Source: Actinomycetes bacterium
GTDB taxonomy: Bacteria; Actinomycetota; Acidimicrobiia; Acidimicrobiales; JAKAOS01
Direction of reading: 5' to 3'
DNA length: 45,736 bases
Assembly: GCA_021791675.1 (NCBI GenBank)
Contig: JAJYWE010000001.1
Span: 1 to 45,736 of the forward strand
Position 1 is the first letter of the stretch. The number at the start of each line of letters is the position of its first letter. Under the pieces are notes generated by a model, which searched no databases, was not told the DNA's origin, and was given only the letters and a program-made list of their open reading frames with translations. Both the position numbers and the translations under genes were made by a program. This document shows, in pieces, positions 1-45,736 of the stretch.

Positions 1-548
1 CCGTAGATCTGGGCTCGCTCGCCGGGGAGGAAGAAGTCGCCGGTGAGCGAGGCAACCGCCGGGCCGGCGACGGCGACCACCGCGCCGAGCGCAAGCCGAG
101 TCGCGAGCAGCACCCCGTAGCTGGGGGCGAGACCCGAGGCCGCCTGGGCAACCGACCAGAGCGCCACCGACGCGACCAGCAGGCGCACCCGCGAGACACG
201 GTCCACGAGCACGCCGAAGGGGAGCGTGGCCAGCGCTGCGACGGCCGTCGTGACCGTCACCAGCAGGCCGAGGCGGACCGCACCGACACCGAGCGAGTGC
301 TCGAGTGGGAGGGCGACGGCACCCACCGTGGCCCCGTCCGCGCTCGAGAGCGCGAGGACGCAGGCGAGGAGCGTGACAACGCGGAGTCGGGCCAGACCGC
401 CCACTCGCTCCGCGAGCCGTCCCTCGAGGTTCCGGCCGAACCACGTCGGGAGATGGAACGCCTCGTGGGCCTGCACCCCCGCAGCGGCGTCGGCTTCGCG
501 GGCTCGAACTCCCCGCCTGGCCCACCTTCGGCCGCTCGGGAAGTCCAC
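1..548 (-). CDS. MFS transporter, N-terminal part (runs off the left edge)
   Basis: My minus-strand translation gives ...RLRVVTLLACVLALSSADGATVGAVALPLEHSLGVGAVRLGLLVTVTTAVAALATLPFGVLVDRVSRVRLLVASVALWSVAQAASGLAPSYGVLLATRLALG..., an MFS TM1-TM4 pattern with the DRxxR loop; putative GTG start at 548; no stop before window edge. Confidence 0.75.
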   Translation of the reverse strand, partial: MDFPSGRRWARRGVRAREADAAAGVQAHEAFHLPTWFGRNLEGRLAERVGGLARLRVVTLLACVLALSSADGATVGAVALPLEHSLGVGAVRLGLLVTVTTAVAALATLPFGVLVDRVSRVRLLVASVALWSVAQAASGLAPSYGVLLATRLALGAVVAVAGPAVASLTGDFFLPGERAQIY

Positions 549-731
549 TCCCGCCGACGCTACTCATGCCCCGCTCGAGTCGGTCCCCCTGAAGCGAAGA
601 GCCGGCGCGGAGCCGGTGCAGCCTCGTCGTTCGCAGATCGGCCCCGCGTCGGGGCGTGCGCTGGGGTCGGCGGCGGCACCGGGGAGCGCCATCGCGCCGG
701 TGGGCCCCGGGGGCTAGCATGAGCCCGACCT

Positions 732-803
732 CGGGGAGTAGCGCAGTGGTAGCGCACCTGCTTTGGGAGCAGGAGGTCGGGGGTTCAAATCCCCCCTCCC
801 CGA
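732..803 (+). tRNA. tRNA-Pro (anticodon TGG)
   Basis: Full cloverleaf: acceptor CGGGGAG/CTCCCCG, anticodon arm CCTGC-TTTGGGA-GCAGG, T arm GGGGG-TTCAAAT-CCCCC. Confidence 0.97.
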
Positions 804-807
804 CGGC

Positions 808-881
808 GCGGGCGTAGCTCAATGGCAGAGTCCCAGCCTTCCAAGCTGGTCATGCGGGTTCGATTCCCGTCGCCCGCTCCA
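808..881 (+). tRNA. tRNA-Gly (anticodon TCC), CCA encoded
   Basis: GCGGGCG...CGCCCGC acceptor, anticodon loop TTCCAAG, T loop TTCGATT, terminal TCCA. Confidence 0.96.
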
Positions 882-1055
882 GCGCTTTTCCCCTCCTGAG
901 CAGCAAACCTCCCCACTCCCTGCGCAAGGCGTCGCGGCGCTTCGCGCGCTTTCACGCGGCCTTGTGCCAGAAAGATATGGCACGGGGCTGGCACGAGCCC
1001 CCGCTGCGTTCGCCGCGCCACGCGTGGCGGGGAACGCGGGGCAGGGCGCCTCTCC

Positions 1056-1377
1056 GCGTCGGGCGCGACGAGCGGATCGCTCGAAGACTTCGCGCCGCCG
1101 AGCTCCACGTCGGGGAGCGGCGGGACCGTCTCGAACACCCTCGGCACCACCGCCACGCCCCCGCGTGGAGCGGCGCGGACCGCCTCTCCTCGACCGGCAC
1201 GGCGGGTAGCTGGTCCTGGAACGTGCCCGTGATGCTCAACCCGGGTGAGACCACGCTCACCGCGTCGAGCTTCGACCAGAACGAGATCCTCTCAGACAAC
1301 CCCTCGGCACAGAACGCCCCGACCGCCGCAGCGCTCACGGGCGGCCAGACCGAGGGCGTCCTGAAGGGCAAGGGGCT
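1056..1377 (+). pseudogene. Frameshifted relic of a secreted/Ig-like-domain protein
   Basis: Protein-like segments in two different frames: ASGATSGSLEDFAPPSSTSGSGGTVSNTLGTTATPP, then after a frame change TAGSWSWNVPVMLNPGETTLTASSFDQNEILSDNPSAQNAPTAAAL; no intact ORF. Confidence 0.3.
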
Positions 1378-1709
1378 TGGGGAACAACGGAACGGAAAGT
1401 CACGCCAAGGGCTGCGACCGCCCGAGACCAGATGCCATCCTCCGCTGCTCCAGTGCCTGTGGGCGCCGGCTTCGCCCAGTTCAGGACCACCGTGACACCT
1501 CGCGTAGCGCTCGGTTGCGGAGGGCCGACGCTCTGGCCACGAGTGGACTGTCCTACGTGCCGACGAAGTTCGGTCGTGTTCTTGGGCCCTGGCAATCCTG
1601 GGCCCGCTCGGTGCACATTCCCTGGTGATGCCTGGTACGGCCCCCCAGAAGCTGTCCGCCGACGAAGACTCGGCTTGCCTATCGTGACTCTCCGTTCCGT
1701 TGTTCCCCA
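1378..1709. mobile_element. MITE-like non-autonomous element with 26-bp terminal inverted repeats
   Basis: Left TGGGGAACAACGGAACGGAAAGTCAC (1378-1403); right end (1684-1709) reverse-complements to TGGGGAACAACGGAACGGAGAGTCAC, 25/26 identical; 332 bp, no transposase. Confidence 0.7.
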
Positions 1710-1747
1710 TGGGCCGTGTCCGCCGGAGCTCACGGGATCGCAGGAGG

Positions 1748-1987
1748 TCAGGTAATCGGCTCGACCGGGCGCCCGATGGCGGCCGCGTTGTTGCTGAGCG
1801 GGCCGTCGAGCGTCCACACCTGGGTTCCGGCCTGCTCCGCCAGGTGTTCGGTCAGCGACCCGCCCGGCGCGTACGAGTCCTCGCCGGGAGCCACCCAGCT
1901 TCGAGCTACGCACGCAGGCCTGGCTGGCTGGCGTTCGTCGCCAACCATGAGGGCGACGAGCAGGCCGGCGTCGACCACGACACCCAT
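1748..1987 (-). pseudogene. Internally deleted VapC-type PIN-domain toxin remnant
   Basis: 79 aa: PIN-like N-terminus MGVVVDAGLLVALMVGDE and C-terminus LTEHLAEQAGTQVWTLDGPLSNNAAAIGRPVEPIT, with the usual middle missing. Confidence 0.55.
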
Positions 1988-2054
1988 CCCGGCCGGCCGA
2001 CCTCGAAGGGGGCCGCGCGGGAACCAAGCCGGCCGGTGAGAGGTCGGAGCCACC

Positions 2055-3458
2055 GTGCCCGTCCCCGCTCGCCACTCCGTCGCGCCGTCCCGCCCCGGGC
2101 TGCCGGGTCCGCCTGCCCCGGAGGCTCGCCCGGCGCCGAGGTGGCTGGCCGGACCGACCCCGGCGCGGTCGCGAGCTCGCCGTGCCGGACCCCTCCTCGC
2201 GCTCGGGCTCGCTGCACTCTGCACCGGGTGCTCTTCGGCCCCGGCACCCAGCTCGCGATCCTCCGAGCCGCCCCCGAGGAGCGCCACGACCGGGGTGCCC
2301 GGCACCGCGACGGTGCCGCCTCGCACGACGACTTCGCCGAGCACCTCGAACGCCGGAGGAGGCACCACCAGCACGGCGCCACCTCCCACCACGATTGTGG
2401 CTCCCACCGTGACGTCCAGCGCCCACTGCGACGCGACGGCGGCGATCGACTCCTGGAGCCTCGCACGCCGGGCCGCCCAGCTCCTCGTGGCCCCGGTGGA
2501 GGAGGACGACGTCGCGGCCGCGCTGCCCCTGGTGCGAGCCGGGGCGGGTGCCATCATCCTCTTCGGCAGCGCGGCGCCGGCAAACCTCGCCGCCCAGCTC
2601 GACGCGCTCGACGCGGCTGCGCAGGGCGGGGTCGCCCCGATCGTGATGACCGACGAGGAAGGGGGCGCGGTCCAGCGGATCGCGAACGTGGTCGGCGACG
2701 TGCCCTCGGCTCGGACCATGGCCGCGACCATGACCCCGGCGGCGGTGACGGCGCTCGCTCGCCAGCTCGGCACCCGGATGCGATCCCTCGGGATCCGGAT
2801 GGACCTCGCCCCCGTGCTCGACGTGAACGACGGGCCGGGACCGAACGCCAGCTATCCCGACGGCACCCGCTCCTTCAGCGCCGACCCCGCAGTCGCCGCC
2901 ACCTACGGGCTCGCCTTCGCGACCGGGCTCGAGGAGGCGGGCGTGGTGCCGGTGGTGAAGCACTTCCCCGGGCTCGGCCACGCGAGTGGGAACACCGACG
3001 TCGGACCGGCTACGACCCCACCGCTCTCGTTCCTCGAGGGTGACGACCTGATCCCGTTCCGGGACGCGATTGCAGCGGGCATCCCTGTCGTGATGGTCTC
3101 GAACGCGACCGTCCCCGGGCTCACCAGCGGACCGGCAAGCCTGTCGGAGGCGGCCGTCACCGGGCTCCTCCGGGACCGGCTCGGCTTCCGGGGCCTCGTC
3201 ATGACGGACTCGCTCTCCGCCGGGGCGATCGCCGCGACGGGTCTCGGCGTGCCCACCGCCGCGGTGGTCGCCGTGCTGGCTGGCGTCCAGATGCTCCTCT
3301 ACACCGCCCCGAGCGCGACGGCCGCCACGACGACCGGCTTCGCGACGATCCAGGCGCTCGTCGCCGCAGTCCAGGACAGGAGGCTCAACGTCTCGGTGCT
3401 CGATGCCGACGTCGCGGCCGTTCTCCGGTTGAAAGGGGTGTCACCCTGCGCTACCTGA
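2055..3458 (+). CDS. Glycoside hydrolase family 3 (NagZ-like beta-N-acetylhexosaminidase), lipoprotein
   Basis: Signal/lipobox LALGLAALCTGCSS; GH3 motifs DEEGGAVQRI, VVKHFPGLGHASGNTDVGPATT, GFRGLVMTDSLSAGAI. Confidence 0.88.
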   Translation: MPVPARHSVAPSRPGLPGPPAPEARPAPRWLAGPTPARSRARRAGPLLALGLAALCTGCSSAPAPSSRSSEPPPRSATTGVPGTATVPPRTTTSPSTSNAGGGTTSTAPPPTTIVAPTVTSSAHCDATAAIDSWSLARRAAQLLVAPVEEDDVAAALPLVRAGAGAIILFGSAAPANLAAQLDALDAAAQGGVAPIVMTDEEGGAVQRIANVVGDVPSARTMAATMTPAAVTALARQLGTRMRSLGIRMDLAPVLDVNDGPGPNASYPDGTRSFSADPAVAATYGLAFATGLEEAGVVPVVKHFPGLGHASGNTDVGPATTPPLSFLEGDDLIPFRDAIAAGIPVVMVSNATVPGLTSGPASLSEAAVTGLLRDRLGFRGLVMTDSLSAGAIAATGLGVPTAAVVAVLAGVQMLLYTAPSATAATTTGFATIQALVAAVQDRRLNVSVLDADVAAVLRLKGVSPCAT

Positions 3459-4562
3459 CGGCGCCTTCGAAACGCCGGCAGGCAGGGTCGTGCTGGTGCC
3501 GGTCGACACCGGGCCCGGTGTGGCCGTAGGCGAGCTCGAGCTGCTCGACCCCGAGCTCAACTTCGGGAGCATGTCCGGGTACTCCCGCGCGAGGAACGCG
3601 AGCAGGCCCTCGCGCACCGCTCCCTGGAGGCGCCACCCCGCCCAGGGATCCGGCGCGCTCACCGTGGCATGGAGCTGCGCGCCGCCCTGCCCGGCCCAGG
3701 TGACGTCCAGCCGGCCGATTCGGCCGTCCCAGTCAGCGAGCGTGCCGAGGAGCCGGGACAGCTCTTCCCTGACCGGCTCCACAGGGAGGCGGGGGTCGAC
3801 CAGGACATCCACGACCTCCACGCGCCGCATCCCGGTCCGGGTCCAGTTCTCGAAGCTCGTCCCGACGAAGGTCGAGATCGGCAGCACCAGGCAGCGTCGG
3901 TCCCAGAGCCGGAGCACCACGTGGGTGAGCCGGATCTCCTCGACCTGCCCCCAGGTCCCGTTGACGACGACGATGTCGTCGACGCGGACCGGCTGCGCAA
4001 TGGCGATCTGGATGCCGGCGAGCAGGTTCTCCGTGATGGGACGCGCGGCGATGCCGACGACGACCCCCAGGATCCCCGCCGACGCGAGCAGGCTGGCCCC
4101 GGCGACGCGGACCTGCGGGAAGCTGAAGAGGATGAGTGCGAGCGCCAACAGCACGATCGCAACCCCCGCCATCCGACGGAAGACGATGACCTGCGTCTTC
4201 GAGCTGCGAGCAGCGATCGCGTCCTTGCCCTCAGAGGGCAGCCGGTCGACGAACAGGTCCTCCAGCACCGAAATGGCCCGATAGGCGACCCAGGCCCCCG
4301 CGGCGACCCCCGCCACGTAGAGCCCGTGGGCGACCCCGGCGCCCGCCGCGCCGGGGACCGGGCGGACGGTCTGGGTCAGCGCCGCGCCGATCACCGTGAG
4401 CAATGCTCGGCCCGGCCCCGTGAGACGGTCCAGGACGGGGTGTTCGGCCGTGTCCGAGACTCGGCGGGCGCCGCGCCGAACGACGAACCCGAGGACCACG
4501 GCGACGACGAGGCCGGCGAGTCCGCCGCCGACCACGACTGCGATGTGCTCGAGCTCCCCCAC
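3441..4562 (-). CDS. Mechanosensitive ion channel, MscS family
   Basis: N-terminal TM helices; ASAGILGVVVGIAARPITENLLAGIQIAIAQPVRVDDIVVVNGTWGQVEEIRLTHVVLRLWDRRCLVLPIS is typical MscS TM3/beta domain; overlaps the GH3 3' end by 18 bp. Confidence 0.92.
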   Translation of the reverse strand: MGELEHIAVVVGGGLAGLVVAVVLGFVVRRGARRVSDTAEHPVLDRLTGPGRALLTVIGAALTQTVRPVPGAAGAGVAHGLYVAGVAAGAWVAYRAISVLEDLFVDRLPSEGKDAIAARSSKTQVIVFRRMAGVAIVLLALALILFSFPQVRVAGASLLASAGILGVVVGIAARPITENLLAGIQIAIAQPVRVDDIVVVNGTWGQVEEIRLTHVVLRLWDRRCLVLPISTFVGTSFENWTRTGMRRVEVVDVLVDPRLPVEPVREELSRLLGTLADWDGRIGRLDVTWAGQGGAQLHATVSAPDPWAGWRLQGAVREGLLAFLAREYPDMLPKLSSGSSSSSSPTATPGPVSTGTSTTLPAGVSKAPSGSAG

Positions 4563-4714
4563 GACCCCCCCTCACTCCCCTGAGCTCCGCCGAGGCTGCC
4601 TACGCCCCCTGCCTGGTCCCCCTGGCCTGCCCCCGCCGCTCACCCGCCCGCCTCTCTGCGCCCGGCCGGTCGCTCCCCCAGCCGTCGGCGCCTGCACCGC
4701 GGGCCGCAGCGCCG

Positions 4715-5908
4715 CTACGGCCGCGGGAGCGCGCTCGCGACCACCTTGTAGCAGTGCCCGCCTCGCGGCCCGGTCAACGCGACGACCAGGAAGTACGGCT
4801 CCCAGCCGAGCCGACGCCGCAGCGCTGCCGGCGGTATCGGTGAGGTCCTGGTGCCGGCGAGGCGGTCGACCAGGGTCGCATCGAGCACCGGGAGGTCCTG
4901 GTCCGTCCCGCCCCAGCGGAACCGGGCGCGGAGGCCGCCGTCGGTTCCCCACCGGAGCGCGAGCTCCCTCCCGACCTCGACCACCGCGACCGACCCGTGG
5001 TCTCCCTGGAGCTGCCAGTACGCGATCGAGGGTCCGTTGAAGCCGAGCAGGGGCCGCCCGGCGGGCGCGACCGCCGAGCCGAGGATGCGACGCGCCTGGA
5101 GGGGACCTGCACCGCCGAACAGGACGGGCGGCTCCTCGAGGAGCACCCCCTCCGGTCGGCTGGGGTCGAACAACGGGGCGTCGGACGCGATCCTGCCCCG
5201 GACGAGACAGAGCGGCTGCAGGTGCACCTGCGGCGGTCCATCCGCCACTCCCGGCGGAGGTCCCGGCGCGGGAACCGGCGGAGGTCCCGGCGCAGGGGCC
5301 TGCGTTGGCCCCCGCTCCTCCGGGTCGTCTCCTGCCCCGAGACGGGGCCCTGCACCAGCCTCGCGGTCGGCCGTCAACCCCTCGGGCGCTTCGCCCTCCG
5401 GACGGAGTGCCGGTGCCGCCTCCGCTCCGGCGCCTGCTTCCGCACCGGACGGGGGGGGATCCGCTCCCTCCAGCTCGAGCCCGAGGAAGCCCCCCCAACG
5501 GCGAAACCGACCCCCCTCGCCAGACGCTCCGCGCTCCCGCTCCTCACGCCCCCCGCTCCCCCTGGGGTGACGCCGATGTGCTGTGCGTCTGGACGTCTCC
5601 TGCACACGGGCCCTCTCCTCCAACCCGTCGCGGAGATCCTCCACGTCCACCGTCGCCGTGACGTCGTGCCACTCGGGATCGGTGAGGTCGGCAACCGAGG
5701 GATCCACCACGGCAGCCGGCCACGAGGCGCGCACGAAGGCGCCGGAGGCGAGGTCCACCGCAACGCAGCCCCCGTCACCCGCCGCCAGCACGAGCAGCTC
5801 GAGCTCGGCACCCGGGCGGGTCTCCCGGAGGGCGAGCTGGCGCCCGCGACCGTGGCGCTGGAGGCGCTCCGCCGGGGAGCGGCCAGCCGACGGGCTCGCG
5901 TCGATCAC
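4715..5908 (-). CDS. Hypothetical protein: two conserved-looking domains joined by a Pro/Gly/Ala-rich linker
   Basis: GTG start at 5908 just downstream of the DUF255 gene; C-terminal ARRILGSAVAPAGRPLLGFNGPSIAYWQLQGDHGSVAVVEVGRELALRWGTDGG...LGWEPYFLVVALTGPRGGHCYKVVASALPRP. Confidence 0.6.
   Translation of the reverse strand: MIDASPSAGRSPAERLQRHGRGRQLALRETRPGAELELLVLAAGDGGCVAVDLASGAFVRASWPAAVVDPSVADLTDPEWHDVTATVDVEDLRDGLEERARVQETSRRTAHRRHPRGSGGREERERGASGEGGRFRRWGGFLGLELEGADPPPSGAEAGAGAEAAPALRPEGEAPEGLTADREAGAGPRLGAGDDPEERGPTQAPAPGPPPVPAPGPPPGVADGPPQVHLQPLCLVRGRIASDAPLFDPSRPEGVLLEEPPVLFGGAGPLQARRILGSAVAPAGRPLLGFNGPSIAYWQLQGDHGSVAVVEVGRELALRWGTDGGLRARFRWGGTDQDLPVLDATLVDRLAGTRTSPIPPAALRRRLGWEPYFLVVALTGPRGGHCYKVVASALPRP
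5251..5293. repeat. Two direct copies of CCGGCGGAGGTCCCGGCGC (24-bp period) encoding the PAPGPPP linker repeat
   Basis: Identical 19-mers at 5251-5269 and 5275-5293. Confidence 0.8.
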
Positions 5909-5933
5909 CGCCGTCCCTCCGTCCCCGAGTCGA

Positions 5934-8192
5934 TCATCGCCGGACCCCCCCGATCGCATCGAGCTGGGTCCCGAGCTCGTCGGCGCGCTCGGCCGGGAGC
6001 CCGCACGCGTAGCCCCTGCAGACATAGGCGCGCCCCGTCTGGCGCCCCGCCCAGAGCGGGGAGTCGTACGGGTCGCCCCAGGCCAGGACGGCACCCGGCA
6101 GGAAGCGCCGTCCGACCTCGGCCACGAGGTCGGGTGCGACCCCCGGGACGACGACCTCGGAGGGGGTGGCGCAGGTGGCATGGAGCGCAACGAGCGCCCA
6201 GCCGGCCCCGAGCGGCGCGGCGCGCATCCAGTCGGCGAGCATCGCAAGGATCCGCTCCCCCTTGGCCACCAGCTCCTCGTTCCCGAGGAGCCGCCCGAGT
6301 CGCCAGAGGGCGAAAGCCGCCGTGGCGTTGGCAGAGGGGATCGCACCGTCGAACACGTCCTTCATGCGCACCGCGAGCGGTGGCGCGTCGCGACCGACGG
6401 TGTCGAAGCCTCCGTCCTCGGCGTCCCAGAAAAGCCGGACCAGCTCGGCTGCGGCCGTGTGGGCCTCGTCGGTCCAAATGGCCCGCCCACTTGCCTCGCC
6501 GAGCCGGGTGAAGGCGTCCACGAGCCAGGCGTAGTCCGCCGCGACGGCCAGCTGACCGGCCCGTCCCTGTCGGTAGGAGCGCAGCCAACGGCCGTCGGCG
6601 CGCCGGAGCGCGCCGAGGAGGAACGTCCCGATGCGCTCCGCAGCGGCGAGCCAACGCGACGACCCGGTCGCAAGCGCCGCCTCCGCGAGGACGCCGGCGG
6701 CCATTGCGTTCCACTCGGTGAGCACCTTGTCGTCGCGGCCGGGGCGCGCACGGCGCAGGCGAGCGGCGGCCAGTCGGGCGCGCGCCGCCTCGATATCCGC
6801 CGGCAGCTCCCCTCGCGAGAGCCGGAGCGTATCGGCGGCTGCCGTGCCCCCGGGTGGCGGCCATGGCCGGTGGAGGATCGAGCGGCCAGCGAAGTTGCCG
6901 CGGTCGGTCACGCCCCACCACTCGCACGCAAGGCCGGCGAGCTCGGGGCCGAGCACCCCCTCGACCTCGGCGGGCGTCCAGACGTAGTACCGCCCCTCAC
7001 CCTCGGGCGAGTCGGCGTCCTCCGAGGAGTGCAGCCCCCCCGCCGGATCGCCGAGCTCGTCACAGAGGTACTCGAGGGTCTCCTCTGCGAGGCCGAGCCA
7101 GGTCGCTCGTCCCGTGGCCTGCCAGGCGTGCAGGTATGCCCGCGCCAGACCAGCCTGGTCGTAGGCCATCTTCTCGAAGTGCGGCACCAGCCAGGCGGCA
7201 TCCGTGGCGTAGCGTGCGAAGCCGCCCCCCAGATGGTCACGGATGCCCCCTGCGGCCATGGCCCCGAGGGCGCTCTCCAGGATCTCCACGGCGAGGCCCG
7301 GATCGACACCGCCGACCGGAGCGACGCCGAGGCGTGCGAGGAGGTCGAGGACGGCAGGCTGGGGGAACTTCGGTGCTCGGCCGAAGCCGCCGCGGGCACG
7401 GTCCCACTCCCGGACGAGGGCAGCGAAGGCTTGCGCGAGGACCGCCGGACCGTCCACCCCCTCGAGCGGCGCTACGCCAGAGCTTGCCGTGGGGCCCAGC
7501 CGAGCGTCGCTCGCGGCGCTCCCGCCCGCATCGGCACCTTCGCGCGGGGCCCTCGGAGCGACCGTCCCCACCGCCCCGCCACGCGCCGGCAGCCGGGTGC
7601 GCTGGCGGACTGCCGCGAGGAGGGAGTCCGCGTCGGCGAGCACCGCCGCCCGGCGCTCCCGCCAGGCCGCCGAGACGGCGGCGAGCAAGCCGGGAAAACC
7701 GGGCAGGCCGTGGCGGGCCTCGGGAGGGAAGTAGGTCCCCCCGAAGAAGGGCCGGCCGTCCGGCGTCAGGAAGACGGTCATCGGCCATCCCCCTTGGCCG
7801 GTGAGCGCCTGGACCGCCTCCATGTAGAGCGCGTCGACGTCCGGGCGCTCCTCGCGGTCCACCTTGATCGGGACGAAGGAGTCGTTCAGCACCGCCGCCA
7901 CATCGGGGTCCTCGAAGGACTCGTGCGCCATGACGTGGCACCAGTGGCACGCGGCGTAGCCGACCGAGAGGAGGATGGGGACGTCCCGCCGTGCGGCCTC
8001 GGCGAGGGCCTCGGGACCCCACTCCCACCAGTCCACGGGGTTCCCGGCGTGTTGGAGCAGGTAGGGGCTCGAGGAGCCTGCGAGCCGGTTCGGCCGCCGC
8101 GACCCGCCGCCCACGCCACTCGAGCCACTTCGATCGCCCGCGCCGCCTGGGCCGCCCACGGCACCAGCCGCGCCGCTCGTGTCACTGCTCAT
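5934..8192 (-). CDS. yyaL: DUF255 / thioredoxin-domain protein (YyaL/SPATA20 family)
   Basis: [29 protein letters not shown]...[55 protein letters not shown]. Confidence 0.93.
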
Positions 8193-9130
8193 GCCACGGC
8201 CAACCCGGCGTCCAGGGACGCGACCGCCCGCTCGTAGGCCACACGCGCAACGGCGTCGAGACCGTCGTTCCGCATCAGGCGGAAGCCCTGGACCCGCACC
8301 TCGTCGGCCGAGGGCAGGAAGCGCAACACCCGGATCCCCGAACGCTCGACGCGCGCCGCCTCGCGGGCGAGGCCGAGCGTGGGGAGACGGCGAGCGATCC
8401 GGTCCGCTGGCGCCGGTGGGTCTGCCGGGTCGTAGGCCATCGGTGCAACCACCACCACGAGCTCGACCGGCTCCGCCGCCACGAGATCGAGGTTGGTCGT
8501 CGAATGCGTCCCGCCGTCCACCAGCACCTGCCGGCCGACCCGGACCGGTGGATAGAGACCGGGAACCGCGCAGGACGCGCGCACGGCCTGGGCGAGCCCT
8601 GCGCGAGCCTCTTCCCCCTCACGCCCGAGCACCACGCGCCGACCGGAGAAGATGTCCACGCCGCAGAGCCAGAGCGGCGCGTCCGGCCAGGCGTCGGGAA
8701 GGTCCGTCTCGAGGCGGAACCGGCTCGCCCCGAAGGTGAGCAGCCCCGCCGGGAAGGCCTGCCCGAGGACGGCCGGGACGGGCGGGATGGGCACCCGCAC
8801 AGCGCTTCGCGCGAGGACGAACGCCGAGCCGGTGAGGCGCCGGACGAAGCCGAGCGGGCTGCGGTAGGAGGGTTCGGGGATGGAGCCCGTCTGGGTGACG
8901 AGCCCCCAGAGGGTTTCGGGGCTGTGACCCGTTCGGAGGTAGGCAGCGACAACGCTGCCCGCGGAGGTCCCGACCAGGAGCCGGGAAGCCGAGACGTCGA
9001 GCCCGCCCACCTCACCGAGGGCCCGGAGGACCCCGATCTCGCTTGCGATCCCGACCAGCCCTCCCGCCCCCAGCACCACGGCGACCCGCTCCGGGGGGGG
9101 AACGGAGCCCCGCGCCGTCTGGACGGTCAC
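8189..9130 (-). CDS. Patatin-like phospholipase
   Basis: [29 protein letters not shown] nucleophile elbow, [17 protein letters not shown] start overlaps upstream stop (GTGA). Confidence 0.85.
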
Positions 9131-9804
9131 CCGGGCAGCTTGCCTGCAGCCAGGTCCTCGGCCATCGCCCACCCGAACGCCACCAGGCAGTCTCCCCGTG
9201 CGGCGTCGACGCCTGCGAAGAGCGAGCCGAGCTCGGGATCCGGCGACCACGCCGCGCTTCCCGCCGGAAGGTCGAGGGCCGGCGGGGGCGACCCCGTACC
9301 GGCGAGGACGAAGCTCCGGTCGTCGATGCGCCCCTCGGCCCCGAATCGCTTCGCGAGCCGCCGCCCCCAGGCACGCTCCTCCCCAGTCGCCCGGTGGTCG
9401 GGTCGGGGGATCACGTCCTGCAAGCCGGCGAAGACCTGGAAGCCGACCGGCCGGAGGAGCCTGGTCCCGAGCAGCACGTCCTCGTCGGGGAACGCGAGCA
9501 GCGCCCTGCGGTACTCCTCGGCCAGCAGGGCCGCGAGCACCTGGTCCTGGGCGGGGCCTGCGGCGATCGACGCCAGGCCGACCAGGACGGCGGGAGTACC
9601 GCCGATGCGCTCGAGCGTCACGAAGGCAAAGCCCACGAGCCGGTCGCCGTCGCGTGCCTGGGTGTTGAGCACCCACTCCTCGACCTGCTTGGAAACCAGG
9701 CCTACATCCAGGCCGGACTCGCCGGCCGCGCAGAGGTCGGCCATCTCTGCGACCTCGGCATCACTGAGCGCCGTCGTGTCCTTGGTCGTCACCTCGATCG
9801 CCAT
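9127..9804 (-). CDS. Hypothetical protein
   Basis: Coherent ORF with ATG, coupled to the downstream patatin gene; no family assigned with certainty. Confidence 0.65.
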   Translation of the reverse strand: MAIEVTTKDTTALSDAEVAEMADLCAAGESGLDVGLVSKQVEEWVLNTQARDGDRLVGFAFVTLERIGGTPAVLVGLASIAAGPAQDQVLAALLAEEYRRALLAFPDEDVLLGTRLLRPVGFQVFAGLQDVIPRPDHRATGEERAWGRRLAKRFGAEGRIDDRSFVLAGTGSPPPALDLPAGSAAWSPDPELGSLFAGVDAARGDCLVAFGWAMAEDLAAGKLPG

Positions 9805-9910
9805 CGCGCTTCGCCCACTCCCTCCGAGAAACCTCCCACCAGGTTACGGGACGGGAGCTTCTTCCATCCAGATGCGCAGGTCAAAAGGGCCCGCGAGGCC
9901 CGCTACGGCG

Positions 9911-10015
9911 ACGAGACCGCAGCCTGGGCCACCCTCGCGTCCACAGCCTGGCGGCGACGGCTGTTGCCCGGCACGGCGACGAGGCCGCAGCCCTGCCGGC
10001 TACGAGACCGCAGCC
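9911..10015. repeat. Three copies of ACGAG(A/G)CCGCAGCC around the dnaE 3' end
   Basis: ACGAGACCGCAGCC at 9911-9924, ACGAGGCCGCAGCC at 9979-9992, ACGAGACCGCAGCC at 10002-10015. Confidence 0.6.
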
Positions 10016-13000
10016 CGCTCGGCCCACCCGCCCGCCTCCGGGGTCGAGTCGGGCTGCCCCTCGGGCAGGATCGCCGCCGGTCCGAACAGCTCGACGAGCT
10101 CCCCGAGCAGCCCGTTGCGGACCTCCACACCGAGCTCCGGGGGGAGTCGGAGGACCTTCGCGCCGACGTGCAAGAGCACGGGCACGGACCCGGGGTGGCT
10201 CTCGAGCACCGCGCGCAGCCGGGCCACGTTCTCGTCGCTCAACACAGCGAGGGGGACCTGGACGCGAAGTGGGTGCTGGTCGCGATTGGCGAGCACCGGC
10301 CGGCTGAGGTCGAGCACCACGAGGCGGGGCGTGTCCTCCCGGGTATCGAGGCGCCCCCGCACGACGACGACAGCGTCGTCCTCGAGCAGCTGGCCACAGG
10401 CCGCCATCACCTTCGGGAAGACGAACGCCTCCACCGCCTTCTCGAGGTCCTCCAGCACGAAGGTCGCCATGGGCGCCCCCGCCTTGGTGTAGCGGCGCGA
10501 GAGGCCGGACACGACACCGCCGACCGAGTGCGCCTCCCCCTCCCGAGCGGTCCCGGCGAGCTCGAGCAGCTCGGCGAGCGTGCAGTCGGTGAAGCGGGCG
10601 AGCGCCCGCTCGAGCCCGAGCAGCGGGTGGTCCGAGAGGTAGAGGCCGAGCATCTCCTTCTCGAGGGCGAGCCGAGCCGTCTTGTCGAACTCGATGTCGG
10701 GGATCGGCACCCTGGTGTCGTCGAAACCGGCGTTCCCGCCGGCATCGAGCGACCCGAACAGCGTCATGATGCCGGCCTCCGCTTCCCGCCGACGCGCGAG
10801 CGCCTTGTCGATGACGTGCTCGAAGACCATGGCGAGACCCTTGCGCGGGTGGCCGAGGGAGTCGAAGGCGCCGGCCTTGATGAGCGACTCGACGGTTCGC
10901 TTGTTGAGCACGCTCATGTCGACCCGCTGGCAGAAGTCGTAGAAGTCACCGAACGGGCCGCCCACCTCCCGAGCGGCGACGATGTGGGCGACCAGCCCGG
11001 CGCCGACGTTGCGCACCGCGGCGAGGCCGAACGCGATACGCCCGCGGCCGGAACCGTCCGCCGGGAGGGGGGTGAAGTCCGCCTCGGAGGTGTTGACGTC
11101 GGGCACGAGGACCTGGATGCCCATGCTCCGGCACTCGGCGAGGTAGACCGCCGTCTTGTCCTTGTCGTCCTTCACCGAGGTGAGCAGGGCCGCGAGGTAC
11201 TCGACTGGGTAGTGCGCCTTCAGCCAGGCGGTCTGGTAGGCGACGAGGCCGTAGCCGTAGGCGTGGCTCCGCCCGAACGCGTAGTCGGCGAAGGGCTCGA
11301 TGATGTCGAACAGCGCAGTGCCGAGCTCGGCCCCGTAGCCGCGTTCGACGCAGCCCGCGACGAACTTCTCGCGTTCGGCGGCGATGAGCGAGCGGATCTT
11401 CTTCCCACACGCCTTGCGGAGGTTGTCCGCCTCCTCGAGGGAGTAGCCGGCGATGCGTTGGGCGACCCGCATCATCGACTCCTGGTAGATCATGAGCCCG
11501 TAGCTCTCCCCGAGGACCTCCTCCAGGTCGGGGTGGAGGTACGTCACGGGCTTGCGGCCGTTCTTGCGGTCCGCGTAGTCGTTGTGCATGTTGGCCGCCA
11601 TCGGACCGGGCCGGTAGAGGGCGAGCAGCGCGGCGACGTCGTCGAAGGTCGTCGGCGCGAGGCTGCGGAGCAGCGTGCGCATCGGGCCGCCCTCCAGCTG
11701 GAACACGCCGATCGAATCCCCGCGTCGCAACAGCGCGAACGTCTCCTCGTCGTCGAGTGCCAGCCGGTCGATGTCGGGACGGGTGCCGGTGCTCGCCTGG
11801 ACGAGGTCGAGGGCCCGCTCCATCACCGACAGGTTTCGCAGGCCGAGGAAGTCCATCTTCAACAGCCCGAGCTCCTCGACGCCGTGCATCTCGTACTGCG
11901 TGACGATGGGCGCTTCCTCCGGGAGCGCACCGGGCTCGGGCTTGCGCTGGATCGGGAGGTGGGAGACGAGGGGCTCCTCGGTGATGACCACCGCGGCGGC
12001 ATGGATGCCGTCCTGGCGACGCAACCCCTCGAGGCCGCGCGCGACGTCGACGACCCGGCGGACGTCCGGGTCCGCCTCGTACATCTCACGCAGTCCCGCT
12101 GCGGCCTTCCAGCCGTCCTCGTAGGCGTCCTGGCGCTCGAGGCAGGCGGCGAGTGGCGTGTCCCGGCCCATCACCAGCGGCGGCATCGCCTTCGCGATCC
12201 GGTCGCCGAGCGCGTAGGGGTAGCCGAGCACCCGAGCTGCGTCGCGCACGGCCGCACGTGCCTTGATCGTCGAGAAGGTCACGATCTGCGCGACGTGGTC
12301 CACCCCGTAGCGCTCGGCGGCGTAGCGGATCATCTCCCCGCGAAAGCGCTCGTCGAAGTCCATGTCGATGTCCGGCATCTGCTTCCGGCCCGGATTGAGG
12401 AAGCGCTCGAAGAGCAGGTCGTAGCGGATCGGGTCGAGGTCGACGATCTCGAGGCAGTAGGCGACGCAGGAACCCGCCGCAGAGCCCCGACCGGGCCCGA
12501 CCCGGATCCCGTGGGTCTTCGCATGGTGGATCAGGTCCCAGACGACCAGGAAGTAGGCCGGGAAGCCCATGTCCTCGATGACCGAGAGCTCGTAGGCGAG
12601 GCGCTCCTCGACCACCGCGGGGAGCGGCGTGTCGTAGCGGCGAGCCGCGCCCTCGAAGGTGAGATGCCGGAGGTACGCCCGGGCGGATTCGTCGTAGGTG
12701 GACCGGCGGAACTGCTCCGGCACCGGGAACTCCGGGAGCCGCGGCTGGCCGAGCTCGAGCTCGACGCGGGCGCGCTCGGCGATCCAGAGCGTGTTGTCAC
12801 AGGCCTCGGGCAGCTCGGCGAAGAGCCGGCGCATCTCCTGGGCGGTCTTCAGGTAGTGCTCGTCTCCGTCGAACTTGAACCGGTTCGGGTCGGAGATCGT
12901 GGCGCCGGTCTGCACGCAGAGGAGCGCGTCGTGGGCGATCGCGTCCTTCCTCGCCACGTAGTGGCTGTCGTTCGTCGCGACCAGCGGGGCACCGAGGCGG

Positions 13001-13638
13001 CGCGCGATCCGGACCAACGCCGGGTTCGTCGCCGTCTGGGCTGCGAGCCCGTGGTCCTGCAGCTCGACGAAGAGGTGGTCCTTGCCGAAGATGTCCTGGA
13101 GCCGGCCCGCGAGCCGTTCGGCCTCCGCCTCGTCCGAACGCTGGAGCGCCTGGAGCACGACGCCGCCGAGGCACCCGGTCGTCGCGACCAGCCCCTCGTG
13201 GTGACGGGAGAGGAGCTCCCAGTCGACGCGTGGCTTGTAGTAGTAGCCCTCCAAGAAGGCAGCGGAGGAGAGCCGGATCAGGTTCTCGTAGCCCTGGGTC
13301 GTCTCGGCGAGCAGCGTGAGGTGGTAGTAGAGCTTCTCCCCGGCGTCACCCTCACCACCGGTGTCGTCGACCCTCCCCCGGCGCACCGGACGCTCGTGGC
13401 GGCTCTCGGCCGCCATGTACGCCTCGGTCCCGATGATCGGGTTCAGCCCGGCGTTGCGGCAGGCCTTGTAGAAGTCGAGGACGCCGTACATGTTGCCGTG
13501 GTCGGTGATGGCCATCGCAGGCTGGCCGTCCTCGACCGCCGCCTGGACGAGGTCCCCGATCCGGGCAGCCCCGTCCAGCATCGAGAACTCGGTGTGGGTG
13601 TGGAGGTGGCAGAACGAGCCGCCCTTCGCTACCGCCAC
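10000..13638 (-). CDS. dnaE: DNA polymerase III subunit alpha
   Basis: PHP domain FCHLHTHTEFSMLDGAARI...AMAITDHGNMYG; VGPGRGSAAGSCVAYCLEIVDLDPIRYDLLFERFLNPGRKQMPDIDMDFDERFRGEMI; 1212 aa. Confidence 0.98.
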   Translation of the reverse strand: MAVAKGGSFCHLHTHTEFSMLDGAARIGDLVQAAVEDGQPAMAITDHGNMYGVLDFYKACRNAGLNPIIGTEAYMAAESRHERPVRRGRVDDTGGEGDAGEKLYYHLTLLAETTQGYENLIRLSSAAFLEGYYYKPRVDWELLSRHHEGLVATTGCLGGVVLQALQRSDEAEAERLAGRLQDIFGKDHLFVELQDHGLAAQTATNPALVRIARRLGAPLVATNDSHYVARKDAIAHDALLCVQTGATISDPNRFKFDGDEHYLKTAQEMRRLFAELPEACDNTLWIAERARVELELGQPRLPEFPVPEQFRRSTYDESARAYLRHLTFEGAARRYDTPLPAVVEERLAYELSVIEDMGFPAYFLVVWDLIHHAKTHGIRVGPGRGSAAGSCVAYCLEIVDLDPIRYDLLFERFLNPGRKQMPDIDMDFDERFRGEMIRYAAERYGVDHVAQIVTFSTIKARAAVRDAARVLGYPYALGDRIAKAMPPLVMGRDTPLAACLERQDAYEDGWKAAAGLREMYEADPDVRRVVDVARGLEGLRRQDGIHAAAVVITEEPLVSHLPIQRKPEPGALPEEAPIVTQYEMHGVEELGLLKMDFLGLRNLSVMERALDLVQASTGTRPDIDRLALDDEETFALLRRGDSIGVFQLEGGPMRTLLRSLAPTTFDDVAALLALYRPGPMAANMHNDYADRKNGRKPVTYLHPDLEEVLGESYGLMIYQESMMRVAQRIAGYSLEEADNLRKACGKKIRSLIAAEREKFVAGCVERGYGAELGTALFDIIEPFADYAFGRSHAYGYGLVAYQTAWLKAHYPVEYLAALLTSVKDDKDKTAVYLAECRSMGIQVLVPDVNTSEADFTPLPADGSGRGRIAFGLAAVRNVGAGLVAHIVAAREVGGPFGDFYDFCQRVDMSVLNKRTVESLIKAGAFDSLGHPRKGLAMVFEHVIDKALARRREAEAGIMTLFGSLDAGGNAGFDDTRVPIPDIEFDKTARLALEKEMLGLYLSDHPLLGLERALARFTDCTLAELLELAGTAREGEAHSVGGVVSGLSRRYTKAGAPMATFVLEDLEKAVEAFVFPKVMAACGQLLEDDAVVVVRGRLDTREDTPRLVVLDLSRPVLANRDQHPLRVQVPLAVLSDENVARLRAVLESHPGSVPVLLHVGAKVLRLPPELGVEVRNGLLGELVELFGPAAILPEGQPDSTPEAGGWAERAAVS

Positions 13639-13717
13639 TGCGCCTCCTTCGTCGCCGCCCGGATCGACCCGCCCCGAACCACACGGGTGTCGTTCAGGGT
13701 AGCGCTACGGGGGGTGC

Positions 13718-14533
13718 TCAGCCGTGCAACCGCGCGCTCGCCGAGCAGCCAAAACGTTGTGCGACCAGCGACTTGATCCCGCTCGGGAACCCCACCTCGC
13801 TCGTCGCCTGGGCGTCGGCGAGCTGGAGCTGCGCGCGTGCGTCGCCGGCGAAGGCGGCGACGCAGCGCTCCGGCTCGGCGTTGGCGAGCGCCAGGATCAC
13901 CCCGGTCGCGCCGAGCGCGCCCGCCGTCAGGGCGAGGGGTGCCGCCCCGACGTAGAGCCACCCGTCGAAGCTCGCCAGCGTGGCCGCGAGGCGGGCGGGG
14001 TCCCCCGAGGAGTCCTTGCAGCCCGAGACGGCGAGCGCCCCGAGCAGCGACGAGGGGAACCCCGGTGCCGACGCCCGTGGGTAGTGGTAGGCGAGGAGTG
14101 GCACGCCTTCCGCCACTCGGGCGAGCTCGTCGTAGTACGCGCGCGGGTCGTCCGTCCCCGGCGGGGAGAGCGCGACCAGCCCGTCGACACCCTCTGCGGC
14201 GGCGTCTGCGGTGAAGCGCCGGGCCTGGCGCGCCGAGGGCGCTCCCGTACCGGCGAGCAGCGCGACCCCGGCCGGGAGGGCTGCTCGGACCGCGCGGATC
14301 AGCGCCACTCGCTCGGCGGCGTCGAGCGTTCCCGCCTCGCCCGTCGTCCCGGCGACGAGCACCCCGGCAACCCCGCGGCCGGCGAGCTCCGCGGCGAGTG
14401 CGCCGGTCGCCTTCGCGTCGAGCTCGCCGTCGTCGTCGAAGAGCGTGACCAGGGCGGCACCGACGCCCCGGAAGGGTGGGGACCCGGCCTGCCCGCCGGT
14501 CCCCGGCGCTTCGTGCTCGACCTCCACGCGCAC
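13718..14533 (-). CDS. Dihydrodipicolinate synthase (DapA)-family aldolase; start uncertain (ORF extends to 14608)
   Basis: GTTGEAGTLDAAERVALI, AYHYP, GCKDSSGD (Schiff-base Lys). Confidence 0.82.
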   Translation of the reverse strand: MRVEVEHEAPGTGGQAGSPPFRGVGAALVTLFDDDGELDAKATGALAAELAGRGVAGVLVAGTTGEAGTLDAAERVALIRAVRAALPAGVALLAGTGAPSARQARRFTADAAAEGVDGLVALSPPGTDDPRAYYDELARVAEGVPLLAYHYPRASAPGFPSSLLGALAVSGCKDSSGDPARLAATLASFDGWLYVGAAPLALTAGALGATGVILALANAEPERCVAAFAGDARAQLQLADAQATSEVGFPSGIKSLVAQRFGCSASARLHG

Positions 14534-14574
14534 TCTCCCTCTCCCCCACACCGCCAGCGAAGACCTCACACTAC

Positions 14575-14623
14575 CGTCACGCCAGACGGGGAGCCCGAGG
14601 GACGTCACGCTAGACGGGGGGCC
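14575..14623. repeat. Direct repeat pair CGTCACGC(C/T)AGACGGGG(A/G)GCC in a divergent intergenic region
   Basis: 14575-14595 and 14603-14623, 19/21 identical, 28-bp period. Confidence 0.75.
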
Positions 14624-14637
14624 GGAGACAGGAGGAG

Positions 14638-15876
14638 GTGGCGGTGGACGCGCTCCGGTGGTTCGCGCTCGGTGTGGGGATCGTGCTCGTCGCGAGCGTG
14701 GGGGTCAGTGTGCTCCGCGCGCTCGTGGTCCCGCGACCACCGAGCAGGCGGAGCGCGATCTCGCTCGTGAGCCGGCTCATCCGGCGCGGCTTTCGCAGCC
14801 TGGCCGGCTTCCGACGCACCTACGAGGCGCAAGATCGTCTCCTGGCGATGGCGCAGCCGGTCGGCGTCGTCGTCGTGCTGGCGATCTGGATGGGTGCAGC
14901 CCTGCTCGGCTACGCCCTGATCCTCTGGCGGATCCCGCCCTACTCCCTGCCGGCGGCGCTCACGGAGGCCGGCTCGTCGATGTTCACGCTGGGCTTCGCC
15001 GCCCACGGCGGGGGCGTGGCGCGCCTCGTCGACTTCCTGGCCGCGGGAACCGGCCTCGTCGTCATCGCCCTCCAGATCGCCTATCTCCCGACCCTCTACG
15101 GCGCCTTCAACCGCCGAGAGCAGCTCGTGACCATGCTCGAGAGCCGCGCAGGGATCCCGGCGTGGGGACCGGAGCTGCTCGCTCGCCACCAGCTCATCTC
15201 GACCGTCGACGAGCTGCCCAGCCTCTACGCCGCCTGGGAGGCGTGGGCAGCCGACCTCGCCGAGACGCACAGCACCTACCCGTCCCTGCTCTTCCTCCGC
15301 TCCCCCCGCCGCCACAGCTCGTGGATCGTCGCCCTCGTCGCCGTTCTCGACTCGGCAGCCCTGCTGCTCGCGTTCAACCCCTCGAGCGCGCCGAGCCAGG
15401 CCCGGCACTGCCTGCGCATGGGCTTCACCGCGCTCCGGGATGTCGCGACGACCGTCGGGATCGACTTCGATCCCGACCCGGCGCCGTCGGACCCCATCCT
15501 GCTCGAAGAGGACGAGTTCCGCGAGGCGGCGGCCATCCTCCGAACCATCGGGTTCCCACTCGAACGCACGGACGCGGAGGCTTGGCCCCACTTCCGTGGC
15601 TGGCGGGTCAACTACGAGGCGATCGCGTACGAGATCGCCGCCCGTGTCCTCGCCCCAGCGGCGCCGTGGACCGGCCCTCGTCCGGTGCTCGTCCCCGTGC
15701 CGGTCGCGCCCCGTCGCCCGGTCGACCGCCGGCCCGAGTCCCCCGGCGGGCTCGCGAGCGGGGCACACGGGGCGCACGAGCCGGCCGACCGCGAGCCGAC
15801 CCGAGGCGAGCCCACCGGCGACGACGGCGTCATCGGTGGAGCCGACACGAGGACGGGGGGCGAGGCGCCAGGCTGA
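14638..15876 (+). CDS. Two-pore-helix/ion-channel-like membrane protein with cytoplasmic C-terminal domain
   Basis: Hydrophobic N-terminus, VVVVLAIWMGAALLGYALI...LTEAGSSMFTLGFAAHGG...GTGLVVIALQIAYLPTLYGAFNRRE; AGGAGG 5' of the GTG start. Confidence 0.7.
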   Translation: MAVDALRWFALGVGIVLVASVGVSVLRALVVPRPPSRRSAISLVSRLIRRGFRSLAGFRRTYEAQDRLLAMAQPVGVVVVLAIWMGAALLGYALILWRIPPYSLPAALTEAGSSMFTLGFAAHGGGVARLVDFLAAGTGLVVIALQIAYLPTLYGAFNRREQLVTMLESRAGIPAWGPELLARHQLISTVDELPSLYAAWEAWAADLAETHSTYPSLLFLRSPRRHSSWIVALVAVLDSAALLLAFNPSSAPSQARHCLRMGFTALRDVATTVGIDFDPDPAPSDPILLEEDEFREAAAILRTIGFPLERTDAEAWPHFRGWRVNYEAIAYEIAARVLAPAAPWTGPRPVLVPVPVAPRRPVDRRPESPGGLASGAHGAHEPADREPTRGEPTGDDGVIGGADTRTGGEAPG

Positions 15877-15903
15877 GGGCGTGCCTCGAGAGTTCGTCGA
15901 GGT

Positions 15904-17040
15904 TCAGTCGCCGGCGAGGCGCACGACGGTCCTCCCCCGCGCCTCGGCGCGCAGCAGCCCCGCGAGCACGTCGGGAACCGCCTCCAGCTCGCACTCGGTC
16001 GTGGTGGCGTCGAGGTGGGGAGGTCGCAGGTCGGTAGCGAGACGGCCCCATATCGCCCGGCGGCGCGGCATCGGCGTCTCGACCGAGTCGATCCCGAGCA
16101 GGGAGACACCGCGGAGGATGAACGGGAAGACCGTCGTCGGCAGGTCACCACCGCCGGTCAGGCCGCTCGCTGCAACTGCCGCACCGTAGCGCAGGCTGCG
16201 CAGGACACCCGCGAGCGTCTGGCCCCCGACACAGTCCACGGCGCCGGCCCAGCGCTCCCTGGCGAGCGGCCGGGACGGGTCCCCGACGACCTCCTCACGC
16301 GACACGACCGACGATGCCCCGAGCTCGGCCAGCCAGCCGGCGGCATCCGCCTTCCCCGTGCTCGCCACCACCTCGTAGCCCCGCGCGGCGAGAATCGACA
16401 ACGCGAGGCTCCCGACCCCGCCGGTCGCGCCGGTGACGACGACCGCGCCCGAACCCGGCGTCAGCCCTGCCTCCTCGAGCGCGACGACCGAGAGAGCGGC
16501 CGTGAACCCCGCCGTACCGATCGCCATCGCGTCGCGTGGCTCCAGACCCCCTGGAAGGGGGACCAGGTTCTCCGCGGGCACCGAGGCGAGCTCGGCGAAG
16601 CCCCCGTGGCGGGAGACCCCGATCTCGTAGCCGTGCGCGATGACGATCTCGCCCGGCTTCGGCAGCCACGCGCCGGGAGCGTCGGTCCCGGCCCGACTGG
16701 TCTCCCCTCCGGCGCCCGGCGCCGGCTCGGCGCCTCGTGCCTCGGTCGGCGGCGCCGCGTCCCCGCGAGCCGCAGCGAGCGCCGTGGGAACCCGGACCAC
16801 CCGGCCGACGAGGTCCACGCCCGGCACCAGGGGCGAGATCCTCGCCACCCTCCCCGTCGGGCTCGCCGCGAGGGCGTCCTTGTAGTTGACGCCGGACCAG
16901 AGGACCTCGAGGACCACCCCGTCCGGCGCGAGACGTCCCTCGTCCCAGGTTTCGACCCGCGGCCCGTCGCCGGTAGCCCCCTCCCCCGGCTTCTCCACGA
17001 CCAGCGCCCGGAACGCAGCTCCGGTCGGCGACAGACTCAC
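15904..17040 (-). CDS. Zinc-less MDR oxidoreductase (acrylyl-CoA reductase / YhdH-YhfP type)
   Basis: RALVVEKPGE..., SGVNYKDALAASPTGRVARISPLVPGVDLVGRV, GTAGFTAALSVVALEEAGL, VTGATGGVGSLALSILAARGYEVVASTGK; GTGA overlap with rpiB stop. Confidence 0.92.
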   Translation of the reverse strand: MSLSPTGAAFRALVVEKPGEGATGDGPRVETWDEGRLAPDGVVLEVLWSGVNYKDALAASPTGRVARISPLVPGVDLVGRVVRVPTALAAARGDAAPPTEARGAEPAPGAGGETSRAGTDAPGAWLPKPGEIVIAHGYEIGVSRHGGFAELASVPAENLVPLPGGLEPRDAMAIGTAGFTAALSVVALEEAGLTPGSGAVVVTGATGGVGSLALSILAARGYEVVASTGKADAAGWLAELGASSVVSREEVVGDPSRPLARERWAGAVDCVGGQTLAGVLRSLRYGAAVAASGLTGGGDLPTTVFPFILRGVSLLGIDSVETPMPRRRAIWGRLATDLRPPHLDATTTECELEAVPDVLAGLLRAEARGRTVVRLAGD

Positions 17041-17489
17041 TTCGCGGCCTCCTCGTCCTCGATGGCTCGTATCTCCTCCAGGCGCGCGACGTGACGGCCA
17101 CCCTCGAAGGACTCCGAGAGGAAGGTGTCCACGATCGCGAGCGCGTACTCCGGCGCGAGCACCCGGGCACCGAGGGCACACACGTTCGCGTCGTTGTGCA
17201 GCCGGGCGAGGCGGGCCGTGTACTCATCCGGGCAGAGCGCGGCGCGAGCTCCACGCACCTTGTTCGCCGAGATCTGCTCGCCCTGGCCGCTCCCACCGAT
17301 CACGATCCCGAGGTCCGCCGCCCCCTTCACGACCTTTCGCGCCACGGCCGAGCAGTACACCGGGTAGTCGACGGGCTCGGTCGAGTGCGTGCCGAGGTCC
17401 TCGACGTGGTGGCCGAGGTCGCGCAGGTGCTCCGCGACGACGGACTTCAGCGCGAAGCCGGCATGGTCGGACCCGATCGCAATCCGCAC
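17037..17489 (-). CDS. rpiB: Ribose-5-phosphate isomerase B
   Basis: MRIAIGSDHAGFALK...DYPVYCSAVARKV...GIVIGGSGQGEQISANKVRGARAALCPDEYTARLARLHNDANVCALGARV. Confidence 0.95.
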   Translation of the reverse strand: MRIAIGSDHAGFALKSVVAEHLRDLGHHVEDLGTHSTEPVDYPVYCSAVARKVVKGAADLGIVIGGSGQGEQISANKVRGARAALCPDEYTARLARLHNDANVCALGARVLAPEYALAIVDTFLSESFEGGRHVARLEEIRAIEDEEAAK

Positions 17490-17514
17490 GGGGCGCTCCA
17501 GTCGCTCAGAGGGC

Positions 17515-18027
17515 TCAGAGGTAGGTCCCGGGCCGGGCCGCAGCCTCGGCGCTCGGGCCGGGCGGGAGCCCGCGTTGGCGCATGTCCTCCAGCTGGCCCC
17601 GAGCCGCCATCTGCTGCGCGAACAGGGTGGCCTGGATGCCGTGGAAGAGACCCTCCAGCCAGCCGACCAGTTGCGCTTGGGCGACTCGGAGCTCGGCGTC
17701 GCTCGGGACGTCCCCGCCGTCGAAGGGGAGGGTCAGGCGTCCGAGCTCGCCCGCGAGATCCGGGGAGAGCGTCGAGGCGAGCTCGCGGACGGAGGTGTCG
17801 TAGACCTCGCGGAGGCGCTCGCGGCTCGCCTCGTCGAGCGGCGCCTGACGGACCTCTTCGAGGAGCTGGCGGATCATCGACCCGATCCGCAGGACCTTCG
17901 CCGGCTGCTCGATCGTCTCGCGCTCCGCGCCCTCCTTCGGTGCCGGCAACTCCTCCGACCCCGGCGGCGCGCTCTCGACCACGAGGAGAGGGGAGACCCG
18001 GGGTGCCGACCCGCGCTGTTCGCTCAC
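17515..18027 (-). CDS. bpa: Bacterial proteasome activator (Bpa, DUF2587 family)
   Basis: EQPAKVLRIGSMIRQLLEEVRQAPLDEASRERLREVYDTSVREL...LRVAQAQLVGWLEGLFHGIQATLFAQQMAARGQLEDMR with C-terminal GTYL (penultimate Tyr). Confidence 0.85.
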   Translation of the reverse strand: MSEQRGSAPRVSPLLVVESAPPGSEELPAPKEGAERETIEQPAKVLRIGSMIRQLLEEVRQAPLDEASRERLREVYDTSVRELASTLSPDLAGELGRLTLPFDGGDVPSDAELRVAQAQLVGWLEGLFHGIQATLFAQQMAARGQLEDMRQRGLPPGPSAEAAARPGTYL

Positions 18028-18158
18028 CCCACTGTTCTACCGCTCGACCCCGAGGACAGCGACCGCCTCGCCGGAGCTGCACCCCGAATGCCGCTGGCGG
18101 AGCGCCCCGACCGGCGCCGCGGCTGGGACGAGGCGGCCCCGGGGCCAGCGGCGGGCAC

Positions 18159-19349
18159 TCAGGGCACGCAGACGCGTAGCGGGACCGACAGCTCCGCAGC
18201 CGTGAGCGACCCATGCCGGCTCACGAGGGCCAGCTCACCCTGGTCGGCGGGATCGGCGAAGGCGACGGGCGCGCGCGCGAGCAGCGCGACATCCCCGAGC
18301 CGAGCCCGGACCTCGGCCCCGAGCGACCCGCCGAAGGCGTTCGCACGCTCGAGGTCCCGGCGGAGCCGGACCCAGGCCAGCTGGCCGTAGGCCTGCTCCA
18401 GCCGCGCAGCGAGGGCCTCCTCCCGGCCCGGTCGGACGTGGAGCCAGCGCCAGCGGCCCTCACCCGAGAGCTGTACGACGTCGCCAGCCAGGACGTCGGG
18501 CTCCAGGGCCACGACCGACGGACCGACTTCGACCTGACCGTGGTCGGACGTCACCACGAGGGCGGAGCCTGGCGGGAGCGCGGCGGCGACGTCGCCGACC
18601 AGTCGATCGGTTGCGCGCAGCTCTGCCCGATAGTGGCGCCCGAGGCCGCGCTCGTGCGCGACCTTGTCGACACCGTCGTAGTAGGCGAACACGAAGGGCG
18701 CGCCCCCCTCCAGTGCGAGGGCGACCTCGACCGGCAGTGACGACGGGACCCGCCAACCGCGAAGCTCGGCGCCGCGCAAGTGCGCCTCGCTGAAGCCCGT
18801 CCCGGCGAACTCGGCCCTCGTCACGGCCGTCACCGCGCGGCCGCCGAAGGGCGGGTTGGGCTGGAGTAGTTCCGGTGGCTCGGCCCCGCGGGCGTCACCC
18901 GACGGAGCGCACCACCGGAGCACGTTCAGGATCTCGCCGTTCCTGGCCCGGATGCGGTACCCCACCACCCCGTGTCGGGCGGGCGAGAGGCCGGTCGTGA
19001 TCGACGTGAGTGCAGTCGCCGTCGTCGTGGGCGCGACCGAGGAGATCGCCCCACCCGGCATCCCCGCGAGGAAGGGCGCGTCTTCCCGGTGCTGCTCGAG
19101 CTGCTCGGCGCCGAGGCCGTCGAGCACCAACAGCACAACCTGGCGCGCCCCTTCGATCTCTGCGGGGAGCCAGGACGGCTGGTCTGGCATGCCCGCGAGA
19201 ACTGCCTGGAGCGCGGGCAGCAGGTCGGCCAGGCTCCCCCGGCCGTAGGCGGGCCAGATCGGCCCGGGCCAGATCGTCGAGGAAGGGGTCGACCCCGGCG
19301 CGCCGGACTCCCCGAGGGCGGGCCCGGACGAGCCGGGCGCGGTCGGCAT
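18159..19349 (-). CDS. Alkaline-phosphatase-superfamily (nucleotide pyrophosphatase/phosphodiesterase-like) protein
   Basis: VVLLVLDGLGAEQLEQH...SVAPTTTATALTSITTGLSPARHGVVGY; FAYYDGVDKVAHERG; LVVTSDHGQVEV metal-binding motifs. Confidence 0.88.
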   Translation of the reverse strand: MPTAPGSSGPALGESGAPGSTPSSTIWPGPIWPAYGRGSLADLLPALQAVLAGMPDQPSWLPAEIEGARQVVLLVLDGLGAEQLEQHREDAPFLAGMPGGAISSVAPTTTATALTSITTGLSPARHGVVGYRIRARNGEILNVLRWCAPSGDARGAEPPELLQPNPPFGGRAVTAVTRAEFAGTGFSEAHLRGAELRGWRVPSSLPVEVALALEGGAPFVFAYYDGVDKVAHERGLGRHYRAELRATDRLVGDVAAALPPGSALVVTSDHGQVEVGPSVVALEPDVLAGDVVQLSGEGRWRWLHVRPGREEALAARLEQAYGQLAWVRLRRDLERANAFGGSLGAEVRARLGDVALLARAPVAFADPADQGELALVSRHGSLTAAELSVPLRVCVP

Positions 19350-19457
19350 CGACACGGCACGAGCGTAGGCATCCCGGCGTGGTTGGACTCGCCCAGCCGG
19401 GCCGCCTGCGTCGCGGCGCTGCCAGCCCCGCCGGGGCCCGGGCAGTACGATCAGCCC

Positions 19458-19904
19458 GTGAGGGTCTCGACCAGGGGCGACTACGCGAGCCGCGCGCTCC
19501 TCTCCCTCGCCCTCCACGCCAGCGCGGAGACCCCGACGTCGGTGCAGCGGCTCGCCGAACGCACGGGGCTCCCCCAGCCCTACCTCGAGCAGATCCTCCT
19601 CGCGTGCAAGGGCGCAGGCCTCGTCCGCTCGAAGCGTGGCGTGGGGGGCGGCTACGTGCTGGCGAGCTCCCCGGAACACATCACCCTGGGCCAGATCGTC
19701 GCGGCCGTCGACGGGCCCATCACGGCCGGTGACTTCGGCGAGCCGCACCAGAACGGTGCCTGCGACCACGAGGGCCAGTGCGTTCTCCTGGCGGTGTGGT
19801 CCGAAGTGGGGGCCCACATGCGCAGCCACCTCGACTCCTTCACCCTGGCCGACATGGTCGAGCGGGCGCGGGGGAACCGCCCCGCCCGCGCGCTGCTGCA
19901 CTGA
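19458..19904 (+). CDS. Rrf2-family transcriptional regulator
   Basis: VRVSTRGDYASRALLSLALHA...VQRLAERTGLPQPYLEQILLACKGAGLVRSKRGVGGGYVLA...CDHEGQC; start inside larger track ORF. Confidence 0.9.
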   Translation: MRVSTRGDYASRALLSLALHASAETPTSVQRLAERTGLPQPYLEQILLACKGAGLVRSKRGVGGGYVLASSPEHITLGQIVAAVDGPITAGDFGEPHQNGACDHEGQCVLLAVWSEVGAHMRSHLDSFTLADMVERARGNRPARALLH

Positions 19905-22792
19905 TGCGGGAGTCGGGAGCGTCGCCGGCCGGGGAGTCGGGCGACTCGCGCCCCGTTACGGGGGAGCGCCAGGGAGGCGACCGGCCGGCGGGCTACTCGG
20001 CCCGCTTCGAGGCAGACGTCGTCCTGAGGGACGGCAAGACGGTGACGGTTCGCCCGATCCTCCCGGGGGATGCCGAGGCGATCCGCGCCCTCCACGCTCG
20101 CCTTTCGCCGGAGACCCGCTACCTCCGCTTCTTCTCCCCCCTGCCGCAGCTCTCCGAGCAGATGCTCGCCCGTTTCACACAGGTCGACTACGCCGACAGG
20201 TTCGCACTGGTGGCGCTCCTCGCGAAGGACATCATCGGCGTGGGCCGCTACGACCGCCTGCCCGGCAGCGACGAGGCGGAGGTGGCGTTCGTCGTCGACG
20301 ACGCCCACCAAGGGCGCGGGCTCGGCACCCTCCTCCTCGAGCACCTCGCCCTCGCCGCGCGCGAGGCAGGGATCAGGCGGTTCGTCGCCGAGACCCTGCC
20401 ACACAACCAGCGCATGCTCGCCGTCTTCGCGGACGCGGGGTTCGCCGAGCGGACTCGCCTCGGAGACGGGGTCGTCCACGTCGCTTTCGACATCGCGCCG
20501 ACTGCCGCGTCGGTCGCCGCCATGCACGAGCGCGAGCGCCGGAACACGATCGAGTCGGTGCGGAAGCTCCTCGCCCCCCGCTCGGTCGCGGTCGTCGGTG
20601 CGAGCCGGCGGCGGGGCACGGTCGGCCAGGTTCTCCTGCGGAACATCCTCGCCGGGCCCTTCACGGGGCCGACGTACCCGGTGCACCCGACCGCCACGTC
20701 CGTTGGCGGCGTTCGCGCCTACCCGAGCGTGCTCGACATCCCCGACGACGTGAACCTGGCCGTCGTCGCGGTGCCGGCCGAGATGGTCGAGACCGTCGCT
20801 GGCGAGTGCGCCGCCAAGGGGGTCGGCGCCCTGGTCGTGGTGAGCGCCGGTTTCGCCGAGGAAGGCGAGGCCGGGGCAGCGCGCGAACGCTCGCTCGTGC
20901 GCAGCGCGCGGCGGCACGGCATGCGCGTGCTCGGACCGGGCTCGATGGGAATCGTCAACACCGCAGCCGACGTCTCACTGAACGCGACGGTCTCGCTGCG
21001 CCCGCCCCTCGGCGGCACGGCAGCCCTGCTCGCCCAGTCGGGTGCCCTCGGGCTCGCCATCCTCGAGGAGGCCTTCGAGCGCGGCCTCGGGATCTCGACC
21101 TTCGTCTCCACAGGCAACAAGGCGGACATCTCCGGCAACGACCTCCTCCACTTCTGGGAGTCCGACCCCCAGACCGATGTCGTCCTCCTCTACCTCGAGA
21201 GTTTCGGCAACCCACGGACGTTCTCGCGGGTCGCGCGGCGAGTGTCGCGGACGAAGCCGATCGTTGCCGTCCGAGCGGGAGGCGGTCGGTCCGTCCCCGC
21301 CGGGTGGGACCCCTCACGCGCAGGCCCTGGAGGAGGCCGCCTCGGCGGCGACGGCGAAGCCGACGACACGGCCGCCGCGACGTGGGCGAGCGCCGAGGCG
21401 CTCCAGCCGAGCGAGGACGAGGCGATCGCAGCGCTGTTCCGCCACACCGGGGTCGTTCGCGTGGACACGCTCGAAGCCCTCGTGGACGTCGGTCGTACCC
21501 TTGCGACGCAGCCACTCCCCGCGGGCCGGCGGGTCGCCATCCTGTCCCACCAGGGGGGCCCGGTGGCGCTCGCCGTGGACTCCTGCCTCGGGAACGGGCT
21601 CGAGCTCGCCCGGCCGACCGGCTCCGCTCTTTCGGCAGGCTCCGATCGAGCAGAGCCGGCGGCGCGCACCAACCCGGTAACCCTTCCCCTCGACGCACCG
21701 CCGTCAGCATGGGGAGCAACGCTCGAGCGCCTGCTCGACGACCCCGACGTGGACGCCGTGCTCGCCTGCTTCGTCCCGACGGTGCTGACCGAGGCACCGC
21801 TCGCCATCGCCGAGCGCGGTGGGCAGGAGCCCGGTGGGCAGGAGCCCGGCGACCCGCGCACCGCGAGCGTGGCCCGTATCGAGGCGGTGACGCGTGCGCT
21901 CGCGCAGGGCGTGCACGCTGCGGCGCGCCGCGGGTACCGCAAACCAGTGGTCGCGAACGTGCTGACGGTCTCGGCCACCCGGCCCGCCGACGCGAGCGGG
22001 GGCCACGCTGCTCCTGCGCACGACGCCCGTGGCAGCCCCAGTAGCGCCGACTCCTCCGCCCGGGGTACAGACGTCACGGGCGGTCCCGGTCGCGCTGCGG
22101 CCGCCCGCGGCGCGCCTGCGAGCCCCCATCGCTCCGAGCCGATCCCCCCGGTGCCCGCCTACCGCTTTCCCGAGACAGCCGCGCTCGCGCTCGCCAGCCT
22201 GGCCGACTACGCGACCTGGCGTCGGCGCCAGGGCAGCGTCGTCGAGCGCCCCCGGAACTTCTCGTCCGCCGAAGCGTGCGGCCTCGTATCGCGCGCACTC
22301 GCCTCCCGCGGCGCAGGGAGCCTGCCCGCCCCCGAGGCGGCCCGTCTGGTCGCCTCGCTCGGCCTCGTCGTCGGGCCGGACCGGACGGCTGCCGCCGGCG
22401 GCCGCCCCGACCAGCTCCGGTTGGTGGGACTCCTGGTACAGGACCCCACCTATGGCCCGCTGCTCTCGCTCCAGACCGCTGCGGGCGCGCCCTCCTCCCT
22501 CCGGCGCGTCCCACCGACGCCCCACGCCGTGTGTCTCCTCCCGCTGGCAGCACCGGATGCGGCCGGCGTCCTCGAGGCCGCCGCCGGACCCGATGCCGGA
22601 AACCGCTGGCCTGGTGCGCTCGACGCGCTCGTCCGGCTCGGCCTCCTCGCCGAGGACGCACCCGAGCTCGCCCGGGGCCTCTTCTACCTCGACTGTCGCG
22701 AAGGAGACGGCCGAGCAGCGGCCACCCTCGAGCTCGCCGAGGTCAGGCCCTGGCGGACCCGACCGGAGTGGGCCCTCCGGCGGCTTCGCTGA
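19904..22792 (+). CDS. GNAT acetyltransferase fused to NDP-forming acyl-CoA synthetase-like domains (Pat-like)
   Basis: N-terminal GNAT with HQGRGLGTLLLEHL; CoA-binding domain LLAPRSVAVVGASRRRGTVGQVLLRNI; LLAQSGALGLAILEEAFERGLGISTFVSTGNKADISGNDLLHFW; ATGA overlap with the Rrf2 gene. Confidence 0.9.
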   Translation: MRESGASPAGESGDSRPVTGERQGGDRPAGYSARFEADVVLRDGKTVTVRPILPGDAEAIRALHARLSPETRYLRFFSPLPQLSEQMLARFTQVDYADRFALVALLAKDIIGVGRYDRLPGSDEAEVAFVVDDAHQGRGLGTLLLEHLALAAREAGIRRFVAETLPHNQRMLAVFADAGFAERTRLGDGVVHVAFDIAPTAASVAAMHERERRNTIESVRKLLAPRSVAVVGASRRRGTVGQVLLRNILAGPFTGPTYPVHPTATSVGGVRAYPSVLDIPDDVNLAVVAVPAEMVETVAGECAAKGVGALVVVSAGFAEEGEAGAARERSLVRSARRHGMRVLGPGSMGIVNTAADVSLNATVSLRPPLGGTAALLAQSGALGLAILEEAFERGLGISTFVSTGNKADISGNDLLHFWESDPQTDVVLLYLESFGNPRTFSRVARRVSRTKPIVAVRAGGGRSVPAGWDPSRAGPGGGRLGGDGEADDTAAATWASAEALQPSEDEAIAALFRHTGVVRVDTLEALVDVGRTLATQPLPAGRRVAILSHQGGPVALAVDSCLGNGLELARPTGSALSAGSDRAEPAARTNPVTLPLDAPPSAWGATLERLLDDPDVDAVLACFVPTVLTEAPLAIAERGGQEPGGQEPGDPRTASVARIEAVTRALAQGVHAAARRGYRKPVVANVLTVSATRPADASGGHAAPAHDARGSPSSADSSARGTDVTGGPGRAAAARGAPASPHRSEPIPPVPAYRFPETAALALASLADYATWRRRQGSVVERPRNFSSAEACGLVSRALASRGAGSLPAPEAARLVASLGLVVGPDRTAAAGGRPDQLRLVGLLVQDPTYGPLLSLQTAAGAPSSLRRVPPTPHAVCLLPLAAPDAAGVLEAAAGPDAGNRWPGALDALVRLGLLAEDAPELARGLFYLDCREGDGRAAATLELAEVRPWRTRPEWALRRLR

Positions 22793-22856
22793 GCGGGGTC
22801 ACCGGGGAGAGGCGGGTCGGGGTGGAGTCGGTCGCCACTCGGAGGGCGGGCCGGCG

Positions 22857-23099
22857 CTACTGGCGGTAGGACTCCACGACCGCGCCCGGGCGGAGCGTCG
22901 CCTCATCCGGGTCCTGGCCCGCAGCCCGGCGCGCCCGCCGCTGGCGGAGGAGGTCCCAGCACTGGTCCAGCTGCACGGCGAGCTCCTGAATCCGCCCCGC
23001 CACTTCGTCGTCGACCTCGGAGCCGGTGTGGAGCCGCTCGAGCGCGTGCTCCTCCTCGACGAGCTCGCCGATCCTCGCCACGATCTCCTCGTCTCGCAC
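22857..23099 (-). CDS. DUF2630 family small protein
   Basis: MRDEEIVARIGELVEEEHALERLH...LAVQLDQCWDLLRQRRARRAAGQDPDEATLRPGAVVESYRQ. Confidence 0.85.
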   Translation of the reverse strand: MRDEEIVARIGELVEEEHALERLHTGSEVDDEVAGRIQELAVQLDQCWDLLRQRRARRAAGQDPDEATLRPGAVVESYRQ

Positions 23100-23171
23100 G
23101 TGTGCTCCTCTCTCTCGATTCCGCCAGCCGACCGAGACACTCCCGCCGGGCCGGGGGTGGCCCCCCGAGTG

Positions 23172-24662
23172 TCAACCCCTGCCGAGGAGGAACCGCCGCC
23201 GTCGGGAGAACGGGTCGAGCGGGCTCCCACCCGCCGTCGGCGCGCCCACCGGCCAGAGGCTACCCAGGCCGGGGCCGGCCAGGCTCGCGGGGCTCGCTTC
23301 GTTGCAGCTCACCGTTGCCGCCTCGAGCAGTTCCGCGACGCGAAGCGCCCGACCGAGATCGCCGGTGTGGACGAACGCCAACTCCGTCGGCGGCAGCTCC
23401 CCCAGCCCCGTCCCGCCCGGGTCGGCACGGGCCAGCGCCTCGGCGTCGGAGGAGAAGGTCTCCACCGCCACGAGCGGGCCGTCGATCCGCTCGGTCACGA
23501 CTCGGCTGCTCGGGTGCACCGAGGCGAGGACGGTCGGGGGGAAGAAGTATCCCGGGCCGGGGTCTGGGGCACCACCGGTCACCACGGTCGCACCCAGCCA
23601 GCGGGCGTCTTCGACACTCTCCGCGAGTGCCTCCACCGCCGCCGCCGAGCCCAGTGGGCCGAGCTCGACCCCGGGCATCGTGCCGCGGCCCCGCACCATC
23701 CCCGCCGCCCTGGCCGCCAACCGCTCGACGAAGTCCTCTGCGACACGGCCCGACACGAGGAAGCGCGTCGGCACCGCACCGGCAACCGCGGGGCTACGGA
23801 TGCGCGAGGCCACTGCAGCCTCGACGGCGAGGTCGAGGTCGGCATCGGCGAAGACGAGGAACGGGACGGGGGGGCCGCCAGAGGACACGATCCCCCCGGG
23901 CGGTACGCGCATCGATGCGAGGCCCGCCAGCGCGACCGCGCCGTCAGGGGCGACGACCTGCGCCACACCACCCCGGGCGAGCCCGGCCTCGAGGAGCGGG
24001 GGCAGCTCACCCGCGACCAGTGCCCCGAGGAGCCCACCCTCTGCGCCTGCCTCGGAGAGTGCCGCGGCGAGTGCGAGCACGGAGAGCGGCGCCGCTCCCG
24101 GCGCGATCAGCACCACCGGGCTCCCGGCCGCGAGCGCACTCCCGGCGTGGGCCGCCGCAGCAGCGAGCGGGCTCGCCGGCGGCGCCACGACGACCGTGGG
24201 ACCGATCGCGCGCGGCGCCACGAGGACGCGAGCAGCACCGTCTGCGCTGCTGCCGGTGAGCCCAGCTTGCTGTACCGCGGCGTTTCCTGCCCAGTGGAGC
24301 CACGCGGCCGCCACCCGCACCTCGCTACGCGCTTCGTCGAGCGGCTTCCCGGCCTCGAGGCTGAGCAACAGGGCGAGATCCTCTGCCCGGCCGACCACCA
24401 GCTCGGCCGCCTCGATGAGGACGGCGCCACGACGTGCCGGCGCGGCCCGACGCCAGGTTCGCGAGGCAGCCGCCGCATGCTCGATCGCGTCGGCGACGTC
24501 CACGGCTTCCGCAAGCGCGACCTGGGTCAGCGGGAGCTCGGTCGCCGGGTCGAGAACCGGGATCGTCACACCACCGGCCCCGGCCCGCCACCGCCCACCG
24601 AGGAGGAGTGCGGTCGGGCTCGCCTCGAGGAGCCCCGTCTCTCGGGCGAGGATCTCGGTCAC
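23172..24662 (-). CDS. Aldehyde dehydrogenase-fold protein, apparently catalytically degenerate
   Basis: ALDH scaffold (LLLGGRWRAG, DPATELPLTQVA, RRGAVLIEAAELV, SLEAGKPLDEAR, FLVFADADLDLAVEAAVASRIRS, GPLGSAAAVEAL, FFPPTVL) but catalytic motifs replaced. Confidence 0.82.
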   Translation of the reverse strand: MTEILARETGLLEASPTALLLGGRWRAGAGGVTIPVLDPATELPLTQVALAEAVDVADAIEHAAAASRTWRRAAPARRGAVLIEAAELVVGRAEDLALLLSLEAGKPLDEARSEVRVAAAWLHWAGNAAVQQAGLTGSSADGAARVLVAPRAIGPTVVVAPPASPLAAAAAHAGSALAAGSPVVLIAPGAAPLSVLALAAALSEAGAEGGLLGALVAGELPPLLEAGLARGGVAQVVAPDGAVALAGLASMRVPPGGIVSSGGPPVPFLVFADADLDLAVEAAVASRIRSPAVAGAVPTRFLVSGRVAEDFVERLAARAAGMVRGRGTMPGVELGPLGSAAAVEALAESVEDARWLGATVVTGGAPDPGPGYFFPPTVLASVHPSSRVVTERIDGPLVAVETFSSDAEALARADPGGTGLGELPPTELAFVHTGDLGRALRVAELLEAATVSCNEASPASLAGPGLGSLWPVGAPTAGGSPLDPFSRRRRFLLGRG

Positions 24663-24816
24663 GGGTGGGACGCTCCGACTTCGTCACGCGTACCAGTCCC
24701 GAGCGACGAGGTCCGTTCCCGGTGCACGCCCGAAGCCTAGGCCACGGATCACCGTCGCGCCCGAGACGCTGCGGCGCCGAGAGGGCCGGGACGGGCGCTC
24801 GTCGGTCCCGCCTGCC

Positions 24817-24978
24817 TCAGCGAGGCCGACGAGGGGCGCGTTGGTCGACGCGGACCGGAATCGGGAGAACCGCCGGACCCCGGCGCCCTCGGCGGCCCCG
24901 AGAGGACACGACGCGGGCCCAGCCAGCGCCGAGCGCCCCGACCACCACGACCGCAACCGGCACCGCGCTGTCGACCAT
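24817..24978 (-). CDS. Small membrane protein candidate (53 aa)
   Basis: My translation: MVDSAVPVAVVVVGALGAGWARVVSSRGRRGRRGPAVLPIPVRVDQRAPRRPR*; one TM helix plus basic tail, purine-rich RBS-like GGAGAGAGGGACG upstream; below the track length cutoff. Confidence 0.35.
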   Translation of the reverse strand: MVDSAVPVAVVVVGALGAGWARVVSSRGRRGRRGPAVLPIPVRVDQRAPRRPR

Positions 24979-25169
24979 CGTCCCTCTCTCCCCGAGCGTT
25001 GCCCGGCTCCTCCGTTCTGTTCTAACGCCCTCGGCTCCCCGTTGGTTCCCACCCTCGCGTCGACACCAGCGGACCCAGGGCTCTCAGGCATCCGAACAGG
25101 ACTTCCTGACCGGGCCCTTCCGGCTGCGCCCGGGCGGCCGGGCCTACCGGCTGGATGTGCGGGCACCGG

Positions 25170-25817
25170 TCACGGCTCCCCCGAGGCGACCACCCTCCCT
25201 TCGGCCACGGTGGCATTCCAGAGCTCGAGCGCCGGCAGCTCGTGCTCCCAGCCGAGCACACCCACGCGTGCCGGACCGAGCACGAAGCCCGAGGCTGCCA
25301 CGGGAGCGAGGTCGAGCCAGCGCGCCGTCACGACGCGTAGGAGATGCCCGTGGGCGACCAACACCACGGGCGCCGAGTATGCCCGGAGGCGGTCGAGCAC
25401 GGCATCGGCGCGGCGCGCGACGTCCTCCAGGCGCTCCCCTCCGGGGACGCCGTCACGCCAGAGCAACCAACCCGGTCGCTGCGTGCGGATCTCCGGGGTC
25501 GTGCGACCCTCGTAGTCCCCGTAGTCCCACTCGGCGAGGTCGTCGAGCACGACCGCCGGGCCGGTCGCCTCGAGGCCGGCGAGCGCACAGGTCTCACGTG
25601 CGCGCGAGAGCGGGGAGGTCGCCACGAGCCCCGGAGCCGGGACACCGACGAGGTCGGCGACGCCGACCAGCCCCCGAGCAGCAGCGCGCCCCGCCTCGTC
25701 GAGCGGCACGTCGGTGCGGCCGGTGTGACGCCCGACACGGCTCCAAGCCGTCTCGCCGTGACGGACGACGAGGACCTGGGGCGGCCTCCTCACGTCGTCG
25801 GCCGTCACAGCGCGCAC
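25170..25817 (-). CDS. Histidine phosphatase family protein (phosphoglycerate mutase-like)
   Basis: VLVVRHGETAWSRVGRHTGRTDVPL, TSPLSRARETCALAG, LVAHGHLLRVVTARWL. Confidence 0.93.
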   Translation of the reverse strand: MRAVTADDVRRPPQVLVVRHGETAWSRVGRHTGRTDVPLDEAGRAAARGLVGVADLVGVPAPGLVATSPLSRARETCALAGLEATGPAVVLDDLAEWDYGDYEGRTTPEIRTQRPGWLLWRDGVPGGERLEDVARRADAVLDRLRAYSAPVVLVAHGHLLRVVTARWLDLAPVAASGFVLGPARVGVLGWEHELPALELWNATVAEGRVVASGEP

Positions 25818-26884
25818 CGCGACGGCCTCCCAGCCCCACGAGCGGGGTGCGCCGGTTGCACGCTCGTCCCTGCTGCTGTCGCCCAGGCACCCGTCCCGGC
25901 GAGGCCGGCGTCGTCACCGAGCGCCGACGGCACGACGGCCAGCTCGGCGGGATCGAAGGCGGGGCGGTCGAGGGCGTGCAGCGCCGTGACGACGCGGGGG
26001 AAGAACCCGGGGGCGAGCCCCAGGCCACCGCCGAGCACGACCACATCCGGCGCGAAGCAGAGCGCGAGGTTCCCGACGCCCAGCGCGACCGCCTCCGCTA
26101 CCTCGTCCAGGATGGCCGCCGAGCGTGCGTCGCCCTCGAGCGCGAGTCGGGCGAGCTCGGCACCACCGGCGTTGCTCCCCTCCCGGCGCGCCAGCCGTTC
26201 GAGGGCAGGTCCCGCCCCGAGCTCTTCGAGGGTCGCCGGCTGTCCGGCGCGCAGGGCGCAGGCATCCAGCACCGTGTGGCCGACCTCGCCCGCAGAGCGT
26301 CGCCCGCGGACCAGCCGCCCGCCGAGCACGACGCCGGCGCCGATCCCGGTGGAGACGGTGAGATAGACCACGTCTCGATAGGTGCGACCAGCTCCGAAGG
26401 TCGCCTCGCCGACGGCCGCGAGGTCGGCGTCGTTTGCCAACTCGACCGGCGCACCGAGCGCCGCTTCCAGCCCGTCTGCCGACAAGGCGCCGACGACCTC
26501 CCGGTCGAGGTTGGGCGCGACGAGCACGCGCTGGTCCTGGTAGTCAACGGAGCCGGGCACCCCCATCACCACACCGGTCACCCCGAGCAAGTCCTGACCC
26601 GTGCCTGCTCCTGGCGCCGGGGCAGCCCGGACGGAGGGCGGAGGAGTAGCGCCGGCGTCCGCGGCGTGTCCGGCGACGCCCAGCTGGCCGGTGAGCTCGG
26701 CGAGACTGCTCCGCAAGAAGTCGACGAGCTGGCCCGCGCTCCCAGGACCGCGGGGTGTGGGGCGCGCGCGCCGCTCGAGCACGACACCACCCTGGGTGAC
26801 GAGTCCGGCCCGGACGTTGGTTCCCCCGAGATCGACGCCCAGCACCGGCGCGCCAGCTGCACCTGCAGGGGTCTCACGCAGCAC
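25805..26884 (-). CDS. ROK-family kinase (glucokinase-like)
   Basis: VLGVDLGGTNVRAGLV, VELANDADLAAVGEATFGAG, VYLTVSTGIGAGVVLGGRLVRG, SAGEVGHTVL, VVVLGGGL. Confidence 0.9.
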   Translation of the reverse strand: MLRETPAGAAGAPVLGVDLGGTNVRAGLVTQGGVVLERRARPTPRGPGSAGQLVDFLRSSLAELTGQLGVAGHAADAGATPPPSVRAAPAPGAGTGQDLLGVTGVVMGVPGSVDYQDQRVLVAPNLDREVVGALSADGLEAALGAPVELANDADLAAVGEATFGAGRTYRDVVYLTVSTGIGAGVVLGGRLVRGRRSAGEVGHTVLDACALRAGQPATLEELGAGPALERLARREGSNAGGAELARLALEGDARSAAILDEVAEAVALGVGNLALCFAPDVVVLGGGLGLAPGFFPRVVTALHALDRPAFDPAELAVVPSALGDDAGLAGTGAWATAAGTSVQPAHPARGAGRPSRCAL

Positions 26885-26984
26885 GCCCCGAACCGTACCA
26901 ACTGCCACGCCGGTCTGCGCGCAGCGTGCCGAGCCGGTGCCCTCGTGTCCGAGCCGCCGCGGGGTGACGCCGTACGATGAGCGG

Positions 26985-28466
26985 GTGGCAACCGGGGCAC
27001 TTCGCGCGAGGGCGCGCCGCTTCGTGGACGGCCCCGTCGACGACCTGGTCCATCCGACGACCCCGCTCGGCCGGCTCGCACGCACGCACGTGCTCATGGT
27101 CTCGGGCGACACCTTGGTCACGGTCGCGCTGGCCGGCTCGCTCTTCTTCTCGATCTCGCCCGATGCCGCGCGGAGCCAGGTCCTCCTCTACCTCGTCCTC
27201 ACGATGGCACCGTTCATCGTGGTCGCGCCGCTGCTCTCGCCCCTTCTGGACCGAACACGTGCCGCCCGGCGAACGATGGTCATCCTCTCCGCCCTCGTTC
27301 GGGCGGTCCTGTGCCTTCTCATGGCACGAGACCTGCACAGTCTCGTCCTGTTCCCCGAGGCGTTCCTCGTGCTCATCGCCTCGAAGACTTACACCGTGAC
27401 CAAGGCATCCCTCGTGCCGGGCACCGTCGACTGCCACCACCAGCTCGTCGGGGCGAACTCCCATCTCTCGCTGCTCTCGGGGCTCAGCGCGATCGTCGCA
27501 GGCGGCGTCGGTGCGGCGATGCTGTCGATCCCAGGCCTCGGCTCTGCGTGGGTGCTCCGGCTCGACGCGGTCGTGCTCGTGGGCGGTGCGCTCGCGGCGA
27601 GCACGCTCCTCGTCCGCCAGCCCGGGTGGCTGCGCAAGTCCGAACCGGAGGCCCGGCGGACGGATACCGGGGTGCTCGAGTCCCATCCCCACGCGTCCAC
27701 GACGGCCGGGTGGGACCCCGGGACATCCGAGCTCGCCGGTGACACCGCCGCTCGGCCGGGCGTCCGTGCCGGGCGTGGGGCCACCGAAGGGCGAGGGTCA
27801 GGGAGTGCCGGGCACCGGCAGGGGCAGGCGCGGCGGCCGGCTGGCCTGCGGCACGGTGGGCGACATCTCCTCTTCGGCGCCTGGGCACCGCTGACGCTCG
27901 TCGCGGCGACGGCGATGGCGGTGCTGCGCGGCGGCGTCGGATATCTGATCTTCCTCGTCGCGTTCAACCTGCGTGACGCGCACGCGCCCCTCTACATCTA
28001 CGGCGCCGCGCTCGTGGCGAGCGCAGGCGGCAACCTGGTCGCAACACGCGTCGCGCCCCGGCTCCGACGGCACGTGCGGGAGGACACCATCCTCGTCGCG
28101 AGCCTGCTCAGCGTCGTGGTCGCCAGCGTCGCAGTCGCCGCTGCCGGCGGCGGGGACTGGCCGACCATCGGGCTCGCCGCCGTCATGGGCCTGGCGGCCG
28201 GGTGCGGGAAGGTCTCCTTCGACGCGCTCGTCCAGCGCGACGCCCCGGAGCTCCACCAGGGACGCGCCTTCGGGCGCTTCGAGTCTCGCTTCCAGCTCGC
28301 CTGGGTGCTCGGTGCGCTCATCCCCGTCGTGGCAGCAATCTCGCTCCGAGCGGGATCGGAGGTGCTGGCATTCGGGATGGCCGTCGCCGCGGCGTCGTTC
28401 ATGGCCGCCCGGAACGCCCTCGACGCCCAGCGCCGGCCGAGCCCCCCGGTCGGCCCGACCGGCTGA
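26985..28466 (+). CDS. MFS-type transporter
   Basis: About 12 hydrophobic segments with a long charged central loop; GTG start in frame; ends TGA 28464-28466. Confidence 0.78.
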   Translation: MATGALRARARRFVDGPVDDLVHPTTPLGRLARTHVLMVSGDTLVTVALAGSLFFSISPDAARSQVLLYLVLTMAPFIVVAPLLSPLLDRTRAARRTMVILSALVRAVLCLLMARDLHSLVLFPEAFLVLIASKTYTVTKASLVPGTVDCHHQLVGANSHLSLLSGLSAIVAGGVGAAMLSIPGLGSAWVLRLDAVVLVGGALAASTLLVRQPGWLRKSEPEARRTDTGVLESHPHASTTAGWDPGTSELAGDTAARPGVRAGRGATEGRGSGSAGHRQGQARRPAGLRHGGRHLLFGAWAPLTLVAATAMAVLRGGVGYLIFLVAFNLRDAHAPLYIYGAALVASAGGNLVATRVAPRLRRHVREDTILVASLLSVVVASVAVAAAGGGDWPTIGLAAVMGLAAGCGKVSFDALVQRDAPELHQGRAFGRFESRFQLAWVLGALIPVVAAISLRAGSEVLAFGMAVAAASFMAARNALDAQRRPSPPVGPTG

Positions 28467-29739
28467 GCCGCCGGGAGGGCGTCCCCGCCACGGCCGGCCG
28501 GGGGGCATTCCCGCTTGCGGGCTCACCCCCGACGGGCTGCGGGCGAACCGGGCGCCCTGCCGGGGTCGTCGGCGCCCCGCCCGGTCGCACACCAACCGTG
28601 GCCACTTGCCCGGCGGCGCCTCCCGCCGGGTCGCCGGTCCGCTCGATCCGCAACCCGAGGCCGCGCTCGAGGGCGCGAAGCCCTGTCCGCTCCGCCGACG
28701 CGACGAGCGACACGACCACACCGTCGGCGCCGGCTCGGCCGGTCCTGCCGGACCGGTGCACGTAGTCCTTGGCGTCGGTGGCCAGGTCGAAGTGGACCAC
28801 GCACGCAACGTCGTCGACGTGGATGCCTCGTGCCGCGACATCCGTCGCGACGAGGGCGTCTGCGCCACCCGCGCTGAAGGCGCTGAGCGCCCGCTCGCGC
28901 TGCGCCTGGCTGCGGCTCCCGTGTATCGGGACCGCGGCGACGCCCAGCTGGCCGAGCTGGCGCGTCACCCGATCGACGCCGTGGCGGGTCCGGCAGAAGA
29001 CGATGGTCCGTCCGTGGGCTGCGATCAGGCCGGCGGTCAGGCCAACCCGCTGCGGCCGCTCCGCCTCGCAGTACAGGTGGGCGACCTCGCCCTGGTCCGC
29101 CTCGGGCACGACCACCTCGTGGCGGCGTGGGGAACGCTGGTAGCGACGGACGAGGGCGTCGACCTCCCCGTCGAGGGTTGCCGAGTACAGCAGGGTCTGG
29201 CGGGCCGGTGCGGTCGCGTCGACGAGCTTCCGCACGGCAGGCAGGAAGCCCATGTCGGCCATCCGGTCGGCCTCGTCGACCACCACCAGCCCGACCGACG
29301 AGAGATCGAGCGCGCGCCTTTCCACGAGATCGAGTGCCCGACCGGGCGTGGCGACGACGACGTCGACACCCCGTGACAGGCTGGCCTGCTGACCGCCGTA
29401 GCCGACGCCCCCGTAGATCGCGAGCACCCTGCGCGGAGACGACTGCCAGACGAGGGCCAGCTCCCGCTGGACCTGGCTCGCGAGCTCGCGGGTCGGCACG
29501 AGGACCATCGCGCTCGGGCGCCGCGACGCCCCCTGCTCCGCTCGCAGCGCGAGGGCCAGCCCGAACGCGAGCGTCTTCCCGGAGCCGGTCGGGGCCCGAC
29601 CACAGACGTCGTGCCCGGCGAGCGCGTCGGGGAGGGTGGCAGCCTGGATGGGGGTCGGCTCGATGATCCCGCGTTCGGCGAGCGAGGCAACGAGGCGCGC
29701 GGGGACGCCGAGGTCGAGGAAGGTCTGGGTGGTCATCAC
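28399..29739 (-). CDS. DEAD-box RNA helicase
   Basis: FLDLGVPARLVASLAERGIIEPTPIQAATLPDALAGHDVCGRAPTGSGKTLAF, VVVDEADRMADMGF, LYSATL, ATDVAARGIHVDDVACVVHFD, YVHRSGRTGRAG. Confidence 0.96.
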   Translation of the reverse strand: MMTTQTFLDLGVPARLVASLAERGIIEPTPIQAATLPDALAGHDVCGRAPTGSGKTLAFGLALALRAEQGASRRPSAMVLVPTRELASQVQRELALVWQSSPRRVLAIYGGVGYGGQQASLSRGVDVVVATPGRALDLVERRALDLSSVGLVVVDEADRMADMGFLPAVRKLVDATAPARQTLLYSATLDGEVDALVRRYQRSPRRHEVVVPEADQGEVAHLYCEAERPQRVGLTAGLIAAHGRTIVFCRTRHGVDRVTRQLGQLGVAAVPIHGSRSQAQRERALSAFSAGGADALVATDVAARGIHVDDVACVVHFDLATDAKDYVHRSGRTGRAGADGVVVSLVASAERTGLRALERGLGLRIERTGDPAGGAAGQVATVGVRPGGAPTTPAGRPVRPQPVGGEPASGNAPRPAVAGTPSRRLSRSGRPGGSAGAGRRGRSGRP

Positions 29740-29884
29740 TGCTCCAGTCGGACGGGAAGACCGACGCGACGAGCCGTGACGGACTTCTGGGGTGGCGCCG
29801 CGAGCTGCGGCGACGACCTGATGCTAGTCGCAGACCCACCCCACTCCTCCTGGACGGGCCGGCGGCATCCGCGGGCGAACGCGC

Positions 29885-31090
29885 TCAGGCGCTCGGGAGG
29901 GCCCAGGGGTGCTCGTGCTCGCGCCGCCGGCCCGCCCAGCGCAGCAGCCCCCACGCACCCCAGCCGATCGGTACCAGTGCCCAGAAACTGATGATCCGGT
30001 AGAGGAGGACCGCCGCGATGGCGTCCCGCACCGGCATCCCGTAGAGGATCAGCGCGTACGTGAGGCTGCCCTCGACGACACCGAGCCCACCCGGGGTGAT
30101 CGGCAGGCTGGCGCCGATCTGGGCGACCCCGTAGGCGACGAGCACGCCGGGCCAGGGGATCCCGCCACCCACTGCCAGGATCGATGCGGCCAGGCAGCCC
30201 GCGTCCTCGACCCAGTTGAGCCCGCCGAGGCCGAAGGCCGAGAGCCACTCCCGCGGTCGCAAGCGGACCGCCGTCGCCCGCTCCCAGGCGGCGGCTCCCA
30301 AGCGACGAGCCCACGCCCCCCACGCCGCGCGCTCGAGCATCCCGAGCGCGCGGCGTGCCGTGGTCGCCGCCCACCCGGAACGGCTGATCACGACGGCGAG
30401 CACGCCGACGACCACCGGGATCGCCGCCAGCACGAGCCCTGCGAGGCGAAACTCGCTCGCGGGCCCACGCCGGCCGGCCAGCTCCACCCCGAGCACCAGG
30501 AGGACGAACAGCGCGAAGCTCGAGAGCGCACCGGCGACCAGCAGTACCCAGATGGACAACATCCGTGAGGCACCGCGTCGGCGGAGCTGGGCGAACGCAA
30601 ACCCGGCCGACCACGCCGCACCCCCGGGCAGCGAGACGGCGAGCGCGTTGCCAGCGAGGGTGATCTCCACCATCGGCCAGAGCGAGAGCCGCACCCCGCC
30701 GGCGCGAAGGAGCGCCCGCTGGAGACGCGCGAAGACGACCATCGAGGCGACCTCGGCGATGCTTGCCACGACGACCCACTCCCAGCGGAGCTGGACGAGC
30801 AACGCCGCCCCCTCCCCGACCGCCCGCCGCTCGGAGTAGAGGGCGTAGGCGCCGCCGCCGACCAGCGCCAGCTCGAACGCGCGGCGCAGGAGGCGCCACC
30901 AGCGCGGCCCCCTCCGCCGGAACTGGCTCGGCGCGACGGGGGCGGCTCGGTCGTCGTGATCGCCGCGAGCCGGGGCCGAGCGCGGGCTCGACCCGCTGCC
31001 CCCCGTGTCGTCGAGGAGCACCCGTTCGTCGAGGGGCACTCGGTCGTCGAGGAAGACCTCGCTGGGAGCGGACTCGACGACATCCCCCAT
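29885..31090 (-). CDS. Lysylphosphatidylglycerol synthase TM-region (UPF0104/AglD-like) membrane protein
   Basis: Multi-TM with LPGGAAWSAGFAFAQLRRRG, LNWVEDAGCLAASILAVG, LPITPGGLGVVEGSLTYALILYGMPVRDAIAAVLLYRIISFW. Confidence 0.85.
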   Translation of the reverse strand: MGDVVESAPSEVFLDDRVPLDERVLLDDTGGSGSSPRSAPARGDHDDRAAPVAPSQFRRRGPRWWRLLRRAFELALVGGGAYALYSERRAVGEGAALLVQLRWEWVVVASIAEVASMVVFARLQRALLRAGGVRLSLWPMVEITLAGNALAVSLPGGAAWSAGFAFAQLRRRGASRMLSIWVLLVAGALSSFALFVLLVLGVELAGRRGPASEFRLAGLVLAAIPVVVGVLAVVISRSGWAATTARRALGMLERAAWGAWARRLGAAAWERATAVRLRPREWLSAFGLGGLNWVEDAGCLAASILAVGGGIPWPGVLVAYGVAQIGASLPITPGGLGVVEGSLTYALILYGMPVRDAIAAVLLYRIISFWALVPIGWGAWGLLRWAGRRREHEHPWALPSA

Positions 31091-31131
31091 ACCGGAGACG
31101 CTAGCCGTGTCCGTGGGGCGGAACTGGCCGC

Positions 31132-31608
31132 CTAACGGGTGCCCCACGTGTAGGTCTGCTTGGCGAGCCGGAGGTAGACGAAGGTCTCCGTGTCGCGGAC
31201 CCCCGGGATCGCCCGGATCGTCTCGTTCAGGATCACGAGCAGGTGGTCGTCGTCCTCGCAGACCACCTCGGCGAGGACGTCGTAGGCGCCGGCACACATG
31301 ACGACGTAGTCGATCTCGGGCACGGCGACGAGGGCCGCCGCCACGGCGCGCACGTCACCTTCGACTCGAACCGCGATCAGCGCCTGGCGAGTGAATCCCA
31401 GCATGAGGGGATCGGTGACGGCGACGATCTGCATCACCCCGGCTCGCAGGAGGTGCTGGACGCGCTGGCGGACGGCCGCTTCCGAGAGCCCGATCGTGCG
31501 CGCCAGTGCCGAGTAGCTCCGCCGCCCGTCGACCTGGAGCTCCTCGACGATCCGCTTGGAGATGTCGTCCAGCACCACGGGTTCGGCGTTGCCTCGGCGG
31601 CGTCGCAC
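31132..31608 (-). CDS. Lrp/AsnC family transcriptional regulator (start uncertain)
   Basis: LDDISKRIVEELQVDGRRSYSALARTIGLSEAAVRQRVQHLLRAGVMQIVAVTDPLMLGF...CAGAYDVLAEVVCEDDDHLLVILNETIRAIPGVRDTETFVYLRLAKQTYTWG. Confidence 0.9.
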   Translation of the reverse strand: MRRRRGNAEPVVLDDISKRIVEELQVDGRRSYSALARTIGLSEAAVRQRVQHLLRAGVMQIVAVTDPLMLGFTRQALIAVRVEGDVRAVAAALVAVPEIDYVVMCAGAYDVLAEVVCEDDDHLLVILNETIRAIPGVRDTETFVYLRLAKQTYTWGTR

Positions 31609-32162
31609 GTGGTCCCCCGAGCCAGCGCTCCGGTCGGTGTGGCCCGGGGGGGCCGCTCCCGCTGCCGCCGGGAAGGAGGCGCCCGTCTCCGCGCACGGCT
31701 CCTCCCCCTCGTCGACCTCCGCCCCTCCCGAGCGCGCCGCACCGTTCCTTCCTCCGTGGGCACTCTCCCCGCAGGTGCTCTCCCCGTGGATCGTCTGTCC
31801 GTGGACGGCCTCCGCATCCGCGCCGGCTCCGGGGACCGCGGCGCCGCGGGCTCGACCTCCCCGCCGGGTGCTCACGCCATCTCGTCCGGCCTCGCCGTCC
31901 ACATCCCCTCCTCTCCCGGCCACAACCCGCTTCGCGGCGCAGCATGACCCGTAGCAGGCCTCGGCGAGCCGTGCGGTGGCGATCCCATCCGGGATCGCCC
32001 GCCCCTGCACGACCGGTCTCGGGCGCCCTCCTGACCCTACCCCCGTCCCGGCGGAGCCTGACGGAATAGGGCGTGGACGCGCCCACATCCCATGGATTTC
32101 GTCGACGGAGCGCGTCATCTCAACGGGACGCTGGCCGGTTCCCCGGACCCGATGGGGCCGGC

Positions 32163-32969
32163 TCAGGCGAGCACGTCGGACGTCGTGAAGCGTGCCCACG
32201 CCGCGAGCACAGCCACCAGTCCCCAACCGAGCTGGAGCTCGAGGTCGGACACGATGCCGCCCCAGGAGATCGGCACGCGAAACAGGTCCGCGAAGGCGTC
32301 CCAGTGCTCCGTGAACAGGTACGGGTGGAGGAAGCTCAGCTGGGAGATCCCCCCGATGACGAGGCTCGCGATGAAGAAGCCGGCCGTGCCCGCCATCGCG
32401 CCGACGGGCGTCTCGGTCAGCGTCGAGACGAACAGCCCGATCGCGGCAACGCCGAACATGGACACACCGAGGACGACCGCCGCGAGGAGTGCCCGCCCGA
32501 TCCCGTCGACGAGCGAGATCTGGAAACCCGAGATCGTCGTGAGCGACCCCACGGGAAAGAGGATCGAGCCGGCGATCAGCCCCACGACGGCGATGTCGAT
32601 CGCCGCGACCAGGCAGTAAGCCAGGGCCGACACGAGCTTGGCCGCGAGCAGCCGAGTCCGCCCCACGGGGCGGACGAGGAGGTAGCGCAGCGTCCCGAGA
32701 CCTGCCTCGCCTGCGATGGTGTCCCCGCCGACGATCGAGACCGTGAGGGGGAGGAAGAAGCCGCTCGCGACGGTGAGTGCGGCCAGCGAGAGGAAGACCC
32801 CGTTGTTCGTCACCTGGTTGAAGAAGGCCGGCCCGCCCCCGCCCCCGCCGTGCGGGCTCCCGAAGAATCGGAGCGCCAGCCCGGCGAGGATCGGGAGCAG
32901 GGCGAGCACCCCGAGCAACACGAGAGTCCTGCGCCGGCGAAAGAGCAGGACGAGTTCAGCCCGCAACAT
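32163..32969 (-). CDS. ABC-2 type transporter permease
   Basis: Six hydrophobic segments; FFLPLTVSIVGGDTIAGEAGLGTLRYLLVRPVGRTRLLAAKL; overlaps ATPase gene. Confidence 0.88.
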   Translation of the reverse strand: MLRAELVLLFRRRRTLVLLGVLALLPILAGLALRFFGSPHGGGGGGPAFFNQVTNNGVFLSLAALTVASGFFLPLTVSIVGGDTIAGEAGLGTLRYLLVRPVGRTRLLAAKLVSALAYCLVAAIDIAVVGLIAGSILFPVGSLTTISGFQISLVDGIGRALLAAVVLGVSMFGVAAIGLFVSTLTETPVGAMAGTAGFFIASLVIGGISQLSFLHPYLFTEHWDAFADLFRVPISWGGIVSDLELQLGWGLVAVLAAWARFTTSDVLA

Positions 32970-33966
32970 CGAAGCCCTCCCCGGTCAGCGCGACGAACGC
33001 GTCCTCGAGGCTCGGGCGGGAGCTCGCGAGACCACGGAGGCGAACGCCCGCGGTGACCAGCGCGGCCGCCAGCTCCTCGGGTGCGCCGGCGAGCAGCTCC
33101 ACCACGAGGGAGTCCGGGCCGTCGGGCCGAGCCGGTCCGAACCGTGCCATGCCGTCGAGGGTCCGCACCGCGAGGTCGACATCGGGCGTCTCCACCCTGG
33201 CAACCACGCGCTGGCCGGCCCGGAGCTCGTCGAGGGAGCCCGAGGCGACGAGTCGTCCCTGGCTCATGATGCCGGCATGCGTGCAGACCTGTTCCACCTC
33301 GGCGAGGAGGTGGCTCGAGAGGAACACGGTGGTGCCGTCGTCCGCAAGGCGGCGGAGCAACCCGCGGACCTCCCGCATGCCCTGTGGGTCCAACCCGTTC
33401 GTCGGCTCGTCGAGCACCACGAGCCGGCAGGGCCGACTCAGCGCCGCTGCGATCGCGAGCCGCTGGCGCATCCCGAGGGAGTACTTGCGCACGGCCTTCT
33501 CGCCCGCGGCGAGCAGGCCCACGCGACCGAGCGCCGCCTCCACTCGCTGCTCGCGGGTCGCCGCCGCCTCCTTCCGGGTGCTGCCTGCGGGAGGCGGCCC
33601 GACACGGTCGAGGCGGATCAAGTTCTCCCGCCCGGAGAGCCAGGGGTAGAAGGCGGGGCCTTCCACGACGGCACCCACCTCCGCCAGCGCCTCACCCGCA
33701 AGCGCGGGCACCTCCCTGCCGAGGAGGCGAACCTGGCCCGCGGTCGGGAACGCCAACCCGAGCAGCATGCGGATCGTGGTGGTCTTCCCCGAGCCGTTCG
33801 GTCCGAGGAACCCGAACACCGACCCCTCGGGGACGACGAGACCGAGCCCATCCACCACGGTCTGGGAGCCGAAGCGCTTGGTCAGTCCGGACGTCTCGAT
33901 CGCCACGCCGTCCGGCGTCGGCCCGGGCGATCCGGTCTTGGAGGCTTCCCGGGTCGGGACGCTCAA
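32956..33966 (-). CDS. ABC transporter ATP-binding protein
   Basis: LGPNGSGKTTTIRMLLGL, YSLGMRQRLAIAAAL, LVVLDEPTNGLDPQGMREV, SSHLLAEVEQVCTHAGIMSQGRLVASG; TTG start overlaps upstream stop. Confidence 0.95.
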   Translation of the reverse strand: MSVPTREASKTGSPGPTPDGVAIETSGLTKRFGSQTVVDGLGLVVPEGSVFGFLGPNGSGKTTTIRMLLGLAFPTAGQVRLLGREVPALAGEALAEVGAVVEGPAFYPWLSGRENLIRLDRVGPPPAGSTRKEAAATREQRVEAALGRVGLLAAGEKAVRKYSLGMRQRLAIAAALSRPCRLVVLDEPTNGLDPQGMREVRGLLRRLADDGTTVFLSSHLLAEVEQVCTHAGIMSQGRLVASGSLDELRAGQRVVARVETPDVDLAVRTLDGMARFGPARPDGPDSLVVELLAGAPEELAAALVTAGVRLRGLASSRPSLEDAFVALTGEGFDVAG

Positions 33967-35147
33967 GGTGCCAGCTGCGACGCGGCGGCGGCAAGCGCTC
34001 CGGGGGTCACGGCGCCGATGAGCATCCGCCCGTTCGCCAGGACGAGCACGTTCACCAGGCTCGTCGAGACGAGGCGTCCGCCGGCGAGCTTCGGAGAGGA
34101 CCGGAGGAGTGCTCGGAGCATCGGCGAGCGGATCGCTGTCGGTGCCGTCACGACGATCGCGGACCACCCTCGCCCGAGCACCTTCACGCCCCGTGACGTC
34201 TTCCCCGCGACCGAGCCGAACGGCGCGGCGGAGCCGGTGACGGCACCCATCCGGGCAGGAGACGCACCGCGGAGGCTGGCGAGCGAGAGCGACTTCGTCT
34301 TCACCGTCGCTCCCCGGGGTGGGACGAAGTCGAAGTTGCTCGACGACGGCAGGGCGAACGAGACGCTCGAGAAGCCCACGGAGAACGCCGGCGAGGTCTG
34401 GTTCCGCGCGAGCACCTGGACCTCCAACGGGAGACCGTTCGCTGCGTCGACGGCGACCAGGACGTCGGCTACGAGCGAGTCCGCCGCCCGCGGCGCGAGC
34501 GCGAGCTCGTAGGCCGCCTGGCCGGCGACCCACGCGGTCCCGACGACGGAGACCCGCGTCGTCGGCGCCAGGTGGCTGAGGATGGGCACCGCCACCGTCT
34601 GCGGCATCGGCATCCCCGCAGCCATTGCCGCCTGGCCCGTCGCCGACCCCGCGGGACGGGACGTGGCGGGCAGGAGCAGATGCGTCGCCGTCTGCGTTGC
34701 GCTGTTCCAGAGCCACGCAGAAGCCCCGTCGACGACGAGGTCACGCTCGGAGGTTCCCGACGGCGTGGCGACGCGGAGCTGGCCCGGCCGGCCGATCCAG
34801 ATCTGGCGGCTCGTCGGGCCGGTGAGGAACGACGGGATCGACAGTCCCGCGCTCGCTCCGCCCGCGAGCGACGACGACAGGTCGGGCAGCCCCAGGTCGG
34901 CGTTCGTGGTGACCGTGCCGGACAGGTGGCGCACCGGCGAGGTCAGGATCCGCTGGACGAGGCTCGTCGGGCTGACCGTCGGGAGCTTCGGCGGCGTGCG
35001 AGTGCCGGCGAGCGCGGGCCCGATCCCCGCCGCACCGGCCAGTACGAGCCCCGCGACAGGCGCTGCCAGCCAGCGGCTGCGGGAAGGCAGACCCCCCGAC
35101 CGGCTCGAGCCCTCGCTCGTTCTTCCCCGATCCTCGGAAACGCTCAT
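33963..35147 (-). CDS. Secreted/anchored LolA-like (outer-membrane lipoprotein-sorting-like) protein
   Basis: N-terminal TM/signal LAAPVAGLVLAGAAGIGPALAG; SPTSLVQRILTSPVRHLSGTVTTNADLGLP...WIGRPGQLRVATPSGTSERDLVVDGASAWLWNSATQTATHLLL...AYELALAPRAADSLVADVLVAVDAANGLPLEVQVLA. Confidence 0.72.
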   Translation of the reverse strand: MSVSEDRGRTSEGSSRSGGLPSRSRWLAAPVAGLVLAGAAGIGPALAGTRTPPKLPTVSPTSLVQRILTSPVRHLSGTVTTNADLGLPDLSSSLAGGASAGLSIPSFLTGPTSRQIWIGRPGQLRVATPSGTSERDLVVDGASAWLWNSATQTATHLLLPATSRPAGSATGQAAMAAGMPMPQTVAVPILSHLAPTTRVSVVGTAWVAGQAAYELALAPRAADSLVADVLVAVDAANGLPLEVQVLARNQTSPAFSVGFSSVSFALPSSSNFDFVPPRGATVKTKSLSLASLRGASPARMGAVTGSAAPFGSVAGKTSRGVKVLGRGWSAIVVTAPTAIRSPMLRALLRSSPKLAGGRLVSTSLVNVLVLANGRMLIGAVTPGALAAAASQLAP

Positions 35148-35257
35148 GGACGCCCTCCTCGAGACCTCGCTAGCCGCCCTACGGCCGCCTGCCCCCGCCC
35201 GCTGCCCAGGCTCTGGCGGGGTCACCTCCCACTCAAGCGGCCGAAGCTGAACATCTC

Positions 35258-36019
35258 ATGAACGCGCGGGCGACGAGCGACGGCGCCCGAGAAGGCGAAC
35301 CGAGGGCGGACGGCGGCGAGAATGTCGGGGTGCAGGTGCTCGTGGTGGACGACGAACCGGCGGTCCGGGCGGCGGTCTCGCGTGCGCTGTCCCTCGAGCG
35401 CTACACGGTCTCGACCGCTGCCGACGGCGAGCAGGCGCTGGCGCTGCTCGAGCGTGGCCGGTTCGACGCGGTGGTGCTGGACGTCCTCCTCCCCGGCCTC
35501 GACGGGATGGAGGTCTGCCGGCGCCTCCGCGCCCGGGGGGACGAGACGCCGGTGCTCATGCTCACGGCCCGGACCGAGGTCGCCGACCGAGTGTCGGGGC
35601 TGGACGCAGGCGCAGACGACTACCTCGTCAAGCCGTTCGCACTCGAGGAGCTGCTCGCACGGCTCCGTTCGCTGCTCCGGCGCCGACCGGCGGCCGCCGG
35701 ACCCGGACCGTTGCGCTTCGCGGACCTCGTCCTCGACGTGGACGCGTGGAGCGCGAGCCGCAACGGTCGGCCCCTCCGCCTCACCAAGACCGAGCTCGCC
35801 CTGCTCGAGCTCTTCCTCACCCATCCTCGCCAGGTCCTGACCCGCGCCGTCCTCACCGACAACGTCTGGGACTACGACTTCGGCCCGAGCTCCAACTCCC
35901 TCGAGGTCTACGTCTCCTACCTGCGGAAGAAGACCGAGGCGGGTGGCGAGCCCCGCCTGATCCACACCGTCCGAGGGGTCGGCTACGTGCTGCGCGAGCC
36001 CGACGAGGAGGGCCGGTGA
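35258..36019 (+). CDS. OmpR/MprA-type response regulator
   Basis: VLVVDDEPAVRAAVSRAL, VVLDVLLPGLDGMEVCRRL, LMLTARTEVADRVSGLDAGADDYLVKPFALEELLARL, winged-helix C-terminus NSLEVYVSYLRKKTEAGGEPRLIHTVRGVGYVLRE. Confidence 0.96.
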   Translation: MNARATSDGAREGEPRADGGENVGVQVLVVDDEPAVRAAVSRALSLERYTVSTAADGEQALALLERGRFDAVVLDVLLPGLDGMEVCRRLRARGDETPVLMLTARTEVADRVSGLDAGADDYLVKPFALEELLARLRSLLRRRPAAAGPGPLRFADLVLDVDAWSASRNGRPLRLTKTELALLELFLTHPRQVLTRAVLTDNVWDYDFGPSSNSLEVYVSYLRKKTEAGGEPRLIHTVRGVGYVLREPDEEGR

Positions 36020-37407
36020 CGCTGCGCGCGCGGCTCGGGTTCGCAACCGGGGGCTCGGTGTTCGTCCTCCTCGCCATCCTCGGCGGGCTCTTCGTCGGAC
36101 GGGTTCATGCCTCGGCGCTCGCAGCGCTCACGGGCGAGCTCCGGACCGACGCCCTCGCCCTGTCTCATCAGGCAGTCCCCGGCTCGGGGGGTACGCCCGC
36201 GCCCGCTGCGCTCGACCTCCTCGACGGCCAGGACCTCGACGCGCAGTTCGTGACCGCTTCGGGAACCGTGGTCCACGTGGGTCCGAGCGGGCTCACGCTC
36301 CCGATGGTGGCGGGTGCCGAGGCGGTGGCAAGGGGCGCTCGCCCCGGGTTCCGCTCCACGGTCGACGTGGGGGGCCTCGATCTCGAGGTGCTGACGGTTC
36401 GAGCTCGCCCCGGTGTCGCGATCGCCGTCGCCGCACCCCTGCAGGGAATCGACAGCGAGCTCCGTTCTCTCGAGCTGCTCGCCGTGGTCCTGGCGCTCGG
36501 CGGCGGCGCGCTGGGCGGGGTCCTCGGACACTGGATGGCCGGACGGCTGGTCGGGCCGCTCGAGGCGCTCGGATCGGACCTCGACGCGCTCGCGCGCCGG
36601 CGAGACCTCGCGGCACGCGTGACCGTCCGCGGGCCCGACGAGGTCGGGCGGGTGGCCTCCGCCGCCAACACCTTGCTCTCGACGCTCGAGGGAACCCAGG
36701 CAGCACAGCGCCGCCTGGTCGCCGACGTCTCGCACGAGCTGCGCACCCCGCTCACCGCCCTCTGGACGAACCTCGAGGTGCTCCAGCGATCCTCTGCCCT
36801 CGACGAGGACGTCAGAGAGGAGCTGCTCACCGACCTGGTCTCCCAGACCCGAGAGCTGGGAGTGCTCGTCTCGGACCTGATGGACCTGGCCCGGGAAGCG
36901 CCCTCGGGCGAGCCGGAGGTGCTCGACCTTGCCGGCGTGGTCGAGGAGGTCCTCGCGCGCCAGCGCGGCCCCCTGGCCGGCCTGTCCGTCGCGGCGACGC
37001 TCGCCCCGACACCGGTCAGCGCAAACCGTGACCTGCTGGCCCGAGCCGTGGCCAACCTGGTCGACAACGCGAGGAAGTGGAGCCCTCCCGGAGCCACGAT
37101 CTCCGTCCGCGTCGAGAGCGACGGAGAGGCCGCCCGCCTCGAGGTCGCCGATCGCGGTCCGGGCATCCCACCAGGCGACCTCCCCTACATCTTCGAGCGC
37201 TTCTACCGTGCGCCGGCGGCCCGACGGTTGCCCGGGAGCGGGCTCGGCCTGGCCATCGTCCGGCAGGTCGCGGACTGGCACGGAGGGGTCGTCCGCGCCG
37301 AGAACCGGCCCGGCGGCGGCGCACGTCTGGTACTCGAGCTGCCCCTGCTCCCGAGTCCGGCCGGTCCGGAGCGAAAGCGCGAGACAGACCCCGGCGAGAT
37401 GCGCTAA
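36016..37407 (+). CDS. Sensor histidine kinase (HAMP-HisKA-HATPase), MprB-like
   Basis: LVADVSHELRTPLTALWTNLEVL; NLVDNARKWSPPGATISVRV; VADRGPGIPPGDLPYIFERFYRA; SGLGLAIVRQVADWHGG; GTGA overlap with the regulator. Confidence 0.96.
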   Translation: MTLRARLGFATGGSVFVLLAILGGLFVGRVHASALAALTGELRTDALALSHQAVPGSGGTPAPAALDLLDGQDLDAQFVTASGTVVHVGPSGLTLPMVAGAEAVARGARPGFRSTVDVGGLDLEVLTVRARPGVAIAVAAPLQGIDSELRSLELLAVVLALGGGALGGVLGHWMAGRLVGPLEALGSDLDALARRRDLAARVTVRGPDEVGRVASAANTLLSTLEGTQAAQRRLVADVSHELRTPLTALWTNLEVLQRSSALDEDVREELLTDLVSQTRELGVLVSDLMDLAREAPSGEPEVLDLAGVVEEVLARQRGPLAGLSVAATLAPTPVSANRDLLARAVANLVDNARKWSPPGATISVRVESDGEAARLEVADRGPGIPPGDLPYIFERFYRAPAARRLPGSGLGLAIVRQVADWHGGVVRAENRPGGGARLVLELPLLPSPAGPERKRETDPGEMR

Positions 37408-37541
37408 GGTCGTGGGGCTCTCCCGGCGCGGGTTCGCGCGACCACTGGCCGAGGGCCTCGGCTGGAATGGGACTTGGAGCCTCGACGTTGGAGCATAGGA
37501 GTACCCGGCTCGTCGTCGGGTAGGGAGAGGATCGATCAGGG

Positions 37542-38426
37542 ATGGGTACGAGGACGGAGGCGCTTGACGTGGAGGCAGCTCGCCGGCGGGGCCGCATGGA
37601 CGGCATGACGGGCGGACCAGACCTCATCCGGCTGTTCCTGGACGACATGGCACGCCACCCGCTGCCCACCCCCGAAGAGCAGGTCGAGCTGGCGAAGCGG
37701 GTCCAGGCCGGGGACGCCGAGGCAAAGGCTGCGATGGTTGCCGCCAACCTCCGCCTCGTGGTGCACTGGGCACGCCGCTACCAGGACCGGGGGGTCGACT
37801 TCGCCGACCTCATCCAGGAGGGGACCTTCGGTCTCGTGCGGGCGGTGGAGAAGTTCGACTGGCGGCGCGGGTTCCGCTTCTCGACCTACGCCACGTGGTG
37901 GGTCCGCCAGGCACTGCAGCGGGCGATCCACCACCACGGGCAGACGATCCGGCTCCCGATGGAGGCGGCCGAGCGCGCTCGGCGCGTCGAGGCCGTGACG
38001 CGCGAGCTCGCGGTGGAGTTCGGTCGTCCCCCGACCGACGAGGAGGTGGCGATCGCTGCCGGCGTCACGAACTCGCAGCTCTCGGACCTCCGCAACGCCG
38101 CACGGGTCGTGGCAAGCCTCGACCAGCCGGTCGGTGCGGACGCCGAGGCGACCCTCGGCGAGCTGCTCCCTGGCTCGACCGAGAACTTCGAGGACGGCGT
38201 CGACAAGGCACTCGGCATGGACCAGCTGTACCTGGCCATCCGCGACCTGGAGCCACTCCAGCAGGACGTCATCCGGATGCGCTTCGGACTGGACGGCCAC
38301 GAGCCAGCCTCGCTCGAGGCCACGGCCCGAGCGCTCGGCATCGGTCCACGCCGTGCGCGTCAGCTCGAGGCAACCGCGCTCGCGCAGCTCTCGACCGTCC
38401 CGGGCCTCGAGGCGCTCGCCGCCTAG
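37542..38426 (+). CDS. RNA polymerase sigma-70 factor, group-2 type
   Basis: DLIRLFLDDMARHPLPTPEEQVELAKRVQAGD; NLRLVVHWARRYQDRGVDFADLIQEGTFGLVRAVEKFDWRRGFRFSTYATWWVRQALQRAI; region 4 VIRMRFGLDGHEPASLEATARALGIGPRRARQLEATAL. Confidence 0.94.
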   Translation: MGTRTEALDVEAARRRGRMDGMTGGPDLIRLFLDDMARHPLPTPEEQVELAKRVQAGDAEAKAAMVAANLRLVVHWARRYQDRGVDFADLIQEGTFGLVRAVEKFDWRRGFRFSTYATWWVRQALQRAIHHHGQTIRLPMEAAERARRVEAVTRELAVEFGRPPTDEEVAIAAGVTNSQLSDLRNAARVVASLDQPVGADAEATLGELLPGSTENFEDGVDKALGMDQLYLAIRDLEPLQQDVIRMRFGLDGHEPASLEATARALGIGPRRARQLEATALAQLSTVPGLEALAA

Positions 38427-38443
38427 GGCTCAGCCCGGCGGCG
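38417..38443. terminator. Putative bidirectional terminator between convergent sigma factor and rluD genes
   Basis: CGCCGCC-TA-GGGC-TCA-GCCC-GGCGGCG: 11 paired bases with a 2-nt bulge; both stop codons lie inside it. Confidence 0.5.
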
Positions 38444-39428
38444 CCTGCTCGGCGTGAGTACCCCAACTCCCGGCCGAGCTCAACCCGACCGCCTCGAGCA
38501 CGTCGTGGAGCTCGGCCGGCAGCGGTGCGCTGCACTGCACCCACGACCCAGTTCGTGGGTGGGTGAAACCGAGGGATGCCGCGTGCAGGAACGGCCGGCC
38601 GAGCCCGGGCAGGTCGGGTCCTCCATAAGCCGAGTCGCCCGCGACAGGGTGACCGATCGCTGCGAGGTGGACCCGGATCTGGTGGGTTCGACCGGTCTCC
38701 AGGCGAACCCGGAGCAGGCTGAGTGCCAGACTGCCGGTTGCCTCAGCGCTCTTGCGCCCCGCGACGCGGTAGTGCGTCCGCGCCGCACGACCGTCCGCGA
38801 CCACGCTCACGAGCGTCGGGCGCCTCCGCGAGCGGCCGAGGGGTGCGTCGATCGTCCCGGCGTCCGCCCGGACCGTGCCGGCGACGAGTGCGACGTACTC
38901 GCGCCGCACCGCGTGCGCAGCGATCTGCTCGCTGAGTGCGGCGAACGCGTGTGGCGTCCGCGCGACCAGCAACAGACCCGAGGTGCCGAGGTCGAGCCGG
39001 TGGACGATCCCAGGCCGCGCCGGGGGGCCCACTGCCGCGAGCTCGGGATAGCGGCCGAGGAGCAGGTTGACGAGCGTGCCTCCGGGACGGCCGGCCCCGG
39101 GATGGACCGCCAGCCCCGCCGGCTTGGCCACCACGAGGACATCGTCGTCCTCGAAGTAGACGTCGAGGCTCGACCCGGACTCGGCTGCAGGACGTGTCTC
39201 GTCTCGGGCAAGCGGTCGGAGCGAGACGACCTCGCCGGCCCGGACCCGCCGCCGGCCCTCCGAGATCGCCGCCTCGCCGAGCCTGGCGCCGCCCGAGCGC
39301 AGGATCACGCTCGCCACCGCTCGGGAGCAACCGGTCAGCGTGGCGAGAACCCGGTCGAGCCGTTCGCCGTCGAGCGCGTCCGGGACCACCACGGTCACCC
39401 AATCCTCGTCCGACTGGCTCGTCGTCAC
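38430..39428 (-). CDS. rluD: RluA/RluD-family pseudouridine synthase
   Basis: S4-like N-terminus; VAKPAGLAVHPGAGRPGGTLVNLLL, PGIVHRLDLGTSGLLLVARTPHAFAAL, GRTHQIRVHLAAIGHPVAGDSAYG. Confidence 0.95.
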   Translation of the reverse strand: MTTSQSDEDWVTVVVPDALDGERLDRVLATLTGCSRAVASVILRSGGARLGEAAISEGRRRVRAGEVVSLRPLARDETRPAAESGSSLDVYFEDDDVLVVAKPAGLAVHPGAGRPGGTLVNLLLGRYPELAAVGPPARPGIVHRLDLGTSGLLLVARTPHAFAALSEQIAAHAVRREYVALVAGTVRADAGTIDAPLGRSRRRPTLVSVVADGRAARTHYRVAGRKSAEATGSLALSLLRVRLETGRTHQIRVHLAAIGHPVAGDSAYGGPDLPGLGRPFLHAASLGFTHPRTGSWVQCSAPLPAELHDVLEAVGLSSAGSWGTHAEQAPPG

Positions 39429-39913
39429 GAGCGAGCCACGCTCACGAGGAGGAGCACCGAGCCGACCACGATCGCCGAGTCCGCGACGTTGAACGTCGGC
39501 CAGAACGTCGATGCGAGGAAGTCCACGACCGCACCACCTTCGTGGCGAAAGAGCCGGTCGGCGAGGTTCCCGAGCGCCCCACCGAGGATCAGGCCGAGCG
39601 ACACCGCGAGCATCGCCCGCTCGGCGCGGGCCGCGGCGACCACGATCCCAGCACAGACCAGCACCACGAGCGCCGTCACGAGGTCGGGATGCCCCTGGCC
39701 AAGGCTGAACGCCACACCGGAGTTCAGCTCGAGGCGGAGGGAGAATGGTCCGACGAGCCGAACGGGATGGTGCAGATCGGCAAGGACCAACGAGGTCGTG
39801 ACCTGGTCGACGGCGACGACGGCGGCCGCGACGGCCAGCGCCAGCCAGAGCTGTCGCCAGCGGACACGCCCGCCTACCGGCGCGACAGCCCCCCGCTCTT
39901 GCAGGCGACGCAC
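39425..39913 (-). CDS. lspA: Lipoprotein signal peptidase (signal peptidase II)
   Basis: AAAVVAVDQVTTSLVL, LNSGVAFSLG, LILGGALGNLADRLFRHEGGAVVDFLA, FNVADSAIVVGSVLLLV. Confidence 0.94.
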   Translation of the reverse strand: MRRLQERGAVAPVGGRVRWRQLWLALAVAAAVVAVDQVTTSLVLADLHHPVRLVGPFSLRLELNSGVAFSLGQGHPDLVTALVVLVCAGIVVAAARAERAMLAVSLGLILGGALGNLADRLFRHEGGAVVDFLASTFWPTFNVADSAIVVGSVLLLVSVARS

Positions 39914-40320
39914 AGGCGGGCGGAGGGGATCACCTGGAGCCGGGCACGGCCGATCGGCTCCTGGCAGGATTCACAACGACCGTACGTGCCAGCCGCCAGG
40001 CGCTCGAGGGCGGCCTCGGTCTCGAGGAGCGCAGCTCGGGCCTGCGCCGCGAGCGTGAGGTTGCGCTCCCGCTCGACCGTTGCGGTCCCGCCCTCTCCGG
40101 ACTCCTCGTCGAACTGGGTGTCACCGGGCTCGGACTCGCGCGCGAGGGTCTCCGCCTCGATGAGCAGTCCCTCGAGTTGGGACGCCTGCTCCGCCTGCTC
40201 CGCGAGCAGCAGCACGCGCTGGCGAGCGAGGAAGTCAGCCTCGGAGAGCGCCGCCAGAGCGCCAGCTTCGAGCTCCTCCGGCTCCGGAACGGCCGTCGCC
40301 TGGACATCTGGATACGTCAT
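39874..40320 (-). CDS. DksA/TraR-family C4 zinc-finger protein
   Basis: RLAAGTYGRCESCQEPIGRARLQVIPSARLCVACK at C-terminus after coiled-coil-like region. Confidence 0.9.
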   Translation of the reverse strand: MTYPDVQATAVPEPEELEAGALAALSEADFLARQRVLLLAEQAEQASQLEGLLIEAETLARESEPGDTQFDEESGEGGTATVERERNLTLAAQARAALLETEAALERLAAGTYGRCESCQEPIGRARLQVIPSARLCVACKSGGLSRR

Positions 40321-40469
40321 CTACCCTCCAGAGCACGTCGTGCCCTTCCGGACGCGCTGCGTCGAGATCCTAGCGAACAGCTGCGACGCCGTCCGCCAGT
40401 GGATCCTCCGCTCTCGAGCGTCGGCGGCCGTTGGACCCCCCGCGCCCGGCCGTCGTGGGAACGACGAAC

Positions 40470-40545
40470 CCGCTTGGCGGGAGAGCTGGGCTGTCCCGCT
40501 CGGCGGAAGAGCTGGCTGCCCCGCTTGGCGCAGGAGCTGGGCTGT
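40470..40545. repeat. Three tandem 25-26 bp repeats, each with a mini-hairpin, upstream of the SSADH gene
   Basis: CCGCTTGGCGGGAGAGCTGGGCTGTC / CCGCTCGGCGGAAGAGCTGGCTGCC / CCGCTTGGCGCAGGAGCTGGGCTGT starting at 40470, 40496, 40521. Confidence 0.75.
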
Positions 40546-40583
40546 GCTATCCCTTCGGCATCACGAGTGAACGGAGAACCTCC

Positions 40584-41948
40584 ATGACCATCTACGCGGT
40601 CGTCGACCCTGCAAGCGGAGAGACCCTTCGGGAGTACCCCACCGCATCCGATGACGAGCTGCGGGAAGCGATTCGGCGTGCCGACCAGGCGCACCGGTCC
40701 TGGTCGGCGACGGCAGCCGAGCGTGGCGCCCTCGTCGGGCGCGTCGGCGAGCTCCACCACGAGCGACGTGACGAACTGGCAGCGATCATCACTCGGGAGA
40801 TGGGCAAGCCGATCGAGCAGGCCCTCGGGGAGGTGGACTTCGCTGCGGCGATCTACGGGTTCTACGCGGAGAACGCGGAGGGGCTCATGGCCGACGAGCC
40901 GATCGAACTGCACGATGCGGAGGGCTCGGCCGTCGTCCGGCGGTCCTCCGTCGGGGTGCTCCTCGGGATCATGCCCTGGAACTTCCCCTACTACCAGGTG
41001 GCGCGCTTCGCCGGCCCGAACCTCGTGATCGGCAACACGATCCTGCTCAAGCACGCCCCGCAGTGCCCCGAATCCGCCGAGGCAATGCAACAGATCTTCG
41101 ACGACGCCGGTTGCCCACGAGGCGTCTACGAGAACATCCGGGCCACGAACGAGCAGATCGAGTGGGTGATCGCCGACCCCAGGGTGCGCGGGGTATCGGT
41201 GACCGGCTCGGAGCGGGCCGGCTCGGCGGTTGCTGCGGTCGCCGGTCGCAACCTGAAGAAGGTGGTCCTCGAGCTCGGCGGCTCGGACCCGTTCATCCTT
41301 CTCAGCACCCACGACCTCGACAGGACCGTGCAGGACGCGGTCGCCGCCCGCCTCGACAACACGGGCCAGAGCTGCAACGCCGCCAAGCGCTTCATCGTCG
41401 CGGACGAGCTCTACGACGCCTTCCTCGCGAAGTTCACCGCCGCCATCGCTGCGGTGCGTCCCGGAGATCCCCGCTCGCCCGACACCGCGATCGGCCCCTT
41501 GTCGTCGAAGGTCGCTGCCGACCGGCTCGAGGACCAGGTCGCGCGAGCGGTCGCACAGGGGGGGCGGATCGTCACGGGCGGTGCGCGCACCGGCAACTTC
41601 TTCGAGCCCACGGTGCTCGTCGACATCGGACCCGACAACGAGGCCTACCGCGAGGAGTTCTTCGGCCCGGTAGCGCAGGTCTACCGGGTCGGCTCCGAGG
41701 ACGAGGCGGTCGAGCTCGCCAATGCAACGCCCTTCGGGCTCGGCTCCTACCTGGTGACGACCGACCCCGAGCAGGCAAAGCGGGTCGCGGACCGGATCGA
41801 AGCAGGCATGGTCTACGTGAACATCGTCGGCGCCGACGCCCCGGAGCTGCCCTTCGGGGGGGTCAAGCGCTCCGGGTTCGGCCGCGAGCTCGGCCGGTAC
41901 GGGGCAGACGAGTTCGTCAACAAGAAGCTCATCCGCGTCGGCGCCTGA
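40584..41948 (+). CDS. NAD(P)-dependent succinate-semialdehyde dehydrogenase-type ALDH (catalytic residues intact)
   Basis: IMPWNFPYYQVARF, VVLELGGSDPFILL, NTGQSCNAAKRFIV, ELPFGGVKRSGFGRELG. Confidence 0.95.
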   Translation: MTIYAVVDPASGETLREYPTASDDELREAIRRADQAHRSWSATAAERGALVGRVGELHHERRDELAAIITREMGKPIEQALGEVDFAAAIYGFYAENAEGLMADEPIELHDAEGSAVVRRSSVGVLLGIMPWNFPYYQVARFAGPNLVIGNTILLKHAPQCPESAEAMQQIFDDAGCPRGVYENIRATNEQIEWVIADPRVRGVSVTGSERAGSAVAAVAGRNLKKVVLELGGSDPFILLSTHDLDRTVQDAVAARLDNTGQSCNAAKRFIVADELYDAFLAKFTAAIAAVRPGDPRSPDTAIGPLSSKVAADRLEDQVARAVAQGGRIVTGGARTGNFFEPTVLVDIGPDNEAYREEFFGPVAQVYRVGSEDEAVELANATPFGLGSYLVTTDPEQAKRVADRIEAGMVYVNIVGADAPELPFGGVKRSGFGRELGRYGADEFVNKKLIRVGA

Positions 41949-41989
41949 GCACGGCGCGCCACGCCCCCGGGCGCTGGGCGGATCCAGGG

Positions 41990-42021
41990 CCTGACCCCGG
42001 TCCCGGCGACGGCTGGTCAGG
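41990..42021. terminator. Putative hairpin terminator between convergent ALDH and FGGY kinase genes
   Basis: Perfect 7-bp inverted repeat CCTGACC (41990-41996) / GGTCAGG (42015-42021) with 18-nt loop. Confidence 0.4.
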
Positions 42022-43468
42022 GTTCCGGGGCGAGGGGCCGGCCGGCGAAGAGTGGCGACGAGCGCTCGAACACCGGGTCGGTACGGGCGGGGATCGAGTC
42101 GTAGATCGGCTGAATCCGGCGGTAGAGCTCGTGGTGGGCGGGCTCGGGGGGCACGTCGAGCTCTTTCGCGACCATCGCCTCCATCGCGTCCTCGAACGAG
42201 GCGTGCCAGCCGAGGCCGACCGTTGCGCAGATGGCCGCGCCGAGGCCCACCGCGTTGTGGACCCGGGTCCGCTCGGCAGGCAGGCCGAACACGTCCGCGA
42301 AGAGCTGGAGGAACAACCGCGAGGCCGACCCGCCGCCGGATACGACGAGACGCCGGAAGTCCCGACCGAGCTCGCGAGCCATCTCGTTCGCGCAGCGTCC
42401 GATGGTGAGCGCGATTCCTTCCAGGATCGCGCGATGCACGTGGAAGCGCCCGTGGCGGTTGTCGAAGCCGAGCATCGAGCCCTTGCGGAAGGGAGCGGAC
42501 GGGGTCGCAAGCCAGTCGAGGACGACCATGAGCCCGTCGCTCCCCGGCGGGACCGTGGCTGCCGCCTGCTCGTCGAGCCAGGCCTCGGGACTCAGCCCCG
42601 CTGCAGCCGCAGGACCCGCCGCCTCGGCGCCGAGCAGGTCTCGCCACCAGCTGACGGTCCACATGCCACGCCGGATCCCGCCACTCTCGTAGAGGTAGCG
42701 GTAGGGCACGCTCGCGAAGTTGGACCAGAAGCTCGCGCCCTGGCGGTTCTCCTCCCCAAGGGTCATGGAGGCGATGTACGTGCCGAGCGACACGAGCAGG
42801 TCGCCCGGGTCCGAGAGACCGCAGCCGAGCGCCTCGACCGCCTTGTCGTTCGCGGTGGCGAAGACGGGCAGTCCCTCCGGGAGCCCGGTCTCCTCGGCCG
42901 CCGACGCGGAGACCCGGCCGAGCTCGTCGCCGGGCATCACGAGCTCGAACAGCGCGTCGCGAGGCATGTTGCACGCGGCGAAGCCCTCGTTGTCGTCCAA
43001 CCACGACCAGCGGTCGGTCGACAACGGCCACATGCCCTGGTAGTTGGCCACGGTGTCCCGGAACTGGCCGGTCATGCGAGCGGTCGCGTAGCCCGAGGAG
43101 GTGGTGATCCATGCGACCTCGGGCACCTCGGGCTCGTAGGCCCCCGACACGCGTTCATCCATCCAGCTCATCACCGGGGCGGCGAGCCTGCCGTCGGCGC
43201 GGAGCAGCGCCCGGCAGTAGCGGATCGTGCACAGGCCGACCCCGGCGATCTCTCGAGACTCCCCCGGGAAGGCGGCCATGGCGGCCCGGCTGGCCTCGCG
43301 GATCGAGTCCCAGATGTCGTCGTCGGGGTGCTCGGCAACCCCGGGCCGTGGGGTGCAGTAGGCCCGAAGGGGCCGGGTGGCACTGGACACCACGCCGCCC
43401 CACTCGTCGAAGATCGAGACCTTGGTGCTCTGGGACCCGTTGTCGATCCCGACCACGTAGCGACCCAT
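42017..43468 (-). CDS. FGGY-family carbohydrate/polyol kinase
   Basis: YVVGIDNGSQSTKVSIFDEWG; GLLVSLGTYIAS-like phosphate loop (DLLVSLGTYIASM); LGFDNRHGRFHVHRAILEGIALTIGRCANEM; LVVSGGGSASRLFLQLFADVFGLP. Confidence 0.92.
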   Translation of the reverse strand: MGRYVVGIDNGSQSTKVSIFDEWGGVVSSATRPLRAYCTPRPGVAEHPDDDIWDSIREASRAAMAAFPGESREIAGVGLCTIRYCRALLRADGRLAAPVMSWMDERVSGAYEPEVPEVAWITTSSGYATARMTGQFRDTVANYQGMWPLSTDRWSWLDDNEGFAACNMPRDALFELVMPGDELGRVSASAAEETGLPEGLPVFATANDKAVEALGCGLSDPGDLLVSLGTYIASMTLGEENRQGASFWSNFASVPYRYLYESGGIRRGMWTVSWWRDLLGAEAAGPAAAAGLSPEAWLDEQAAATVPPGSDGLMVVLDWLATPSAPFRKGSMLGFDNRHGRFHVHRAILEGIALTIGRCANEMARELGRDFRRLVVSGGGSASRLFLQLFADVFGLPAERTRVHNAVGLGAAICATVGLGWHASFEDAMEAMVAKELDVPPEPAHHELYRRIQPIYDSIPARTDPVFERSSPLFAGRPLAPEP

Positions 43469-44979
43469 CAGCCCTCGCCGCCGGCCCAGCCCGGCCCGAT
43501 CGGGAAGATCGTGCCGGCGTTCATCACCCCGTTCGGATCGAGCGCGGCCTTGACCCGGCGCAACAGTTCGTACGCGCTGCCGTGCTCCTCGGCACTCCAG
43601 GCCGCGCGGTACTTCCCGATGCCGTGGTGGTGGACCATCGACCCACCGTGACGGAGCGCCTCCTCCACGACGATCGCATTGATCGGGACGTGATACTTCT
43701 CGAGCTCTTCCGAGGGCTCGCAGTCGATGTGGTAGTCGTAGACGAAGTACAAGTTGGTACCGGTCTGGTAGCTGTGCGAGGAGTGCGCTCCGAGCATCGT
43801 GATGTCACCCGCAAAGGGGTACTCCTCACGCACCCGCCTCATCACCGCCTCGTAGATCGGGACCACCGCAGACCACCGGGCGGACACCTCGGTGGTGTAG
43901 CCGAGCCAGTGCTCCGCCAGCATCTTGCGGGTCTCGGCCTCGAGGCGCTCCGGACCCCAGTTCAGGTCCGAGAACCAGGCCTCGATGAGCGCCGAGTCGA
44001 GGCGGTCGTGGGCCCGGGAACGCATCACCGCTTCCACCGCCTCTGCGGTCACGGTCACCACCGGGCGCGGGCCGTCGCAGACGAACACGAGCAGGCACTT
44101 CCCGCGGGTGTGCTCCCCGAGGTGCTGGCGGGCGTCCTCTTCCGAGTAGAGCCGGCACACCGAGGGCCGGTACCCTGCGGTCACCACCTCGCGCAGGACC
44201 TCCACACCAGTCGCCATGTCCCCGACCAGGTAGCCGAGGTGCACGGAGTTCTCCGGCTGGTACCGAAACAGCTCGACGGTGACCTCGGTGATGAAGCAGA
44301 ATGCCCCTTCGTTGCCGATCGCGAGATGGCGGATATCCGGCCCCGCCGCGCGCCGAGGGACGTTCTTCACCCGGCACACCGTCCCGTCGGGTAGAACCGC
44401 CTCGAGTCCGACGACGAGGTCCTCGATGCCGCCGTACAGCGTCGAGAACTGCCCGATCGAGCGGGTCGCGACCAGGCCGCCCAGCTGGGCGATCGGTTTG
44501 GACTGGGGCGAGTGGCCGGTCGTGAGGCCCTTCGCGCGAGCCGCGTCCTCGAGCACCTGCAGCGGCGTCCCACACTGGACCGTGGCCATCATGTCGGTCT
44601 CGTCGACGCTGAGAATGGCGTTCATCGCGGACCCGTCGAGGACCACGGTGTCCTCCACGATCGTCTCCAGACCACCCTCGGTCGCGGTGCCCCCGGTGCG
44701 TGCCACCACGTTCACACGGTGGGCGTCGAGATAGGCCAGCACCCGCGAGACCTCCGCCGTCGAGCGCGGACGAACGATCGCCGCCGGTATCGGGGCGGTG
44801 AAGATGCCGTTGACCGCCTGGTACTTCTTGTAACGGTCGACGCTCGAGCGGCGCAGCTCCTGCTCGTCGATGTCGACCGCGTCGGCTCCGAGAAGCGCCT
44901 CGAGGCCCGCGCGGAGCTCGGCGCGAGAGAGGTCCGAGCGGCTCGGTAGCGGTGCAGGGATGCGACGGTCAGCGGACAA
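43468..44979 (-). CDS. FAD-binding oxidoreductase of the alkyldihydroxyacetonephosphate synthase (AGPS)-like family
   Basis: VVARTGGTATEGG; GLTTGHSPQSKPIAQLGGLVATRSIGQFSTLYGGIEDLVVGLEAVLPDGTV; GPDIRHLAIGNEGAFCFITEVTVEL; SMVHHHGIGKYR; TTG start overlapping the SDR stop. Confidence 0.88.
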   Translation of the reverse strand: MSADRRIPAPLPSRSDLSRAELRAGLEALLGADAVDIDEQELRRSSVDRYKKYQAVNGIFTAPIPAAIVRPRSTAEVSRVLAYLDAHRVNVVARTGGTATEGGLETIVEDTVVLDGSAMNAILSVDETDMMATVQCGTPLQVLEDAARAKGLTTGHSPQSKPIAQLGGLVATRSIGQFSTLYGGIEDLVVGLEAVLPDGTVCRVKNVPRRAAGPDIRHLAIGNEGAFCFITEVTVELFRYQPENSVHLGYLVGDMATGVEVLREVVTAGYRPSVCRLYSEEDARQHLGEHTRGKCLLVFVCDGPRPVVTVTAEAVEAVMRSRAHDRLDSALIEAWFSDLNWGPERLEAETRKMLAEHWLGYTTEVSARWSAVVPIYEAVMRRVREEYPFAGDITMLGAHSSHSYQTGTNLYFVYDYHIDCEPSEELEKYHVPINAIVVEEALRHGGSMVHHHGIGKYRAAWSAEEHGSAYELLRRVKAALDPNGVMNAGTIFPIGPGWAGGEG

Positions 44980-45736
44980 GGTAGCCCCCGTCGACCACGA
45001 GAGTGTGGCCGTTCACGTAGTCCGACGCTCGGCTCGCCAGGAACACGAGTGCTCCCATCAGGTCGGCCGTGTCTCCCCACCGCCCCGCCGGGATGTGCTC
45101 GAGCACCCGCCGACTGGACTCGGGATCTGCGCGGGTCGCCGCCGTGATCGCCGTTGCGAAGTATCCCGGGGCAATGGCGTTGACTTGGATATTGTGCGCC
45201 GCCAGCTCGTCGCAGTATGCCTTGGTGAAGCCCACCAACCCGTGCTTGGTGGCCGCATACGCAGGGGAGAGGCGGCCACCGAGGAACGAGAACAGCGAGC
45301 CGATGTTCACGATCTTCCCCGAGCCCCGCGCGACCATGACCGCAGCCGCCGCGTGGGCGAGCTCGAACGCTGCGGTCAGGTTGAGCGCGATCATCGGATC
45401 CCACTGCTCCCGGCCGAACTCCTCGACCGGCGCGAGCGTGGAGATCCCCGCCGAGTTGACGAGGATGTCGAGACCCCCGAGGGCCTCGACGCAACCTCGC
45501 ACCACCTCCGCGGGCGCGCCGGCTCTGGTGATGTCGGCCCGGACCACCATCGCACGCGAACCAGCCTCCTCGACCAGGCGCTCGGTCTCACCGTCGTCGT
45601 CGGTGACCGTGGGGATGTAGACCGACGCACCGGCCTTTGCGAGCGCTACCGAGAAGGCCTGGCCGAGGCCGGTGTTGCCGCCGGTGACGATCGCTACTCG
45701 GCCCGCGAGCGAGAACAGATCGAGCGAGAACTCCTG
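44969..45736 (-). CDS. SDR-family oxidoreductase (runs off the right edge)
   Basis: Reading past the track's ATG gives QEFSLDLFSLAGRVAIVTGGNTGLGQAFSVALAKAGA...ILVNSAGIST...NIGSLFSFLGGRLSPAYAATKHGLVGFTKAYCDEL...VNAIAPGYFAT...VNGHTLVVDGGYLVR*. Confidence 0.92.
   Translation of the reverse strand, partial: QEFSLDLFSLAGRVAIVTGGNTGLGQAFSVALAKAGASVYIPTVTDDDGETERLVEEAGSRAMVVRADITRAGAPAEVVRGCVEALGGLDILVNSAGISTLAPVEEFGREQWDPMIALNLTAAFELAHAAAAVMVARGSGKIVNIGSLFSFLGGRLSPAYAATKHGLVGFTKAYCDELAAHNIQVNAIAPGYFATAITAATRADPESSRRVLEHIPAGRWGDTADLMGALVFLASRASDYVNGHTLVVDGGYLVR

Follow-up and report, generated by a model that had tools for sequence, protein, structure and literature searches.

A probable pseudoenzyme derived from a succinate-semialdehyde dehydrogenase-like protein in an actinobacterial genome

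Introduction

The best-known pseudoenzymes of the aldehyde dehydrogenase (ALDH) superfamily, such as ALDH16A1, are animal proteins. ALDH16A1 has the ALDH fold without any of the catalytic residues; it has been termed a pseudoenzyme, and a binding function has been proposed for it (PMC10650815, PMC8160307). Other proteins with this fold have been described as structural or dominant-negative, namely the ALDH-type lens crystallins and ALDH2*2, an inactive variant (PMC10650815, PMC10211241).

Here, we describe a bacterial ALDH homologue that resembles ALDH16A1 in being an ALDH-fold protein without catalytic residues. ALDH16 proteins are larger and carry an extra C-terminal domain, while the protein described here is single-domain and similar to bacterial succinate-semialdehyde dehydrogenases (SSADHs), and it has lost the NAD site too. 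It also differs from the bacterial ALDH16 of Loktanella, for which classical NAD and catalytic domains are described. Lens crystallins and ALDH2*2 are near-identical to active enzymes, whereas this homologue is deeply diverged. The closest enzymes are the bacterial NAD(P)-dependent SSADHs (GabD/ALDH5-like, of the G[EQ]xC[TV]A type), with which it shares full-length homology, 37-43% identity, the core structural motifs and a DUF2630 neighbourhood, but all of their catalytic and cofactor motifs are replaced here. If our reading is correct, a bacterial SSADH-derived pseudoenzyme with no extra domain would allow one to study, in a simple setting, the capabilities of an ALDH scaffold deprived of its chemistry.

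Results

The window analysed (45,736 nucleotides, 73% GC) opens a 155 kb contig, of which it covers the first 45.7 kb, in a draft genome of 3.1 Mb and 149 contigs. The identification of the degenerate SSADH-like ALDH homologue (23172..24662) rests on Pfam, phmmer and codon-position GC. Its reading frame, on the minus strand from 24662 to 23172, codes for 496 amino acids; the start codon is GTG, and about 12 bases before it there is a possible GGAG. The earlier note had the coordinates right but did not state the strand. Codon-position GC is 0.82/0.60/0.85, the same as in the neighbouring genes, and is steady along the gene. The amino acid composition is extreme, with 105 alanines, one lysine (106), one cysteine (453), one tyrosine and two asparagines (127 and 454). 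Cys453, the sole cysteine, adjoins the superfamily-conserved Asn454.

The protein belongs to the ALDH superfamily by descent, since its match to Pfam Aldedh (PF00171; 2.3e-67, residues 25-461, 228 bits where the cut-off is 23) spans the whole domain. SSADH structures came top in a phmmer search of solved structures (best 1.1e-61), and the closest relatives are actinobacterial SSADHs at 37-43% identity. With the NCBIfam SSADH model TIGR01780, it scores 211.6 bits, far below the 646-bit cut-off, and thus falls outside that family. Its branch in the tree is 1.84, against an SSADH mean of 0.26. A phylogenetic placement among the SSADHs was discarded as unusable, because the branch is extremely long and the composition deviates. 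Orthologues sharing the losses described below, for which the earlier note had proposed a search, were found neither in 397 genomes of the order nor in 395 of the class, nor among the matches listed in a wider scan of genome contigs. The homologue with these losses has so far been seen in one genome only.

Residues were mapped with a multiple alignment of 82 non-redundant SSADH-like proteins and 26 distant ALDHs. The segments PPASP, VVLIAP, SSGG and RSPAVAGAVPTRFLV, as read in the earlier note, align to the PWNFP, VxxKP, ELGG and G[EQ]xC regions of SSADHs, with nearly gapless flanks. We were able to map the four key positions named there, and the losses exceed those it listed. By pairwise and multiple alignment, the PWNFP oxyanion loop is PPASP at residues 161-165 (24168..24182, minus strand, as for all positions in this gene), where the equivalent of the oxyanion Asn169 is Ala163 and the Trp and Phe are replaced by Pro162 and Ser164. 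The same alignments place Ile186 at the cofactor Lys192 (24105..24107) and Gly295 at the nucleophile Cys302 (23778..23780). The general-base Glu268 corresponds to Ser261 (23880..23882) in the multiple alignment. Moreover, the FTGSTxVG cofactor loop is replaced at residues 239-247 (23922..23948), a stretch also modelled with low confidence, and Ala242 stands for Ser246 of the NAD(P) site. Further along the alignment, Arg392 and Asp394 occupy the positions of Glu399 and Phe401 (ERIDGP for EEIFGP; 23481..23489), and the C-terminal PFGGxKxSGxGRE region is replaced at residues 464-481 (23220..23273). The Asn, Lys and Cys are retained in the roughly 140 other homologues examined by pairwise comparison; for the Glu, the count rests on the multiple alignment because the pairwise view misaligns its loop.

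None of the residues expected of an active ALDH (the equivalents of Cys302, Glu268, Asn169, Lys192, Ser246, Glu399 and Phe401) is therefore present, and the protein is homologous to enzymes while missing their conserved catalytic motifs, as is characteristic of a pseudoenzyme. The claim that every signature motif is changed holds for all catalytic and cofactor motifs but has to be narrowed to these, since the structural signatures GKP, DADLD, GxGP, GYFFxPT and GPL are kept. A frameshift as the cause of the altered motifs was rejected, as the flanking alignment is continuous and the frame unchanged.

The distribution of the losses was examined over 70 superfamily-conserved columns. The homologue retains 34/38 of those outside the catalytic and cofactor motifs and 10/32 of those inside (Fisher 4.6e-7, with motif spans taken from textbook ALDH motifs but after the alignment had been seen). 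In total it keeps 44/70, whereas no other ALDH in the set, even the most distant, keeps fewer than 59/70. Gly, Pro, Ala and Arg are the four residues with the most GC-rich codons. When columns with these residues are set aside, 11/12 are retained outside the motifs and 0/16 inside (p = 5.6e-7), a pattern that GC-driven drift leaves unexplained. Since W, E, K, T and N survive outside the motifs, GC-driven loss of AT-rich codons was dismissed as a complete explanation. Neutral evolution was simulated from five intact starting genes, with two GC values, five times and 5000 runs per setting. The observed inside/outside split was reached in 0/5000 runs per setting, and the frame stayed free of stops in 0-12% of runs, the upper end being at short times.

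The length of the frame says less. Antisense frames overlapping the gene reach 903 and 829 amino acids, so that at 73% GC a run of 496 open codons counts as weak evidence, and we rejected it as proof of selection. The frame is open, as the earlier note had stressed, but its argument against simple decay does not stand on this observation by itself. The concentration of losses at catalytic and cofactor sites, the failure of neutral simulations to produce it and the intact codon-position GC suggest instead that selection acted on the fold during much of the period when the active site was lost. The location of the losses, the codon periodicity and the simulations lean towards maintenance of the gene.

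The AlphaFold2 model of the protein has a pTM of 0.82 and a mean pLDDT of 79.6, and was built with an alignment of intact relatives, on which its fold retention leans. Values of pLDDT are mostly 85-97 over residues 1-130 and 301-410, and fall below 50 at residues 238-262, 292-294, 417-425 and 460-491. Foldseek retrieved SSADH crystal structures at a TM of about 0.8, as expected of an ALDH fold. Over segment 231-262 the pLDDT is 41-52; in an intact relative, modelled with nearly the same alignment, it is 77-92. The C-terminus of that relative is also poorly modelled because the alignment rows end short there. The model suggests an ALDH-like body in which the former cofactor and catalytic loops would be remodelled or disordered.

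A partly eroded gene lies 380 bases from the homologue. It encodes a Pat-like protein with GNAT and NDP-forming acyl-CoA-ligase parts (19778-22792, plus strand), in which column comparison gave 119/131 conserved columns over residues 75-600 and 6/22 over residues 825-900. Compared with five relatives, the ATP-grasp core is short by about 60 residues. The window also contains an intact ALDH (40431/40584-41948, plus strand; Pfam 8.9e-133), whose MPWNFP, ELG and GQSC motifs bear out its use as an internal control. It is the best of six other ALDH matches in the genome, and loss of the activity of the degenerate homologue therefore need not be costly.

Discussion

We consider it likely that the homologue is a pseudoenzyme, that is, a former NAD(P)-dependent SSADH-type enzyme that lost catalysis and ordinary NAD binding, was retained as a folded ALDH-like protein and is now non-catalytic. 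The losses fall largely at catalytic and cofactor sites, equally conserved structural sites survive, and neutral simulation fails to match this, all of which agrees with the pseudoenzyme reading in the earlier note. The starting point would have been a dehydrogenase of the succinate-semialdehyde type, dependent on NAD(P) and probably identical with the lineage's SSADH linked to DUF2630. Aldehyde oxidation and ordinary NAD binding would have been lost with the ALDH-like fold retained, and the former cofactor and active-site cleft may have been remodelled into Ala/Gly/Pro-rich loops. Most simply, the protein would now be a subunit with a binding or scaffolding role, its partner being another protein or a small ligand. 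The binding, regulatory or partner role that had been suggested is thus possible; partner binding in particular is proposed solely by analogy with ALDH16A1 (PMC10650815, PMC8160307). More tentatively, a single-domain bacterial protein of the ALDH fold could have taken on a new, non-enzymatic role as a partner or ligand-binding protein, perhaps together with the DUF2630 protein, once catalysis and NAD binding had been totally lost.

The gene may instead be decaying, its function gone, with the gene and part of its neighbourhood under relaxed or no selection and the frame open by chance. Open frames are cheap at this GC content, as the antisense frames and the stop-free neutral runs illustrate, the branch is very long, and the gene is present in one genome only. 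Moreover, the ATP-grasp erosion in the adjacent Pat-like gene keeps local relaxation as a rival, and part of the pattern may be due to it. Neutral loss, however, would strike structural and catalytic sites equally, whereas the two classes differ here, and no simulation gave the observed split. The 496 codons have no frameshift or stop, codon-position GC is intact throughout, and the DUF2630 gene next door is well conserved; we regard decay as unlikely. A new chemistry on the ALDH fold, which the earlier note had raised, could use Cys453, which sits next to the conserved Asn454, as a nucleophile in a displaced position, and displaced catalytic residues do occur in other pseudoenzymes (PMC10211241). 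But the nucleophile is not alone in being lost: the oxyanion Asn, general base, cofactor Lys, GS loop, Glu399 and Phe401 have disappeared too. The cleft loops are modelled at low confidence, and no relative speaks for conservation of Cys453. With every catalytic role absent at once, this proposal is very improbable. An assembly or sequencing artefact might be suspected in a metagenome-derived draft of 149 contigs. Random error should have introduced frameshifts, whereas the frame and codon periodicity are kept at about 60% amino acid divergence on a 155 kb contig, and such an origin is hardly credible.

The ancestor of the pseudoenzyme proposed here was probably a working SSADH at the same place. 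Directly downstream, on the same strand, lies a well conserved DUF2630 gene (22857..23099, minus strand; Pfam PF10944, 1.6e-28). At six other distinct loci a DUF2630 gene adjoins an intact SSADH gene: three in the same order (G338, G322 and G105), one in Acidimicrobiaceae (L118) and two in Marmoricola. This supports descent in place from a linked SSADH, although the tree does not place the protein. Gene order and strand vary among these loci, DUF2630 being mostly upstream elsewhere and downstream here, and within the taxonomic order most DUF2630 genes have no SSADH beside them. For the Pat, HisPhos, ROK and MFS neighbours, no conserved case of synteny with SSADHs elsewhere was found. A hairpin between the ALDH homologue and DUF2630 genes was rejected, being no better than in shuffled sequence. 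A literature search on DUF2630, including its pairing with SSADH genes, found no paper, and the recurrent gene pairing gives a clue to what this unstudied family does. The actinobacterial loci noted for the DUF2630-SSADH adjacency are L047, L049, L055, L073, L074 and L118.
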